The notes beneath the pieces were generated by a model. The model saw only the letters and a list, made by a program, of their open reading frames with translations, ran no database searches and had not been told where the DNA came from. A stretch of 64,000 nucleotides of DNA. It comes from Bordetella petrii (GTDB lineage Bacteria > Pseudomonadota > Gammaproteobacteria > Burkholderiales > Burkholderiaceae_B). The translations under genes and the position numbers were made by a program. This document shows, in pieces, positions 1 through 64,000 of this stretch. The first letter of the stretch is position 1. Each line of letters starts with the position of its first letter. The stretch spans positions 186,001-250,000 of the forward strand of contig WMBV01000003.1 in the NCBI GenBank assembly GCA_017745595.1, written 5' to 3'.

Positions 1-759
1 GCGCTGAAACTGGCGGCCGAAGGCGCCCGCGTGGTGATCAACGACCTGGACGCCGGGCCGGCCGAAGAAACCGCCGCCGAGGTGCGGGCCGCGGGCGGCC
101 AGGCTTGCGTATGCGCCGGCAGCGTGGCCGAAGCCGGTTTCGCCGACCGCTACATCGCCCGGGCCCTGGAGCAGTTCGGCGGCCTGGACATCATCGTCAA
201 CAACGCCGGCTATACCTGGGACAACGTCATCCAGAAAATGAGCGACGAGCAATGGGACGCGATGCTGGCCGTGCACCTGACCGCGCCGTTCCGGATACTG
301 CGGGCCGCGTCGGGCTACTTGCGCGAGGCCGCCAAGCGCGAAAAGGCCGCGGGCCTGCGCAATCATCGCAAGATAGTGAACATTTCTTCCACCTCGGGCG
401 TCTACGGAAACGCCGGCCAGGCGAACTACGCGGCGGCCAAGGCGGGGATTACCGGGCTGACCAAGGCCCTGGCCAAGGAATGGGGCCGCTACAACGTCAA
501 CGTCAACAGCGTGGCGTTCGGCCTGATCAAGACGCGCCTGACCGAGGCGCCCGCCGACGCCGATGCCAGCATCGATGTAGAGGGCCGCAAGATCCATGTG
601 GGCGTGGCGCCGGAAAACCTGCGCAATGCCGAGGCGACCATCCCGCTGGGGCGCGCCGGCACGCCGGCCGAAGCGGCGGGCGCGGTGTATCTGTTCTGCA
701 TTCCGGAGTCCGACTACATCAGCGGCCAGGTACTGGTATGCGGCGGAGGGCGGCCATGA
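1..759 (+). CDS. SDR-family oxidoreductase (5' end outside window)
   Basis: This is a short-chain dehydrogenase/reductase that probably acts on a hydroxyacyl or oxoacyl intermediate using NAD(P). The frame is open to base 1, so the start codon and the Gly-rich cofactor loop lie outside the window. The visible part has the NNAG structural motif (codons near 200-211), the catalytic Ser in NISSTSG, and the YAAAK catalytic pair near 430-442. A longer than usual loop follows the active site (about 540-640). The stop overlaps the ATG of the next gene, so the two are translationally coupled at the head of a catabolic acyl-CoA cluster. The family is secure, but the substrate is unknown. Confidence 0.9.
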   Translation, partial: ALKLAAEGARVVINDLDAGPAEETAAEVRAAGGQACVCAGSVAEAGFADRYIARALEQFGGLDIIVNNAGYTWDNVIQKMSDEQWDAMLAVHLTAPFRILRAASGYLREAAKREKAAGLRNHRKIVNISSTSGVYGNAGQANYAAAKAGITGLTKALAKEWGRYNVNVNSVAFGLIKTRLTEAPADADASIDVEGRKIHVGVAPENLRNAEATIPLGRAGTPAEAAGAVYLFCIPESDYISGQVLVCGGGRP

Positions 760-1913
760 TGGCCCGGCGGCCGTGGGTGGACGCGGAAATCGAGCAGGTG
801 CGCGATACCGCCGTGCGCTTCTTCGAGCGCGAATGCCTGCCCCACGAAGAAAGATGGGCGGCGCAGCGCCACGCGGATCGCGACATCTGGGCGCGGGCGG
901 GGCGGGCCGGCCTGCTGTGCGCCAGCATTCCGCAGGCCTACGGCGGCGGCGGCGGCACCTTCCTGCACGATGCCGCCATCTGCGAAGCCCAGGCCGCCAC
1001 CCTGGCCGGAGGGCTGAGCATCAACGTCCACAGCGGCATCGTGGCGCATTACATTCTGGCGTACGGTTCGGAACCGCAGAAGCAGCGCTGGCTGCCCCGC
1101 CTGGCAACGGGCGAATGGGTGGGCGCCATCGCCATGAGCGAGCCGAATGCCGGCACCGACCTGCAGCGCATCCGCACGACGGCCACCCGCCAGGGCGGCG
1201 ACTATCTCATCCACGGCAATAAAACCTTCATCACCAATGGCTATCACGCCGACCTGATCATTGTCGCCGTCAAGACCGACCAGGCTGCGGGCGCCAAAGG
1301 CATGTCGCTGGTGGTGGTGGAAACGCCGGGCCTGGCGGGCTTCCGGCGCGGACAGCCGCTGGCCAAGCTGGGGCAGAAAACCATCGACGCCGTCGAACTT
1401 TTTTTCGACGGCGCGCGCGTTCCGCGCGCCAATTTGCTGGGCGAGGCCGAAGGCCAGGGGTTTGCCCAGCTGATGCGGCAATTGCCGCAAGAGCGGCTGC
1501 TGATCGCCGTGGCGGCCGTGGCCGGCATGCACCGGGCCATTGCCGACACGCGCAGCTATGTGCAGCAACGCCAAGTGTTCGGCGACCGCCTGATGGGCCT
1601 GCAGAACACGCGGTTCACGCTGGCCCAGTGCTGGACGCAGGCCACGGTCGCGCGCAGCTTCGTGGACGATTGCATCATGCGGCTGCAGCGCGGCGAACTG
1701 GATGTGCCGACCGCCGCGATGGCCAAATGGTGGGCCACGGAAACCCATTGCCGGATCATCGACGATTGCCTGCAGCTGCATGGCGGCTACGGCTACATGA
1801 CGGAATACCCGATTGCCCGGATGTACGCCGACGCGCGCGTCGGAAAAATATACGGCGGCGCCAACGAGATCATGAAGGAGATCATCGCCCGATCCCTCGA
1901 TGTGCCCGGCTGA
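756..1913 (+). CDS. Acyl-CoA dehydrogenase, long-chain (LCAD)-like
   Basis: This 385-residue FAD-dependent acyl-CoA dehydrogenase catalyses alpha,beta-dehydrogenation of an acyl-CoA and passes electrons to ETF. The start at 756 overlaps the upstream stop; a second ATG follows at 759. The AMSEPNAGTDL flavin motif is present. The C-terminal IYGGANEIMKEII segment lacks the Glu used by medium-chain enzymes. Instead there is a Glu at residue 246 in LPQERLL, the position used by mammalian LCAD. HGGYGYMTEYPIARMYAD also matches the LCAD subgroup. The substrate is not evident. Neighbours (SDR, CoA-transferase, CoA ligase) fit degradation of one imported organic acid. Confidence 0.93.
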   Translation: MMARRPWVDAEIEQVRDTAVRFFERECLPHEERWAAQRHADRDIWARAGRAGLLCASIPQAYGGGGGTFLHDAAICEAQAATLAGGLSINVHSGIVAHYILAYGSEPQKQRWLPRLATGEWVGAIAMSEPNAGTDLQRIRTTATRQGGDYLIHGNKTFITNGYHADLIIVAVKTDQAAGAKGMSLVVVETPGLAGFRRGQPLAKLGQKTIDAVELFFDGARVPRANLLGEAEGQGFAQLMRQLPQERLLIAVAAVAGMHRAIADTRSYVQQRQVFGDRLMGLQNTRFTLAQCWTQATVARSFVDDCIMRLQRGELDVPTAAMAKWWATETHCRIIDDCLQLHGGYGYMTEYPIARMYADARVGKIYGGANEIMKEIIARSLDVPG

Positions 1914-1986
1914 CGCGGTTACCGTACAGCGCCGCCGGCTGGCCGGATGCTGTGCCTGTTCATACCTATAAACAAGGAGACAAGGC

Positions 1987-2991
1987 ATGTCCCGATTGAA
2001 AGGGAGGTTCCCTGCCCGCGTGCGCCGCATGGCGCGGGTACTGGTTCTGGCGGCGGCGGGAAGCGCCGGCGCGGCGCTGGCCGCCGAGGCGGATTACCCA
2101 TCGCGCCCCATTACCATCGTTGTTCCGTCCGCCGCGGGCAATGTCAATGACGCGGTCGCGCGCCTGGTCGGCGCGGAACTGACCGAGAAATGGGGGCAGC
2201 CGGTAATCGTGCTGAACAAGCCCGGGGCCGGGACCGAGATTGGCACCCGCTATGTGGCCAACGCGGATAACGATGGCTATACGGCCTTGCTGACCTATAC
2301 CGCCCACGTGCAGAATCCCTCTCTGTACAAGAATCTTTCATATGACCCGATTGCGGATTTCGCGCCCATTACCCAGGTAGCTTACTCATCCACGATTCTG
2401 GCCGCGTATCCCGGTTTCGAGGCGAAAACGTTCAGCGACCTGGTGGCGCTGGTGCGAGCCCACCCGGGGCAGTATTTCTATGGATCTTATGGCGCGGGCA
2501 CCACGGGACATATCCTGGGCGAGCTGCTCAAGAAAGAGGCAGGCTTGCAGATGGATCATGTCGCGTACAAAGGCGGGGCGCCGCTGGCCACGGACATGAT
2601 TGCCGGGCACGTGAAATTCGGCTTCATTGCGGTGGGCACGGCCATGCCCTACATCAAGGCTGGCCAGATAACGCCGCTGGCGATTACCGGCAGCACGCGA
2701 TCGCCATTGTTGCCCGAGGTGCCGACTTTTCTCGAGTCCGGATACCGGGGCTTCGAGCCGGACGCCTGGATGGGGCTGCTGTTTCCGGCGGGCGTGCCCG
2801 CGCAGCGCGTCGACAAGATGTCGCGGGCGGTGGCCGAGATCGTGGCTCGCCCCGACATGAAAAAGCGGTTCGGCGAGCTCAACCTGGTGGCGATCGGCAA
2901 CACGCCGGCCCAGTTTGCAGCGGTGCTTTCTTCAGACCTGGCCAAATGGAAGACAGTGATCGAGCAGGTCGGCATGGTCCGCAATCCATGA
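1987..2991 (+). CDS. Bug-family periplasmic solute receptor (TctC-like)
   Basis: This 334-residue tripartite-tricarboxylate-type binding protein is exported to the periplasm by an N-terminal signal (basic residues to about 16, hydrophobic core, ALA-A near residue 32). The mature part starts with YPSRPITIVVPSAAGN, the typical first strand and ligand loop of Bug proteins, and ends with the usual PAQFAAVLSSDLAKWKTVI region. A good ribosome site (AAGGAGAC) precedes the ATG. No TctA/TctB membrane subunits lie nearby, which is common for these expanded receptors in Bordetella relatives. Its place inside the cluster suggests it binds the substrate or inducer acid of that pathway. Ligand unknown. Confidence 0.92.
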   Translation: MSRLKGRFPARVRRMARVLVLAAAGSAGAALAAEADYPSRPITIVVPSAAGNVNDAVARLVGAELTEKWGQPVIVLNKPGAGTEIGTRYVANADNDGYTALLTYTAHVQNPSLYKNLSYDPIADFAPITQVAYSSTILAAYPGFEAKTFSDLVALVRAHPGQYFYGSYGAGTTGHILGELLKKEAGLQMDHVAYKGGAPLATDMIAGHVKFGFIAVGTAMPYIKAGQITPLAITGSTRSPLLPEVPTFLESGYRGFEPDAWMGLLFPAGVPAQRVDKMSRAVAEIVARPDMKKRFGELNLVAIGNTPAQFAAVLSSDLAKWKTVIEQVGMVRNP

Positions 2992-4013
2992 TGCCGGCAC
3001 AACGCTATCGCGCGCTGATCTGCACGCATTGGGGGCACTGGAGCGAGCTGGAGATGCAGGAACTCGGCCGCGTCGCGTTGCGGCCTGGCCAGGTCCGGAT
3101 ACGAGTTTGCCACGCCGGGGTCGGGCATGCAGTCAGCCTGTTCGTGGCGGGCAAGTACCAGCGCAAACCGCCCTTGCCTTTCACGCCCGGAACCGAAGTG
3201 GCGGGCATCGTACAAGAGGTCGCCGAAGGGGTGTCTCATCTGCACGTGGGGCAGCGGGTGATCGGCGCGCTGGACTGGGGCGCGTTCGCCGAAGAGGCCG
3301 TTGCCTCTGCCGCGACGGTGTACCCGTTGCCGGACGCCGTGCCGTTGCGCAGCGCCGCGGCGTTGCCGATTACTTATGCAACTGTCTGGGCCGCGCTGGA
3401 ATGGCGCGCCCGCCTGCGGCGCGGCGAGACGTTGCTGGTTCATGGCGCCGGCGGCGCGCTGGGCATGGCCGCTGTGCAGATCGGCCGGCACCTGGGAGCA
3501 ACGGTAATCGCCACCGCCAGCACGCCCGAGAAGCGCCAGGCCGCCTTGTCCCACGGAGCCGCGCATGCGCTGGGTACCGAGGCGGACAGCTTGGCGGCCG
3601 AGGTCAAGGCGCTGACGGGGCAGCAGGGCGTGGACGTCGTGTTCGACCCCGTGGGCGGAGATTTATTCGATGCGTCGCTGCGCTGTGTGCGGCCAGAAGC
3701 GCGGGTGCTGGCCATCGGTTTTGCCGGTGGGCGTATTCCAGCCGCGCCGGTCAATCTTCTGCTGGTGAAGAACGTGACGCTGACCGGCTTCAACTACGGC
3801 CAATATATCGGGTGGGGGCTGGAAGACCAGCGCGGGCAGCACGCCGAGACGGTGCGGGGCATGGTGGCCAGGCTGACCGACGCATTGGCCACGGAGACCA
3901 TGCCGCTGCCTCGCACGCAGCACTTTGCTTTCCAGCAATGGCGGGCGGCCATCGATACGACCATGTCGCGGCGATCGGTCGGCAAAGTCATCATCGATAT
4001 GGGAGACGGCTGA
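2988..4013 (+). CDS. Zinc-free MDR NADPH:quinone reductase-like
   Basis: This medium-chain reductase of the quinone-oxidoreductase type has about 341 residues. The start ATG at 2988 overlaps the receptor gene's stop (ATGA); a second ATG follows directly. An N-terminal GroES-like fold with PFTPGTEVAGIV precedes a Rossmann domain with the nucleotide loop HGAGGALGMAAVQIG. VDVVFDPVGGDLFDASLRC is typical of the family. The Cys and His ligands of zinc alcohol dehydrogenases are absent, so it probably reduces an enone or enoyl-CoA with NADPH. It is tightly packed with the next gene. Confidence 0.9.
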   Translation: MMPAQRYRALICTHWGHWSELEMQELGRVALRPGQVRIRVCHAGVGHAVSLFVAGKYQRKPPLPFTPGTEVAGIVQEVAEGVSHLHVGQRVIGALDWGAFAEEAVASAATVYPLPDAVPLRSAAALPITYATVWAALEWRARLRRGETLLVHGAGGALGMAAVQIGRHLGATVIATASTPEKRQAALSHGAAHALGTEADSLAAEVKALTGQQGVDVVFDPVGGDLFDASLRCVRPEARVLAIGFAGGRIPAAPVNLLLVKNVTLTGFNYGQYIGWGLEDQRGQHAETVRGMVARLTDALATETMPLPRTQHFAFQQWRAAIDTTMSRRSVGKVIIDMGDG

Positions 4014-4014
4014 C

Positions 4015-5145
4015 ATGCCGCAGGAAGCGTTGTTCGAGGGTCTGACCGTTCTTGATGTCAGCCAGGGAATCGCCGGCCCGTACTGCGGGTTGATCCTGCG
4101 CCAGCAGGGCGCGCGCGTCATCAAAATCGAGCCGCCCGCGGGCGACTGGGGACGCGGCATGGGACGCAAGCGGGAAGGCCATACGGCTATTTCGATTGCA
4201 TTCAATGCCGGCAAGGAAAGCGTGATGCTTGACGCCGGTTTGCCGGCACACAAGGCGGCGCTGCGCCAATTGGCCGTCCGGGCGGATGTGGTGATACAGA
4301 ATTTTCGTCCGGGCGTGGCCGAGCGTATGGGAATAGGGTACGCAGGCCTGGCCGTGGAAAACCCGCGGCAAGTGTATGTTTCGATCTCGGGCTACGGGGG
4401 CCATGGCCCCCGATCGGCACGCCCCGCGCTGGATACGACGATGCAGGCAGAAACCGGCCTGATGTTCGCCAATCGGGGGGTGGCCGGGCAACCGCAGCGC
4501 ATAGGGTTGTACTTGCTGGATTTGAGCACGGGGCTGCATGCCGCCCAGGCCGCGGCGGCGGCGTTGTACCGTACGGCGCTTGGCGGAAAGGGCAGGCATG
4601 TCGAAGTTTCCATGCTGCAGGCCGCCGCGGTGATGCAGTCGTACCTGATCATCGACTGGGCGTTGTTCCCAGAGGCGGATGCGGCTGCGTTCAATGCGCC
4701 GACGGGGCTGTTTCCCACCCGTGACGGCTATATCTATGTCAGCATGCTCAACGACGCCATGTTCGGCCGCCTGGCCGATGCGCTCGGCATCGATGGCTGG
4801 CGCAACGATGCAGACCTGCAAACCAGCGCCGGCCGCATTGCGCGGGCGGCCGAGCTGAACGCACGGCTGGACCAACGGATGCGGGAACGCACCACCGACC
4901 AATGGATGGCCCTGCTCGAAGCGAGCGATGTCCTGTGCGGCCGGGTGCGCGCGCCGGCGGACCTGCTGGACGATCCGCAGGCGCGGCACCTTGAGCTGTT
5001 TGCGTTGGCGCCGCAGGCTGGCATCGGCCAGGTGCCGCTGGCGCGCCTGCCCGGGCAGGCGGCCTTGCCGCCCGGGGGCGGGGTGGCACCATTGCCGGGC
5101 GAGCATACCCAGGCTGTGCTGCGCGAATTCGGCATACAGATTTGA
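4015..5145 (+). CDS. CaiB/BaiF family CoA-transferase (class III)
   Basis: This 376-residue family III CoA-transferase moves CoA between two organic acids. The start at 4015 lies one base after the upstream stop and gives the normal N-terminus (LFEGLTVLDVSQGIAGPYCG). It contains VIKIEPPAGDWGR, the NFRPGVAERMGIGY segment, the SISGYGGHGP stretch and the ALDTTMQAETGL region, whose Asp is the expected acyl-anhydride nucleophile. Beside a CoA ligase it offers a second way to activate the pathway acid, or to recycle CoA at an intermediate. The acids used cannot be told from sequence. Confidence 0.92.
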   Translation: MPQEALFEGLTVLDVSQGIAGPYCGLILRQQGARVIKIEPPAGDWGRGMGRKREGHTAISIAFNAGKESVMLDAGLPAHKAALRQLAVRADVVIQNFRPGVAERMGIGYAGLAVENPRQVYVSISGYGGHGPRSARPALDTTMQAETGLMFANRGVAGQPQRIGLYLLDLSTGLHAAQAAAAALYRTALGGKGRHVEVSMLQAAAVMQSYLIIDWALFPEADAAAFNAPTGLFPTRDGYIYVSMLNDAMFGRLADALGIDGWRNDADLQTSAGRIARAAELNARLDQRMRERTTDQWMALLEASDVLCGRVRAPADLLDDPQARHLELFALAPQAGIGQVPLARLPGQAALPPGGGVAPLPGEHTQAVLREFGIQI

Positions 5146-5179
5146 CGATTTTCTTGATGATGGCAAGAGGAGACACGCC

Positions 5180-6865
5180 ATGGTTGCAGCGCTTAGCCCA
5201 TTCTGGCCCCGGGGCGTGCCCGCCACGCTACGCATTCCGGAAGTTCCGCTCAGCCATTTCCTGGATGTGGCGGCCCGGCGCTATCCTGGCAAGGCCGCCA
5301 TCGTCTACTGCGACGCCATCACCACTTATCGCGAGTTGAAATCACGCGTCGATCGCCTGGCGGCCTTCATGTATGGCCGCCTGGGTGTGCGGCATGGCGA
5401 CAGGGTTCTGCTGTTCAGCCAGAATTGTCCGCAGTTCGTCACGGCTTTTTACGCCATCGTGCGCCTGGGGGCAGTGGTGGTGCCGGTCAATGCCATGTCC
5501 ACCAGCGCCGAGCTTGACCATTACCTGAGCGATACCGATGCGGAACTGGCATTCGTGGCCCAGGACCTTTTGCCGCAGGTGCTGCCGCACCTGGGCGGCA
5601 AGCTGGGCCATGCCATTGTCCATGCCTACAGCGACGGCTTGCCCGAACAGGATCCCGCCAACGAGACGCCCGACTGGGTGCTCGCGCCGCGGCAAGGGCT
5701 TGCCATCGACGGCCTGACGGGCTTCGAAGCCGCGATTGACGGCGGCAGTACCGCCGCCGGCGGGCTGCCGCCCGCGCCGTCGCCGGACAGCCTGTGCGTC
5801 TTGCCGTACACATCGGGCACGACCGGCCAGCCGAAGGGCTGCATGCATACTCATCAGACCATACTGGCCGCGAACGTGGCCTCTTCGCTATGGCGCGGCC
5901 TGCACGCCGAGTCGGTGTTTCTTGCCGTGGCGCCGCTGTTCCATATGCTGGGCATGCAGGGCATGATGAACCAGCCCATCGTGCTGGGCGCCACGATGGT
6001 GATGATGCCGCGCTGGAATCCGCGCGCGGCCGCCCACGTCATGGAAAAGCACCGCGTGTCGGCGTGGTCGGCGCCGCCCGCCATGGTGATCGACTTCTTC
6101 AGCCAGCCGGATATCGGCACGCGCCGGCTGGACTGCCTGGCCACTTTGTGCGGCGGCGGGGCGGCGATGCCGGAGGCCATCGCCACCATGCTGCACCAGC
6201 GCTATGGCATCCAGTACAACGAGGCCTATGGATTATCGGAAACGGCATCTTTCCTGCATGCCAATCCCTTGCAGCGGGGCAAGCGGCAGTGCCTGGGGCT
6301 GCCGGGGCCCGGCGTCGATTCCCGCATCGTCGATCCCGTTACGCTGCAGGAACTGCCCGCCGGCGAAGTCGGCGAGCTGATAACGTGCGGGCCGCAGGTG
6401 ATGCTGGGCTATTGGCGCAATGAGCCGGCCAACCAGCAGGCTTTCATCGAACGGGACGGCAAGCGTTTCCTGCGCACCGGCGACCTGGCCTGCGTCGACG
6501 AAGAAGGCTACTTCTTCATGCGCGAACGCCTCAAGCGCATGATCAATGCGTCGGGCTACAAGGTGTGGCCCGCCGAGGTCGAGAACATGATGTACGAACA
6601 CGACGCCGTGCGCGAGGCTTGCGTGGTGGGCATGCCGGACAAGAAGCGCGGCGAGACGGTCAAGGCCATTGTCGTGCTCAAGCCCGGATACGGCGGCACC
6701 GTCAGCGAGCAAGACCTGGTGGCCTGGTGCCGCACGCGCATGGCGGCGTACAAGGTGCCGCGCTTCATCGAATTCACGGACAGCCTGCCCAAATCCAATA
6801 CCGGCAAGGTTCTGTGGCGTCAATTGCAGGACATGCAGCGCCCGCGGCACGGGCCGCAAGCGTAG
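5180..6865 (+). CDS. AMP-forming acyl-CoA ligase
   Basis: This 561-residue ANL-superfamily enzyme activates a carboxylic acid to acyl-CoA through an acyl-AMP. The start follows an AAGAGGAGA ribosome site. The P-loop YTSGTTGQPKG begins near residue 210; NEAYGLSE and FLRTGDLACVDEEG are the family's core motifs. The hinge and C-terminal domain contain RMINASGYKVWPAEVE, and the catalytic Lys is at residue 543 in KSNTGKV. Resemblance is to medium/long-chain fatty acid or cyclohexane-carboxylate-type ligases. It closes the plus-strand cluster. Substrate unknown. Confidence 0.92.
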   Translation: MVAALSPFWPRGVPATLRIPEVPLSHFLDVAARRYPGKAAIVYCDAITTYRELKSRVDRLAAFMYGRLGVRHGDRVLLFSQNCPQFVTAFYAIVRLGAVVVPVNAMSTSAELDHYLSDTDAELAFVAQDLLPQVLPHLGGKLGHAIVHAYSDGLPEQDPANETPDWVLAPRQGLAIDGLTGFEAAIDGGSTAAGGLPPAPSPDSLCVLPYTSGTTGQPKGCMHTHQTILAANVASSLWRGLHAESVFLAVAPLFHMLGMQGMMNQPIVLGATMVMMPRWNPRAAAHVMEKHRVSAWSAPPAMVIDFFSQPDIGTRRLDCLATLCGGGAAMPEAIATMLHQRYGIQYNEAYGLSETASFLHANPLQRGKRQCLGLPGPGVDSRIVDPVTLQELPAGEVGELITCGPQVMLGYWRNEPANQQAFIERDGKRFLRTGDLACVDEEGYFFMRERLKRMINASGYKVWPAEVENMMYEHDAVREACVVGMPDKKRGETVKAIVVLKPGYGGTVSEQDLVAWCRTRMAAYKVPRFIEFTDSLPKSNTGKVLWRQLQDMQRPRHGPQA

Positions 6866-6886
6866 CCGCCCCGCGCCTGAGCGGGC

Positions 6887-7711
6887 CTAGACGGGACGTT
6901 CGCCTTTCAGGGTGATGCGATGCATCACGCGGCGATGGCCGTGGTAGTCGTTGACCGGGTTGTGCTGGGTGCAGCGGTTGTCCCAGAACGCGATGGTGTC
7001 GGGTTCCCAGGCGAAGCGGCAGGTGAATTCCGGCTTGACCTGGTGGTTGAACAAGAACTGCAGCAGGGGCGCGGACTCTTCGCGGCGCATGCCCTTGATG
7101 CCGACGGTGTGGGCCACGTTCACGTACAGCGCCTTGCGGCCGGTCTCGGGATGGGTGCGCACGATCGGGTGCTCGGCCATGTATTCCTTGGGCGCCGCGT
7201 CGCGGCCGTCGGTGCGGATGCGGTCTTCGCGGGTCTTGGACACGTCGGCCTGGGCCGAGCTGCTGATGCCCACCAGCCCGTCGAGCAGTCCGCGCAGGGT
7301 GTCCGACAGCGTTTCGTACGCCAGGTATTGGTTCGCGAACATCGTGTCGCCGCCATAAGACGGAATCTCGCGCGACAGCAGCATCGATCCCATGGGCGGC
7401 TCTTCCAGGTAGGTGGTGTCCGAATGCCAGATGCCGCCGAAATTCAGGGTTTCGTGTTCCAGCTTCTTGATTTCGATGATGGTCGGATAGCCTTCCAGGC
7501 CGCGCACGAACGGGTATTCGATGGGCTCGCCCATGGCCTGGGCGAACGCCAGGTACTGGGCCGGCGTGAGCTTCTGGTTCTTGATGAAGATGACCTGGTG
7601 GTCGAGCAGCGCCTGGCGCACGGCCGCGGCCTGCGCGTCCGTCAGGCCCGGGGCCAGGTCGATTTCTGACAGCTCGGCGCCCAGCGCGCCGGCGATTTTC
7701 CGTATTTTCAT
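6887..7711 (-). CDS. TauD/TfdA-family Fe(II)/2-oxoglutarate dioxygenase
   Basis: This 274-residue non-haem iron dioxygenase is predicted to hydroxylate a sulfonate or related acid using 2-oxoglutarate and O2. The iron triad is His96 and Asp98 in WHSDTTY plus His250 in NRCTQHN. Arg261 is placed to hold 2-oxoglutarate. Arg265 corresponds to the residue that binds the sulfonate in TauD. An N-terminal extension is rejected because it is out of family and the ATG at 7711 gives the standard start (MKIRKIAGALGAEL). The LysR gene upstream on the same strand may regulate it. No sulfonate transporter lies nearby, so taurine itself is not assured. Confidence 0.88.
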   Translation of the reverse strand: MKIRKIAGALGAELSEIDLAPGLTDAQAAAVRQALLDHQVIFIKNQKLTPAQYLAFAQAMGEPIEYPFVRGLEGYPTIIEIKKLEHETLNFGGIWHSDTTYLEEPPMGSMLLSREIPSYGGDTMFANQYLAYETLSDTLRGLLDGLVGISSSAQADVSKTREDRIRTDGRDAAPKEYMAEHPIVRTHPETGRKALYVNVAHTVGIKGMRREESAPLLQFLFNHQVKPEFTCRFAWEPDTIAFWDNRCTQHNPVNDYHGHRRVMHRITLKGERPV

Positions 7712-7863
7712 GACAGTCGGTTCCAAGGGGGCGGACAGTGCCCCGTCCGCGCACATGGTATGCCGGTGCGCGCTCGCAAACAAATCAAATAATATAATGG
7801 ATTGTTCAGGTATTTTTAGTAATGGCCCGAGGTGGACTCCAGGTGTCTGACTCCCGGAGGGTG
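7712..7863 (-). promoter_or_regulatory. AT-rich promoter region for the dioxygenase gene
   Basis: The 152 bp upstream of the dioxygenase start contain a short AT-rich tract (about 7777-7822, including AATATAATGGATTGTTC) that contrasts with the GC-rich surroundings and is the likely site of its promoter and LysR-type binding. No exact -35/-10 pair can be assigned. A palindromic repeat begins at 7841. Confidence 0.35.
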
Positions 7864-7873
7864 TCAGACACCT
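7841..7873. repeat. REP-like palindrome, single unit
   Basis: One unit of the dispersed repeat: arms GGTGTCTGAC and GTCAGACACC around TCCCGGAGGGT. It is the only solitary unit in the window. It overlaps the 3' end of the LysR gene and supplies its last codons and stop. Confidence 0.9.
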
Positions 7874-8760
7874 GATCCATCCGCGCTCCTGAGCATCTCT
7901 ACCAGCTTCGCGCCGGGCGGCGACAGGGTATAGCCGCGGATAGTGACGACGGCGATGGTGCGATGCAGGGACGGCCGCGCGATGCCCACGGCGGTCAGGG
8001 CGGTGTCGCGCGGCACGGCGATGCGCGGCAGGATGCCCGCGCCCAGGCCGGCCTCGACCATGGCGATCAGGGTGCCGGCGTGGGTGAATTCGTAGCTCAG
8101 GTCGGCGGCGATGCCGTTGGCGCGCAGTGCGTCTTCCAGGTGATTGCGAAACAGTGAATTGGGCGCCAGGGTCAGCAGGCGCAGCCGCGTCAGCTCGCGC
8201 AGCGAGATGGTCTTGCGGCCGTTGTCGCGGTAGCCGCGCGGCAGCAGCGCGCAGTATTCGTCGATGAAAAGGGGGTGGAATTCCAGTTCGGTGCGCTTGT
8301 CCTGCACCGGCCCGATGCCGAAATCGACCTCGCGCCGCCGCACGGCTTCGAGCAGGTCGTGGTGCGACAGCTCGCGCACGCGCACGGCAACGCCGGGATA
8401 CTGGCGCGCGTATTCGGTCAGCACGGCCGGCAGGCGCGTGCCGGCCACCGTGGGAACGCAGGCAAAGGCCAGGTGGCCGTGCTGGGCGTTGGCGGCCTGC
8501 TGGATGCGGACCAGGCCGCTGTCGAGCTCGGCCATGGCCTTGCGCGCGCTGATCAGCAGTTCTTCGCCCTCGGCCGTCAGGTGCACGTGGCGGGTGGTGC
8601 GCTGGAACAGCGCGACGCCGAGCTGGGCTTCGAGCTGCTTGATCTGCATGCTGATGGCCGGCAGCGACACGCACGCTTGTTCGGCCGCCTTGCGGAAACT
8701 GGCATGCTCGGCCACGGCCACGAAGGCCGACAGCAGCTTGAAATTGATGTTATGGGACAT
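7864..8760 (-). CDS. LysR-family transcriptional regulator
   Basis: This 298-residue LTTR has an N-terminal winged helix (residues 1-60, FKLLSAFVAVAEHASFRKAAEQACVS with the recognition helix LPAISMQIKQLE) followed by a periplasmic-binding-like effector domain. It lies upstream of, and co-oriented with, the TauD-like dioxygenase gene and may control it. The final residues (SGV) and the TGA stop lie within the palindromic repeat at 7841-7873, so the original C-terminus has probably been replaced. Effector unknown. Confidence 0.92.
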   Translation of the reverse strand: MSHNINFKLLSAFVAVAEHASFRKAAEQACVSLPAISMQIKQLEAQLGVALFQRTTRHVHLTAEGEELLISARKAMAELDSGLVRIQQAANAQHGHLAFACVPTVAGTRLPAVLTEYARQYPGVAVRVRELSHHDLLEAVRRREVDFGIGPVQDKRTELEFHPLFIDEYCALLPRGYRDNGRKTISLRELTRLRLLTLAPNSLFRNHLEDALRANGIAADLSYEFTHAGTLIAMVEAGLGAGILPRIAVPRDTALTAVGIARPSLHRTIAVVTIRGYTLSPPGAKLVEMLRSADGSGV

Positions 8761-8820
8761 GGGCGGCCTGGGCGCGGACAGAAGATCGCGGCCCGGCCAG
8801 ACTGCCCCGGCCGCCCGGCG

Positions 8821-9315
8821 CTAGCCCGCGGCCAGCGCCTTTTCGATGGCGGCGTGGAACTCGGCGGGATCGTATTCGCCCAGGTAGCGCTTGACGATGC
8901 GCCCCTGCTTGTCGATGAGGAAGGCGGTGGGCGTGAGCTTCACGTCGCCGAAGGCGCGCGCGATGTCGCCCTTGACGTCGAGGGCCACCGGGAAGGGCAG
9001 CTTGCGGGTTTCGGCGAAATTCAGCACGTAATTGGGCGGGTCGTAGCTCATGGCCACGGCCACCGCTTCGTAGCCCTTGGGCGCGTATTCGTTGTAGGTT
9101 TCGATGGCGCCGGGCATCTGCTTCACGCAAGTGACGCAGCTGGTGGCCCAGAATTTCACCAGCACCACCTTGCCGCGCAGGTCGTGCAGGCTGAAGGACT
9201 TGCCTTGGATGGTGGTGAAGGCCACGTCGGGCGCGGGGGGCGCCGGCCGCCAGACGAACCAGGCGCCGATGCCGGCCGCCACCAGGACGGCCAGGGACAG
9301 GATGAGCTTTTTCAT
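8821..9315 (-). CDS. TlpA/ResA-like periplasmic thioredoxin-fold protein
   Basis: This 164-residue protein has an N-terminal membrane anchor or signal (LILSLAVLVAAGIGAWFVW) followed by an AhpC-TSA/thioredoxin fold. The redox site is CVTC in FWATSCVTCVKQMP, preceded by RGKVVLVKF. The cis-Pro region is LTPTAFLID. Such proteins act as periplasmic thiol-disulfide reductants, for example in cytochrome c maturation or protein repair. It begins directly after the stop of the dolP-like gene and is probably cotranscribed with it. Confidence 0.88.
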   Translation of the reverse strand: MKKLILSLAVLVAAGIGAWFVWRPAPPAPDVAFTTIQGKSFSLHDLRGKVVLVKFWATSCVTCVKQMPGAIETYNEYAPKGYEAVAVAMSYDPPNYVLNFAETRKLPFPVALDVKGDIARAFGDVKLTPTAFLIDKQGRIVKRYLGEYDPAEFHAAIEKALAAG

Positions 9316-10056
9316 TTACTTGATTGGTATGGCCTGCACGCCGTTGACTGCGCTGCCGCTGCCCGATTCGATGGGCGCGGCCTGCTGTTGCGGCGCGCTG
9401 TTGGAGGGCTGCGTGGCGGCGGGCTGGGTGCCTTCGCCCGACAGCCGCAGGGCTTCTTCGCGGCTGATGACCTGGAACAGCTTGACCACCTTGGCCACGC
9501 CGCCGACTTCGGAGGCGGCGCGGGCGGCATAGTTGCCTTCGGCCTCGGTGACCAGGCCCATCAGGTATACCACGCTGCGGTCGGTGGTGACGACGATGGT
9601 GGCCGACGGCACGTACTTGGTGTTCAGCAGCGCGGTCTTGACCTTCGAGGTGAGCCAGGTGTCGTTCGAGCGGGTGCCGAACGAGGCGATCGGGCCCACG
9701 TTGAGCTGGTTGACCACCGTCTTGACGTGTTGGATGCCCTGCGCCAGCGTGGTGGCCTGGGCCTTGGCGGCGTCGGACGGCACGTCGCCGGTCAGCAGCA
9801 GCACGCCGTTGTACGACACGGCATTCACGCGCGCCGCTTCGCCCAGTTTCGCGCCGATGTCGCGTTCGGCCTTGAAGGCGATGTTCTGGTCTTCGAGCTG
9901 CGCACCCGAGGTGCGCCGGTCGGTGATGACCACGGCCGTGGTGGCGGCGGCGCCCCCCACGACCAGCGGGGCGCAGGCCGACAGGGTCAGGGCGGCGGTG
10001 CCGAGCAGGGCGGCCAGCAGCAGCGGGCGGGCAACCGTCTTGGCGTCGGGCATCAT
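9316..10056 (-). CDS. dolP: BON-domain outer-membrane lipoprotein (DolP-like)
   Basis: This 246-residue lipoprotein has a signal ending in a lipobox (LTLSAC), then two BON domains (about residues 55-120 and 130-200; NGVLLLTGDVPS and RSVVYLMGLVTEAEG). DolP binds anionic phospholipids at the division site and supports envelope integrity in E. coli. The C-terminal tail is Gln/Ser/Pro-rich and longer than in E. coli. The start at 10056 is preceded by AGGAG and overlaps the diaA stop. The order yraN-diaA-dolP beside rsmI matches the E. coli cluster, which supports the assignment. Confidence 0.82.
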   Translation of the reverse strand: MMPDAKTVARPLLLAALLGTAALTLSACAPLVVGGAAATTAVVITDRRTSGAQLEDQNIAFKAERDIGAKLGEAARVNAVSYNGVLLLTGDVPSDAAKAQATTLAQGIQHVKTVVNQLNVGPIASFGTRSNDTWLTSKVKTALLNTKYVPSATIVVTTDRSVVYLMGLVTEAEGNYAARAASEVGGVAKVVKLFQVISREEALRLSGEGTQPAATQPSNSAPQQQAAPIESGSGSAVNGVQAIPIK

Positions 10057-10655
10057 TCGGTGTCTCCTAGAAGAAGGGCATCTATACCGTCGCACAGGGC
10101 ATGCAGCAGCAGGGCGTGGATTTCCTGGATGCGCATGGTGCGGTCATGGGGCACACATAAATGGACGTCGTGCGCGGTCAAGAGTTCACTGACGACCCCG
10201 CCGCCCTTGCCGGTAAGGGCGATGACGGATATTTCGCGTTCGTGGGCGGCCTGGATGGCGCGGATCACGTTGGCGGAATTGCCGCTGGTGGAAATCGCCA
10301 CCAGCACGTCGCCGGGCTGGCCCAGGGCGCTGACCTGGCGCTCGTAGATTTCTTCGAATCCGTAGTCGTTGCCGACCGCGGTAAGAATGGCGGTGTCGGT
10401 GTTCAGGGCGATGCCGGCCAGCGGCAGCCGCTCGCGTTCGAAGCGGCCGACCAGTTCCGCAATGAAATGCTGGGCATCGGCGGCCGAGCCGCCGTTGCCG
10501 CATGCCAGTATCTTGCCGTTGTTGGCCAGCGCCGCGAACAGCACGTCGACCGCGCCGGCCAGGGGGGCCGACAGCGCGTGCATGCTTTGTTCGCAGACGG
10601 CCATGGCATCGCGAAAGTGCGATGACATCCGAGAGGTCATATCCATGGCCCGCAT
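10053..10655 (-). CDS. diaA: SIS-domain protein, DiaA / phosphoheptose-isomerase type
   Basis: This 200-residue SIS protein has ILACGNGGSAADAQHFIAELVGRFE and AISTSGNSANVI, the sugar-phosphate site of GmhA-like proteins. GmhA makes heptose-7-phosphate for LPS; DiaA binds DnaA and helps initiate replication. Sequence alone does not separate them. The position between yraN and dolP and near rsmI matches diaA in E. coli, but it could be the only sedoheptulose-phosphate isomerase, as rfaE2 is also present in the window. A start at the second Met (MDMTSR) is also possible. Confidence 0.8.
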   Translation of the reverse strand: MRAMDMTSRMSSHFRDAMAVCEQSMHALSAPLAGAVDVLFAALANNGKILACGNGGSAADAQHFIAELVGRFERERLPLAGIALNTDTAILTAVGNDYGFEEIYERQVSALGQPGDVLVAISTSGNSANVIRAIQAAHEREISVIALTGKGGGVVSELLTAHDVHLCVPHDRTMRIQEIHALLLHALCDGIDALLLGDTE

Positions 10656-10676
10656 TATCTCACGGCGCCAGGCGGG

Positions 10677-11165
10677 CTACTGGGTGAAGGCGGCCGGCAG
10701 CCAGCGGGCCTGGCCGGCCTCGAAGGCCACCACGTCGAAACGCGCCGGGGGAATCCGGCCGCCCCAATGGCGCCGGGCCAGCTGCGGCAGCAGCAGCGCG
10801 GCGCTGCGCAGCAGGCGGGCGCGCTTGCCGCGGTCGACGCTGGCCGCCGCCCCGCCGTAGCGCCCGCTGGCGCGGGCCCGCACTTCGACGAACACCAGCG
10901 TGCCGCCATCGCGCATGACCAGGTCGATTTCGCCGGCCCGGCACCGCAGGTTGCGCGCCAGCGGCACCAGGCCGGCATCCGTCAACAGCCGCAGCGCCTG
11001 GTCTTCGTGGGCATTGCCGGCGCGCTGCGTGGGCGACACGCGCGGGGCCGGGGCGGGTGCGGGCGGGCGCGCGGCGCGCCGGGCGGCGGCGCGGCGGCGC
11101 TTCAGCAGGCGCTGCTGCGCCTGGTGGGCACGCCCGTAGGCGATTTCCAGGAAAGGGTCGGACAT
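10677..11165 (-). CDS. yraN: YraN/UPF0102 nuclease-like protein
   Basis: This 162-residue protein carries a restriction-endonuclease-like fold: [22 protein letters not shown] gives the Glu-Asp-ExR variant of the PD-(D/E)xK site, followed by [15 protein letters not shown]. The N-terminal 45 residues are Arg/Ala/Pro-rich and absent from most homologues. The role is unproven; the family is nearly universal and linked to DNA processing. It lies head to head with rsmI, 69 bp apart, so both may share a divergent promoter region. Confidence 0.88.
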
Positions 11166-11234
11166 GGCGCGCGGTCGGGCCGGAGGGCTACACTGCTTCT
11201 TTTAGCGTTGACAGGCTTCGGCCGCCAGCCCCTT

Positions 11235-12173
11235 ATGAATCAGAATGTCCCGCCCGCGGCCGCCGGCGACGCCTGGAGCCGCATGGCCGAGCGCGTGGCC
11301 GGCCAGTATTGGCCCGAGGCCGCGCTGTATGTCGTGGCCACCCCGATCGGCAACCTGGGCGACCTGGGCCTGCGCGCCTGGCAGGCGCTGGCCCGCGCCG
11401 ACGTGATCGCCGCCGAAGACACGCGTTCCAGCCGCAGCCTGCTCGAAGCCTGGGGAATCTCCACGCCCCTGATGGCCGCGCACCGCCATAACGAAGCCGC
11501 CGCCGCCCAGGACATCTGCGGACGCCTGGCGCAGGGCCAGCGGGTGGCGCTGGTGTCCGACGCCGGCGCGCCGGCCGTCAGCGACCCCGGCGCGCGGGTG
11601 GTGCGCGCGGTGCGGGCCGCCGGCTATGCCGTGGTGCCGGTGCCGGGCCCCAGCTCGGTCATTGCCGCGTTGATGGGCAGCGGCGCCACGTCCGACGAAA
11701 ACCCCGCCTATGCCTTTGCCGGCTTCGCGCCGGCCAAGGCCGCGGCGCGCCAGCGCTGGCTGCGGTCGTGGTGCGCGCTGCCGGCGCCGGTGGTGATGTT
11801 CGAGTCGCCGCATCGGCTGGCCGCCTGCCTGGCCGACCTGCTCGAGGTCTGCGGGCCCCGGCGCATGCTGACCGTGGCGCGCGAGCTGACCAAGCGTTTC
11901 GAACAGATCGCCACGTTGCCGCTGTCCCAGGCGGCAACGTGGCTGGCGGCCGATCCGCATCGCGCGCAGGGCGAGTTCGTGCTGATCGTGCATGCCGCCG
12001 AAGCCGCGGCCGCCGAGCCGGCGGGGCCGGACGACCCGGCCACCGGCACGCTGCTGGACGCCTTGCTCGAGACCCTGTCGGTGCGCGACGCGGCGCGGGT
12101 GGCCGCCAAGGTCACCGGCCAGCCGCGCGACGTGTTGTACGCGCTGGCCCTGGCGCGAAGGGCCGAATCGTGA
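11235..12173 (+). CDS. rsmI: 16S rRNA (cytidine-1402-2'-O)-methyltransferase
   Basis: RsmI is an SAM-dependent enzyme that 2'-O-methylates C1402 in the ribosomal P site. The 312-residue product has the tetrapyrrole-methylase-like fold with LYVVATPIGNLGDLGLRA, AAEDTRSSRSLL, ALVSDAGAPAVSDPGARVV and PVPGPSSVIAAL in the family order. The ATG at 11235 gives a 34-residue lead before the first motif. The 3' end overlaps ogt. Divergence from yraN matches the layout in other proteobacteria. Confidence 0.95.
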   Translation: MNQNVPPAAAGDAWSRMAERVAGQYWPEAALYVVATPIGNLGDLGLRAWQALARADVIAAEDTRSSRSLLEAWGISTPLMAAHRHNEAAAAQDICGRLAQGQRVALVSDAGAPAVSDPGARVVRAVRAAGYAVVPVPGPSSVIAALMGSGATSDENPAYAFAGFAPAKAAARQRWLRSWCALPAPVVMFESPHRLAACLADLLEVCGPRRMLTVARELTKRFEQIATLPLSQAATWLAADPHRAQGEFVLIVHAAEAAAAEPAGPDDPATGTLLDALLETLSVRDAARVAAKVTGQPRDVLYALALARRAES

Positions 12174-12733
12174 AGCGCCCGGGCCCCGACGAGATGATCG
12201 CCTACCTGGATGCCGGGACGCCCCTGGGCGGCATGCGCCTGGCCGCCGGCGATGCCGGGCTGCGCGGCGCGTGGTTCCTGGACCAATGGGACCTGCCGCC
12301 GCCCTCGCCGGCCTGGCGGCTGGCGCCTGCGCACCCGGTGCTGGCGCAGGCCCGCGATGAGCTGGCCCAGTGGTTTGCCGGCCAGCGGCAAGAGTTCGAC
12401 GTGGCCCTGGATGCGCAGGGCACGCCGTTTCAGCGGGCGGTGTGGCAGGCCTTGCTGGCGTTGCCGTTCGGCGCCACCTGCAGCTATGGCGACCTGGCCC
12501 TTGCCATCGGCCGGCCGAAAGCGGTGCGCGCCGCCGCCCAGGCCATCGGGCGCAACCCCATTTCGATTTTCATTCCCTGCCACCGCGTCATCGGCCGCGA
12601 TACGTCGCTGACCGGCTTCGGCGGCGGCCTGGCGCGCAAGCAGGCCCTGCTGGCGCACGAGGGGCACCGCTACCCGGGCCGCGACGCGCGCGCCCGCCGC
12701 GTGGCCGACGGGCAGGCCGAACTGCCGTGGTAG
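12170..12733 (+). CDS. ogt: Methylated-DNA-[protein]-cysteine S-methyltransferase
   Basis: This suicide enzyme repairs O6-methylguanine by taking the methyl group onto Cys137 in IPCHRVIG. The domain order is normal: a small N-terminal part, then FQRAVWQALLALPFGATCSYGDLA and the helix-turn-helix with the Arg finger (RAAAQAIGRNP). I chose GTG at 12170 because it overlaps the rsmI stop (GTGA), giving 187 residues. An ATG at 12194 giving 179 residues is also possible. The palindromic repeat pair follows its stop. Confidence 0.92.
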   Translation: MKRPGPDEMIAYLDAGTPLGGMRLAAGDAGLRGAWFLDQWDLPPPSPAWRLAPAHPVLAQARDELAQWFAGQRQEFDVALDAQGTPFQRAVWQALLALPFGATCSYGDLALAIGRPKAVRAAAQAIGRNPISIFIPCHRVIGRDTSLTGFGGGLARKQALLAHEGHRYPGRDARARRVADGQAELPW

Positions 12734-12749
12734 GTATTTCAAGTATTGC

Positions 12750-12845
12750 AGGTGTCTGACTCCCGCAAGGGTGTCAGACACCGATTGCTTTTGGGAGGCC
12801 CTGGGCAGGCTTCGGTGTCTGACACCCTGCGGGAGTCAGACACCT
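12750..12845. repeat. REP-like inverted pair
   Basis: Two palindromic units in opposite orientation, 12750-12782 and 12814-12845, are separated by 31 nt. The first has the extra A in its loop (CCCGCAAGGG). The pair lies between the convergent ogt and rlpA genes and could form a transcript-end structure, though no U-tract follows. Confidence 0.92.
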
Positions 12846-12865
12846 GGGCCCCTGGGCCGGGCCGT

Positions 12866-13867
12866 CTATTGGGTGGCCAGGCTGGGCAGGATGCCGGTGA
12901 GGTCGGCCAGCTGGCGGGCGGCGCCCAGGGCGGTGGCGCGGTCGCTGTAGGGGCCGATGCGTACCCGGTACAGGCTGCCCGACTGTTGCACCATGGCCGG
13001 CGGCATGTCGGCCTGGGCGCTCAGTTGGCTGTTGACCCGGTGCATCAGGCTTTGGGCATTGGCGGACTGGCTGAACGCGCCCACCTGCAGGTACACGCCG
13101 TCGGCGGCCGGCGGGACGGGCTGGCGGCCGCGCGCGCTGGCCGGAATGCCGGCCACGGTGCCGGCCGGGGCGGCCGCCTGGGCCGTCTGGACCGGCGCGG
13201 GCGCCAGTTCGGTCATGGTCAACTCGGCCACCGGCACGGCGGCGGCATCGGCATCGGACGATGCCGTGGCAGTGGCCGTAGCGCCGGCCGGGGCGCCTTG
13301 CGATTGGGCCAGGCGGATTTCGGCGGGCAGGATGCGTTCGACGGTGACTTCGCCGCTGCCCGGGCCGATGATGCCCAGCTTGTGCGCCGCCGCGTACGAC
13401 AGATCCATGATGCGGTCGCTGTGGAAGGGCCCCCGGTCGTTGACCCGCACCACCACGGTGCGGCCGTTGATGCTGCTGGTGACCCGCGCATAGCTGGGCA
13501 GCGGCATGGTGGGGTGGGCCGCCGTCATGGCGTACATGTCGTAGACCTCGCCGATCGAGGTGCGCTTGCCATGGAATTTCTTGCCGTACCACGAGGCCAG
13601 GCCGCGTTGCTTGTAGGTTTTATCTTCGTCGAGCACGGGCACGTAGCGCTTGCCGAACACCGAATACGGGCGGTTGGCGCCGCTGGCCAGGGGCTCGAGC
13701 CGCGGCACGGCATCGGGGATGTTGTCGAGATCGGAAGGGGGATGGGCGCCCGGGCCGTCGTCTTGGTAGTAGCCGCCGGCCTTGCGCGTGCCGGGCGACG
13801 AGCAGCCCGCCACCAGCACGGCCAGGCCGACCAGCACGGGGGCAAGGAGCAGGCGCCAGCGTGTCAT
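12866..13867 (-). CDS. rlpA: RlpA-family septal lytic transglycosylase lipoprotein
   Basis: This 333-residue outer-membrane lipoprotein cleaves denuded peptidoglycan at the septum. It has a lipobox (VLVAGC), then the double-psi beta-barrel domain: GLASWYGKKFHGKRTSIGE carries the motif residues, and VRVNDRGPFHSDRIMDLSYAAA the catalytic Asp region. A Pro/Ala-rich linker leads to a C-terminal SPOR domain (YLQVGAFSQSANAQSLMHRV onward) that binds glycan. It overlaps rapZ by 4 bp. Confidence 0.93.
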   Translation of the reverse strand: MTRWRLLLAPVLVGLAVLVAGCSSPGTRKAGGYYQDDGPGAHPPSDLDNIPDAVPRLEPLASGANRPYSVFGKRYVPVLDEDKTYKQRGLASWYGKKFHGKRTSIGEVYDMYAMTAAHPTMPLPSYARVTSSINGRTVVVRVNDRGPFHSDRIMDLSYAAAHKLGIIGPGSGEVTVERILPAEIRLAQSQGAPAGATATATASSDADAAAVPVAELTMTELAPAPVQTAQAAAPAGTVAGIPASARGRQPVPPAADGVYLQVGAFSQSANAQSLMHRVNSQLSAQADMPPAMVQQSGSLYRVRIGPYSDRATALGAARQLADLTGILPSLATQ

Positions 13868-14736
13868 AGGGTTTCTTCCGGCAACTGCGTGCGATGCCGC
13901 ACCAGCAGCGGGTCGTGGTCGGCGAAGCGCAGCGCCAGCTGCTCGACCACGTACACCGAGCGGTGCTGGCCGCCGGTGCAGCCTATGGCCACGGTAAGGT
14001 AGTTGCGCGTATCTTGCGTGTATTGCGGCAACCAGCGCCGCAAATACCCGGTAATGTCGTCGATCATCTGGCCCACGATCTCGAAGCCGGCCAGCCAGGT
14101 GGCCACCGGCTCGTCGCGGCCGGTCAGCGGACGCAGGTTGCGGTCGTAATACGGGTTGGGCAGGCAGCGCACGTCGAACACCAGGTCGGCGTCGCTGGGC
14201 ACGCCGCGCTTGTAGGCGAACGATTCGAACGTCAGTACCAGCGGCGGCCGGTCGGCCTGCACCAGGTCGCGGATCCAGGCGCGCAGCTGGCCGGGGGTCA
14301 GGTCGGACGTATCGATGACGTGTTCTTGTTCGCGCAGGGGGGCCAGCAGGTCGCGTTCGAGCGAAATGCAGTCGAGCAGCGACGGCGCCTGGCCGCCGCG
14401 CGACAGGCGGTCGGTCAGCGGGTGGCGGCGGCGCGATTCGGAATAGCGCTGCGCCAGGGTATGGGTGTTGGCGTCGAGGAAGATCACCCGCAGCGACGTG
14501 CCCATGGCCCGCATGGCGGTGATGACGCCCGGCAGTTCGGCCAGTTCGCCGGGCGAACGGACGTCGATGGCGATGGCGACCCGTTCCAGGCCGTCGTCGC
14601 GCGCGCCGGCGACGAATTCGCTGAGAAAGCGCACCGGCAGGTTGTCGATGCAGATGTAGCCGGCGTCTTCGAGCATGCGCAGCGCCACCGACTTGCCCGA
14701 GCCGGAGATACCGGTGATAAGGACGACGTTTAGCAT
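13864..14736 (-). CDS. rapZ: RNase adaptor / nucleotide-binding protein RapZ
   Basis: This 290-residue P-loop protein has Walker A GISGSGKS (residues 9-16) and the C-terminal RapZ domain with FDVRCLPNPYYDRNLRPLTGRDEPV and AIGCTGGQHRSVYVVEQLA. In enterobacteria it senses glucosamine-6-phosphate and guides RNase E to GlmZ; in betaproteobacteria the target RNA is unknown. It usually sits directly beside hprK and ptsN. Here four genes separate it from them (rlpA on one side, cytochromes and MocR on the other). Confidence 0.94.
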   Translation of the reverse strand: MLNVVLITGISGSGKSVALRMLEDAGYICIDNLPVRFLSEFVAGARDDGLERVAIAIDVRSPGELAELPGVITAMRAMGTSLRVIFLDANTHTLAQRYSESRRRHPLTDRLSRGGQAPSLLDCISLERDLLAPLREQEHVIDTSDLTPGQLRAWIRDLVQADRPPLVLTFESFAYKRGVPSDADLVFDVRCLPNPYYDRNLRPLTGRDEPVATWLAGFEIVGQMIDDITGYLRRWLPQYTQDTRNYLTVAIGCTGGQHRSVYVVEQLALRFADHDPLLVRHRTQLPEETL

Positions 14737-14917
14737 GCTCTCGATTGTTGCACGATTTTGCCGTCAGAATGTGCGCGCGATGTCATCTGATATGGCCGTA
14801 AACTGCGGGACTGATCCTGTACCGGTGCGCCGCGGTGGCGTAACCTGGGGTCGTCCCGGGCACATGGCCCGCTATTACGCCTACGCAGCAATGTCAGTAT
14901 TTTCCCTTTTGTACTCT

Positions 14918-15646
14918 ATGCGGCCGGTGCGGCGCCACCTCGCGGCGCTGGCCGCGGCCGGCGCGGCTCTGGTCGGCGGCCCGCATGCGCCGGCCGCCGC
15001 GCAACCGGCGGCCACCTTGCGGCCCGATACCATGCAGGCCCGCGTGGCGGCCTGTACCGCCTGCCATGGCGAACAGGGCCGGGCGGGCCCCGACGGCTAT
15101 TACCCGCGCCTGGCCGGCAAGCCGGTCGATTACCTGTACCACCAGTTGCTGAACTTCCGCGACGGCCTGCGGCAGTACCGCCCCATGGCGCATTTGCTGG
15201 TGGGGTTGCCCGACGACTATCTGCGCGAAATTGCCGCTTATTTCGCCGATCAGCACGTGCCGTATCCGCCGCCAGCCCGGGCGGCGGGGTCGGCCGACAT
15301 GCTCCAGCATGGCCGCGTCCTGGCTATGCAGGGCGACCCGGCCCGCGGCCTGCCGGCCTGCGTGGCTTGCCATGGCGCGTCGCTCAGCGGGCAGGCGCCC
15401 GCCATTCCGGGGCTGCTGGGCCTGCCGCGCGACTACATCGGGGCGCAGATCGGCGGCTGGAAGAACGGCCTGCGCCGCGCCGCCGCGCCCGACTGCATGG
15501 GCGAGATCGCCGGCAAGCTGGCGCCGCGCGACATCGCGGCCCTGGCGGCGTGGCTGTCGTCGCAGCCGGTCGCCGAGCCTTACGTGCCTGATCCGGCCGG
15601 ATCCACGGAATTGGCCGCCGAATGCGGCAGCCAGGCGCAACACTGA
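14918..15646 (+). CDS. Di-haem c-type cytochrome
   Basis: This exported cytochrome has about 242 residues and two c-haem sites, CTACH (residues 46-50) and CVACH (148-152), in two similar halves with a YYPRLAGKPVDYLYHQL-type motif, as in cytochrome c4/c553 proteins. The signal peptide is MRPVRRHLAALAAAGAALVGG with AAA-Q cleavage. An in-frame ATG at 14891 is an alternative start. It is six bases upstream of a tri-haem cytochrome, so both probably form one electron-transfer chain in the periplasm. Confidence 0.9.
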   Translation: MRPVRRHLAALAAAGAALVGGPHAPAAAQPAATLRPDTMQARVAACTACHGEQGRAGPDGYYPRLAGKPVDYLYHQLLNFRDGLRQYRPMAHLLVGLPDDYLREIAAYFADQHVPYPPPARAAGSADMLQHGRVLAMQGDPARGLPACVACHGASLSGQAPAIPGLLGLPRDYIGAQIGGWKNGLRRAAAPDCMGEIAGKLAPRDIAALAAWLSSQPVAEPYVPDPAGSTELAAECGSQAQH

Positions 15647-15652
15647 AAAACC

Positions 15653-16939
15653 ATGAAACGCATCATCAAATATTGTTTGTCGGCCCTGCTGCTGGCCTGC
15701 CTGGCGGTGGCGGCCATTCTGTACTGGATGGGTACCCGCGAAGACGCGTCCGAGGGCGCGCCCGCGGCGCCGGCCGAGGCCGCGCGCCAGATCGAACAAG
15801 GCCGCTACCTGGCGCGCCTGGGCAATTGCATGGGATGCCACACGGCGCAGGGCGGCCCCGCCTATGCGGGCGGCACGGCGATTCCCACGCCCTTCGGCAC
15901 CTTGTATGGCCCCAACATCACGCCCGATCCGCAAACCGGCATCGGCGACTGGAGCGCCGACGATTTCTGGCGCGCGCTGCACAACGGCAAATCGAAAGAC
16001 GGCAGCCTGCTGTATCCGGCCTTTCCGTACACCGAATACACCCGGGTTTCGCGCGCCGACGCCGACGCGCTGTTCGCCTATTTGCGCACGCTGGAACCCG
16101 TCGCCCAGCCCAGCCGCCCGCATGAATTGGCGTTTCCGTATAACCAGCGTGCCCTGCTGGCCTTCTGGCGCGCCCTGTATTTCCGCCCCGGCGCGCTGCC
16201 GGCCGAGCCCGGCCAGGACGAACTCTGGAATCGCGGGCGCTACCTGGTCGAAGGGCTGGGGCATTGCGCGGCCTGCCATGCGCCGCGCAACCGCCTGGGC
16301 GCCACGCGCGCCGAAGACGGCCTGTCCGGCGGCTTGATCGCCGGCCTGGACTGGTACGCGCCGCCGCTGGGCAACGACCCCGCCGCGGGGCTGGGCCGCT
16401 GGAGTGCCCAAGACATCGCCATGCTGCTGCAGACCGGCATGGCCCGGCATTCGGTGGCCGCCGGGCCCATGGCCGAGGTGGTGCTGGGCAGTTCGCAGTA
16501 CCTGGCCGACGCCGACGCGCTGGCCATGGGCACATACCTGAAGTCCTTGCCGGCCACGCCCGCCGCCGGGGCGGGGCAGCCGGCCGCGCCGTCGCCCGCG
16601 CTGCTGGACCGCGGTGCCCGGCTGTACCGGCAATACTGCGCGCTATGCCATCAAGACCAGGGGCAGGGCAGCGGCATTGCCTGGCCGGCCCTGGCGGGCA
16701 ACCCCACCGTGACCGCGCCGTCGCCGGTGAATGCCATCCGCATGGTGCTCGACGGCGGGTTCGCCCCCGCCACCGCCGCCAACCCACGTCCGCACGGCAT
16801 GCCGCCGTTCGGGCAGGTGCTGGCCGACGCCGACGTCGCGGCCCTGGTGTCCTATATCCGTTCCAGCTGGGGCAACCAGGCGGGCGCCGTGTCGCCCTTC
16901 GAGATCAAGCGGGTGCGCGATACCAGCACGCTGAACTAG
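15653..16939 (+). CDS. Tri-haem cytochrome c subunit of a membrane dehydrogenase type
   Basis: This 428-residue cytochrome has an N-terminal membrane anchor (residues 7-25) and three c-haem sites: CMGCH (59-63), CAACH (205-209) and CALCH (329-333). The layout matches the cytochrome subunit of gluconate/alcohol and nicotinate-type dehydrogenases, which pass electrons to ubiquinone or oxidase. No flavoprotein or molybdenum subunit lies nearby, so its partner must be elsewhere or it works with the upstream di-haem cytochrome. Its last four bases overlap the end of the convergent MocR gene. Confidence 0.9.
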   Translation: MKRIIKYCLSALLLACLAVAAILYWMGTREDASEGAPAAPAEAARQIEQGRYLARLGNCMGCHTAQGGPAYAGGTAIPTPFGTLYGPNITPDPQTGIGDWSADDFWRALHNGKSKDGSLLYPAFPYTEYTRVSRADADALFAYLRTLEPVAQPSRPHELAFPYNQRALLAFWRALYFRPGALPAEPGQDELWNRGRYLVEGLGHCAACHAPRNRLGATRAEDGLSGGLIAGLDWYAPPLGNDPAAGLGRWSAQDIAMLLQTGMARHSVAAGPMAEVVLGSSQYLADADALAMGTYLKSLPATPAAGAGQPAAPSPALLDRGARLYRQYCALCHQDQGQGSGIAWPALAGNPTVTAPSPVNAIRMVLDGGFAPATAANPRPHGMPPFGQVLADADVAALVSYIRSSWGNQAGAVSPFEIKRVRDTSTLN

Positions 16940-18411
16940 GGCGCCAGCCGCGCGCGCCGGGCCGGGCCGGCGGCCGGGGCCGTGCCGCGGCGCCGCCCGG
17001 CCAGGCTGCCCAGTTCGCGCACCGCGTTTTCCATGCGGTCGTCCCAGGGGTGCCCGTAGTTCAGGCGCAGCGCGTGGCCGAATTGCCCGCTGGCCGAGAA
17101 TATCGGCCCGGGCGCCACGCTGATGCCGTGCGCCAGCGCGCGGCGATGCAGATCCAGCGCATCGGCCTGTTCCGGCATTTCCAGCCACACGAAGAACCCG
17201 CCCGTCGGGCGGGTCACGCGCGTGCCCGCCGGAAAATAGCGCGCCACGGCGTCCAGCATGCGTTCCTGCTGGGCCGCCAGCGTGCCGCGCAGCCGGCGCA
17301 GGTGGCGGTCGTAGCCGCCGCGCTCCAGGTACTGCGCCAGCGCGCCCTGCGCGGGGCCCGACGCCGACAGCGTGGTGGCCAGCTTCAGGCGCTGCACGGC
17401 CCGCGCGTAGCGGCCGGCCACGGCCCAGCCGATGCGGTAGCCCGGGGCCAGGCATTTCGAGAACGACGAGCAATGCAGCACCAGGCCCTGGGTATCGTAG
17501 GCCTTGGCGGGACGGGGCCGCGCGTCGCCGAAATACAGTTCGCCGTAGACGTCGTCTTCGATCAGCGGAATCTGGTGGCGCGCCAGCAGCGCCACCAGCG
17601 CGCGCTTGTCGGGTTCGGACATCAGGCTGCCCAGCGGATTCTGGAACTGCGTCATCAGCCAGCAGGCCTTGGGCGCATGGCGCGCGATGGCCGTTTCCAG
17701 GGCGTCCAGGTCGATGCCCCGGCGCGGGTGGGTGGGCACCTCGACCGCCCGCAGCCCCCGCTGTTCCAGGGCCTGCAGCGCGCCGTAAAAAGTGGGCGAT
17801 TCGACGATGACCGCGTCGCCCGGCCGGGTGGTCACGTGCAGGCACAGGTTCAGCGCCTCGAGCGCGCCGGTGGTGACGACCACGTCGTCCGGCGCCACCG
17901 GCACGCCCGCCGCGCGGTAGCGCAGCGCGATCTGGCGGCGCAGGCGCGGATGACCCGGCGACAGGCTTTCGACCGTGTCGTGCGGATCGAGGTGGCGCAG
18001 GTAGCCCGCCATGGCCTGGCCCAGGCGTTCCAGCGGGAACAGCGAAGCCGCGGGAAACGCCGAGCCCAGCGGCACGACCTTGCGGTCGTGCACGGAATCG
18101 AGAATGTCGAAGATGCGGTCGCTGATGGCCAGCGAGGTCGAACCGTCGCGCGGCTGCGAGGTGTCGGGCTCGCGCGGCCGGTGGCGGGGCAGGGCCCGCA
18201 CGTAGTAGCCGGAACGCGGGCGCGCCTGCACCAGGCCGCGCGCTTCGAGCAGGTAGTACGCCTGGAATACCGTGGAAGGGCTGACGCCGCGGCTGGCGCA
18301 GGTTTCGCGCACCGACGGCAGCTTGTCGCCCGCGCGCAGCAGGCCCACCCGGATACTGTGGGCGATATCGTCGGCCAGCGCCTGATAGCGTGTCACGGCC
18401 ATGGTGCGCAA
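16936..18411 (-). CDS. MocR-type regulator: GntR helix-turn-helix fused to aminotransferase
   Basis: This 491-residue PLP-dependent regulator has a GntR winged helix at residues 5-75 (GDKLPSVRETCASRGVSPST) and a fold-type-I aminotransferase domain beyond about residue 110. The aminotransferase part has the PLP Lys in CSSFSKCLAPGYRIGW and the FQNPLG and IEDDVYGELYF motifs. MocR proteins sense an amino compound or PLP and control a nearby gene. Its target is uncertain: it is convergent with the cytochromes and upstream of nothing on its own strand. It sits between hprK and rapZ. Confidence 0.92.
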   Translation of the reverse strand: MRTMAVTRYQALADDIAHSIRVGLLRAGDKLPSVRETCASRGVSPSTVFQAYYLLEARGLVQARPRSGYYVRALPRHRPREPDTSQPRDGSTSLAISDRIFDILDSVHDRKVVPLGSAFPAASLFPLERLGQAMAGYLRHLDPHDTVESLSPGHPRLRRQIALRYRAAGVPVAPDDVVVTTGALEALNLCLHVTTRPGDAVIVESPTFYGALQALEQRGLRAVEVPTHPRRGIDLDALETAIARHAPKACWLMTQFQNPLGSLMSEPDKRALVALLARHQIPLIEDDVYGELYFGDARPRPAKAYDTQGLVLHCSSFSKCLAPGYRIGWAVAGRYARAVQRLKLATTLSASGPAQGALAQYLERGGYDRHLRRLRGTLAAQQERMLDAVARYFPAGTRVTRPTGGFFVWLEMPEQADALDLHRRALAHGISVAPGPIFSASGQFGHALRLNYGHPWDDRMENAVRELGSLAGRRRGTAPAAGPARRARLAP

Positions 18412-18424
18412 GCCGGCGCGCCGG

Positions 18425-19351
18425 CTATTTGCTGCTTTGCAGGATCGCCATGGCCTGGCGTTCCATGAATTCGCCCAGGGTATCGATGCCGCGCAGTTTC
18501 AGGATGGTGTTGCGCACGGCGGCCTCGACCAGCACCGCAAGATTGCGGCCCGCCGCCACCTGCAGCATGACCTTGCGCACGGGCATGCCCAGCATGTCCT
18601 GGGTGATGTCTTGCAGCGGCAAGCGTTCGAACTTGTCTTGGGCGGTGGCGCGCACCAGGTGCACGATGAGCTTCAGCCGCATCTTGCGGCGCACCGAGGT
18701 CTCGCCGAAGATGGTGCGGATGTCCAGCAGCCCCAGGCCGCGCACTTCCAGCATGTTTTGCAGCAGCGGCGGGCAATGCCCTTCGATCATGCCGGGGGCG
18801 ATGCGCGAGAACTCGACCGCGTCGTCGGCCACCAGGCCGTGGCCGCGCGAAATCAGTTCGAGCGCCAGTTCGCTTTTGCCCAGCCCGGATTCGCCGGTGA
18901 TCAGCACGCCCAGCCCCAGCACGTCCATGAAGACGCCGTGCACGGTCGTGGTGGGCGCCAGTTTCTTGCCCAGGTAGATGCGCAGCAGGTCGATGAGCTG
19001 GGCGGCCGCCACGGGGGTGGACAGCAGCGGCACCTGGTGCTGGTCGCACTGGTCGATGAGGTCTTGCGGCGGCGTCAGGCCGTCGGCCAGCAAGATGGCC
19101 GGCACGCCGCCGATCAGCAGTTCGTCCATGTGGTGCGCGCGGCGGCGCAGGTCGAAGCGGCTGTAGTAGGCCAGTTCTTCCTGGCCGAACACCTGGATGC
19201 GCGACGGATGGATCAGGTTCAGGTGGCCGACCAGGTCGGCGGCCGCCATGCCTTCGTCGCGGATGGCGCGTTCGGCGGCGCCGTGGCCCGCGATCCAGTT
19301 GAAGGGGATTTTGTCGGCGTTGTCGTCGACCAGTTCCTGCACAGTAAGCAT
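18425..19351 (-). CDS. hprK: HPr kinase/phosphorylase
   Basis: HprK phosphorylates or dephosphorylates Ser46 of HPr and links PTS state to regulation. The 308-residue product has the N-terminal MurF-like domain, catalytic His138 (TTVHGVF), Walker A GESGLGKS (residues 153-160), and the C-terminal signature [18 protein letters not shown]. In betaproteobacteria it belongs to an incomplete nitrogen-PTS. It lies 19 bp downstream of ptsN on the same strand. Confidence 0.96.
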
Positions 19352-19370
19352 GGCAGCGGCTCTGCGGGGG

Positions 19371-19835
19371 TCAGCGTTGGCCCGTGGTGAGCATCCGGTG
19401 GACTTCGGCCGGGTCGGTTTCGGTGCCCAGGGCTTCGCGCAGCGCCTTGTTGGACATCAACTGGGCCAGTTCGGCCAGGATTTCCAGGTGCTGCTGGGTG
19501 GCGGTTTCGGGTACCAGCAGGCACATCAGCATGGTCACCGGCTGGCCGTCGGGCGCGTCGAACGGCACCGGCTGCGCCAGGCGGATGAACGCCGCCAGCG
19601 GTTCGGCCAGGCCCTTGACGCGGCCGTGCGGCACGGCCACGCCCTGGCCCAGGGCGGTGGAGCCCAGGCGTTCGCGGGCGAACAGACTGTCGAACACAAT
19701 GGTCCTGGCCAGGCCGTGGTGGTTCTCGAAGAGCAGCCCGGCCTGCTCGAATGCGCGTTTCTTGCTGGTGGCTTGCATGTCGAGAACGACATTGCCGGCG
19801 GGAAGGATGCGCGACAAATGATTCATGCGAGTCAT
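19371..19835 (-). CDS. ptsN: Nitrogen-PTS EIIA component
   Basis: This 154-residue EIIA-Ntr is phosphorylated on His70 in AVPHGRV by the NPr/EI-Ntr chain and regulates potassium uptake and other targets by protein contact. [20 protein letters not shown] and [15 protein letters not shown] fit the family. It is part of the hpf-ptsN-hprK series. The 236 bp between it and hpf hold no gene. Confidence 0.95.
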
Positions 19836-20071
19836 TATAGGTGGTTATGCCGCAGTGCAAAAACCGGCTGCGGACGCTGGCCCGTGAGGAATCCGGCAAG
19901 CATAGTCGGTTCCGGGCGGCAATGGGAGGGGGGGCTGGGCGGGAGATTTGCCGATGCCCCGGCGAAAAAGTGTTGCCTATCGCGGGACATCGGGATCAGC
20001 AGATCCGCGGGTGGGATCTTGGGTTCAAGCTCGGATGCGTGTGCGGGTCGAGCGTAGGGAGAAGCGCGGGA

Positions 20072-20410
20072 TTACGGGGTTTGCTGCACGGCGGCAGCAG
20101 CTTGTCGCTTCACCGACTCGGCCGTATGGCTTTGCATCTTGTCTTTGTGCTTGAGGACCTGGCGGTCGATCTTGTCGGCCAGCAGATCGATGGCGGCATA
20201 AAGGTTTTCATCCACGGCTTCGCAATGGATATCCTTGCCGCGCAGTCGCATGGTGATTTCGGCTTTGTGCCGCAGGGGCTCTACCGAGAGCATGACCTGG
20301 GTATCGATCACGTGATCGAAATGCCGCAGCACTCGCGCCAGTTTATTCATGACATATTCCCGGATGGCCGGGGTGACGTCGAGATGACGACCGCAGATGC
20401 TCAGGTTCAT
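20072..20410 (-). CDS. hpf: Ribosome hibernation promoting factor (short type)
   Basis: This 112-residue YfiA/HPF protein binds the 30S decoding site and drives 100S dimer formation in stationary phase. It has LSICGRHLDVTPAIREYV at the start and the RNA-binding repeat KAEITMRLRGKDIHCEAVDENLYAAIDLLADKI. The size shows the short form without the dimerising tail. A strong ribosome site (GGAAGGAG) precedes the ATG. In most betaproteobacteria rpoN lies directly upstream; here it does not. Confidence 0.95.
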   Translation of the reverse strand: MNLSICGRHLDVTPAIREYVMNKLARVLRHFDHVIDTQVMLSVEPLRHKAEITMRLRGKDIHCEAVDENLYAAIDLLADKIDRQVLKHKDKMQSHTAESVKRQAAAAVQQTP

Positions 20411-20749
20411 AGTGTGCTCTCCTTCCAGAAAAAGAGAAATAACAGTGCGCGTTCGCGCGGGATTGTCGGGGAAATGGCCTCCTGAAAATGGATGGGTGAT
20501 CGCGGTACCGCCACGGGATCGCGGCGGCCGTCAGTACTAGTGTATAGACTCTGTCGGGTAAAACAAGTTGCGCTGGGGCAAGCCCTAAGAGCGCCTCGGG
20601 GCGGGCGGCACATCGCCCCACCGACGGTTACATGCGGAAGCGTCCGAGCCGGGTGTCTGACTCCCGCAGGGTGTCAGACACCGTAGTAAGAACCACTGTC
20701 CGCACACAGCGGTGTCAGGCACCCTGCGGGAGCCAGACACCTTCTTGGG
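20411..20749. other. Gap between lptB and hpf where rpoN is expected
   Basis: This 339-bp region has no gene. It holds the hpf leader, an AT-richer tract near 20533-20570 (TATACACTAGTAC on the minus strand) that may be the hpf promoter, and the repeat pair at 20652-20742. No remnant of the sigma-54 gene is visible. Confidence 0.6.
20652..20742. repeat. REP-like inverted pair
   Basis: The first unit, 20652-20682, has perfect arms GGTGTCTGAC/GTCAGACACC. The second, 20711-20742, is inverted and has GGTGTCAGGC against GCCAGACACC, so it is partly unpaired. The spacer is 28 nt. Confidence 0.92.
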
Positions 20750-21541
20750 TTACATGCGGAAGTGTTCGCCCAGGTACACGCGCCGCACGGCGGGGTCGCC
20801 GACGATTTCATCGGGCTGGCCGTCGGTCAGTACCTTGCCTTCGCTGATGATGTAGGCGCGGTCGCAGATGCCCAGCGTTTCGCGCACATTGTGGTCGGTG
20901 ATCAGCACGCCGATGCCGCGGCCCTTCAGGAAACGGACGATGCGCTGGATTTCGATGACCGCGATGGGATCGACGCCGGCGAAGGGCTCGTCAAGCAGGA
21001 TGAAGCGCGGGCGCGTGGCCAGCGCGCGGGCGATTTCCACGCGGCGGCGTTCGCCGCCCGACAGCGAAATCGCGGTGCTGCCGCGGATGTGGCCGATTTG
21101 CAGTTCGTCGAGCAGGGCCTCGAGCTGTTCTTTGATCTGCGCGTCGGTCAGGCCCTTGCCGTGCGCGTCGAGCTGCAGTTCGAGCACGGCGCGGATGTTC
21201 TGTTCGACTGTCAGGCGCCGGAACACCGAGGCGTCTTGCGGCAGGTACGACAAGCCCATGCGCGCCCGCTTGTGGATGGGCATCGACGTGATGGGCGTGT
21301 CGTCGATTTCGATGCGGCCCGCGTCGGCCGGCACCAGGCCGACGATCATGTAGAAGCTGGTGGTCTTGCCGGCGCCGTTGGGCCCCAGCAGGCCCACGAC
21401 CTCGCCGCTGACGACCGACAGTGAAACGTCTTGCACCACGGTGCGACCGTTGTAGATCTTGCGCAGGCCCGTGGCGCGCAGGCTGCCCTGCTGGACGCCG
21501 GAGGCGGGCGGCGCGGGAGGCGGCATGGAAGTCTGAGTCAT
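20750..21541 (-). CDS. lptB: LPS export ABC transporter ATPase
   Basis: LptB powers lipopolysaccharide extraction from the inner membrane with LptFG and LptC. The 263-residue product has Walker A GPNGAGKT (53-60), signature [15 protein letters not shown], Walker [12 protein letters not shown] and the family's [20 protein letters not shown] 20-residue Pro/Ala-rich N-terminal extension precedes the usual start. It lies 33 bp downstream of lptA. Confidence 0.96.
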
Positions 21542-21574
21542 GTGAGTGCGGATGAGAACAGCGGATAGAAGGCG

Positions 21575-22228
21575 TCAGCCGCCCTGCTTGGCGCCCGCGC
21601 CGCGCTTGGCGCGGCACTCGGCGATGGCGGCATCGGCCTTGGCGCGCGGCGCGGCGAACGAGCGCACGCGCCCGCCCGGCGCCGAAGAGTTGGGGCCGCC
21701 CTGGGCCTGGTAGACGCCGGTTTTTTCGTTGTAGCGCACACGCTCGCCACGGATGGTGTCGAAGGGCTTGCCGCAGATGAAGCGGGTGACGATGGCCTGG
21801 CCGATGAGGTCGAACTCGCCCTTGGTGCTGTTGTATTCGGCGCGCTGCCCCGTGCCTTCGATGACCTCGAAGGTTTCGGGGCGTTCCTGGCGGATGGTGA
21901 CGATGTTGCCCTTGTTGGCCGTGGCGGTGCCGAACTGGTTACCGGCCTCGTCTTCGTTGGCTTCCAGGCGGTCGGCCGTGAGCTTCATGAGGCCGCGCGT
22001 CAGCACCACGTTGCCCGTGAAAATGCTCTGGCGCTTGACGTCGTCGTAGTGCAGCGTGTCGGACAGGATCAGTGTGCTGGGTTCTTCGGCGGGCTGTTGC
22101 TGCTGCGCCTGCGCGCACGCGGCCATGGCCACCAGCGCGGCGCCGCAAAGGGCCCGTCTCCCGGGGCGGTGTTGCGGCCCGGCGGCAAGGGATCGCATCG
22201 AAGCGAGAAAGGTCCGTAAGTGGGTCAT
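21575..22228 (-). CDS. lptA: LPS periplasmic bridge protein LptA
   Basis: This 217-residue OstA-like protein forms the periplasmic beta-jellyroll bridge carrying LPS from LptC to LptD. A long signal region (cleavage near AQAQ, about residue 42) precedes LILSDTLHYDDVKRQSIFTGNVVLTRGLMKLTAD. The C-terminus is Lys/Arg/Ala-rich. The start at 22228 overlaps the lptC stop. Confidence 0.93.
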   Translation of the reverse strand: MTHLRTFLASMRSLAAGPQHRPGRRALCGAALVAMAACAQAQQQQPAEEPSTLILSDTLHYDDVKRQSIFTGNVVLTRGLMKLTADRLEANEDEAGNQFGTATANKGNIVTIRQERPETFEVIEGTGQRAEYNSTKGEFDLIGQAIVTRFICGKPFDTIRGERVRYNEKTGVYQAQGGPNSSAPGGRVRSFAAPRAKADAAIAECRAKRGAGAKQGG

Positions 22229-22848
22229 GGCTGGGGCTGGGTCTGGGGTTGGTCGCCCGAAGAGCGCTTGCGGGTTTCGGAGCCGGCGATTTCTACACCG
22301 GTAGAGGCCGACACCTGCAGCTGCCGGGTCGAGTTGTCGTAGCGCATGCCGGTGCCGCGCATGCGCGAATTGCCCTTGAGAACCACCGCGGGCAGGTCGG
22401 TGTAGATGACGTCTTCGTCGGGCAGGATGATGAGCTGTTCGCTGCGCACGTCCAGCGCGTCGTTGTTGGCGTCGGGCTGGCGGTGCACGTGGGCATTGCC
22501 CTGCATGACGATGCGCGTGCCGCCGTGTTCCATGACGGCGGTATCCGAGGTGCCCACCGTGATGGGGTTGGCTTCCTGCTGGCCGATGGCCCGCGGCGCG
22601 GTGACGTGATAGGAATCGTCGTCGGGAAAGTGTTCGGCGTACTTGCCTTCCAGGCGGTTGATCGGCTTGCCCGTGGGGTCGGTGCGCAGCATGACGAAGT
22701 CGCGCGCCCAGGAATCCATTTCGTGGGTCAGGCGGCGCGGCGGATCGATGGGGATGGCGCGCTGGGCGTAGTCGGCCGCCCACCACGTGCCAACCACCAG
22801 GGCAACCAGCAGCGACAGGGCGATCAGGGCGGGGAAGCGTTCTTTCAT
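22225..22848 (-). CDS. lptC: LPS export protein LptC
   Basis: LptC is a single-span inner-membrane protein that receives LPS from LptB2FG. The 207-residue product has one transmembrane helix at residues 7-27 and a jellyroll domain with [19 protein letters not shown] and the [17 protein letters not shown] ending typical of the family. It sits between kdsC (16 bp gap) and lptA (4 bp overlap). Confidence 0.92.
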
Positions 22849-22864
22849 GCCTTGGGCGGATTAT

Positions 22865-23473
22865 TCATTGGATGGCGCCGGGGCCGAGCAGGCCGGGCGC
22901 CATCATGAAGGCGCCCAGCCGGCCTTGCGCGGCCAGCAGCAGGTCGCAGCATTCGCGCACCGCGCCGCCGCCGCCGGGCTGCGAGGCGACCCAGTGCGCG
23001 GCCTGGGCGATGTAGCCGGGCGCGTTGGCGACGCTGGCGGCGAATCCGGCGCGTTGCAGGGCGGGCAGGTCGATGATGTCGTCGCCCATGTAGCCGGTCT
23101 GGTTCAGTTCGACCCCGTTGCGCTGGGCGAGTTCCGTCAGGGCCGCGCCTTTGTCGCGCACGCCCTGCATGACCTCGGCGATGCCGAGTTCGGCCGCGCG
23201 GCGGTCGACGATGGGGCCCGAGCGGCCGGTGATCAGCGCCACCTGCAGGCCGCCTTCGATCAGCAGGCGCAGGCCGTGGCCGTCGAGGGCATGGAAGCGC
23301 TTGAACAGTTCGCCGTTTTCGCCGTAGTACAGGCTGCCGTCGGTGAGCACGCCATCGACGTCGAACACCATCAGACGCACGGCGGCCGCCCGCTCGCGCA
23401 CCGCCGGGGTGATGCGGGCCAGGACGAGAGCTTCGGCGGGATGGGGAGAAGAGCGGGAGATTGTCATGGTCAT
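22865..23473 (-). CDS. kdsC: 3-deoxy-D-manno-octulosonate 8-phosphate phosphatase
   Basis: This HAD-family phosphatase releases phosphate from Kdo-8-phosphate. The 202-residue product has the nucleophile pair Asp38/Asp40 in [31 protein letters not shown], and [13 protein letters not shown]. An extra N-terminal 35 residues precede the core. The start overlaps the kdsD stop (ATGA). It is part of the kdsD-kdsC-lptC-lptA-lptB operon. Confidence 0.94.
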
Positions 23474-24459
23474 ACTACCTTCGCGGCCATCAGGTCGTGC
23501 ATATGCAGGGCGCCCAGCAGGGTGCCGTCGGTATCCAGTACCAGCATCTGGTTCAGGCGCTGTTCGTCCATCTGGCGCGCCGCGTCGACGGCCAGCGCAT
23601 CGGGGCCGATGCTGCGCGGCATGCGGGTCATGCCCTGGGCGACGGTCAGGTTGCGGACGTCGCCGTGGCGCTCGATGAGACGGCGCAGGTCGCCGTCGGT
23701 GAAGATGCCGGTGGGCCGCCCGGCCGCGTCCAGGACGATGGTCATGCCCATGCCCTTGGCCGACATTTCTTCCAGGGCCGCGAACAGCGGCGCGGCTTCG
23801 GCAACGGTGGGCAGGGCGGCGCCGCGGCGCATGACGTCGCGCACGTGCGTCAGCAGGCGGCGCCCCAGGGTGCCGCCGGGGTGCGAACGGGCGAAGTCTT
23901 CGGGGCCGAAGCCGCGCGCTTCCAGACAGGCCACGGCCAGGGCGTCGCCCAGCGCCAGGGCGACCGTGGTGCTGGCCGTGGGCGCCAGGTTGAGCGGGCA
24001 GGCCTCTTGGGCCACGCTGGTGTCCAGGTGCAGGTCGGCCAGGCGGGCGAGTTCCGAGCCCGGGTTGCCGGTCATGGCGATCAGGCCCGCGCCCATGCGG
24101 CGGGCCACCGGCAGGATGGTCAGCAGTTCCTGGCCCGAGCCGGAATGCGAGATCGCGATCAGGACATCGTCGCGGGTGATCATGCCCAGGTCGCCGTGGA
24201 TGGCTTCGGCGGCATGCACGAAGAACGCGGGCGTGCCGGTCGAGGCGAAGGTGGCGGCGACCTTGCGGGCGATGTGGCCGGTTTTGCCGATGCCGCTGAC
24301 CACGACGCGGCCGCGGCAGGCCAGCAGCATGTCGACCACGCGCGTGAAGCTGTCGTCCAGGCGCGCGGAAAGGTCGGCGATGGCCTGGGCTTCGATTTGC
24401 AGCGTGTGGCGCGCGGAATCGAGCGCCGTGCCGGGCGAGGAGGGGGGATGATCGGTCAT
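23470..24459 (-). CDS. kdsD: Arabinose-5-phosphate isomerase
   Basis: KdsD converts ribulose-5-phosphate to arabinose-5-phosphate, the first step of Kdo synthesis. The 329-residue enzyme has an SIS domain ([38 protein letters not shown]) and two C-terminal CBS domains (from about residue 205). It heads the minus-strand LPS operon and lies 100 bp from the divergent purT, so promoters for both should lie at 24460-24559. Confidence 0.95.
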
Positions 24460-24559
24460 GGGCGGATTTTAATCGCAGTATGGCAGGTTGCCCCCGCCCG
24501 GGGCGTATGGCATGCTGGCGCCGCAATTTTCCGTTTCAACTCTCGACCAGGCCGCCATC

Positions 24560-25774
24560 ATGTCCTCCGTTCCCGCCCCCGTACTGGGCACGCCCCTGTC
24601 CGCCTCGGCCGTCCGCGTCATGCTGCTGGGCGCCGGCGAGCTCGGCAAGGAAGTCACCATCGCCTTGCAGCGGCTGGGCGTCGAGGTCGTCGCGGTCGAC
24701 CGCTACGCCGACGCCCCTGCCCAGCAGGTGGCGCACCGCGCGCACGTGCTGCCCATGACCGATCCCGCCGCCCTGCGGCGCATCATCGAACAAGAACGCC
24801 CCGACGTGGTCGTGCCCGAAATCGAGGCCATCGCCACCGACACGCTGGTCGAGATCGAGGCCGCCGGCACGGCGCGCGTCACGCCCACCGCCCGGGCCGC
24901 GCAACTGACCATGAACCGCGAAGGCATACGCCGGCTGGCCGCCGAAACGCTGGGCCTGCCCGTGTCGCCCTACCGGTTCGTCGATTCCGAAGCCGAGCTG
25001 CGCCGCGCCATCGACGACGGCATCGGCTACCCCTGCGTGGTCAAGCCGGTGATGTCGTCGTCGGGCAAGGGCCAGTCCGTCATCCACGGCCCCGGCGATA
25101 TCGCCGCGGCCTGGCGCTATTCGCAAGAGGGCGGCCGGGTAGGGGCGGGGCGCATCATCGTCGAGGGCTTCATCCGCTTCGACTACGAAATCACGCTGCT
25201 CACGGTGCGGGCGCGCGGCGCCGACGGCACCATCCAGACACATTTCTGCGATCCCATCGGCCACCTGCAGGCCGACGGCGACTACATCGAAAGCTGGCAG
25301 CCGCACCCCATGCAGCCGCTGGCGCTGCAGCGCGCCCGCGACATCGCCCGCGCCATTACCGACGACCTGGGCGGCATGGGCGTGTTCGGCGTCGAACTGT
25401 TCGTGGCGGGCGACGAGGTCTGGTTTTCGGAAGTCAGCCCGCGCCCGCACGACACCGGCATGGTCACCATGATCAGCCAGGTGCAGAGCGAATTCGAACT
25501 GCACGCGCGCGCGCTGCTGGGCCTGCCGGTGGACACGGCGCTGCGCCAGCCGGGCGCCAGCAGCGTGATCTACGGCGGCGTCGATGCGCGCGGCGTGTCG
25601 TTTCACCACGTGGCGCAGGCCCTGGCCGAGCCCGGCACCGATATCCGCTTGTTCGGCAAGCCGGAATCCTATGTCAAGCGGCGCATGGGGGTGGCGCTGG
25701 CCACCGCCGCCGACGTCGACGCGGCGCGGGAAAAAGCCAAGCGGGTGTCGGGCGCGGTGGCGGTCAAGGCGTAG
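24560..25774 (+). CDS. purT: Formate-dependent phosphoribosylglycinamide formyltransferase
   Basis: PurT makes formyl-GAR from GAR, formate and ATP in purine synthesis. The 404-residue ATP-grasp enzyme has [55 protein letters not shown] and [15 protein letters not shown], all as in E. coli PurT. The ATG at 24560 gives the family's N-terminus; an in-frame ATG further upstream at 24488 lies in the promoter gap. A terminator hairpin lies 200 bp downstream. Confidence 0.96.
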
Positions 25775-25792
25775 GGGGCGGGCAAAGGGGGC

Positions 25793-25914
25793 AGGTGTCT
25801 GACTCCCGCAAGGGTGTCAGACACCGAAGTGGGCAGAGAGCCTCTCGCACAGCGGTGTCAGGCACCTCCGGAGCCTGACACCTGTTCGCCACACCCTGCG
25901 GGAGTCAGACACCT
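25793..25914. repeat. REP-like array, two full units and one truncated
   Basis: Units lie at 25793-25825 (arms GGTGTCTGAC/GTCAGACACC), 25854-25883 (GGTGTCAGGC/GCCTGACACC, perfect, with a shorter loop) and 25891-25914, where the left arm is missing. The truncated copy shows decay. The array follows purT. Confidence 0.9.
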
Positions 25915-25976
25915 GCTGACCCGAGACACCTGCGGGCCCGCCGAATTCACCGAATTCTTGTCGCCCCGCAGCCACG

Positions 25977-25999
25977 GCCGCCTTCGGGCGGCTTTTTTT
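25977..25999 (+). terminator. Rho-independent terminator downstream of purT
   Basis: A 6-bp GC stem (GCCGCC/GGCGGC) with a TTCG loop is followed by seven T residues. It should end purT transcripts before the cyd regulator gene. Confidence 0.85.
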
Positions 26000-26031
26000 A
26001 TGGCTTGCTTTTGATTTTGGTTAATTCGATA

Positions 26032-26051
26032 ATTTCAGAAATTTCTGAAAT
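26032..26051. promoter_or_regulatory. 20-bp perfect palindrome, probable operator of the GbsR-like gene
   Basis: ATTTCAGAAATTTCTGAAAT is a perfect palindrome in an AT-rich patch ending 14 bp before the ATG of the MarR/GbsR-like gene. Its size and position fit autoregulation by a dimeric winged-helix protein. Confidence 0.6.
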
Positions 26052-26065
26052 CGAAGTAACAAAAC

Positions 26066-26611
26066 ATGGCGCTTTCTCCGCAAACCGAACGTTTCGTGCT
26101 GCATTTCGGCGAAATGGGCAGCCGGTGGGGGGTGAACCGCACGGTGGGGCAGATCTATGCCCTGCTGTTCCTGGCGCCGCGGCCCCTGCACGCCGACGAC
26201 ATCGCCGAGGCGCTGGGCTTTTCGCGCTCGAACGTGAGCATGGGCCTGAAAGAATTGCAGTCGTGGCGCCTGGTGAAGCTGGTGCACCAGGTGGGCGACC
26301 GGCGCGATTACTTCGAAACGCCCGGCGACGTCTGGGAAATCTTCCGCATCTTGATGGAAGAAAAACGCAAGCGCGAAATCGACCCCACCCTGACGCTGTT
26401 GCGCGATACGCTACTCGAACCGCCGGCCGGCGCGGCCGACATCCATGCTCAGGAGCGCATGCGCGAGATGCTCGAACTGATCGAACTGTGCACCGGCTGG
26501 TTCGATGAAGTACACGATCTGCCGCCCGAAACGCTGCAAGGCCTGATGAAACTGGGCACCAGGGTACAGAAAGTATTGGGATTTGCCGGCAAGCTGCGAG
26601 GCCGGGGATGA
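26066..26611 (+). CDS. GbsR/MarR-type transcriptional regulator
   Basis: This 181-residue winged-helix protein has the DNA-binding domain at about residues 25-90 (PLHADDIAEALGFSRSNVSMGLKELQSWRLV, then a wing GDRRDYFETP). The C-terminal helices (LMEEKRKREIDPTL, MREMLELIELCTGWFDEV) would form the dimer. It lies 129 bp upstream of cydA on the same strand, so it probably controls cytochrome bd expression and itself. The upstream palindrome is the obvious operator. The inducer is unknown. No clear ribosome site is visible before the ATG. Confidence 0.85.
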   Translation: MALSPQTERFVLHFGEMGSRWGVNRTVGQIYALLFLAPRPLHADDIAEALGFSRSNVSMGLKELQSWRLVKLVHQVGDRRDYFETPGDVWEIFRILMEEKRKREIDPTLTLLRDTLLEPPAGAADIHAQERMREMLELIELCTGWFDEVHDLPPETLQGLMKLGTRVQKVLGFAGKLRGRG

Positions 26612-26740
26612 CGTCGCGGCATCAAACAGGATATGTCTCTATGAATTCGCCATGGTCTCACTTAACATGGTTTGCCTGTCGCGTCCGCGCCCAGTGGCGT
26701 TCGCCATCGTGGTTCACCGTTCTTCAGTAAGGAACCTTCC

Positions 26741-28318
26741 ATGATCGATCTCGACGTCGTCAATCTGTCGCGCTTTCAGTTCGCCGCGACTGTCATGTAC
26801 CACTTCATCTTCGTTCCCCTCACGCTGGGCCTGTCGTTCATCCTGGCCATCATGGAAAGCGTGTACGTCATGACCGGACGCGACATCTGGCGCCGCATGA
26901 CCATGTTCTGGGGCACGCTGTTCGGCATCAACTTCGCGCTGGGCGTGGCCACCGGGGTGGTCATGGAATTCCAGTTCGGCATGAACTGGTCGTACTACAG
27001 CCATTACGTGGGCGACGTCTTCGGCGCGCCGCTGGCGCTGGAAGGGCTGATGGCGTTCTTCCTGGAAGCCACTTTCGTGGGCCTGTTCTTCTTCGGCTGG
27101 AACCGGCTGTCCAAGGTCGGCCACCTGATGGTGACCTGGCTGGTGGCCTTCGGCACCAACTTCTCGGCGCTGTGGATCCTGATCGCCAACGGCTGGATGC
27201 AGAACCCGGTGGGCGCGGTGTTCAACCCCGACACCATGCGCATGGAAATGACCGACTTCGCCGCCGTGCTGTTCAACCCGGTGGCGCAGGCCAAGTTCGT
27301 GCATACGGTCAGCGCGGGCTATGTGGCGGGGGCCATGTTCGTGATGTCGATCAGCGCGTGGTACTTGCTGCGGCGCCGCCACGTCGACATGGCCAAGCGC
27401 TCGATGGCGGTCGCGGCCAGCTTCGGCCTGGCCTCGGCGCTGTCGGTGGTGGTGCTGGGCGACGAAAGCGGCTATCTCACCACCGAACACCAGAAGATGA
27501 AGATCGCGGCCATCGAAGCCATGTGGCACACCGAACCCGCGCCCGCCAGCTTCAACCTGTTCGCCATTCCCAACCAGGCCGAGCGCAAGAACGATTTCGC
27601 CATTTCGATTCCCTACGTCATGGGCATCATCGGCACGCGCTCGCTGACCACGCCGCTGCTGGGCATCGACGACCTGGTGCGGCGCGCCGAGGTGCGCATC
27701 CGCGAAGGCCTGGTGGCCTATGACGCCATGCAACGCATCCGCGCCAACCCCGACGACACCGAGGCGCGCATGACGCTGGACCGGACCTGGCCGCAGCTGG
27801 GCTACGCCCTGCTGGTCAAGCGCCACCAGCCCGATCTCGGCAAGGCCACCGAGGCCGATATTTCGCAGGCGGCGCTGGACACCATTCCCACCGTGGCGCC
27901 GCTGTTCTGGGCGTTCCGCGTGATGGTGGCGGTGGGGCTGTACCTGATCCTGTTCTTCGCGGTGGCGTTCTGGCTGGCCTCGCGCGGCCAGCTCGACCGC
28001 CACCCCGCGCTGCTGAAGGTGGCCTTGTGGAGCCTGCCGCTGCCCTGGGTGGCCATCGAGGCCGGCTGGTTCGTGGCCGAATACGGCCGGCAGCCATGGG
28101 TGATCGAGGGCGTGCTGCCTACCTACTACGCCGCGTCCGGGCTCACGCTCACCGACCTGGTCATCAGCCTGACGATCTTCCTGGTGCTGTACACGGTACT
28201 GCTGGTCATCGGCGTGAAGATCATGCTGCATGCCATCCAGGCCGGGCCCAAGTCCGACCCGCCCGCCCCGCGTCCGGCGCAGGCCGACCCGGTCGCCGCC
28301 GCCGTCGATGCGTATTGA
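26741..28318 (+). CDS. cydA: Cytochrome bd ubiquinol oxidase subunit I
   Basis: CydA carries haems b558, b595 and d and reduces O2 with quinol. The 525-residue protein keeps the axial His21 (MYHFIFVPLT, His19 in E. coli), His188 (FVHTVSAGYVAGA), the GWMQNPVG and DESGYLTTEHQKMK quinol-loop residues, and FWAFRVMVAVG with the haem Met. GRQPW is present near the end. The start at 26741 follows TAAGGAA; a more upstream in-frame start would add unrelated residues. It begins the cydABXDC run. Confidence 0.96.
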   Translation: MIDLDVVNLSRFQFAATVMYHFIFVPLTLGLSFILAIMESVYVMTGRDIWRRMTMFWGTLFGINFALGVATGVVMEFQFGMNWSYYSHYVGDVFGAPLALEGLMAFFLEATFVGLFFFGWNRLSKVGHLMVTWLVAFGTNFSALWILIANGWMQNPVGAVFNPDTMRMEMTDFAAVLFNPVAQAKFVHTVSAGYVAGAMFVMSISAWYLLRRRHVDMAKRSMAVAASFGLASALSVVVLGDESGYLTTEHQKMKIAAIEAMWHTEPAPASFNLFAIPNQAERKNDFAISIPYVMGIIGTRSLTTPLLGIDDLVRRAEVRIREGLVAYDAMQRIRANPDDTEARMTLDRTWPQLGYALLVKRHQPDLGKATEADISQAALDTIPTVAPLFWAFRVMVAVGLYLILFFAVAFWLASRGQLDRHPALLKVALWSLPLPWVAIEAGWFVAEYGRQPWVIEGVLPTYYAASGLTLTDLVISLTIFLVLYTVLLVIGVKIMLHAIQAGPKSDPPAPRPAQADPVAAAVDAY

Positions 28319-28333
28319 TTACGGAGCCTGCAA

Positions 28334-29488
28334 ATGGAAAGCTTGATTCCCTTCGACTACGCCACGCTGCGGGTGATCTGGTGGTTGCTGCTGGGCGTGC
28401 TGCTGATCGCCTTCGCGGTCATGGACGGCTTCGACCTGGGCATCGCCGCGCTGCTGCCGGTAGTGGCCCGCAACGACACTGAGCGCCGCGTGGTGATCAA
28501 CGTGGTGGGCCCCGTCTGGGAGGGCAACCAGGTCTGGCTGATCACCGGCGGGGGCGCCATCTTCGCGGCGTGGCCCTTGCTGTATGCCTCGTCGTTCTCG
28601 GGCTTCTACATGGCCATGATGCTGGTGCTGGTGGCCCTGATCGTGCGCCCGGTGGGCTTCAAATACCGCAGCAAGATGGAAGGCACGCGCTGGCGCGCCA
28701 CCTGGGACCGCGTGCTGTGCGCGTCGGGCGTGGTGACCGCGCTGGTGTTCGGCGTGGCCATGGGCAACCTGGTCGTGGGCGTGCCGTTCGGCTTCGAGCC
28801 GACCCAGATGCGGCCCGAGTACCACGGCCACTTCTACCAGCTGTTCAGCCCCTTCGCGCTGCTGGCGGGCCTGCTCAGCCTGTCCATGCTGATCATGCAC
28901 GGCGCCGTGCAACTGGTGTGGCGCACCGACGGGGCGGTGGCCGAGCGCGCGCGGCGCGCCGGGCGCCTGGCGGCCCTGCTGACCGCGGCCCTGTTCGTGG
29001 CGGGCGGATTCTGGGTGGCGCACGGCATCGACGGCCACGTCATCACCGGCGCCATCGACACCATGGCGCCGTCCAATCCCATGCTCAAGACCGTGGCCGT
29101 GCAGCCGGGCGGCTGGATGGCCAATTTCGCCAAGTGGCCGCTGGCCTGGATCGCGCCCGCGCTGGGCGTGGCGGGCGCGCTGCTGGTCGCCGCGCTGCTG
29201 GGGCGTGGCCTGCATGGGCTGGTGTTCATCATTTCGTCGCTGGCGATCGCCGGTGTCATCCTGACGGTCGGCCTGGCACTGTTCCCGTTCGTGATGCCCT
29301 CGTCGACCGATCCGCGTTTCGGCCTGACGGTCTGGGACGCGTCGTCCAGCCGCCTGACGCTCTGGATCATGCTGCTGTCCACCGCCTTCTTCCTGCCCAT
29401 CATCACGCTGTACACCGCCTGGGTGTATCGCGTGATGCGCGGCAAGGTCACCAGCGAGTCGGTCGACGGCACGCCCAATTCTTATTAG
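28334..29488 (+). CDS. cydB: Cytochrome bd ubiquinol oxidase subunit II
   Basis: This 384-residue membrane protein pairs with CydA. It has VMDGFDLGIAALLP, NVVGPVWEGNQVWLITGGGAIFAAWP (both hallmarks) and about nine hydrophobic helices. It lies 15 bp after cydA and 12 bp before the small cydX gene. Confidence 0.96.
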   Translation: MESLIPFDYATLRVIWWLLLGVLLIAFAVMDGFDLGIAALLPVVARNDTERRVVINVVGPVWEGNQVWLITGGGAIFAAWPLLYASSFSGFYMAMMLVLVALIVRPVGFKYRSKMEGTRWRATWDRVLCASGVVTALVFGVAMGNLVVGVPFGFEPTQMRPEYHGHFYQLFSPFALLAGLLSLSMLIMHGAVQLVWRTDGAVAERARRAGRLAALLTAALFVAGGFWVAHGIDGHVITGAIDTMAPSNPMLKTVAVQPGGWMANFAKWPLAWIAPALGVAGALLVAALLGRGLHGLVFIISSLAIAGVILTVGLALFPFVMPSSTDPRFGLTVWDASSSRLTLWIMLLSTAFFLPIITLYTAWVYRVMRGKVTSESVDGTPNSY

Positions 29489-29500
29489 GAGTCTTCACGC

Positions 29501-29626
29501 ATGTGGTATTTCTCGTGGATTCTCGGCCTGAGCCTGGCGTGCGCCTTCGCCATTCTTAACGCCATGTGGTTCGAACTGCGCGAGGGCGGCGAACACGATC
29601 CCGCCAAGCCGCCCGGCAACGCGTGA
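29501..29626 (+). CDS. cydX: Cytochrome bd small subunit CydX
   Basis: This 41-residue membrane peptide is easy to miss. It starts MWYFSWILGLSLACAFAI, with the family's W-Y-F-x-W-x-L-G signature, one transmembrane helix, then an acidic tail (FELREGGEHD). CydX stabilises the bd oxidase haems. An AGGAG ribosome site (29487-29491) precedes the ATG. Its TGA overlaps the GTG start of cydD. Confidence 0.93.
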   Translation: MWYFSWILGLSLACAFAILNAMWFELREGGEHDPAKPPGNA

Positions 29627-31389
29627 GCGGCGCGCCGGGCCTGGCGCCCGATCCGGCCGCCGCGGCTGATCCGGCGGCGCGCCAGCATGCGCGCTGGCTG
29701 GCGGCGCAGGCGCGCGGGGTGCGCGCGCCCCTGGCGGTGGCGGCCGCGGCCCCGCTGCTGGGCGGCGCCCTGCTGGTGGCCCAGGCGTGGCTGCTGGCGT
29801 GGGCGCTCGACGCCGCCATCGCGGGCCGCGCGGCGCGCGCCGAGCTGGCGCCCGCCATCGGCGCGATCGCCGTCCTGATCCTGGTGCGCGCCGGGCTGGC
29901 ATGGCTGGGCGAACGGGCCGGCGCGCGCGCCGCCGAGGCCATCAAGCAGCGCCTGCGGCTGGCCCTGTTCGACCGCCTGCTGGCGCGCGGGCCGGCCTGG
30001 TCGCGCGCACGGGTGTCGGGCGAACTGGCCAGCGCGATCGTCGACCAGGTCGAGGCGCTGGACGGTTTTTTCTCGCGCTACCTGCCCGCCGCCGTGGCGG
30101 CGGCGGTGCTGCCGCTGGCGTTCGCCGCCGTGCTGTTGCCGCTGGATGTCGTGGCCGGGTTGCTGCTGCTGGTGACCGCCCCGCTGATTCCGCTGTTCAT
30201 GGCCCTGGTGGGCTGGGGCGCCGAGGCCGCCAGCCGGCGCCATCTGCGCGCGTTCGCGCGCCTGTCGGGCTTCTTCGCCGACCGCCTGCGCGGCCTGTCG
30301 ACCCTGAAGCTGTACGGACGCGCCGAGGCCGAGGCGCGATCGGTCGCCGCGGCCAGCGATACGGTGCGGCGGCGCACGATGGCGGTGCTGCGCATTGCCT
30401 TCCTGTCGTCGGCCGTGCTGGAATTTTTCGCCGCGCTGGGCGTGGCCGGCATGGCGGTGTATTTCGGCCTGACCTACCTGGGGTTCCTGGACCTGCGCGG
30501 GTCGCCGCTGACCCTGCAAGTGGGGTTCTTCTGCCTGCTGATGGCGCCCGAAGCCTATGCCCCGCTGCGGCAGTTCGCCGCGCATTATCACGACCGCGCC
30601 GCCGCCCGCGCCGCCGTCTCGCAGATCGCCGCGGCCTTCGACGGCCTGCCCGACCTCGCCGCCCCCGCCGCCGGCGCCCGGCCTACCATGCAGACACCGT
30701 CATCACCGTCGTCGCCGCCGCCGGGCACCGCCGCCACCCTGCGCGCCACCGCGCTGACAGTACGGGCCGCCGGGCGGGCGGCGCCGGTGCTCGACGCGGC
30801 CGAACTGACGCTGGAGGCCGGCGCGCACGTGGCCCTGATGGGCCCCAGCGGCAGCGGCAAGACCACGCTGCTCGAGACCCTGAGCCGGCTGCGTCCCGCC
30901 ACGGGTGCCATCGCGCTGGACGGCGTGCCGCTCGCCGATTGGGACGAGGCCGCGCTGCGCGCCCGCGTGGCGCTGGTCGGCCAGCGTCCGTACTTGTATG
31001 CCGGCAGCATCGCCGACAACATCCGCCTGGGCCGGCCGGATGCCAGCGACGAACTGGTGCGCCAGGCCGCCCGCCGCGCCTGTGTGCTGGAGTTCGCGCG
31101 GGCCCTGCCGGCCGGGCTGGACACCGTGCTGGGCAGCCGCGGGCTGGGCCTGTCGGGCGGCCAGGCCCAGCGGGTGGCGCTGGCGCGCCTGTTCCTGCGC
31201 GAGCCGGGCCTGATCCTGCTGGACGAGCCCACCGCCCACCTGGATGCGGCCACGCAGGCGCGCGTGCTGGACGAAATCCTGGCGTACGCGCGGGGCCGCA
31301 CGCTGTTGCTGGCCACCCACGCGCCGGCAGTGGCGCGGCGCCTGCCGGGCACGCTGCGCCTGGCCCAGGGCAAGCTGGAGCCGGCATGA
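29623..31389 (+). CDS. cydD: Cysteine/glutathione ABC exporter CydD
   Basis: CydD is half of the heterodimeric exporter of reduced thiols needed for cytochrome bd assembly. The 588-residue product has six N-terminal membrane helices and a nucleotide domain with Walker A GPSGSGKT, signature LSGGQAQRVALARL and Walker B LILLDEPTAHLD. The start is GTG at 29623, overlapping the cydX stop, since the family N-terminus follows it. A Pro/Ser-rich linker lies between the two halves. Confidence 0.93.
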   Translation: MSGAPGLAPDPAAAADPAARQHARWLAAQARGVRAPLAVAAAAPLLGGALLVAQAWLLAWALDAAIAGRAARAELAPAIGAIAVLILVRAGLAWLGERAGARAAEAIKQRLRLALFDRLLARGPAWSRARVSGELASAIVDQVEALDGFFSRYLPAAVAAAVLPLAFAAVLLPLDVVAGLLLLVTAPLIPLFMALVGWGAEAASRRHLRAFARLSGFFADRLRGLSTLKLYGRAEAEARSVAAASDTVRRRTMAVLRIAFLSSAVLEFFAALGVAGMAVYFGLTYLGFLDLRGSPLTLQVGFFCLLMAPEAYAPLRQFAAHYHDRAAARAAVSQIAAAFDGLPDLAAPAAGARPTMQTPSSPSSPPPGTAATLRATALTVRAAGRAAPVLDAAELTLEAGAHVALMGPSGSGKTTLLETLSRLRPATGAIALDGVPLADWDEAALRARVALVGQRPYLYAGSIADNIRLGRPDASDELVRQAARRACVLEFARALPAGLDTVLGSRGLGLSGGQAQRVALARLFLREPGLILLDEPTAHLDAATQARVLDEILAYARGRTLLLATHAPAVARRLPGTLRLAQGKLEPA

Positions 31390-33068
31390 GGGCGCTGCTG
31401 CTATTGATGCCGCTGTATCGCCGCCGGGCCGGCGCGCTTCTGGCCGCCTTGCTGCTGGCGTTGCTGACCGTGGCCGCCGGGGTCGGCCTGCTGGGCGTGT
31501 CGGGCTGGTTTCTCAGCGCGGCCGCGCTGGCCGGCGCCGCCACGGCTTTCAACCTGTTCGTGCCGTCGGCCCTGGTGCGCATGCTGTCGTTCACCCGCAT
31601 CGGCTCGCGCTATGCCGAGCGGCTGGTGGGCCACGCCGCCACGCTGCGCTTGCTGACCGACCTGCGCGCCAGCGTGTTCGACGCGCTGGTGGGCCTGACG
31701 CCGCGCCAATTGGGGCGCTATCGCGGCGGCGACCTGGTGGCGCGGCTGACCGGCGACGTCGACGCCCTGGACACGGTTTTTTTGAATGTGCTGGCGCCGC
31801 TCGCGACCGCCGCGCTGGCCGCCGCCTTGCTGGCGGCCGTGGTGGGGCAGTGGGTGCCCGCCGCCGCCTGGACACTGGCCGGCTCGATGCTGGCCGCCTG
31901 CCTGCTGGTGCCCGCCTGGCTGGCCTGGGCCGGACGCGAGCCGGGCCGCGCCCTGCAGGACAGCCACGCCGACCTGCGCGCGGCCACGCTGGATGCCGTG
32001 GAAGGGCATGCGGACCTGGTGGCCTGGCACGCCGGCGCCCAGGCGCGCGGCGCCTACGCCGGGCATTGCGCGCAGGCCGCGCGGGCCCGCGACGCGCAGG
32101 TGCGGGTCGCGGCCGGCGGGCTGTGGCTGTTGCAGGCGCTGGCCGGCGCCGGCATGGTGGGAATGCTGTGGTTCGGGCTGGCGGGCCTGGATCAGCGGCG
32201 CCTGTCCGGGCCGCTGCTGGCGGGGCTGGTGCTGGCCGTGATCGGGCTGTTCGAGGTGGCGGGCCCGCTGATGCGCGGAGCCGCCCGCCTGGGCGGCTCC
32301 ATCGCCGCCGCGCGGCGCATCCAGGCGGTCGCGGCGCTGCGGCCCGACCAGCGCGATCCGGCTCGTCCCCAGCCTTTGCCGGCGCGCGGCGCCATCGAAT
32401 TCCAGGCGGTGCGCTTCGCGTATCCGGGCACCGATGGCCAGCCCGGCCTGCCGGTGCTGGACGACGTGAGCCTGCGCATCGAGCCGGGCGAGCGCGTTGC
32501 CATTACCGGGCCCAGCGGATCCGGCAAGTCGACCTTGCTGAACCTGCTGCTGCGCCTGGAAGAGCCGCAATCCGGCCAGGTGTGCTTTGGCGGCGTGGAC
32601 GTGCGCCAGGCGGCGCAGGCGCAATGGCACCGGCGCGTGGCATGGCTGGCGCAGGATGCCCCGGTGTTCCTGGGCACCCTGCGCACCAACCTGCTGATCG
32701 GCGCGCCCGAGGCTGGCGACGCGGCGCTGTGGGCGGCCCTGGACGCGGCCGGGCTGGGGGATTTCGTGCGTGGGCTGCCCGACGGGCTGGACACCTGGGC
32801 CGGCGAGACGGGCGCCAGCCTGTCGGCCGGCCAGGCGCGCCGCCTGTGCCTGGCCCGCGCCCTGCTGGCCCCCGCGCCGGTGCTGGCGCTGGACGAGCCC
32901 ACCGCCGGCCTGGACCAGGCGACGCAGGCGGCCTTCTTCAATGACCTGGCCCAGGCCGCGCAGGGCCGCACGGTGCTGCTGGTCACGCACGCCGCGCTGC
33001 CGCCCGGCACCGTGCATCGCAGCCTGGCCCTGCGCGGCGGCCGCCTGACGGTCGCCACCCTGGCCTAA
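31386..33068 (+). CDS. cydC: Cysteine/glutathione ABC exporter CydC
   Basis: This is the 560-residue partner of CydD. Its membrane domain begins [39 protein letters not shown] in family fashion. The ATPase domain has [12 protein letters not shown], the signature [15 protein letters not shown] and [11 protein letters not shown]. The ATG overlaps the cydD stop. It closes the cyd operon. Confidence 0.93.
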
Positions 33069-33120
33069 CCACGATGGCACGGTTATAGTTCGCCTTGCTT
33101 TGTTTTTCCGGGGCGTGCCC

Positions 33121-33669
33121 ATGCAGACCGACACCGCCGAACTCATCCGGCGCACCATCCGCAGCGTTCCCGACTGGCCCAGCCCCGGCGTCGTATTCCG
33201 CGACATCACCCCGCTGCTGCAAGACCCCCGCACCTTCCGCGTGCTGATCGACCTGTTCGTGTACCGCTACATGCGCCAGCGGCTCGACCTGGTGGCCGGC
33301 GTGGACGCGCGCGGCTTCATCATCGGCAGCGTGCTGGCCTACGAACTGAACCTGGGTTTCGTTCCCGTGCGCAAGCAGGGCAAGCTGCCGTTTCGCACCG
33401 TGGCCGAGTCCTACACCCTGGAATACGGCAATTCCACCGTCGAAATGCACACCGATGCCGTGCGCACCGGCCAGCGGGTACTGCTGGTCGACGACCTGAT
33501 CGCCACCGGCGGCACCATGCTGGCGGCCATCAAGCTGCTGCAGCGCCTGGGCGCCAACGTGGTCGAGGCCGCCGCCATCATCGACCTGCCCGAGCTCGGC
33601 GGATCGGGCAAGGTGTCGGCCACGGGCACGCCGCTGTTCACCGTGTGCAGCTACGGCAACGCCGACTAG
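33121..33669 (+). CDS. apt: Adenine phosphoribosyltransferase
   Basis: Apt salvages adenine to AMP with PRPP. The 182-residue product has [40 protein letters not shown] and the PRPP loop [13 protein letters not shown]. An in-frame ATG 21 bp upstream is less likely. Convergent with a LysR gene, with a 6-bp GC hairpin lacking a U-tract between them. Confidence 0.95.
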
Positions 33670-33702
33670 GCCGAAGGGCCGCGCCGGGCCCCGCCGGGGC
33701 CG

Positions 33703-34626
33703 TCAGGAAATGATCCCGTCCGCCCACAATGACGGTTCGGCCAGGCGCGGCTGGATGAAGTCCAGAAAGGCGCGCGTCTTGGCGGGCAGGGTGCGCGACG
33801 GCAAAAGCGCGAACAGCGGAATGGGCGTCAGGCTCCAGTCGGGCAGCACCGGCACCAGCCCCTTGCTGCGGGTAAGCTGGCCGGCCGTATCGAACGCCTT
33901 CAGGGGCAGGGGGGCGATGCCCAGGCCCTGGCTGGCCAGGCGCGACAAGATGCCCACGTTGTTGGCCGCCAGCCGGCCCGACACGGCGACGCGCTCGACC
34001 TTTTCGCCCGAATGCAGCACCCAGTACGAAAACGCCTCGCTCATGGCCGGCCGCAGGCATTCGTGATGCCCCAGGTCGGCGGGCGAGCGGGGCACGCCGT
34101 GCAGCGACAGATATTGCGGCGAGGCGTACAGCCGGTTTTCCATCAGCACGATCTGGCGCGCCACCAGGCTGGAATCCGGCTGGCGGCCGTAGCGCAGCAC
34201 CAGGTCGTAGGGGTTGGTGATGGGATCGATGTGCTGCATGTTCAGGTCGAAATCGCACTCGATGTCGGGGTGTTGCGCGCGGAAGTCGCGTATGACCGCC
34301 GGCAGGAACAACTGCGCCAGGCTCGACGGCATCGATACGCGCAGCCGGCCCTTGGGCTGGGCCGCCATGTCGAGCAACTGGTCATGGGCCACGCGGGCTT
34401 CTTCGACGATGGGGCGGCATCGTTCGAAGTACATCAGCCCCGCCTCGGTGAGTTCGATGCGGCGGGTGCTGCGGTTTAGCAGTTTCAGGCCGATGCTCTG
34501 CTCGAGCTCGCTGACGCGCCGCGACAGGGTCGAGGCGGGCATGCCTAGCGCTTCGGCGGCGTGGCTGAAGTTCTTGCGCTTGGCGACTTCGACAAAAAGC
34601 GCGATGTCATTAAGCTGGATATCCAT
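33703..34626 (-). CDS. LysR-family transcriptional regulator
   Basis: This 307-residue LTTR of the CrgA/DmlR type has an N-terminal DNA-binding domain (DIALFVEVAKRKNFSHAAEALGMPASTLSRRVSELEQSIG) and an effector domain with LFLPAVIRDFRAQHPDIECDFDL. The start at 34626 gives the family N-terminus; an open frame extends 51 codons further up without similarity. It is divergent from the porin gene over 642 bp. Its target is uncertain. Confidence 0.91.
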   Translation of the reverse strand: MDIQLNDIALFVEVAKRKNFSHAAEALGMPASTLSRRVSELEQSIGLKLLNRSTRRIELTEAGLMYFERCRPIVEEARVAHDQLLDMAAQPKGRLRVSMPSSLAQLFLPAVIRDFRAQHPDIECDFDLNMQHIDPITNPYDLVLRYGRQPDSSLVARQIVLMENRLYASPQYLSLHGVPRSPADLGHHECLRPAMSEAFSYWVLHSGEKVERVAVSGRLAANNVGILSRLASQGLGIAPLPLKAFDTAGQLTRSKGLVPVLPDWSLTPIPLFALLPSRTLPAKTRAFLDFIQPRLAEPSLWADGIIS

Positions 34627-34826
34627 GGGACCTGCGGGATGTTCGTCTGCCAGACCTAGAACATATCGCAACACAGGCCAGATATTGTTGCTCAAAAATG
34701 GAAAAGTCTGTTCCGCGTCAGGCACGCCGGCCGGCGGGGCCGCCGGGGCGGCGGTGAAATGGGGGATGGATTCCCCCATGAATGGAACGATGTGGGTCCA
34801 AAGTCAGGGTTTCTACGAGGCCAGAC

Positions 34827-34937
34827 AGGTGTCAGGCTCCCGCAGGGTGCCTGACACCGAGGCGGGCGGCCCGGTCGGTGTCTGACACCGCTGTGAGCAG
34901 CCCGTCGGTGTCTGACACCCTTCGGAGCCAGACACCT
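34827..34937. repeat. REP-like array with covarying unit and half-unit
   Basis: Unit 34827-34858 has arms GGTGTCAGGC/GCCTGACACC, both changed relative to the consensus and still perfectly paired. A 13-bp half-unit lies at 34877-34889, and an inverted unit at 34907-34937 (right arm GCCAGACACC). Confidence 0.9.
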
Positions 34938-35047
34938 TTGATGCTGCCGCCGCAGCCTTCCGGCAGGGGCTTTGGGGTACATCTTCTGTGGTTGAAATGC
35001 AACGTCTGTCTTTGATGGCCATCAACCCATTCTGCGCGCTCAGGGCG

Positions 35048-35071
35048 CGCACTGATTGCGCAATCAGTGCG
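35048..35071. promoter_or_regulatory. 24-bp perfect palindrome upstream of the porin gene
   Basis: The dyad is centred on TGATTGCGCAATCA, with perfect symmetry over 12 bp per side, 197 bp before the porin ATG. It could be an operator or a cruciform/terminator-like structure. No T-tract follows, so an operator is more likely. Confidence 0.45.
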
Positions 35072-35268
35072 TTCTCCCTGGGGGCGCAGGCCGCCAAGGC
35101 GCCGGATCGGGGCCTTTACCCCTCTTTTTGCAAAACAACTCCCCAAAATCGTGGTTAATCCCTATTGCTCTAGGAAAGATACTTTCAACCGTACATGCGC
35201 CGTCCAGCCTCGCTGATGGCATAGGCCGGTCGCGCATGCCCTTTCCTGTCACATCGCTTTAGGAAATC

Positions 35269-36390
35269 ATGATGAAAAAAACGCTACTGGCCGTTGCGCT
35301 GGCCGCCGGCTTCGCAGGCGCGGCCCAAGCGGAAACCTCGGTTACGCTGTATGGCCTGATTGACGCAGGTATCGGTTACAACCAAGTCAAGGGCGCCAAT
35401 GGCGACAAAGCCAGCCGTATCGGCGCTGTGGACGGCGTGAACAGCGGCTCGCGTTTCGGTCTGCGCGGCGCTGAAGACCTGGGCGATGGCCTGAAGGCTC
35501 TCTTCACCCTGGAAGGCGGCTTCTCGCCCAACAGCGGCAATTCTTCGCAAGGCGGCCGCCTGTTTGGTCGTCAAGCCACCGTTGGCCTGCAAAGCGACAG
35601 CTGGGGCCAACTGGACTTCGGCCGTCAAACCAACCTGGCCTCCAAGTACTTCTCCGGCATCGACCCCTCGGGCATCAGCTACGGCCAGGCCACCATGGGC
35701 ACGTCGTTCAGCTCGGCCAACACCGTTCGCCTGGACAACATGGTGCTGTACCAAACCCCGTCGTTCTCGGGCTTCAAGTTCGGCGTTGGTTATTCCTTCA
35801 ATGCTGACGACACCAGCGCCACCGGCGGCGGTTTCCGCACCAACAACAACAACCGTGTCGTGACGGTTGGCGGCCGCTACCAGAATGGCCCGCTGGATGT
35901 GGCCCTGTCGTACGACAACTTCCGTCCCGACAGCAGCCGTATCAAGGGTCAATACGACACCGACAACGTCCAGTCGTACATCATCGGCGCCGCCTACGAC
36001 TTCGAAGTGGTCAAGGTCTCGGCCGCTTTCGGTCAAACGTTTGACGGCTGGTTTGTCGGCACGAGCATCGACGGCTTGAGCGACGTCAACGGCACGGGCC
36101 TGGGCAGCTGGAAACTGGCCGACGGTTCGCGCGTGAACTCGTACCTGTTGGGCATCAGCGCTCCGATCGGCGGCGCCAGCAACATCTGGGCTTCCTGGCA
36201 GCGTGCTGACATCAACAACAGCCGCCTGGCAGGCGACGATGCCACGAGCAACACGTTCAGCCTGGGTTACACCTACGACCTGAGCAAGCGTACCAACCTG
36301 TACGCGATGGGTTCGTACGGCGACAACTGGGCATTCCAAGAAGACCAGCGCAGCACCGCTGTGGCAGTCGGCTTGCGCCACCGGTTCTAA
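35269..36390 (+). CDS. Major outer-membrane general porin
   Basis: This 373-residue trimeric beta-barrel porin (Gram-negative porin family of betaproteobacteria) has a signal peptide (LLAVALAAGFAGAAQA/E) and starts TSVTLYGLIDAGIGYNQV. SRFGLRGAEDLGDGLKALFTLEGGF and a terminal Phe (AVGLRHRF) are hallmarks. The codon choice is more even and less GC-biased than in neighbours, consistent with very high expression. It resembles the 40-kDa anion-selective porin of Bordetella. It is followed by a clear terminator. Confidence 0.95.
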   Translation: MMKKTLLAVALAAGFAGAAQAETSVTLYGLIDAGIGYNQVKGANGDKASRIGAVDGVNSGSRFGLRGAEDLGDGLKALFTLEGGFSPNSGNSSQGGRLFGRQATVGLQSDSWGQLDFGRQTNLASKYFSGIDPSGISYGQATMGTSFSSANTVRLDNMVLYQTPSFSGFKFGVGYSFNADDTSATGGGFRTNNNNRVVTVGGRYQNGPLDVALSYDNFRPDSSRIKGQYDTDNVQSYIIGAAYDFEVVKVSAAFGQTFDGWFVGTSIDGLSDVNGTGLGSWKLADGSRVNSYLLGISAPIGGASNIWASWQRADINNSRLAGDDATSNTFSLGYTYDLSKRTNLYAMGSYGDNWAFQEDQRSTAVAVGLRHRF

Positions 36391-36499
36391 GTACGCGGCA
36401 CGTCTGGCGCGGGTTGCCGAATGCACGGGTTTTCTCTCCACCCGTCGAGTGACGACTGACCCCGCGAAGGTTTGCGCCGGACGTGCGCGTGCCTGGAAA

Positions 36500-36530
36500 G
36501 GAAGGGCCCCTTGCGGGCCCTTCCGCTTTT
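36500..36530 (+). terminator. Rho-independent terminator of the porin gene
   Basis: A perfect 10-bp stem (GGAAGGGCCC/GGGCCCTTCC) with a CTTGC loop is followed by GCTTTT. It lies 110 bp after the porin stop and just before the convergent end of ilvA. Confidence 0.85.
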
Positions 36531-36536
36531 CCGGGC

Positions 36537-38045
36537 CTACAGGAACAGCTTGTAGGCCGGGTTGTCGGTTTCGTTCCAGTGCGGATAGCCGAGTTCGGCC
36601 ACGAATGCCTTGAACTGCTTCTTGTCGGAAGGCGGAACCTGGATGCCGATCAGGATCTGGCCGTAGTCGGCCCCCTGGTTGCGGTAATGGAACAGGCTGA
36701 TGTTCCAGTCGGGGTTCATGGCGTTCAGGAAGCGCATCAGCGCGCCCGGGCGCTCGGGGAACTCGAAGCGGTACAGCAGTTCGTTGCCGGCCAGCGCCGA
36801 GCGGCCGCCCACCATGTGGCGCAAGTGCGTCTTGGCCATTTCATCGTGGGTGAGGTCGAGCGTATCGAAGCCGTTGCGGCGGAAATGGGCCGCGATCTTG
36901 TCGGATTCGGCCGGCGAGTGGACCTGCACGCCCACGAAGACGTGCGCGCGCTGCGCGTCGGAGATGCGGTAGTTGAACTCGGTGACGCTGCGGTGCCCGA
37001 CGAGTTCGCAGAAACGCCGGAAGCTGCCGCGCTGTTCGGGCATGCTGACCGCGAACACGGCCTCGCGCATTTCGCCCACTTCGGCGCGTTCGGCCACGAA
37101 GCGCAGGCGGTCGAAGTTCATGTTGGCGCCGCAGGCAATGGCCACCAGGGTCTTGTCCTTGAGCTTGTGGGTGGCCGCGTACTGCTTGGCCGCCGCCACC
37201 GCCATGGCCCCGGCGGGCTCGAGCACGCTGCGGGTGTCCTGGAACACGTCTTTGATGGCCGCGCAGATGGCGTCGGTATCGACCACCACGAAGTCGTCGA
37301 CGTATTTGCGGGTCAGGCGGAAGGTTTCGGCGCCCACCAGTTTCACGGCGGTGCCGTCGGAAAACAGGCCCACGTCGTTGAGCTGCACGCGGCGTCCGGC
37401 GCGCACGCTGCGCAGCATGGCGTCGGAATCTTCGGTCTGCACGCCGATGATCTTGATCTCGGGCCGCAGCTGCTTCACGTATGCCGCCACGCCCGACACC
37501 AGCCCGCCGCCGCCGATGGCCACGAAAATGGCTTCGATGGGGCCGGGGTGCTGGCGCAGGATTTCCATGCCCACCGTGCCCTGCCCGGCGATCACGTCGG
37601 GATCGTCGAAGGGATGCACGAAGGTGAGTTTTTCTTTCTTTTCCAGGGCCTGGGCATGCGCGTAGGCGTCGGAAAAGCTTTCGCCGGCCAGCACCACTTC
37701 GCCGCCCAGCCGGCGCACCGCGTCGATCTTGACCTGCGGGCTGGTAGTGGGCATGACGATGACGGCCCGGCACCCCAGCCGCGTGGCCGCCAGCGCCACG
37801 CCCTGGGCGTGGTTGCCGGCCGACGCGGCAATGACGCCGCGATTGAGCGCCGCGGGCGCCAGGTTGGCCATTTTGTTGTATGCCCCGCGCAGCTTGAAGC
37901 TGAACACCGCCTGGGTATCTTCACGCTTGAGCATCACCGTGTTCGAAATTCGCTGCGACAGCAGGGGGGCGGATTCGAGCGGAGATTCGACGGCGACGTC
38001 GTAGACCTTCGAGGTCAGGATGCGTTTCAGATAATCGGCGGGCAT
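36537..38045 (-). CDS. ilvA: Threonine ammonia-lyase, biosynthetic
   Basis: IlvA deaminates threonine to 2-oxobutanoate for isoleucine synthesis. The 502-residue PLP enzyme has Lys51 in VFSFKLRGAYNKM, ASAGNHAQGVAL, the phosphate loop AIGGGGLVSGVAAYV, and two C-terminal ACT-like domains (from about residue 320) giving feedback control, as in the long E. coli form. It is divergent from the YqaA-like gene. Confidence 0.96.
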   Translation of the reverse strand: MPADYLKRILTSKVYDVAVESPLESAPLLSQRISNTVMLKREDTQAVFSFKLRGAYNKMANLAPAALNRGVIAASAGNHAQGVALAATRLGCRAVIVMPTTSPQVKIDAVRRLGGEVVLAGESFSDAYAHAQALEKKEKLTFVHPFDDPDVIAGQGTVGMEILRQHPGPIEAIFVAIGGGGLVSGVAAYVKQLRPEIKIIGVQTEDSDAMLRSVRAGRRVQLNDVGLFSDGTAVKLVGAETFRLTRKYVDDFVVVDTDAICAAIKDVFQDTRSVLEPAGAMAVAAAKQYAATHKLKDKTLVAIACGANMNFDRLRFVAERAEVGEMREAVFAVSMPEQRGSFRRFCELVGHRSVTEFNYRISDAQRAHVFVGVQVHSPAESDKIAAHFRRNGFDTLDLTHDEMAKTHLRHMVGGRSALAGNELLYRFEFPERPGALMRFLNAMNPDWNISLFHYRNQGADYGQILIGIQVPPSDKKQFKAFVAELGYPHWNETDNPAYKLFL

Positions 38046-38358
38046 GATGGCGTAATGAGCCGGGGAAGGGGAAAAACGGCGTCAGGCAGAATATCACATG
38101 GGGTTTTGCCGGCCCTGACGGAATAGTCTTCTTCGGCGCCGCGGCGGGTTGAGTTTCAGGTGTTCAGGTCAGGGTTTCAGGTGTCAGGCTCCGCAGGTGC
38201 CTGACACCGCGGCGTGCAGAAGATCCAGGCGTCGGTGTCTGACACCCTTCGGGAGTCAGACACCTGCTGCGGACGGCGCCGTGAAGCCAAGGCGCTCGCG
38301 CCCCCTCTAATCTTTGTCCCGCCACCACCGCCCGGGACCAGCTAAACTCCCGCCCATC
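38046..38358. other. Divergent gap between ilvA and YqaA-like gene
   Basis: The 313-bp gap contains a repeat pair (38179-38265) in its middle. The remainder should carry both promoters. No attenuator-like leader peptide is obvious. Confidence 0.55.
38179..38265. repeat. REP-like inverted pair
   Basis: Unit 38179-38208 is shortened in the loop and has paired arms GGTGTCAGGC/GCCTGACACC. The inverted unit 38234-38265 has GGTGTCTGAC/GTCAGACACC. The spacer is 25 nt. Confidence 0.92.
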
Positions 38359-38925
38359 ATGGAACAAAGCCTGCTGAACGCCGTCCACTGGCTGCTGGCG
38401 CTGGTGGCCCTGCCCGAAATCGGACTGTCGGCCATTTTCGTGATCAGCGTGGTTTCGGCGACCCTGTTGCCGCTGGGCTCGGAACCGGCGGTGTTCGGCT
38501 TTGTGAAGCTGGCGCCCGGCATGTTCTGGCCGGCGGTGCTGGTGGCCACGGCCGGCAACACCCTGGGCGGGGTCATCAGCTACGCCATGGGCCTGGGGGC
38601 CCACCGGGCCCTGGAGCGCTGGCGCGAAAAACACCCGCAGCCGCAACCCGACGGGCCGGACGCCCACGCGCCGGCGCATCCAGGCGGCCCCGCCGACCGC
38701 ATGCGCGGCCGCTGGCACATGCGCGCCCACGACTGGCTGCACCGCATGGGGCCGCCGGCGCTGCTGCTGTCGTGGCTGCCCGCCGTGGGCGACCCGCTGT
38801 GCGCGGTGGCCGGCTGGCTGCGCCTGGCTTTCTGGCCCTGCGTGCTGTACATGGCCATCGGCAAATTCGCCCGCTACGCCGTGATGACCGCGGGGCTATT
38901 GTGGTTTTTCCCGCAGCATCTTTAG
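38359..38925 (+). CDS. YqaA/DedA-like small inner-membrane protein
   Basis: This 188-residue protein of the SNARE-associated (DedA/VTT) superfamily has about four hydrophobic segments. ISVVSATLLPLGSEPAVFGFV carries the family's re-entrant loop Glu-Pro; GNTLGGVISYAMGLGAHR and LLSWLPAVGDPLCAVAGWLRL match E. coli YqaA. A His/Pro-rich loop lies in the middle. The family is linked to lipid scrambling or proton-driven envelope upkeep; the role here is unknown. Confidence 0.87.
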   Translation: MEQSLLNAVHWLLALVALPEIGLSAIFVISVVSATLLPLGSEPAVFGFVKLAPGMFWPAVLVATAGNTLGGVISYAMGLGAHRALERWREKHPQPQPDGPDAHAPAHPGGPADRMRGRWHMRAHDWLHRMGPPALLLSWLPAVGDPLCAVAGWLRLAFWPCVLYMAIGKFARYAVMTAGLLWFFPQHL

Positions 38926-39016
38926 GGCCCCGCGGGGCCTTCCCAGAGGGCCGGCCGGCTGCCGCGCCGCACAATGTCATAAAATGATTCTTTAAGGGCC
39001 TATTCCCCGGTTGTCC

Positions 39017-42000
39017 ATGAACGCCCCCCTCGCCAGCCAAATCCTGTCCGCGGCGATTCCGCCCGCGGCTATCTCGCGTTTGCGCGAAATTCCCTACAAC
39101 TACACGTCGTTCTCCGATCGTGAGATCGTCGGCCGCCTATTGGGGGACGACGCGTGGCAGTGGTTGTCCGACCTGCGCGGCGAGCGCCGCACCGGCCGTT
39201 CGGCCCGCATGCTCTACGAGGTGCTGGGCGACATCTGGGTGGTGCGCCGCAACCCCTACCTGCAAGACGACCTGCTCGACAACCCCAAGCGGCGCAAGCT
39301 GCTGGTCGAAGCGCTGCACCACCGGCTGGGCGAAATCGACAAGCGCCGCGAGCCCGATGCGCCCGCCGCCGAGGGCCATGACCCCCACCGCGACGCCAAG
39401 GTACAAGAACTGCTGGCGCGTGCGCGCGCCGCCGTGGCGGCGTTTGAAAGCGAATTCGACCAGACCGCGCACCTGCGCAAGCAGGCCCAGAAAACGCTGG
39501 GCCGCATCACCGCGCGCGACAACATCAAATTCGACGGCCTGTCGCGGGTGTCGCACGTGACCGACGCCACCGACTGGCGGGTGGAATACCCGTTCGTGGT
39601 GCTGACGCCCGACAACGAACTCGAGACCGCCGCGCTGGTGCGGGCCTGCATCGAGCTGGGCCTGACCATCGTGCCGCGCGGCGGCGGCACCGGCTACACC
39701 GGCGGCGCCATCCCGCTGACCTGGAAGTCGGCGGTCATCAACACCGAAAAATTCGACACCCTGGGCAAGGTCGAGTCCTGTATCCTGCCGGGCCTGGCCG
39801 AGCCGGCCGCCGTCATCGACGCGGGCGCCGGGGTCGTTACCAAGCGCGTGGCCGAAGCCGCCGAACAGGCCGGCTTCGTGTTCGCCGTCGACCCCACCTC
39901 GGCCGAAGCCTCGTGCGTGGGCGGAAATATCGCCATGAACGCCGGCGGCAAAAAGGCCGTGCTGTGGGGCACCGCGCTCGACAACCTGGCCTGGTGGCGC
40001 ATGGTCGACCCGGACGGCAACTGGCTGGAAGTCACCCGGCTGGATCACAACCTGGGCAAGATCCACGACGTCGAGGTGGCGCGCTTCGAACTGAAATGGT
40101 TCGACGGCGCGGGCAAGCCCGGCGAACGGCTGCTGCGTACCGAACAGCTCGAAATCGCCGGCCGCGTGTTCCGCAAAGAAGGCCTGGGCAAGGACGTCAC
40201 CGATAAATTCCTGGCCGGCCTGCCCGGCGTGCAAAAAGAAGGCTGCGACGGCCTGATCACGTCGGCCCGCTGGGTGCTGCACCGCATGCCGCGCCACACC
40301 CGCACGGTGTGCATGGAATTCTTCGGCCAGGCGCGCGATGCCATTCCGTCCATCGTCGAGGTCAAGGGCTACCTCGATGGCGAGGGCCGCGCGCGCGGCG
40401 CCATCCTGGCCGGCCTGGAACACCTGGACGAACGCTACCTGCGCGCGGTGGGCTATGCCACCAAAAGCAAGCGCGGCACCCTGCCCAAAATGGTGCTTAT
40501 CGGCGATATCGTCGGCGACGACGAAGACGCCGTGGCCACGGCCGCCAGCGAAGTCGTGCGGCTGGCCAACACGCGCCACGGCGAGGGCTTCGTGGCGGTC
40601 AGCGCCGAGGCGCGCAAGAAATTCTGGCTCGACCGCTCCCGCACCGCGGCCATCGCCCGGCACACCAACGCCTTCAAAATCAACGAAGACGTGGTGATCC
40701 CGCTGTCGCGCATGGGCGAATACACCGACCACATCGAACGCATCAACATCGAACTGTCCACCCGCAACAAGCTCAAGCTGCTCGACGCGCTGGACGCGTT
40801 CCTGGCGGTGCCGCTGCCGGTGGGCAAGGCCGAAGACGCCGAAGACGAGGCCACCCGCGCCGAGGCGCTGGCCGAGCACACCCGCCAGGCCATCGACGTG
40901 CTGGCGGTGGTGCGCAAGCGCTGGCAATGGCTGCTCGACAACCTCGACCTGCCCGTGCGGCAGGCGCTGCCCGACCTGCCCGGCCTGGGCATGACCGCGC
41001 TGCAGGGCGTGCTGGCCGACCGCGTGGCGGCGCAGCCGCAGGCCACGCTGTTCAACGTGCTGCAAGACCGCACGGTGCGCGTGTCCTGGAAGACCGAGGT
41101 GCTGGCGCCGATGCAGGCCATTTTCTCGGGCGCCACGGGCAAGCACATTCTCGACGAGCTCAAGGCTATCCATGCGCGCGTGCTGAAGGGCCGCGTGTTC
41201 GTGGCGCTGCACATGCACGCCGGCGACGGCAACGTGCATACCAACATCCCGGTCAACTCCGACGACTACGAAATGCTGACCGAGGCGCACCAGGCGGTGG
41301 CCCGCATCATGCAGATCGCGCGCGACCTCGACGGGGTGATTTCGGGCGAACACGGCATCGGCCTGACCAAGTACGAATTCCTGACCGAAGCCGAACTGGC
41401 GCCGTTCCAGGAATACAAGCGCCGCGTCGATCCGCGCGGGCATTTCAATGCCGGCAAGCTGATGCCCGGCGCCGACCTGCGCCACGCCTGGACGCCCAGC
41501 TTCAACCTGATGGGCCACGAATCGCTCATCATGCAGCAGAGCGACATCGGCGCCATCTCCGAGTCCATCAAAGACTGCTTGCGCTGCGGCAAGTGCAAGC
41601 CGGTGTGCGCCACCCACGTGCCGCGCGCCAACCTGCTGTATTCGCCGCGCAACAAGATCCTGGCCACCTCGCTGCTGGTCGAGGCCTTTCTGTACGAAGA
41701 GCAGACCCGCCGCGGCGTCAGCCTGAAGCACTGGGAAGAATTCGAAGACGTGGCCGACCACTGCACGGTATGCCACAAGTGCTACAACCCGTGCCCGGTC
41801 GATATCGATTTCGGCGACGTGTCGATGAACATGCGCGCGCTGCTGCGCCGCATGGGCCGCAAGTCGTTCAACCCCGGCACGTCGGCGGCCATGTTCTTCC
41901 TGAACGCCAAAGACCCGGCCACCATCAACGCCACCCGCCAGGCCATGGTGGGCGTGGGCTACAAGGCGCAGCGCCTGGCCCACGACGTGCTGTCGCGCTT

Positions 42001-42976
42001 CGCGCGCAAGCAGACCGCGCACCCGCCCGCCACGGTGGGCAAGCCGCCGCTGCGCGAACAGGTGGTGCACTTCGTCAACAAGAAAATGCCCGGCGGCCTG
42101 CCCAAGCAAAGCGCGCGCAAGCTGCTCGACATCGAAGACGCCAACTACGTGCCCATCATCCGCGACCCCAAGGCCACCACGGCCGATACGGAAGCGGTGT
42201 TCTATTTCCCGGGTTGCGGATCGGAACGGCTGTTTTCGCAAGTGGGCCTGGCCACGCAGGCCATGCTGTGGCACGCGGGCGTGCAAACCGTATTGCCGCC
42301 CGGCTACCTGTGTTGCGGCTATCCGCAGCGCGGCAACGGCATGAACGACAAGGCCGAGCAGATCATCACCGACAACCGCGTGCTGTTCCACCGGGTAGCC
42401 AATACGCTGAACTACCTGGACATCAAGACGGTGGTGGTCAGCTGCGGCACCTGCTACGACCAGCTGGCCGGCTACGAGTTCGACAAGATCTTCCCCGGCT
42501 GCCGCCTGATCGACATCCACGAGTACCTGCTTGAAAAAGGCATCAAGCTCGAAGGCGCGCAGGGCGTGCGCTACATGTACCACGACCCCTGCCACACGCC
42601 CCTGAAGCTGCAAGACCCGATGAAGACGGTGCGCTCGCTGGTGGGCGATGGCGCCATCAAGGCCGACCGCTGTTGCGGCGAATCGGGCACGCTGGCCGTC
42701 AGCCGCCCCGACGTATCTACCCAGGTGCGCTTCCGCAAGCAAGAAGAGCTGCAGAAAAACCAGGCCACGCTGCGGCAGGATGGCTACGCGGGCGACATCA
42801 AGGTCCTGACCTCGTGCCCGTCATGCCTGCAGGGCCTGTCGCGCTACCAGGAAGACACCGCCATCGACGCCGACTACATCGTGGTGGAAATGGCCCGCCA
42901 CATCCTGGGCGCGCAATGGATGGAAGACTACGTGCGGCGCGCCAACGCCGGGGGCATCGAGCGCGTGCTGGTGTAG
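39017..42976 (+). CDS. Giant FAD-linked oxidoreductase with Fe-S and CCG domains (DUF3683 type)
   Basis: This 1319-residue fusion begins with a DUF3683-type region (to about 180). A FAD_binding_4 domain follows ([30 protein letters not shown]) with a FAD-oxidase C domain ([32 protein letters not shown]). Next are two [4Fe-4S] clusters (Cys854/857/860/864 and Cys916/919/922/926) and two CCG domains ([26 protein letters not shown]). The layout is that of a D-lactate or 2-hydroxyacid dehydrogenase with its electron partner in one chain. The ATG at 39017 is preferred over a TTG two codons up. Substrate unproven. Confidence 0.93.
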
Positions 42977-43005
42977 CGCTAGCCTGGCGGATTCCCCGGG
43001 CATCC

Positions 43006-43148
43006 AGGTGTCTGACTCCCGCAGGGTGTCAGACACCGGCCAGGCCATTTTGCCAGGTGTCAGGCTCCCCGCAGGGGTGCCTGACACTGCTGTATTGAGG
43101 TGATCCATCACGTGTCGGTGTCTGACACCCTGCGGGAGTCAGACACCT
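43006..43148. repeat. REP-like array of three units
   Basis: Units lie at 43006-43037 (GGTGTCTGAC/GTCAGACACC), 43055-43088 (GGTGTCAGGC with GCCTGACACT, longer loop) and 43117-43148 (inverted orientation). The array lies between two convergent genes. Confidence 0.92.
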
Positions 43149-43180
43149 GGCAATACCCCCGAGCCGCCCTTAGCCCGCAG

Positions 43181-43948
43181 CTAGCCCCGCGGCATCGCCC
43201 GCACTTCGATTCCCGCCGCAGCCAGCGCATCGCTGAGCGCCCGCGCGAAAACCGGGGCGTTGGGCTGGTCGCCGTGGATGCACAGGGTGTCGGCCCGCAC
43301 GGGCACGTCGCGGCCATTGACCGAGCGCACCACGCCGTCGCGCGCCATGCGCAGCACCTGCGCCACCGCGGTGTCGGCGTCTTCGATCATGGCGTCGGGA
43401 TGGCTGCGGGGCGTGAGCGAGCCGTCGTCCTGGTACGAGCGGTCGGCGAAGACTTCGTGCGCGGCGCGCAGGCCCACGTCTTGCGCCGCCTGCACCAGCG
43501 CGCTGCCGGCCAGGCCGTACAGCACCAGGCCGGGATCCACATCGCGTACCGCGCGGCAGATGGCCTGCGCCAGCCCCATGTCTTTCGCGGCCATGTTGTA
43601 CAGCGCGCCGTGCGCCTTGACGTGATGCAGGCGCGTGCCTTGCGTGGCGGCCACGGCGGCCAGCGCGCCCACCTGGACCACCACCATGTCGTAGGCTTCT
43701 TGCGGCGTGATCTGCATTACGCGCCGGCCGAAGCCGACCAGGTCGGGCAGGCTGGGATGGGCGCCCACCGCCACCTGCCGCGCCACCGCGGCCGCGACCG
43801 TCTTGCGCATGGTAGAGGGGTCGCCGCCGTGGAAGCCGCAGGCGACGTTGGCCGAACTGACGAACTGCAGCACGGCCTCGTCGTTGCCCATGCGCCAGGC
43901 GCCATAGCTTTCGCCCATGTCGCAGTTCAGGTCGATGGCGGAACTCAT
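43181..43948 (-). CDS. pxpA: 5-oxoprolinase subunit A
   Basis: PxpA (LamB/YcsF family) acts with PxpBC to hydrolyse 5-oxoproline to glutamate with ATP. The 255-residue product has LNCDMGESYGAWRMGNDEAVL, NVACGFHGGDPSTM, GAHPSLPDLVGFGRR and the closing CIHGDQPNAP motif. It is the last gene of the pxpB-pxpC-pxpA operon, 10 bp after pxpC. Confidence 0.95.
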   Translation of the reverse strand: MSSAIDLNCDMGESYGAWRMGNDEAVLQFVSSANVACGFHGGDPSTMRKTVAAAVARQVAVGAHPSLPDLVGFGRRVMQITPQEAYDMVVVQVGALAAVAATQGTRLHHVKAHGALYNMAAKDMGLAQAICRAVRDVDPGLVLYGLAGSALVQAAQDVGLRAAHEVFADRSYQDDGSLTPRSHPDAMIEDADTAVAQVLRMARDGVVRSVNGRDVPVRADTLCIHGDQPNAPVFARALSDALAAAGIEVRAMPRG

Positions 43949-43958
43949 GGTGGTGTCC

Positions 43959-44960
43959 TCAAGCAGATAGCAGGGCGCGCAGCGGGGCCAGGGCGTCCTG
44001 TAGTTGGGCGAATGCGTCTTCGCGCTCGCCGTCGAGCTGTTGCGCCTGGTCGAGTTCGACGCGGGCGAACCGCAGTGCCTGGCCGGGACCGCGTTGCGCC
44101 AGGGCCGGCAGGTCGGCCGTGATCACCTGGGCGATCTTGGGATAGCCGCCGGTGGTCTGGCGGTCGGCCATCAGCACGATGGCCTGGCCGCCCGCGGGCA
44201 CCTGTACGGTGCCATAGTTGGTGGCCTCGGACAAGATCTGGCGCGGCACGGCCATGGCCAGGGCCGGGCCGTCCAGCCGGTAGCCCATGCGGTCGGATTG
44301 CGTGCTGACGCGGAATTCGGCGTGCAGCAGGTCGTGGCGCGCCCGGGCATCGAATTCGTCCCAGTGCGCGCCCGGCAGCACGCGCAGGTGGCGGCGCGGG
44401 TGCGGGGCCAGGGTCGCGGGCAGGTAAATGCGCAGTTGCCACAGCGCCTGGGCCAGGCGGTCCAGCGCGGCCGGCTGGCCGGGCAGCGCGGCCCGCAGGC
44501 CGATGGTGTCGCCCTTGGCCAGCGCGCGGCCGGCGTGTCCGCCGAAGCGGCCGCGCAGATAGGTGCTGGCGCTGCCCATGACCGGGACCAGCGCATAGCC
44601 GCCGTGCACGGCCAGGTAGGCGCGCAGGCCGCCTTCGGGCCGCGCGGATCCGAACGCCAGCACGTCGCCGGCGCGCGCCACCAGCGGCCGGTGGCGGGGC
44701 GCCTCGGCCCCGTTCAGCGTGGCTTGCAGGTCGGCGCCGCCGATGGCGAAGCAGGCCGGCGCGTCAAAACGCAGGGTCGGGCCGGACAGGGTGATTTCCA
44801 GGGTGGCGTGGTCGGCGTCGTTGCCGGCCAGCAGATTGGCCAGGCGATGCGCGCGGGCATCCATGACGCCGCACACGGGCACGCCCAGGTGCTGGCTGCC
44901 GGCGCGGCCGCCGTCCTGGAAGCTGGACAGCAGGCCGGGCTTGAGTACGGTCAGGCTCAT
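43959..44960 (-). CDS. pxpC: 5-oxoprolinase subunit C (biotin-dependent carboxylase-like)
   Basis: This 333-residue AHS2-domain protein has LKPGLLSSFQDGGRAGSQHLGVPVCGVMD, a classic start, and LEITLSGP, GSASTYLRGRFGGH and QTTGGYPKIAQVI. With PxpB it forms the second half of the 5-oxoprolinase complex. It overlaps pxpB by 4 bp. Confidence 0.95.
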   Translation of the reverse strand: MSLTVLKPGLLSSFQDGGRAGSQHLGVPVCGVMDARAHRLANLLAGNDADHATLEITLSGPTLRFDAPACFAIGGADLQATLNGAEAPRHRPLVARAGDVLAFGSARPEGGLRAYLAVHGGYALVPVMGSASTYLRGRFGGHAGRALAKGDTIGLRAALPGQPAALDRLAQALWQLRIYLPATLAPHPRRHLRVLPGAHWDEFDARARHDLLHAEFRVSTQSDRMGYRLDGPALAMAVPRQILSEATNYGTVQVPAGGQAIVLMADRQTTGGYPKIAQVITADLPALAQRGPGQALRFARVELDQAQQLDGEREDAFAQLQDALAPLRALLSA

Positions 44961-45682
44961 TGCGCGGCCTCGCGCAGGCGCTTGAATTCGTCGGGGCCGA
45001 TAGGCACGAAGCGCACGCTGTCGCCGGGCTGCAGCAACGTGGGCGGATCGCCCGCGGGGTCGAACAGCACGGCCGGCGTGGCGCCGATGATGTTCCAGCC
45101 GCCGGGCGACTGGCTGGGGTACAGCACGCTCTGGCGGTTGGCCACGGCCACCGAGCCCGCCGGCACCGCCGTGCGCGGCGACGCCCGCCGCGGAATGTCC
45201 AGGCGCGGGTCGTGCACGCCCAGGTAGGGCGCGCCCGGCGCGAAGCCCAGCATGAACACCAGGCTGTCGGCGCCGGTATGCAGCTTCACGACGTCTTCGG
45301 GGGAAATCCCGGCGTGGCGGGCCACGTCGTCCAGGTCGGGGCCGTATTCACCGCCATAGCAAACGGGGATCTCGACGCGGCGAGCCGCCTGCGCGTCCGC
45401 CGCCACGCCCCGCGCCAGCAGTTGTTCGACCTGCGCCGCCAGTTGCGGATAGCGCGGTCCCTGGCTGCCGGCGGGCCGGTAATGCACGGCCACCGTGACG
45501 AACGACGGCACCACGTCGGTGACGCCGGGCAACGGCGCCTGGCGCAGCACGCGCGCCGCCGCCAGGCACAGGCGGCCGGTTTCGACGTCGATACTGTCGC
45601 CAAACCGCACCAGCAGGCAGCGGTCGCCTTGCGGCTCGATGCGCCAGGCGGGCGGGGGGGAGGCGGAAGAGGGGGTGTTCAA
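44957..45682 (-). CDS. pxpB: 5-oxoprolinase subunit B
   Basis: This 241-residue AHS1-domain protein (KipI-like) has GDRCLLVRFGDSID, IPVCYGGEYGPDLDDVA and FMLGFAPGAPYLG, all diagnostic. It is the first gene of the pxp operon and begins 15 bp after the VOC gene, so the two may be cotranscribed. Confidence 0.95.
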   Translation of the reverse strand: MNTPSSASPPPAWRIEPQGDRCLLVRFGDSIDVETGRLCLAAARVLRQAPLPGVTDVVPSFVTVAVHYRPAGSQGPRYPQLAAQVEQLLARGVAADAQAARRVEIPVCYGGEYGPDLDDVARHAGISPEDVVKLHTGADSLVFMLGFAPGAPYLGVHDPRLDIPRRASPRTAVPAGSVAVANRQSVLYPSQSPGGWNIIGATPAVLFDPAGDPPTLLQPGDSVRFVPIGPDEFKRLREAAQ

Positions 45683-45697
45683 CGGCCGGGCCGGCTC

Positions 45698-46129
45698 CTA
45701 CTTGGCGAACAGCGAATCCAGGTTCTTGAACGACTTGAATTCCAGGGCATTGCCCGACGGATCCAGGAAGAACATGGTGGCTTGTTCGCCCACTTCGCCC
45801 TTGAAGCGGATATATGGTTCGATGACGAACTGGGTGCCCGCGTCGGTCAGCTTCTTGGCCAGCGCTTCCCAGTCGGCCAGGGGCAGCACGGCGCCGAAGT
45901 GCCGCACCGGCACGTCGTGCGCGTCGACCGAGCTGGTGGACTTGTGGCCACATTCGTCCGGCGACAGGTGAGCGACGATCTGGTGGCCGTAGAAATTGAA
46001 ATCGACCCATTCATCCGAGCTGCGGCCTTCGGGACAGCCCAGCAGTTCGCCATAGAAGGCGCGGGCTTCGGCCAGGTCGCGGACGGGAAAGGCCAGGTGG
46101 AAGGGGGGCAGAGTGGCGGATGCGGTCAT
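45698..46129 (-). CDS. VOC-family (glyoxalase/dioxygenase-like) protein
   Basis: This 143-residue protein has two beta-alpha-beta-beta-beta modules. [26 protein letters not shown] gives the first metal His, and [14 protein letters not shown] the terminal Glu. [17 protein letters not shown] adds a His. Similar proteins are annotated as lactoylglutathione lyases or extradiol dioxygenase-like, but the function is open. The start at 46129 has a GGAG site. It is divergent from a LysR gene and upstream of pxpBCA. Confidence 0.85.
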
Positions 46130-46252
46130 GCGGGACTCCAGATGCGGCAAGAGTAAAACAAAATGAGGGGCTGCGGCTGGCGGGCCGCCGTGGCAGGCGG
46201 GCCCCCGGTCGCCGGAAAGAACAGGGTTATCAGTTTAGAGATTGTTTTTTTG

Positions 46253-46290
46253 ATCGAAAAGCGATATTTTTTTGCCCTGAGCATCGAAAA
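46253..46290. promoter_or_regulatory. Direct repeat in the VOC/LysR divergent promoter region
   Basis: ATCGAAAA occurs at 46253-46260 and 46283-46290, 30 bp apart (about three helical turns), in an AT-rich patch just before the LysR start. It is a candidate binding site for that regulator controlling itself and the VOC-pxp genes. Confidence 0.4.
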
Positions 46291-46298
46291 AAGTAATC

Positions 46299-47168
46299 GT
46301 GATCCGGGAATTCAAGACCTTTATCGCCGTGGCGCGCGATGGTACCTTTACCGGGGCGGGCCGGCAGCTGGGGCTGACGCAGTCGGCCGTCAGCGCGCAG
46401 ATGCGCCGCCTGGAAGACTATCTGGGCGCAACGCTGTTCGAGCGCACCGCCAAGTCGGCGGTGCTGAACGCCGCCGGCCGCGAGATGCTGCCGCAGGCCG
46501 AAGAACTGGTGGCGCTGGCCGAACGCATGGCCAGCTCGGCCGGCGCCGGCCACGTCAGCGGGCTGCTGCGCGTGGGCGCCATCGCCTCGGCGCAGCAAAG
46601 CCTGCTGGTGGATGCCCTGGCGCAGTTCCGCGAGGCCTTTCCCGATGTACGGGTGCGGATGGTGCCGGGGGTGTCGCTGTCGTTGCTGGGGCAGGTGGAC
46701 GCGGGCGAGATCGACATGGCGGTGCTGATCCGGCCACCGTTCGCGCTGCCGCCGGAACTGGCGTGGCGGCCGCTGCTGCGCGAACCGATGCTGCTGGTCG
46801 GCCCGGCCGCCCAGCCTGCGCAGCCCTGGCGCGAGTTGCTGGCCACCCAGCCGTTCATCCGCTACGACCGCTCGTCGTTCGGCGGACGACTGGTCGACAC
46901 ATTTCTGAAGAAGCACCGCATCGCGGTGCGCGAGGCGATCGAGCTGGACGAAATGGATGCCATCGCCAACCTGGTCCGGCGTGGGCTGGGTGTGGCGCTG
47001 TTGCCGCGCACCCGCCAGTTCGATGCCACCGGGCTGCGCCTGTACGACCTGGCCGAAGCCGGCTTCAGCCGCGACATCGGCCTGATCGCCCGCCTGCCGC
47101 ACGACCCCGCCTCGCTGGCCGGCCACCTGGCAGAGTGCCTGTTGCAGGCGGCGGATCTAAAGGTTTAA
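46299..47168 (+). CDS. LysR-family transcriptional regulator
   Basis: This 289-residue LTTR starts at GTG. Its DNA-binding domain is FKTFIAVARDGTFTGAGRQLGLTQSAVSAQMRRLEDYLG, and the effector domain includes VRVGAIASAQQSLLVDAL-type strands and NLVRRGLGVALLP. It is divergent from the VOC-pxpBCA genes and probably controls them. A palindromic repeat starts on the base after the stop codon. Confidence 0.92.
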   Translation: MIREFKTFIAVARDGTFTGAGRQLGLTQSAVSAQMRRLEDYLGATLFERTAKSAVLNAAGREMLPQAEELVALAERMASSAGAGHVSGLLRVGAIASAQQSLLVDALAQFREAFPDVRVRMVPGVSLSLLGQVDAGEIDMAVLIRPPFALPPELAWRPLLREPMLLVGPAAQPAQPWRELLATQPFIRYDRSSFGGRLVDTFLKKHRIAVREAIELDEMDAIANLVRRGLGVALLPRTRQFDATGLRLYDLAEAGFSRDIGLIARLPHDPASLAGHLAECLLQAADLKV

Positions 47169-47262
47169 AGGTGTCCGACTCCCGCAGGGTGTCGGACACC
47201 GATGTGTGTCCAGGCCATTCCAGCCCCTGCGGTGTCCGACACCCCGCGGGAGTCAGACACCT
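47169..47262. repeat. REP-like inverted pair with CCGAC/GTCGG arms
   Basis: Unit 47169-47200 has arms GGTGTCCGAC/GTCGGACACC, where both sides changed and pairing is kept. The inverted unit 47231-47262 has GGTGTCCGAC/GTCAGACACC, changed on one side only. The spacer is 30 nt. Confidence 0.92.
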
Positions 47263-47285
47263 GGAGGCACTTGGATTGTTCGCCC

Positions 47286-48485
47286 TTACAGCAGGTCGCA
47301 CCGCACGGTGATGGGGTGGCTGCACAGCGCCGCCATGACGGTATCGCTGACCGGCCCGTCGACGTCGGTGATCACGTACCCGATCTGGCCGCGCGTCTGC
47401 AGGCTTTGGCTGACGATGTTCAGGCCCTGTTCGGCCAGCAGGTTGTCCAGCGTGCCCAGCGCCCCGGGGGCATTGCGGTGTACGTGCAGGATGCGCGCCT
47501 CGCCGGCCGGTTCCAGGTAGGGCAGTTCGGGAAAGTTGACCGCGCTTTTGGTGGTGCCGGCCTGCAGGAACCGCACCAGTTTTTCGGCCACTTCGCGACC
47601 GATGTTGGCCTGCGATTCTTGCGTGCTGCCGCCGATGTGCGGCGTGAGCAGCACGTTGGGCAGGCCGATCAGCGGGCTGGCGAGCGGTTCGTCGACGCTT
47701 TTGGGTTCGGTCGGGAACACGTCGAGCGCGGCGCCCGCCAGGTGGCCCGAGGCCAGCGCGGCGTGCAGCGCCGCGATGTCGACCACCGTGCCGCGCGAGG
47801 CGTTGATGAGAATGGAGCCCGGCTTCATGCGGGCCAGCGTTTCGGCATTGATGATGTTCTCGGTGCTTTTGCCGCCCGGCACGTGCAATGTGACCACGTC
47901 GGCCTGTTCCAGCAGATCGTTCAGCGAGCCGGCCGCGCGGGCGTTGCCCAGCGGCAGCTTGGCTTCCACGTCGAAGAACACCACCCGCATGCCGATGCTT
48001 TCGGCCAGGGTGCTGATCTGCGAGCCGATATTGCCGTAGCCGACGATGCCCAGCGTTTTGCCGCGCGTTTCGAAGGCGCCGTTGGCCGACTTGTCCCAGT
48101 GGCCCTGGTGCACGCGGGCGTTTTTTTCGGGAATGCGGCGCAGCAGCAGGATGGCTTCGCCCAGCACCAGTTCGGCCACCGAGCGCGTATTGGAAAACGG
48201 CGCATTGAACACCGGCACGCCGCGCTGCATGGCGCCGTTCAGGTCGACCTGGTTGGTGCCGATGCAGAAGCAGCCCACCACCCGCAGGTCGGGCGCGGCC
48301 GCCAACGCCTCGGCATCGAGGTGGGTGCGCGAACGGATGCCCGCCACCTGCGCATCGCGCAGGGCCGCGTGCAGTTCGGCGGGCGGCAGGGCGCCCGCGT
48401 GCGTGACGATATCGGTGTAGCCGGCGGCGGCGAAGACGTCGCGCGCGCTGGGATGGATATTTTCGAACAGGACGATCTGGGCCAT
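47286..48485 (-). CDS. serA: D-3-phosphoglycerate dehydrogenase
   Basis: SerA starts serine synthesis by oxidising 3-phosphoglycerate with NAD. The 399-residue product has GCFCIGTNQVDL, the nucleotide loop GIVGYGNIGSQIS, NASRGTVVDI, the catalytic His in LTPHIGGSTQESQ, and a C-terminal ACT domain (from about residue 325) for serine feedback. The length and layout match the E. coli type. Confidence 0.95.
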   Translation of the reverse strand: MAQIVLFENIHPSARDVFAAAGYTDIVTHAGALPPAELHAALRDAQVAGIRSRTHLDAEALAAAPDLRVVGCFCIGTNQVDLNGAMQRGVPVFNAPFSNTRSVAELVLGEAILLLRRIPEKNARVHQGHWDKSANGAFETRGKTLGIVGYGNIGSQISTLAESIGMRVVFFDVEAKLPLGNARAAGSLNDLLEQADVVTLHVPGGKSTENIINAETLARMKPGSILINASRGTVVDIAALHAALASGHLAGAALDVFPTEPKSVDEPLASPLIGLPNVLLTPHIGGSTQESQANIGREVAEKLVRFLQAGTTKSAVNFPELPYLEPAGEARILHVHRNAPGALGTLDNLLAEQGLNIVSQSLQTRGQIGYVITDVDGPVSDTVMAALCSHPITVRCDLL

Positions 48486-48578
48486 GGGTGCGACAGCGGG
48501 AAAGTGAAAGGAAGCAATTCCCTATTGTGGCGCAGTTTGCCGGGCGCGTGCCCAGAGGCCATTTGGCCGGTGGGGCGA

Positions 48579-49877
48579 TCAGGCCGCCACGATCCGCTCG
48601 GCCGGGAAGTGCAGGGCGAAGACGCTGCCCTTGCCGGCCTCGCTGGTGATCAGCAATTCGGCATCATGGCGGATGGCGATGTGCTTGGTGATGGCCAGCC
48701 CCAGGCCGGTGCCGCCGGCGGCGCGCGAACGGCCGCGGTCGACGCGGTAGAAGCGCTCGGTCAGGCGCGGCAGGTGCAGCGCCGGGATGCCGATGCCGGT
48801 GTCCTGCACGCTGAAGCGCGCGCCGCCGTCGGGCTCGCCCTGCCAGCGCACTGTGATCGTGCCGCCGTCGGGCGTGTAGCGCACGGCGTTGGTCAGCAGG
48901 TTCGACATCGCCGAGGCCAGCTCGGTTTCGGCGCCCAGCACGTCCAGCGATTCATCGACGTGCCACACAAACCGATGGCGCCCGGCCGACAGGGCCTCGA
49001 TCTGCTGGCGCGCCTTTTGCAGCAGGGCCGGCAAGTCGACGGCGTGCGGATCCGAGCCGGGCGAGGACTCGAGCGTGGACAGCGTCAGCAGGTCTTCCAC
49101 GATGGCCTGCATGCGGCGCGCCTGCTCGTGCATCATGCCCATGTATTGTTCGCGCTGCTCGTTGTCCAGCGCCTCGGGCGGCATGTCGCGCAGCGTTTCC
49201 AGAAAGCCCGCCAGCACGGTCAGCGGCGTGCGCAGCTCGTGCGAGACGTTGGCCACGAAATCGCGCCGCGTGGTCTCGAGCTTTTCGATCTGCGTCACGT
49301 CGCGCGAGATCAGCAGGCGGCGATTGCTGGCGTAGGCGGCCAGGTGCATCATCATGACGCGTTCCTGGCCACCGTGGGCCAGGCGCACCAGGATCGGCTC
49401 GGGCCAGTCGTCGCGGTGCGCGTAGGCCACGAATTCGGGCGCGCGCAGCAGGTTCAGCAGGTTATGGCCGCGGTCGGCGGGCAGGGTCAGGTTCAGGTGG
49501 TGGCGCGCCACCCGGTTGCACCATTCGATCTGGAAGTCTTCATTCAGCGTGACCACGCCGTCGGGCAGGGCCTGCGCGGCCGCCAGCATGCCCTGCATGG
49601 TGGCGCGGGTTTCCGCCAGTTCGCGGGCGCGCGCCCGGGTGTAGCGGTACAGCGGGGCCAGGATGTCGTCCCAGGGGCCCACCGAAGCCGGCGGCGCGGT
49701 CTCGGGATGATGCGCCCAGTACGACACCGCGCGCAGCCGCCAGCTGCGCCAGAACAGCATGAACAGCAGGGCCGTGCAGAACACCACCCAGCCGGCGGGA
49801 TCGCCCGCCAGCCATTGCATGAACAGCGCCAGGACAGCCCACAGGGCGACAAGAAATAACGTACGCAGCCAGATCAT
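48579..49877 (-). CDS. phoR: Phosphate-regulon sensor kinase PhoR
   Basis: This 432-residue histidine kinase has two N-terminal membrane helices (about residues 5-22 and 28-43), a PAS domain (about 100-200), the phospho-acceptor His213 in NVSHELRTPLTVLAGF, and a HATPase with NLLTNAVRYTP, DTGIGIP and GGTGLGLAITKHI. It senses phosphate through PstSCAB/PhoU, which are not in the window. It lies 12 bp after phoB. Confidence 0.94.
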   Translation of the reverse strand: MIWLRTLFLVALWAVLALFMQWLAGDPAGWVVFCTALLFMLFWRSWRLRAVSYWAHHPETAPPASVGPWDDILAPLYRYTRARARELAETRATMQGMLAAAQALPDGVVTLNEDFQIEWCNRVARHHLNLTLPADRGHNLLNLLRAPEFVAYAHRDDWPEPILVRLAHGGQERVMMMHLAAYASNRRLLISRDVTQIEKLETTRRDFVANVSHELRTPLTVLAGFLETLRDMPPEALDNEQREQYMGMMHEQARRMQAIVEDLLTLSTLESSPGSDPHAVDLPALLQKARQQIEALSAGRHRFVWHVDESLDVLGAETELASAMSNLLTNAVRYTPDGGTITVRWQGEPDGGARFSVQDTGIGIPALHLPRLTERFYRVDRGRSRAAGGTGLGLAITKHIAIRHDAELLITSEAGKGSVFALHFPAERIVAA

Positions 49878-49889
49878 CGTGGCGGTGTT

Positions 49890-50588
49890 TTACCGTACAG
49901 GGACCTGTGCGGTAAACCGGTATCCGCTGCCGCGCACGGTTTCCACGTGCGCGTCGTGGCCGGTGGGTTCCAGCGCCTTGCGCAGGCGGCGGATATGTAC
50001 GTCGACCGTGCGTTCTTCCACGAAGACGTGGTCGCCCCACACCTGGTCCAGCAACTGCGAGCGCGAGAACACCCGCTCGGGGTGGGTCATGAAGAAATGC
50101 AGCAGGCGGAATTCGGTGGGGCCGATCGACAGCGACTGTTCGTTGCCCGACAGGCGGTGCGTGACCGGATCGAGCTTCAGGCCGCCGACGTCGATGATGT
50201 CGTCGGTCAGTTGCGGCGCGCGCCGCCGCAGCACCGCCTTGATGCGCGCCATCAGTTCCTTGGGCGAGAAAGGCTTGGTGATGTAGTCGTCGGCGCCGGC
50301 CTCCAGGCCGTCGACCTTGTCCTGCTCGGCGCCCTTGGCGGTCAGCATGATCACCGGCACGGCCCGGGTGCGCTCGTCGTCGCGCAGCTTGCGCGCCAGG
50401 CTCAGCCCCGACGTGCCGGGCAGCATCCAGTCGAGCAGGATCAGGTCGGGCAGTTCGGCGCGGATCAGGGTCTGCGCCTGTTCCGCGTCGAAAGCGCGCA
50501 GAACCTTATGGCCGGCGAACGACAGGTTGACGGCAATGAGTTCCTGGATAGCGGGTTCGTCTTCGACGACAAGAATGGTGCTGGACAT
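49890..50588 (-). CDS. phoB: Phosphate-regulon response regulator PhoB
   Basis: This 232-residue OmpR-type regulator has the phosphorylated Asp53 (LILLDWMLPG), Thr in VIMLTAKG, Lys in ITKPFSPKEL, and a winged-helix domain ending HVETVRGSGYRFT. The start at 50588 gives the family N-terminus (STILVVEDEPAIQEL). Its 5' region contains one arm of the large inverted repeat (stem edge 129 nt upstream of the ATG). Confidence 0.95.
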   Translation of the reverse strand: MSSTILVVEDEPAIQELIAVNLSFAGHKVLRAFDAEQAQTLIRAELPDLILLDWMLPGTSGLSLARKLRDDERTRAVPVIMLTAKGAEQDKVDGLEAGADDYITKPFSPKELMARIKAVLRRRAPQLTDDIIDVGGLKLDPVTHRLSGNEQSLSIGPTEFRLLHFFMTHPERVFSRSQLLDQVWGDHVFVEERTVDVHIRRLRKALEPTGHDAHVETVRGSGYRFTAQVPVR

Positions 50589-50716
50589 AGAGTAAGAGGC
50601 TGGCAGTGGGCGCCGGGGGGCGGCGCGAACATTGCGATAGTATGGCCGGAATATTTCAGGTATGTGACTTGAGGCGGGTTGGGTTGTGATTTGCTGGGGG
50701 TGTGGTTCTTCTGGCG

Positions 50717-50989
50717 TCGGTGTGTGGGGGGCGAGCCGGCCGGGCTTCACGGTGCCGTCCGGGCGCCCCGCGCGCCCGGGCCCGGCCCCGAGGCGCCCGG
50801 CCGGCTCGCCCCCCACACACCGACTCGCGATGCCCGCATGCCCCGCGAAGCCGGGGCGGCCCGGGTTCTTGCTTTCTTTTGCCGCCTTCTAGAAGAGAAA
50901 AACATCTTGCAGGGCCGCCACGCCCCGGCGCCCTGCGCGCCGGGGCGTGGCATTCGTGGCCGGGCAGGCGACGGATGCTTCTTCGAGGT
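50717..50989 (-). other. Structured element, phoB-side copy
   Basis: Hairpin I has a perfect 29-bp stem (50717-50745 with 50795-50823) around most of the core (50743-50797). Hairpin II is short (about 50840-50857, GCCCCG/CGGGGC). Hairpin III has a perfect 15-bp stem with a CCTGC loop (50917-50951). Strand is given in the direction of phoB. Transcription of this copy is not shown by the sequence. Confidence 0.6.
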
Positions 50990-51066
50990 CGGGGCAGGAT
51001 GTGTTCGTTATGGGCAGATGGTTGCCGTCGCACAAGATCGTCGAACAATCGCAACACGTCACTCGA

Positions 51067-51339
51067 ACCTCGGGCACGCCCCTTGCAGCGCGCCGCCCGA
51101 ATGGTCCGCCGCGCCGCGCAGGGCGGCACGGCGGGCCGGCCCTGTACTTTTTTCTTTTACCGGCGGGCTGCCCGCAAGTATGCAAGAACTCCGCCGCCGC
51201 CAGCGGCAGCGGAATCCAGCGCTACTGCGAGTCGAGGCGGGGGTGGGGAAGCGCCGCGGCGCCTCGGGGCCGGGTCCGGGCGCGCGGGGCGCCCGGACGG
51301 CACCGTGAAGCCAAGGCGCTTCTCCGCCCCCGCCTCGAC
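51067..51339 (+). other. Structured element, ubiE-side copy
   Basis: Hairpin I has a 25-bp stem (51231-51255 with 51315-51339) around the core (51258-51312); its two non-Watson-Crick pairs are G.U in a plus-strand transcript. Hairpin III has a 12-bp stem with one mismatch and a GCAGG loop (51106-51134), the complement of the other copy's loop. The stem sequences differ from the phoB-side copy. The copy ends 109 nt before the ubiE ATG. Confidence 0.6.
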
Positions 51340-51447
51340 GTCCAGAAGAAAGAATTCCACGACGCAAAAAAACGGAAAACACCCTCGCAGCCAACGCGAC
51401 CGCAAGCCCGATCGGCTACCATTCCCCCATATCCCCGGGATTCCACT

Positions 51448-52218
51448 ATGCAACAAACCCCAACTCCCCCTTCCGACTCGGCCTCGTCCACCACGCATTT
51501 CGGCTTCCAGTCTGTCCCCGAAACCGAAAAGGCCCGCAAAGTGGCCGAGGTGTTTCATTCGGTGGCGTCGCGCTACGACATCATGAACGACCTGATGTCG
51601 GGCGGGCTGCATCGGGTCTGGAAGGCCTTTACCATCGGGCGCGCCGCGATCCGGCCCGGCATGAAAGTGCTGGACATCGCCGGCGGCACCGGCGACCTGG
51701 CGCGGGCCTTCGCGCGCCGCGCCGGGCCCACCGGCGAAGTCTGGCTGACCGACATCAACGATTCCATGCTGCGCGTGGGGCGCGACCGCCTGACCGACGA
51801 CGGCCTGCTGCTGCCCACCGCCGTGTGCGACGCCGAACGCCTGCCGTTCCCGTCGGGCTACTTCGACCGTGTCAGCGTGGCCTTCGGCCTGCGCAACATG
51901 ACCCACAAAGACCGGGCCCTGGCCGAGATGACGCGGGTGCTCAAGCCGGGCGGCAAGCTGCTGGTGCTGGAATTCTCGCGCGTGGCCAAGCCGCTGGCGC
52001 CCGTGTATGACTGGTATTCCTTCAATATCCTGCCCTGGCTGGGCAAGAAGGTGGCGCAAGACGAAGCCAGCTACCGCTACCTGGCCGAATCCATCCGCAT
52101 GCATCCCGACCAGGACACCCTGGCCGACATGATGCGTACCGCCGGCCTCGAGCGCGTGCAGTATTTCAATCTGACCGCCGGCGTGGTCGCCCTGCACGAA
52201 GGCGTGCGGCTGGCCTGA
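51448..52218 (+). CDS. ubiE: Ubiquinone/menaquinone C-methyltransferase
   Basis: UbiE C-methylates the quinone ring with SAM. The 256-residue product has [37 protein letters not shown], the SAM loop [15 protein letters not shown] and [16 protein letters not shown]. Its N-terminal 15 residues are Pro/Ser-rich. It begins a run of ubiquinone genes (ubiE, ubiJ-like, ubiB). The structured inverted repeat lies upstream. Confidence 0.95.
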
Positions 52219-52373
52219 ATGCCCGTTGCAGGGAACTTGTCGCCCGTTGGCTTGTCCGTTATTCTTCGGGTATTCAGTTTTCTGTAAGCTAACCTGATCA
52301 GAACAACGTGCCGGCCGCCCCGCGGCCCGGCCGCGCCCCTTGCGGGGGGCCATGCGCTAAGGAGTCACGCAAT

Positions 52374-53360
52374 ATGTCCCGTTCCGGATTCACCCGGTTG
52401 CTCGCCGCGGCCCTCATCGCCGTTGCCGGCACTGCCATGCTGGCTGTGTCGTTCGACGCCGAGGCCCGCCGCATGGGCGGCGGCAGCAGCTTCGGCCGCC
52501 AGTCCAGCAACATCACCCAGCAGCGCCAGGCCACCACGCCGCCGTCTGCCACCACCACCACCCGTTCCACGGCTCCGGCCGCGGCCGCGGGTACGGCCGC
52601 CGCCGGCACCGCCGCCAAGAGCGGCATGTCGCGCTGGCTGGGCCCCATCGCCGGCATCGCCGCCGGCCTGGGCATCGCCGCCCTGCTGTCGCACCTGGGC
52701 CTGTCGGGCGCCTTCGCCGAATTCCTGTCCAGCATGCTGCTGATCGGGCTGGTGGTCTTCGCCATCATGTTCATCGTGCGCCGCCTGCGCGGCGCCGGCC
52801 CGCGCCACGCCACCCAGGGCGCCTACGGCGCCCACGCGGCCCGCCAAGACGACGCCGGCCAGGGCCAGCAGCAGCCGCTGTGGCGCCAGTCGTCGGCGCC
52901 CGCCGCCGCTCCGGCCGCCCCCGCCGCGCCTGCCGCCGCCGCGGTGCCCGCCGCGGGCGACGACGGCAACTGGTACATCCCCGGCGATTTCAACAGCACC
53001 GAGTTCCTGAAAAAGGCCAAAGAGCAGTTCGTGCAAATCCAGGCCATCTGGGACAGCGGCGACACCGAACGCCTGCGCGAATTCCTTACCGATGACCTCA
53101 TCGCCGAACTGAAGCAGCAACTGGCCGAACGCGGCGCCGCGCCCAACAGCACCGAAGTGGTGCTGCTCAACGCCGAACTGCTGGGCATCGAAACCGTATC
53201 CGACGGCCACCTGGCCAGCGTGCGCTTCTCGGGCATGCTGCGCGAGGCTCCCGGCACCGAAGCCTTCCGCTTCGAAGAAGTCTGGAACCTGTACAAGCCG
53301 CAGCAGGGCGGCTGGCTGCTGGCCGGCATCCAGCAGATTCCGGTCGAATACGCCAGCTGA
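52374..53360 (+). CDS. Tim44-like domain membrane protein
   Basis: This 328-residue protein has an N-terminal signal or anchor (LLAAALIAVAGTAMLAVSFDAEA), a Thr/Ala-rich linker, a hydrophobic pair of segments (about residues 88-140), an Ala/Pro-rich stretch and a C-terminal Tim44 domain from about 200 (FLKKAKEQFVQIQAIWDSGDTERLREFLTDDLIAEL). The mitochondrial domain binds membranes; the bacterial role is unknown. An AAGGAG site marks the start. Its position between ubiE and ubiJ is typical for this lineage and hints at a link to quinone synthesis or lipid binding. Confidence 0.88.
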   Translation: MSRSGFTRLLAAALIAVAGTAMLAVSFDAEARRMGGGSSFGRQSSNITQQRQATTPPSATTTTRSTAPAAAAGTAAAGTAAKSGMSRWLGPIAGIAAGLGIAALLSHLGLSGAFAEFLSSMLLIGLVVFAIMFIVRRLRGAGPRHATQGAYGAHAARQDDAGQGQQQPLWRQSSAPAAAPAAPAAPAAAAVPAAGDDGNWYIPGDFNSTEFLKKAKEQFVQIQAIWDSGDTERLREFLTDDLIAELKQQLAERGAAPNSTEVVLLNAELLGIETVSDGHLASVRFSGMLREAPGTEAFRFEEVWNLYKPQQGGWLLAGIQQIPVEYAS

Positions 53361-53503
53361 CCGTTCCCGGGCGCCCATGCGGCGCCCGGCTTCGGTCCGG
53401 CCTGCCGCCCCGAAGGCGGGGCAGGCGTGCGCCCGACCCGGTAAACTCCGGGTTTGTCCGTTAAATCGGCCGGGCCTTCGGCAGGCCGGCCTGCCTTGCA
53501 TCG

Positions 53504-54142
53504 ATGCTGCCCTTTTCCGTATTGCCCACCCCGCCGCGCCTTGCTGTGCGCGCGCTGAATGCCTTGCTGGCACGCGAAGCGTGGGCCCGCGAGCGCCTGG
53601 CGCGCCACGCCGGCAAAACGGTGCGCTTCGCGCTGGGCGGCTTCGCGGCCGGCCTGGCCATCAATAGCGAAGGGTATGCCGACCTGGCCGATTCGGCGGT
53701 GGTGCCCGATGTCACCCTGACCATCGATCCGGCCAAATTCAACCCGCTGCGCCTGCTGCCGGGGCAAGAAAAACCCGATGTGGCCGAAGCCACCCATATA
53801 GCCGGCGATGCCGCGCTGGCGCGCGTGGTGGCCGACCTAGCCGCCCAACTGCGCTGGGACCCGGAAGACGACCTGGCGCGCGTGGTGGGCGACATTCCCG
53901 CGGCGCGCCTGGCCGCCGGCGCGCGCGCGGCCAGCCAGGGCGTGCGTTCCGCCGCCACCAGCCTGGGCCGCAATGTGTCCGAATACCTGGCCGAAGAACG
54001 CGGCGTGCTGGCCGGCTCGCCGCTGCTGGGCCAGTGGCACCTGGACCTGGCCGACCTCGGCCAGCGCGGCGACGCCGTGGCGCGCCGCGCGTCCGACCTG
54101 GATGCGCGGCTGGCCCGCCTGACTCGACAGCGGGGCGCCTGA
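53504..54142 (+). CDS. ubiJ: UbiJ-like SCP2-domain ubiquinone accessory factor
   Basis: This 212-residue protein has an N-terminal SCP2 lipid-binding fold (residues 10-110: [54 protein letters not shown]) and a C-terminal helical part with [30 protein letters not shown]. UbiJ scaffolds the soluble Ubi hydroxylase complex with UbiK in E. coli. The ubiE-ubiJ-ubiB order supports it. It is only 4 bp from ubiB. Confidence 0.85.
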
Positions 54143-54146
54143 ATCC

Positions 54147-55700
54147 ATGCCCAGCTTCCTGCGTGTCCTACGCATCATGTATGTGGCGTTCCGGTTCGGC
54201 CTGGACGACCTGGTGCTGTCCAGCCTGAACCATCCGCTGGCCAGCGGGCTGCGCTGGCTGATCCGCCTGGGCATGCGGCCGCGCGCGCCGCGCGGGCTGC
54301 GCCTGCGGCGCGCCCTGGAATCCCTGGGCCCAATTTTCGTCAAGTTCGGCCAGGTGCTGTCCACCCGCCGCGACCTCATCCCCGCCGATATCGCCGACGA
54401 ACTGGCGCTGCTGCAAGACCGCGTGCCGCCGTTCCCGTCGGCCCAGGCCGCGGCCAGCATCGAGGCCGCGCTGGGCGCGCCGCCCGCCCGGTTGTTCGCG
54501 CAGTTCGACGTCGATCCGGTGGCCTCGGCGTCGATCGCCCAGGTGCACTTCGCGGTGCTGCACGATGGCCGCGAAGTGGCCGTGAAGGTGCTGCGCCCCG
54601 GCATGCGGCAAGCCATCGAACGCGACCTGTCGCTGCTGCGCATCGTGGCGCGCATCGTCGAACGTACCGGCCCCGATGGCCGCCGCCTGAAGCCGCGCGA
54701 AGTGGTGGCCGAATTCGACAACTACCTGCACGACGAACTCGACCTGGTGCGCGAGGCCTCGAATTGCAGCCAGCTGCGGCGCAATTTCGATGCGGCATCG
54801 GGGCGCGGCGAGATGCTGATCGTGCCCGAGGTCATCTGGGAATACACCGCGTCCACCGTGTTCACCATGCAGCGCATGTACGGCATTCCGGTGGGCCAGG
54901 TCGACCGCCTGCGCGCCGCGGGCATCGACATCCCCACGCTGGCGCGCAGCGGCGTCGACATCTTCTTTACCCAGGTGTTTTCCGACGGCTTCTTCCATGC
55001 CGACATGCATCCGGGTAACATCTATGTATCCGACCGGCCCGAAACCCTGGGGCGCTATATTGCGCTGGATTTCGGCATCGTGGGCTCGCTGTCCGAGTTC
55101 GACAAGAACTACCTGGCGCAGAATTTCCTGGCGTTCTTCCATCGCGACTACCGGCGGGTGGCCCAACTGCACATCGAGTCGGGCTGGGTGCCGGCCGACA
55201 CGCGCGAAGAAGCGCTGGAAGGCGCGGTGCGCGCGGTATGCGAACCCTATTTCGACCGGCCGCTGGCCGAGATCTCTCTAGGCCAGGTGCTGCTGCGGCT
55301 GTTCCAGACCTCGCGCCGCTTCAACGTCGAGATCCAGCCGCAGCTGGTGCTGCTGCAGAAAACCCTGCTCAACGTCGAAGGGCTGGGGCGCCAGCTGGAC
55401 CCCAATCTAGACCTCTGGAAAACGGCCAAGCCGTACCTGGAAAACTGGATGCGCCAGCGCATGGGCCTGGATGGCCTGCGCAAATCGCTGGCCAAAGAAG
55501 CCACGCAATGGTCGCAGATACTGCCGGCCTTGCCGCGGCTGATGCACGAGCAGCTCAGCCGGCCCGATGTGGGGCCGGCCGTGCTGCTTGAAATGACCCG
55601 CCTGCGCCGGACGCAGGAACAGGGCAATCGCCTGCTGGCCGCCTTGGCGGCCGTGCTGGCGGTGGCGGTGGGGGTGGCCCTGTGGGCATTGACCCGTTGA
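54147..55700 (+). CDS. ubiB: Ubiquinone biosynthesis ATPase/kinase-like UbiB
   Basis: UbiB is an ABC1/ADCK-family membrane ATPase needed for ubiquinone synthesis. The 517-residue product has [14 protein letters not shown] (KxGQ motif), the Ala-rich loop [18 protein letters not shown] with the Lys, [14 protein letters not shown] and [10 protein letters not shown]. One C-terminal transmembrane helix (about 495-515) anchors it. Confidence 0.95.
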
Positions 55701-55880
55701 GCCGCTGACCCACCGGCTGGCCGGGCCGCCGTGTCATGAATTCGTCATTGAACGGTCATGACACTTTCGCGCGGCGCGGCGATAAATAACCCTGCGCGAC
55801 TGCGTGCAAGGTCCGAGCCGTGACCGTACGGCATTTCTTTGAAGTTTTACAGCCCCACGCGGGACCAACAAGGGCACACC

Positions 55881-56765
55881 ATGCTTTATCCTGAACTCTT
55901 CAAGACCATGGAAGCCGTGCGCTGGAACATGGCAAGCGACATTCCCTGGGACGACTTCGACGGCAGCAAATTGTCGGACGAACAGGCGTACACCATCAAG
56001 ATGAACGCCATCACCGAATGGGCGGCCTTGCCGGCCACCGAGATGTTCCTGCGCGACAACCGCGGCGACAGCGATTTTTGCGCGTTCATGTCGGTATGGT
56101 TTTTTGAAGAGCAGAAGCATTCGCTGGTGTTGATGGAATACCTGCGCCGCTTCCGTCCCGAGCTGATGCCCACCGAAGAAGAACTGCACAAAGTGCGTTT
56201 CGAATTCGACCCGGCGCCCGAGCTCGACACGCTGATGTTGCATTTCTGCGGCGAGGTGCGCCTGAACCACTGGTACCGCCGCGCGGCCGAATGGCATACC
56301 GAGCCGGTCATCAAGGCCATCTACCACACCGTCTCGCGCGACGAGGCGCGCCACGCCGGCGCGTACCTGCAATACATGCGCCGGGCGCTGCACGACCGCG
56401 GCCAGCGCATCAGCGAGCAGGCGCGGCTGTCGTTCTCGAAGATCGGCGTGCTGATGGCTTCGGCCAGCCGCACGGCCCAGGCCCTGCATCCCACCAACCT
56501 GCACGTCAACAAGGCGCTGTTTCCGAACGACACGGTGCAGTCGCGGCTGCCCGAGCCGGGCTGGCTGGAACATTGGCTGGACACGCAGATCCGCTTCGAC
56601 GGCGCGTGGGAACAGAAGGTGGCCAGCCGCATCCTGCACATACTGTCCAGCCTGATGGGACGCAGCTTCGATACGGTCAAGGACCTGAACCGCTACCGCA
56701 AAGAAATCACCCAGCAGGCGGCGGCGAACGGACAGCCCGAGCTGATCGTGCCGGCCGGCGCCTGA
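55881..56765 (+). CDS. Diiron ferritin-like protein
   Basis: This 294-residue helical protein carries two E/D-x-x-x-H iron motifs, EEQKH (about residues 75-80) and DEARH (about 155-159), with further Glu residues earlier (ITEWAALPATEMF). This is the class I diiron layout seen in acyl-ACP desaturase-like and ferritin-like oxygenases. The product or substrate is unknown. It follows ubiB by 180 bp, so a role in quinone or lipid oxidation is only a suggestion. An in-frame ATG at 55839 is less likely. Confidence 0.78.
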   Translation: MLYPELFKTMEAVRWNMASDIPWDDFDGSKLSDEQAYTIKMNAITEWAALPATEMFLRDNRGDSDFCAFMSVWFFEEQKHSLVLMEYLRRFRPELMPTEEELHKVRFEFDPAPELDTLMLHFCGEVRLNHWYRRAAEWHTEPVIKAIYHTVSRDEARHAGAYLQYMRRALHDRGQRISEQARLSFSKIGVLMASASRTAQALHPTNLHVNKALFPNDTVQSRLPEPGWLEHWLDTQIRFDGAWEQKVASRILHILSSLMGRSFDTVKDLNRYRKEITQQAAANGQPELIVPAGA

Positions 56766-56796
56766 GGCCGCCCGGGCGGCGTCGTACAATCGCCGC

Positions 56797-57291
56797 ATGT
56801 CCGCCGCCCGCTTCGAATCCAAGATCCTGTCCCGCGACGCCTGCGCCGCCGCCGTCGCCCTGGGCAAGCTGCCCCGGCCGCTGGTGTTTACCAACGGCGT
56901 GTTCGATATTCTGCACCGCGGGCATGCCACATACCTGGACCAGGCCGCGCAACTGGGCGCCACGCTGGTGGTGGCCATCAACACCGATGACTCGGTGCGG
57001 CGCCTGGGCAAGGGCAGCGACCGGCCGCTGAATCGCCAGGAAGACCGGGCCGCGCTGCTGGCGGCCCTGGGCTGCGTCAGCGCGGTAACCCTGTTCCATG
57101 AAGACACGCCGGTCGAGATCATCGGCGAACTGCGTCCCGACCTGATCGTGAAGGGCGGCGACTACGACATGGAAACCCTGCCCGAAACCGCGCTGGTCAA
57201 GACCTGGGGCGGGCGGGCGGTGGCCATTCCCTTCGAGTTCGAGCGCTCGACCACCGCGCTGCTGCGCAAGATACGCGGCCCGGAAAGCTGA
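56797..57291 (+). CDS. rfaE2: Heptose 1-phosphate adenylyltransferase
   Basis: This stand-alone 164-residue cytidylyltransferase-fold enzyme makes ADP-heptose for LPS core. It has VFTNGVFDILHRGHATYLDQA (HxGH motif), VVAINTDDSVRRLGKG, GGDYDMETLPE and the C-terminal FEFERSTTALLRKI. The kinase half (RfaE1/HldE1) is not in the window, which is normal in betaproteobacteria. A repeat pair follows. Confidence 0.94.
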   Translation: MSAARFESKILSRDACAAAVALGKLPRPLVFTNGVFDILHRGHATYLDQAAQLGATLVVAINTDDSVRRLGKGSDRPLNRQEDRAALLAALGCVSAVTLFHEDTPVEIIGELRPDLIVKGGDYDMETLPETALVKTWGGRAVAIPFEFERSTTALLRKIRGPES

Positions 57292-57307
57292 GCCCGGGGG
57301 GCTGGTG

Positions 57308-57399
57308 GGTGTCTGACTCCCGCAGGGTGTCAGACACCGGTATGTGGCTAAGCCGTTCCAACAGAATGGTGTCTGACACCCTGCGGGAGTCAGACACCT
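57308..57399. repeat. REP-like inverted pair
   Basis: Units 57308-57338 and 57368-57399 are in opposite orientation with consensus arms GGTGTCTGAC/GTCAGACACC, separated by 29 nt, between the convergent rfaE2 and TolC-family genes. This is the cleanest consensus pair in the window. Confidence 0.93.
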
Positions 57400-57439
57400 G
57401 ATTTGTATCTTGGCGCCTGCTCACTCATCAGGCCGGCCG

Positions 57440-58771
57440 TCAGTCAGGCAGGCGCAATAACCGGTTGATGGCTTCGAGGTCGGCTTCGGACAGGATGCCG
57501 CCGGTGGCTTTCAGGCGCAGGCCGTTGAGCAGGGTGTGGTAGCGCGCCTGGGCCAGGTCGCGCTGCGTGGCATAGAGCTGTTGCTGGGCGTTGAGCACGT
57601 CCAGGTTGATGCGCACGCCGATCTCGTAGCCGGTTTCGTTGGCCCGCACCGCGGCGCGGCTGGATTTTTCGCCGGCCTCGAGGGCCGAGATGCGCGCCAG
57701 CCCCGTGATTACGCCAGTGTAGTGCTGGCGGGCCGACTGCATTGCCTGGCGGCGCGCGGCTTCGTAGTCGTTGCGAGCCTTTTGTTCGAGTTGGACTTTT
57801 TCTGTTACCTGAGAAGAAACGCCGCCGCCCGAGTATATGGGCACGGACAACACCAGGCCGATGGAGTTGTCGACCGCGCGCCCGCCGGCGATGTCGCGGT
57901 GCGAGCCTTCGGCGCTGCCGCTGGTGGCCCGCAGGCTCAGGGTGGGGTAGTGGCCGCTGCGCGCCACCTGGATGTCGCGCTGGGCGATTTGCGTTTGCAG
58001 CTGGGCACGGGCCACTTCCAGGCTGGCGGCCTCGGCCTGGGTAGACCAGTCGGCCAGGCGGGCGGGCTGCGGCGGCGGCAGCCGCACGCTGCGCGGCAAT
58101 TCGGCCAGGGCGCCGGGCGGCTGGCCGATGATCTTGGCCAGCTCGTCGCGCAGTACTTCCAGGGCGTTTTGCTGCAGCAGTTCTTGCGCCGCGACCAGGT
58201 CGTAGCGCGCCTGGGCTTCGTAAGAGTCGATGATGGTGGAATTGCCCAGCTCGAAATTGCGCTTGGCGGATTCCAGCTGGGCGGCCACGGCGGCTTTTTC
58301 GCCTTCGGTGGCGGCCAGGGTGTCTTGCGCGGCCAGGACGTTGAAATAGGCGTCGGCCACGCGCAGCAGCAGGTCTTGGTAGGCCTGCTGCAATTGCAGT
58401 TCGGCATCGGCCACGCCCAGCTTGGCCTGTTCGAAGCGCTGCCAGCGCGACCAGTCGTACAGGGGCTGGGTCAGGACCAGGCCCCAGGTGCCGCGGGTGC
58501 CGTCGCGGCTGCGCGACGATATGTTGCGGGTGGCGCGGGTTTCGTCGTAGCCGGCGCCGACCTCGGCGCTGACCGCCGGCAGCAGGTCGGCGCGCGCCTG
58601 CGGCAGCTGTTCGATCGAGGCGCGGTAGGAAGCGCGCGCGGCGGCGTACAGGGGGTCGCTGGCCAGTGCCGTGCGCCAGATCTGCAGCAGATCTTGGGCG
58701 GCATGGGCCGGCGCGTTCAGGCCCGATGCCAGCGCCAGGGCCAGCCAGGCCGCGAACGAGCGTAGGCCCAT
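57440..58771 (-). CDS. TolC-family outer-membrane efflux/secretion channel
   Basis: This 443-residue protein has a signal peptide (AAWLALALASGLNAPAHA) and the two-fold OEP repeats: LLQIWRTALASDPLYAAARASYRA and ANETGYEIGVRINLDVLNAQQQLYATQRDLAQARY, typical of TolC itself. It forms the trimeric channel for type I secretion or efflux. No partner pump or adaptor lies nearby. It follows the Pcm-like gene by 10 bp on the same strand, a pairing seen in related genomes. Confidence 0.93.
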   Translation of the reverse strand: MGLRSFAAWLALALASGLNAPAHAAQDLLQIWRTALASDPLYAAARASYRASIEQLPQARADLLPAVSAEVGAGYDETRATRNISSRSRDGTRGTWGLVLTQPLYDWSRWQRFEQAKLGVADAELQLQQAYQDLLLRVADAYFNVLAAQDTLAATEGEKAAVAAQLESAKRNFELGNSTIIDSYEAQARYDLVAAQELLQQNALEVLRDELAKIIGQPPGALAELPRSVRLPPPQPARLADWSTQAEAASLEVARAQLQTQIAQRDIQVARSGHYPTLSLRATSGSAEGSHRDIAGGRAVDNSIGLVLSVPIYSGGGVSSQVTEKVQLEQKARNDYEAARRQAMQSARQHYTGVITGLARISALEAGEKSSRAAVRANETGYEIGVRINLDVLNAQQQLYATQRDLAQARYHTLLNGLRLKATGGILSEADLEAINRLLRLPD

Positions 58772-58781
58772 GCGCGCGAGG

Positions 58782-59462
58782 TCAGAACTTGAACTGCGAA
58801 ACCGTGGCCCCGCGCAGCGGCTTGACGACCGTTTCGAACAGGTTGACGGTTTCGAAGCTGGCGGCGGTGGTGCGGGTGATGCGGCAGGCCGTCATGATGG
58901 GCGCCTGGCCCACGATGACGACCAGCCTGCCGCCCACGCGCAGCTGGTATTTGAGGGCGTCAGGCACCGCCGGCACCGAGCCGGTGACCAGGATGGCGTC
59001 GTATTCGGTGGTGCCCCAGCCGTTGCGGCCGTCGCCGGTTTCGACCTTGACGTTGGCGACGTTGTTCATTTGCAGGTTTTGCTGCGCGAACGCCACCAGG
59101 CGGTTGTCGATTTCGACCGACGTGACCTGCTGGGCCAGGCGCGCCAGCAGCGCCGCCTGGTAGCCCGAGCCGGTGCCGATTTCCAGCACGCAGTCGGTGG
59201 GCGTCAGTTGCAGTTCTTGCGCCAGGCGGGCTTCGACCTTGGGCGCCAGCATGACCTGGCGGGTGTCCACCGCGTTGATCTGCAGGGGGATTTCGAGGTC
59301 GGAGAACGCCAGGGCGCGCATCGCCGGCGGCACGAATTGCTCGCGGCGCACCGCGAACAGGGTATCCAGCACCTTGGAATCGAGCACGTCCCAGGGGCGG
59401 ATTTGCTGTTCCACCATGTTGAAGCGGGCTTTTTCTACGTCGGGCAGGGTCGAGGCGTTCAT
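58782..59462 (-). CDS. Protein-L-isoaspartate O-methyltransferase-like
   Basis: This 226-residue SAM methyltransferase has KARFNMVEQQIRPWDVLD, VLEIGTGSGYQAALLARLAQQVTSVEID and DAILVTGSVP. The typical PCMT sequence is 'GAAP'-like, so VTGSV is a variant near the active site and repair of isoaspartyl residues is not assured. The start at 59462 gives the family N-terminus but has no clear ribosome site; a start further up at 59528 is less likely. Confidence 0.85.
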   Translation of the reverse strand: MNASTLPDVEKARFNMVEQQIRPWDVLDSKVLDTLFAVRREQFVPPAMRALAFSDLEIPLQINAVDTRQVMLAPKVEARLAQELQLTPTDCVLEIGTGSGYQAALLARLAQQVTSVEIDNRLVAFAQQNLQMNNVANVKVETGDGRNGWGTTEYDAILVTGSVPAVPDALKYQLRVGGRLVVIVGQAPIMTACRITRTTAASFETVNLFETVVKPLRGATVSQFKF

Positions 59463-59555
59463 GACGGCAAAGAGGAAATCAGGAAGAACCAACCGTGCAT
59501 TGTACTGATTCGTTGCACGTCTGGGCATGCGGTCCGCGCAAAGGCCTGCCAGGTC

Positions 59556-60401
59556 TTACCACCAGGCGTGGAAATGATGCGTGGGGCCGTGGCCCGAGCC
59601 CACTTGCAGGCGGTCGGCGTGGCGCAGCGCCTCGGCCAGGTAGGCCTTGGCCCGGCGGGCGGCCTCGGGCACGTCGTCGACCTGCGGCAGCAGCGCCGCC
59701 AGGGCGGCCGACAGCGTGCAGCCGGTGCCGTGGGTATTGCGCGTATCGATGCGGTGGCCGGGCAGTTCGATCATGCGGTCGCCGTCGTGCAGCAGGTCGA
59801 TGGTGTCGTTGCCGGGCAGGTGGCCGCCCTTCAGCATGACCCAGCGCTGGCCCGCGTGCGCCATGATGTTGCGCAGCCGTTCGGCCACGCGGCGCATTTC
59901 TTTCAGGGTCTCGACGGGGCGCTGGTCGAGCAGCACCCCGGCTTCGGGCAGGTTGGGGGTGAGCAGCGTGGCCTGCGGCAGCAGCGCTTCGCGCAGCGCG
60001 CCGACGGCCTCGCGCTCGAGCAGCAGGTCGCCGCTTTTCGCCACCATGACCGGGTCCAGCACGATGTGCGGCGGCTGCCATTTGGCCAGTTTCTCGGCCA
60101 CCACCACGGTAACGGGCTGCTGGCCCAGCATGCCGATCTTGACGGCGTCGATGCGCACGTCGGCGAACAGCGTGTCGATCTGCTGGCCGACGAAGGCGGG
60201 CGGCACCGGCGCGATGCCCGTAACGCCCTGGGTGTTCTGGGCCGTGAGGGCCGCGATGACAGCGCAACCGTAGGCGCCCAGCGCGCTCATGGCCTTGACG
60301 TCGGCCAGCACGCCGGCCCCGCCGGAGGGGTCGACGCCGGCGATGCTGAGCGCATTGGGAATGGTCCGCCCGCCGGCGGAAGGCTGGCGCGCGGCAGTCA
60401 T
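59556..60401 (-). CDS. thiD: Hydroxymethylpyrimidine (phosphate) kinase
   Basis: ThiD phosphorylates HMP and HMP-phosphate for thiamine synthesis. The 281-residue ribokinase-fold enzyme has [46 protein letters not shown] and [15 protein letters not shown]. The start overlaps the thiG stop (ATGA), so the two are coupled. Confidence 0.95.
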
Positions 60402-61207
60402 CGGGGGGCGGCCGCCGAGGCGGTGATCAGGCCGTCGGTGGGCGAGCTGGGCGCGCCGCTGTACAGCTTGCGCGGCATGCGGCCGGCGCGGTAGGCGTCG
60501 CGGCCCGCCTCGACGGCTTTTTTCATGGCGCCGGCCATCAGGATGGGGTCTTGCGCCGCGGCGATGGCGGTGTTCATCAGGATCCCGTCGCAGCCCAGTT
60601 CCATGGCGATGGCCGCGTCGGACGCGGTGCCCACGCCCGCGTCCACGAGCACCGGCACGCGCGCCTGGTCGATGATCAGGCGCAGGTTCCAGGGGTTCAG
60701 GATGCCCATGCCCGAGCCGATCAGCGAGGCCAGCGGCATGACGGCCACCACGCCCAGGTCTTCGAGCATGCGGCATTGGATGGGGTCGTCGGTGCAATAC
60801 ACCATGACCTTGAAGCCGTCGGCCACCAGGGTCTTGGCGGCCTGCAGGGTTTCGGGCATGTTGGGAAACAGGGTGTGCGAATCGCCCAGCACTTCGAGCT
60901 TGACCAGGTCGTGGCCGTCGAGCAGTTCGCGCGCCAGCCGCAGCGTGCGCACGGCGTCGTCGGCGCTGTAGCAGCCGGCCGTGTTGGGCAGCAGCGTGAA
61001 TTGCGAGGGCGGCACGTAGTCGAGCAGGCTGGGCTCGCCGGGATTCTGGCCGATGTTGGTGCGCCGGATGGCGACGGTGACGATCTGCGTGCCGCTGGCA
61101 TCGAGCGCGGCGCGGGTCTGGGCGAAATCTTGGTACTTGCCGGTGCCCACCAGCAGGCGTGACTGGTATTCGCGCCCGGCGATGGTCAGGGTATCAGGAG
61201 TGGTCAT
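60398..61207 (-). CDS. thiG: Thiazole synthase
   Basis: ThiG builds the thiamine thiazole phosphate from DXP, ThiS-thiocarboxylate and dehydroglycine. The 269-residue TIM barrel has [22 protein letters not shown], the Schiff-base Lys region [15 protein letters not shown], and [31 protein letters not shown]. thiS and thiO, often upstream, are not here; the btuF-like gene ends 88 bp away. Confidence 0.95.
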
Positions 61208-61295
61208 GGCGAAGCTTGCGGAAAAAGAAGCGGCGGCCGGCGCATGCGGCGCGCCAGCGATACGCCCATGATAAAGCACGCGGGCCCGGGTGGCC

Positions 61296-62327
61296 CTAGT
61301 CCGGACCGCGCAGCGGGTCCAATGCCGCGCACAGCTGTTCCGCCGCATCCACCAGCCGCGGCCCGGGCCGGTACAGGGCATCGGCGTCCAGCCCGTAGAC
61401 GTGGCCTTGCAGGGCCGCCGGCAAGCCGCGCTGCCGCCAGGCCTGACGGCTGGCCCGGGTATCGCCATCGCTCAGCGTGCCCACCAGCACGGCGTCGGGA
61501 CGCGCCGCCAGTACGCTTTCCGGCGACACTTGCGGCGCCAGGACGGGCGCGTCGGCAAACACGTTCACGCCGCCGCACAGGCGCACCGCGTCGCTGACGA
61601 TGCTGGCGCCGCTCAGGGTGTAAATGGGCTGCAGGCCCGCCTGGACGAAGACCCGCACCGGCGCGCGGCCCGCATAGCGGGCCGACAGTGCCGCCAGCCG
61701 CGCGCGCAGGGCGGCGGCGGCGGGCGCGGCCCGGTCTTCGGTGCCGAACAGCCGGCCCATGGCCTCGACCGCGTCGGGGATCGCCGCCAGGGTGCGCGGA
61801 TCGCTGTAGTACACCGGTACGCCCAGCCGGCGCATCAGGTCGCCCAGCGGGTCCGGCACGGCGGGCTGCCAGGCGATCAGCAGGTCGGGCCGCAGCGCGG
61901 CGGCGCTTTCCAGGCTGGGCCGCAGGGCATCGCCGATCGAGGGCAGGGCGCGCGCCGCGGGCGGATAGTCGCTGCCGCGCGCGGTGCCGGCCAGGTAGCG
62001 GCCGGCGCCGGCCGCATAGACCAGTTCGGTGGCATGCGGGGTGATGGCGATGGCGCGTCGCGCCGGGGCCGCGAGGGTCACCGCGCGGTCCTGGTCGTCG
62101 CGCACTGTGATGGGGCCGGCCGCCGCCTGGGTAGTGGCCGCGGCGCAGGCCAGGACCGCCGCCAGCCGTCGCAGCCGTCCCGGTTCAGGTGTCTGGCTCC
62201 GAAGGTTCCAGACACCTGCTTTTGAGGCTGTTGCCGCACACGTCGGTGTCTGACACCCTGCGGGACTCAGACACTTGGCGAGGCACCTGGCGAGGCACCT
62301 GGCGCGGGGCGCGATCGGCGTGTGCAT
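61296..62327 (-). CDS. btuF: BtuF-like cobalamin-binding protein with repeat-derived N-terminus
   Basis: This 343-residue product is a helical-backbone metal-receptor binding protein. [52 protein letters not shown] and the end [17 protein letters not shown] follow E. coli BtuF closely. It should bind vitamin B12 in the periplasm. Oddity: the signal core ([19 protein letters not shown]) lies near residues 52-71. The only ATG before it is at 62327, overlapping the receptor stop by one base. The intervening 50 residues come from a palindromic repeat pair and a short tandem repeat. Confidence 0.85.
62187..62275. repeat. REP-like inverted pair inside the btuF-like reading frame
   Basis: Unit 62187-62217 has arms AGGTGTCTGG/CCAGACACCT, a perfectly paired variant. 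The inverted unit 62245-62275 has a slightly decayed right arm. The spacer is 27 nt. Both are read in frame without a stop in the btuF-like gene. Confidence 0.9.
62276..62305. repeat. Short tandem repeat, 12-bp unit
   Basis: GGCGAGGCACCT occurs twice in tandem, followed by a partial third unit (GGCGCGG). It lies between the repeat pair and the btuF-like start codon and encodes a Cys/Leu/Arg-rich stretch ([11 protein letters not shown]). Confidence 0.75.
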
Positions 62328-64000
62328 CAGTAGCGGATGGTCAGCGCCGCCTGTACGTTGCGGCCCGCGGCCGGGTACAGGTTGTACGCGCCGGTGGGGC
62401 CGGTGCTGCCGGAGCGGATGCCGTAGGTGGCGTATTCGCGGTCGAACAGGTTGTTGACGGCCAGCGTCCCGGACACGTTTTCGGTGAAGGCATAGCCGAT
62501 CTTGCCGTTGACCAGCACGTAATCGTCGAGCTGCCTGTCGAATTCATTGGCCTGGTCGTTGTCCATGCGCGCCTTGCCCACATATTGCGCCGCCAGGCTG
62601 ACGTACAGCTTGTCATCGGGGCGCCAGGTAGCGCCGAGGTTGGCCATCCACTTCGGCACCAGCGGCACGGTATTGCCCGCCAGGTCTACGCCGTTGTAGG
62701 TGCCCGAACGGAATTCGGCCTGCAGCCAGGTCAGGTTGGCGTCCATGGTCAGCGTGCGGGTCAGTGCATGATGGCCTTCCAGTTCGACCCCCTGGCGGCG
62801 GGTGGGGTCGAGGTTGACGTTCGAGAACGTCACCGGGTTGTACTGGATTTCGTTGGTGAGATCGTAGCGGAACCAGGTCAGCCGCGCGCTCGAGGCATCC
62901 GTTTGCCACACGATGCCCAGTTCCTTGTCGACCGAGGTCTGGGGCTTGAGCGGCGTGGCCACGTACAGCAGCTCGTCGGAATTGGCGTAGCGGAAGCTGC
63001 GCCCCACCTTGCCGTAGGCGCTGAAGCCGGCGCCCATTTCCTGGCGCAGGGCCAGTTGCCAGGCGCCCAGGCGGCGCGTCTCGTCGGAATTGCCGCTGAA
63101 GCCCGACAAGGTTTCCAGCCGGTCGCGGGCGTACTGGCGGCGTCCACCCAGCGTGATGCGGGTCGTGTCGGTGGCCTGCACCTGGGCCTCGGCGAACACG
63201 CCATGCTGGCGCTGTTCGGCGCGCCAGCGGTCGCCCACCGGCGAGAATGAATAGGTATTGGCGGCGTCGAGGTTGCTGTCGAGCATGTCGGCGCCCAGGA
63301 TCAGCGCGTGCCGTTGCGCCACGGGCAAGTGGTAGCGCACGCTGCCGGTGGTCTCGGTCAGGTCCTGCGCGCGGCGGGTGTCGCCGTAGTCGCTGCCGGT
63401 GAAGCCGGTCAGCGACTTGTCGCGCTGGCCCAGGTCGGCATACAGGGTGCCGGCGCCCAGGCGCTGCTCGACCTGCACGCCGAACGCATCGGTCCGGGTC
63501 TCGATGTAGTCGTCGGGCGTGGATGTGCCGCGCGGGTCGTCTTCGTATTCGTTCAGGCCGGTGGCAGGGTCGACCCGGCGCGGGCCGGGCAGCCCCAGCT
63601 TCTGCCGCGTGGTGCGGGCGTACAGGCGCACCGTGCCGCCGTCGTGGTGAAAGCCCACGCCCACGCCGCCGCTGTCGCGGCTTTCGCGGTTATTGTCGCG
63701 GTAGTTGTCGGTGCGCAGCGTCTGGCCGTATACGTCCACGGTGACGTGCTCGTTCTGCAGGCCGATGGCCGCGTCGAGCTGGTGCAGGCCATAGCTGCCG
63801 ACGGTGCCCATGACGCTGGCCGACACCGGCTTGCCGTTGGCGTTGCCGCGCTTGGTGATGATATTGATGACGCCGCCGGTGGTGCCGCCGCCGTACTGCA
63901 CCGAGCCGCTGCCGCGCACGATCTCGATGCGTTCGATGCGGTCCAGCGGCACCGTGCCCAGCGACGGGGCCGACAGGTCGTTGTTGTTCTGGGGAATGCC
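62327..64000 (-). CDS. TonB-dependent outer-membrane receptor, probably BtuB-like (5' end outside window)
   Basis: The visible 557 residues run from the plug domain (LDRIERIEIVRGSGSVQYGGGTTGGVINI) to the C-terminal barrel strand ending AALTIRY. The frame is open to base 64000, so the signal, TonB box and part of the plug are missing. NNLFDREYATYGI is the usual receptor tail motif. Direct overlap with the btuF-like gene suggests cobalamin as ligand. A cobalamin riboswitch would be expected upstream, beyond the window. Confidence 0.9.
   Translation of the reverse strand, partial: GIPQNNNDLSAPSLGTVPLDRIERIEIVRGSGSVQYGGGTTGGVINIITKRGNANGKPVSASVMGTVGSYGLHQLDAAIGLQNEHVTVDVYGQTLRTDNYRDNNRESRDSGGVGVGFHHDGGTVRLYARTTRQKLGLPGPRRVDPATGLNEYEDDPRGTSTPDDYIETRTDAFGVQVEQRLGAGTLYADLGQRDKSLTGFTGSDYGDTRRAQDLTETTGSVRYHLPVAQRHALILGADMLDSNLDAANTYSFSPVGDRWRAEQRQHGVFAEAQVQATDTTRITLGGRRQYARDRLETLSGFSGNSDETRRLGAWQLALRQEMGAGFSAYGKVGRSFRYANSDELLYVATPLKPQTSVDKELGIVWQTDASSARLTWFRYDLTNEIQYNPVTFSNVNLDPTRRQGVELEGHHALTRTLTMDANLTWLQAEFRSGTYNGVDLAGNTVPLVPKWMANLGATWRPDDKLYVSLAAQYVGKARMDNDQANEFDRQLDDYVLVNGKIGYAFTENVSGTLAVNNLFDREYATYGIRSGSTGPTGAYNLYPAAGRNVQAALTIRY

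What the first reader, a model, noticed from the sequence alone, without database searches (positions are those of the whole stretch)
50717..51339. Giant structured inverted repeat between phoB and ubiE
Two arms of 273 nt (50717-50989 and 51067-51339) match in opposite orientation, with short conserved islands in the same order and nearly the same spacing. The islands are a 55-bp core, CGACTCGC, GTTCTTGC, AGAAAAA, AGGGCCG, CCCTGCGCG, CATTCG and CGAGGT. Sequence between the islands has diverged. Conserved unpaired segments with variable stems are what a functional structured RNA or DNA element looks like, not a recent duplication. I do not recognise it as a known family.
Basis: partly seen in the sequence, partly recalled or inferred. 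Interest (0 to 1): 0.88.

Follow-up and report, generated by a model that had tools for sequence, protein, structure and literature searches.

The report
Paired giant DNA hairpin element
Between two Bordetella genes sits a pair of large DNA hairpins belonging to a widespread, apparently undescribed family of repeats that spread like small transposons, stay paired while their stems change, and lie in DNA whose composition is skewed even inside the neighbouring genes.

Summary
The arms (50709-50965 +, 51089-51346 -) are two copies, tail to tail, of a roughly 260-nt module: long hairpin A, linker with conserved islands, short hairpin B. A covariance model finds it in 9 of 9 genus and 63 of 268 family genomes; two queries found no plasmid or phage record; Rfam has no match. 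Covariation is overwhelming: 386 double-changed cells against 104 in shuffles. The pair is one unit (30 of 31 multi-arm clusters). In one relative eight ~890-bp units are about 90% identical in unrelated flanks without target duplication; none of eight relatives has an intact unit at phoB-ubiE. Stem switches between orthologous arms rarely look like G-U steps (29 of 68 A-U/G-C), so DNA-level maintenance plus selection on a nearly invariant apex fits better than a classical RNA. New: a strand-specific G/T-rich, C-poor gradient in 100-150 bp of outer flank, reaching third codon positions of neighbours, absent from control gene ends; read outward it resembles a Rho-loading site. Best reading: a new family of REPIN/MITE-like mobile DNA hairpin pairs, long resident near gene ends, possibly transcription boundaries. 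The mover is unknown.

The parts
50709..50965 (+). left arm: full-length copy of the module (model R1 positions 1-259)
   Evidence: 210 bits with the covariance model; this arm is one of the 42 sequences the model was built from
51089..51346 (-). right arm: second full-length copy, tail to tail with the first
   Evidence: 206 bits; also among the 42 model sequences
50716..50824 (+). hairpin A of the left arm: variable paired lower stem plus conserved apex with internal mismatches
   Evidence: inverted repeat I3, fold, covariation over 42 copies
51231..51339 (-). hairpin A of the right arm
   Evidence: fold, covariation
   Evidence: T39-C88, T40-G87 and A42-A85 in 42 of 42 copies; 1-7 of 58 apex columns differ between orthologous arms
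50821..50828 (+). island CGACTCGC at the 3' foot of hairpin A
   Evidence: alignment A2
50865..50872 (+). unpaired island GTTCTTGC
   Evidence: alignment A2
50894..50902 (+). A-rich island; T-rich when read outward
   Evidence: alignment A2
50917..50951 (+). hairpin B of the left arm, variable stem, loop CCCTGCG
   Evidence: inverted repeat I10; 11 of 14 pairs with changes on both sides
51103..51137 (-). hairpin B of the right arm
50966..51088 (.). inner spacer between the two arms; its length varies between units
50669..50708 (+). left outer flank, G/T-rich on the strand running into the arm
   Evidence: GC skew 0.74; general skew over 71 flanks
51347..51408 (-). right outer flank, G-rich on the strand running into the arm (C/A-rich on +)
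   Evidence: GC skew 0.29 on the inward strand (last 60 nt before the ubiE block)
49890..50588 (-). phoB, neighbour, 5' end towards the unit
   Evidence: TIGR02154 375.5 bits, cut-off 296.2
51448..52218 (+). ubiE, neighbour, 5' end towards the unit
   Evidence: NF001240 434.3 bits, cut-off 378

Best explanation
It is one member of a family of non-autonomous, REPIN/MITE-like mobile DNA elements whose two ends are large structured hairpin modules facing each other tail to tail. SHOWN: the pair is the unit; it exists in many copies; units of about 890 bp have multiplied in one relative without a detectable target duplication; at other loci arms have stayed at the same site across species while stems changed in paired fashion and the apex hardly changed. 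INFERRED: a trans-acting enzyme, not identified, recognises the hairpin (apex mismatches and an end motif like G-TTCT-N3-GG-CGTCG) as folded DNA and moves the unit; during replication the hairpins are copied onto themselves (template switching), which keeps stems paired through one-step double changes; selection keeps the apex and islands. After insertion the units persist mostly just past gene 3' ends, where they may also separate neighbouring transcripts.
For: Covariance model matches in 9 of 9 genus and 63 of 268 family genomes. Pair as unit: of 48 clusters with genes on both sides, 31 show two or more arms; 30 of these have a + arm left of a - arm, one is a doubtful -,- case, none is reversed. 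Mobility: 8 G002 units, 7 of them 89.0-90.9% identical to the eighth over 884-923 nt in unrelated flanks; target duplication no better than shuffled pairing. phoB-ubiE: 151-284 bp between start codons in 8 relatives against 859 here; the profile finds no arm in 7 of 8 and a remnant in the eighth; the covariance model finds none in the 8. Structure: 96.0% of 2556 cells paired, 386 cells changed on both sides against 104.3 shuffled and at most 73 when slid. Orthologous loci share arms; in 12 orthologous comparisons the apex differs at 1-7 of 58 columns, linkers at 16-48 of 87-90. Switches in 10 comparisons: 68 WC-to-WC double changes, 29 A-U/G-C; transition share not above linkers (0.43 against 0.52, p 0.17); adjacent double changes 22 against 14.3, or 15.5 with column-preserving shuffles (17 and 25 of 2000 reach it). 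This is as expected for template switching (PMC8794818, abstract and opening text read).
Against: No transposase gene with these ends was found; the one long-spaced G002 pair that I read encodes nothing convincing (by eye). No match among plasmids or phages, unusual for an active mobile element. Absence from phoB-ubiE in relatives could be loss: G005 holds a remnant and G007 an end-like sequence. The apex constraint and persistence in place argue for a host function as well. 36 of 104 pair differences between orthologous arms involve a non-WC pair, so intermediates do occur. Hairpin A's lower stem is strand-asymmetric (A-C/C-A 45, G-T/T-G 6), which pure template switching does not predict. The flank gradient is not explained by mobility.
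Confidence: 0.5

Rival explanations
1. Bidirectional transcription boundary: RNA reading outward through either arm passes hairpin B, a U-rich patch and hairpin A, then enters about 100 nt of C-rich, G-poor, unstructured RNA where Rho loads and stops it before it invades the neighbour; exonucleases trim back to the hairpins. May hold together with the best explanation.
For: 28 of 48 clusters lie between convergent genes against 33 of 242 control gaps without element. 55 outer flanks are next to a gene 3' end (median 37 nt), 16 next to a 5' end (median 119 nt). Inward-strand GC skew is +0.62 at 10-20 nt and about 0 at 150-200 nt, and reaches third codon positions: C 0.17, G 0.64 in the last 8 codons against 0.43 and 0.38 in control genes (335 control genes before a length filter). 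Composition rather than a motif. Same skew at 5'-adjacent flanks, in genus g4 and in G002. Rut sites antisense to genes, C>G bubbles and 3' trimming are known for Rho (PMC12350095, passages read).
Against: No RNA data. [quoted passage not shown] The convergent bias also fits tolerance of insertions, as for REPs. In the window both genes point away. At phoB-ubiE the relatives without an intact unit are not uniformly unskewed (left side -0.14 to +0.45 on short stretches), so site preference is not excluded. A large structured unit is not needed for Rho.
Confidence: 0.3
2. A functional structured RNA (sRNA, leader or 3'-UTR element).
For: Covariation and conserved unpaired islands. Wobble asymmetry suggests an outward RNA for hairpin A (29 copies against 3, 10 ties). 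Hairpin A alone is more stable outward in 79 of 89 arms.
Against: Whole arms are more stable outward in only 38 of 89 and the hairpin B region in 30 of 89. G-U nearly absent. Few transition switches. No sigma-70-like site in the stretch by a simple consensus scan. Divergent position in the window, so no gene transcript is expected to run through.
Confidence: 0.12
3. A break-and-repair hot spot: the palindromes are cut or stall forks, the inward strand becomes the 3' single strand on both sides, and mutation or selection there makes it G/T-rich and recombinogenic.
For: The skew is mirror-symmetric about the unit and seen whichever way the neighbour points; long near-perfect palindromes; the polarity matches the strand left after 5' resection (inference).
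Against: No Chi-like word stands out (GCTGGTGG 5 inward, 2 outward in 14112 nt of 98 flanks). The synonymous change is mostly loss of C with gain of G, not the C-to-T of simple deamination. Units persist at the same loci across species.
Confidence: 0.1
4. REPIN-type element moved by the resident RAYT (Y1/HUH transposase) in trans.
For: 6 of 9 genus genomes hold a Y1_Tnp gene; inverted hairpin pairs without target duplication recall REPINs.
Against: No such gene in G002 or G004, which have the most matches of the model. The six loci, about 2.2-3.3 kb each, carry no copy of this module (best E 1.7); several carry repeated palindromes of about 31-34 nt instead.
Confidence: 0.07

Closest known systems
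REP / REPIN / BIME elements (GTAG and CGTC super-families; PMC3733652, passages read)
   Same: intergenic palindromes, inverted pairs, many copies, mostly downstream of genes and between convergent or co-directional ones
   Different: REPs are 20-40 bp; here each arm is about 260-315 nt with two hairpins and conserved islands, and stems vary between copies while staying paired; no RAYT link found
TIRs of 'TIRYT' genes (same paper)
   Same: long terminal inverted repeats forming dispersed families, some double-palindromic
   Different: no tyrosine transposase flanked by this module among the 6 loci examined
MITEs such as Correia/NEMIS, ERIC, RUP (PMC2229807, passages read)
   Same: non-autonomous, inverted ends, foldable
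   Different: described there as under 200 bp, mostly A+T-rich and making target duplications; these units are about 640-890 bp, GC-rich, with 260-315-nt structured ends and no duplication detected
BRE of Bordetella (PMC3110155, passages read)
   Same: repeat family of Bordetella and other Betaproteobacteria
   Different: about 90 bp, often in tandem; its sequence figure was not available to me, so the difference is judged by size and arrangement only
Template-switch-maintained hairpins (PMC8794818, abstract and opening text read)
   Same: multibase compensatory changes
   Different: described for RNA genes; here an intergenic DNA element

Membership tests
REP/REPIN with RAYT | short palindromes of 20-40 bp with an unpaired GTAG or CGTC tag | tested here: not met
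   arms of about 260-315 nt; CGTC occurs at the foot of hairpin A, partly inside the stem
REP/REPIN with RAYT | same repeats flank a RAYT gene | tested here: not met
   0 of 6 Y1_Tnp loci carry the module
REP/REPIN with RAYT | inverted dimers in intergenic space | tested here: met
   30 of 31 multi-arm clusters
MITE | several similar copies with unrelated flanks | tested here: met
   8 G002 units
MITE | no coding capacity | tested here: inconclusive
   in one unit the longest ORF lying wholly inside is 117 aa (L103 1008-1361 -), in GC-rich hairpin DNA; not compared with protein libraries
MITE | target site duplication | tested here: not met
   best candidate no better than shuffled pairing
MITE | cognate autonomous transposon with the same ends | tested here: inconclusive
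   one long-spaced G002 pair read, without a clear gene
Rfam RNA family | match at gathering score | tested here: not met
   0 matches in the window and in 6 other loci
Intrinsic bidirectional terminator | stem followed within 0-2 nt by a T tract | tested here: inconclusive
   4 pattern matches in the stretch, 1.1 expected; the conserved T-rich patches lie several nt from the main stems
Rho-dependent terminator (rut) | C-rich, G-poor RNA ahead of the stop zone | tested here: met
   outward strand of 71 flanks
Rho-dependent terminator (rut) | Rho-dependent loss of transcript | not testable with these tools
   needs a transcription assay
BRE (Bordetella) | 75-91-bp repeat, often in tandem | tested here: not met
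   unit size and pair arrangement differ; sequences not compared

The most novel reading that the evidence does not exclude
A class of chromosomal hairpin-pair elements, mobile in origin and then kept by the host, that mark the borders between genes: they impose a strand-specific C-poor composition over 100-150 bp on each side, including synonymous codon positions of the neighbouring genes, so that any RNA leaving the element becomes a Rho-loading site, while hairpin-templated DNA copying keeps the stems paired.
Probability: 0.22. Interest if true: 0.8.

Novelty: new variant of a known kind. Interest (0 to 1): 0.62.

Why it matters
It adds a large-module family to bacterial mobile palindromes and gives a natural test of whether paired stem changes must mean RNA selection: here the covariation is overwhelming, but its spectrum points to DNA copying, a warning for covariation-based RNA discovery. 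The mirrored composition gradient reaching third codon positions is measurable and open to direct test (Rho loading, single-strand exposure or something else).

Tried and rejected
Loop-to-upstream pseudoknot in hairpin B (GCAGGG with CCCTGC): column 210 against 234 shows no covariation by eye; rejected.

RAYT as the resident mover: not supported. Chi-like motif in flanks: none stands out. Flank skew as a general property of gene ends: 34 convergent and 107 co-directional control ends in 400 kb of G004 show none, nor do control codons. Skew caused by the neighbour's transcription: as strong at 5'-adjacent flanks. Skew as site preference: not settled; at phoB-ubiE the six relatives without unit or end-like remnant range from -0.14 to +0.45 on the left side over short stretches.

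Strand of a putative RNA by folding energy: contradictory between hairpin A, hairpin B and whole arm. Rfam at permissive threshold: five matches far below their cut-offs, chance. Plasmids and phages: none with two queries each.

Mended on checking: included L012 against L030, whose arms are opposite, not orthologous. Without it the switch and adjacency figures are those (68 instead of 76 double changes; 22 adjacent instead of 26); support weakens but stands, and I left the odds as they were. My first statement that relatives at phoB-ubiE show no skew was too strong and is corrected above.

Literature: searches showed no description of this family in their listings; the library lacks most subscription journals.

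Full report
CHECK. The two arms exist where stated and are far beyond chance. Each folds much better than shuffles. phoB, phoR and ubiE are confirmed by family models; the unit lies in the divergent space between phoB and ubiE.

FAMILY. A first DNA search of 41 genomes gave matches in 12. Regions around best matches were fetched and an iterated profile gave 60 full-length arms. 42 of these 60, all of the roughly 258-nt form, were aligned as A2; 17 arms of about 300-310 nt and one aberrant arm (L038, 2121-2378) were left out. The covariance model R1 matches 9 of 9 genus genomes, 63 of 268 family genomes in 9 of 43 genera and 4 of 399 genomes drawn from the order, all four of the same family. 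The searches score only the best candidates, so copy numbers are lower bounds, and match counts include antisense matches of the palindromic hairpin. 2 and B. genomosp. 7, so the genus is Bordetella; that G003 is B. petrii is recalled from its genome size, and that genus g4 is Achromobacter is a guess from genome size. Distant relatives that I read share the architecture, most with a larger, branched apex in hairpin A. Rfam has no match at its cut-offs.

STRUCTURE. Two helices, 61 pairs: 96.0% of 2556 cells paired, 39 pairs with changes on both sides, 386 such cells against 104.3 in shuffles and at most 73 when slid. The structure came from the same alignment, which favours it, but the gap is very large. 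Apex mismatches T39-C88, T40-G87 and A42-A85 are in 42 of 42 copies. A-C/C-A mismatches exceed G-T/T-G in hairpin A's lower stem (45 against 6; 29 copies against 3, 10 ties) but not in hairpin B (7 against 6). Copies share ancestry, so such p-values are optimistic.

UNIT AND MOBILITY. Of 48 clusters with callable genes on both sides, 31 hold two or more arms, 30 in the order + then - (one has a third arm); the remaining one is -,- with an ambiguous partial; 17 show one arm at the threshold. Some clusters are the same locus in different species, and partial arms that hold only the palindromic hairpin A have a doubtful strand. In G002, 76 matches include eight units of nearly constant size, seven of them 89.0-90.9% identical to the eighth, in unrelated flanks, without target duplication. 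The ORFs in one such unit do not look like a gene, but were not compared with protein libraries. At phoB-ubiE the eight relatives have 151-284 bp between start codons against 859 here; G005 keeps a remnant, and G007 an end-like sequence seen by eye; the covariance model finds nothing in those eight loci. Y1 transposase genes occur in 6 of 9 genus genomes, not in G002, G004 or G008, and their loci lack the module. No plasmid or phage record matches the window unit or a G002 unit by blastn at E 1e-5; this would miss diverged copies.

HOW THE STEMS STAY PAIRED. Many loci are shared between species. In 12 orthologous comparisons (one search lists also one mispaired comparison and one within a genome, both dropped) the apex changes at 1-7 of 58 columns while linkers change at 16-48 of 87-90. 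[quoted passage not shown] 29 of the 68 are A-U/G-C, 19 are G-C/C-G. In Bacillus RNA terminators 79% of switches are A-U/G-C, mostly through G-U (PMC5381666, passages read). Double changes sit next to each other more than expected (22 against 14.3 and 15.5; 17 and 25 of 2000 shuffles reach it); with eight comparisons that use no arm twice, 18 against 11.0 and 11.8 (10 and 19 of 2000). This fits template switching (PMC8794818, abstract and opening text read) with selection on the apex, better than stepwise RNA selection. A hairpin that must pair as RNA on both strands would also disfavour G-U and is not excluded.

FLANKS. The strand running into each arm is G/T-rich and C/A-poor: over 71 flanks GC skew is +0.62 at 10-20 nt, +0.37 at 40-60 and about 0 at 150-200. 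The innermost ten bases hold the conserved GTTCTT and were not used for this claim. It holds at 55 flanks facing gene 3' ends and 16 facing 5' ends, in 14 arms of genus g4, 16 of G002 and 4 of G008, and only weakly in six arms of other genera. Control gene ends in 400 kb of G004 show none (34 convergent, 107 co-directional). At 54 adjoining gene ends third-position C is 0.17 and G 0.64 in the last eight codons against 0.43 and 0.38 in control genes, back to control values by codons 24-40. No word is enriched beyond composition. Whether the element causes the skew or lands in such sites is open: at phoB-ubiE the left side is +0.74 with the unit, +0.51 with the G005 remnant, +0.10 in G007 and -0.14, -0.09, 0.00, +0.12, +0.26 and +0.45 in the others, on short stretches. 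The gene calls come from a simple codon-usage script of mine, so single boundaries may be wrong.

CONTEXT. 28 of 48 clusters lie between convergent genes, against 33 of 242 gaps without element. That fits tolerance of insertions there, as for REPs, as well as a boundary role.

VERDICT. A new, large-module family of mobile palindromic DNA elements with long residence and probable host use. The mover is unknown. The Rho-loading reading of the flanks is attractive but untested.

Noticed in passing
window 38128-38302: Remnant of a second unit: an outer end and one side of the hairpin A apex survive, with GGTGTC-type repeat hairpins in between; the same locus holds arms in L023, L029 and L049.
   Followed up: partly
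L111 900-2200: A G002 pair with 1.9-kb spacing whose neighbourhood holds several TTTCACGTG(A/G)AAC words resembling the parS partition site (recalled motif).
   Followed up: no
L018 2266-3560: The spacer of one unit is filled by about 325-bp tandem repeats that each contain a copy of hairpin B.
   Followed up: no
G003 contig C1: 10 of 11 clusters (one a 49-bit partial) lie within about 1.45 Mb of dnaA at base 1 of a 5.29-Mb chromosome; may only reflect core gene position.
   Followed up: partly
L144-L149: Y1_Tnp genes of six genus genomes; several are surrounded by repeated palindromes of about 31-34 nt, perhaps their own REP family.
   Followed up: no
G002: Nine of the listed matches in this draft genome lie within 600 bp of a contig start, so the family seems to limit assembly there.
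   Followed up: no
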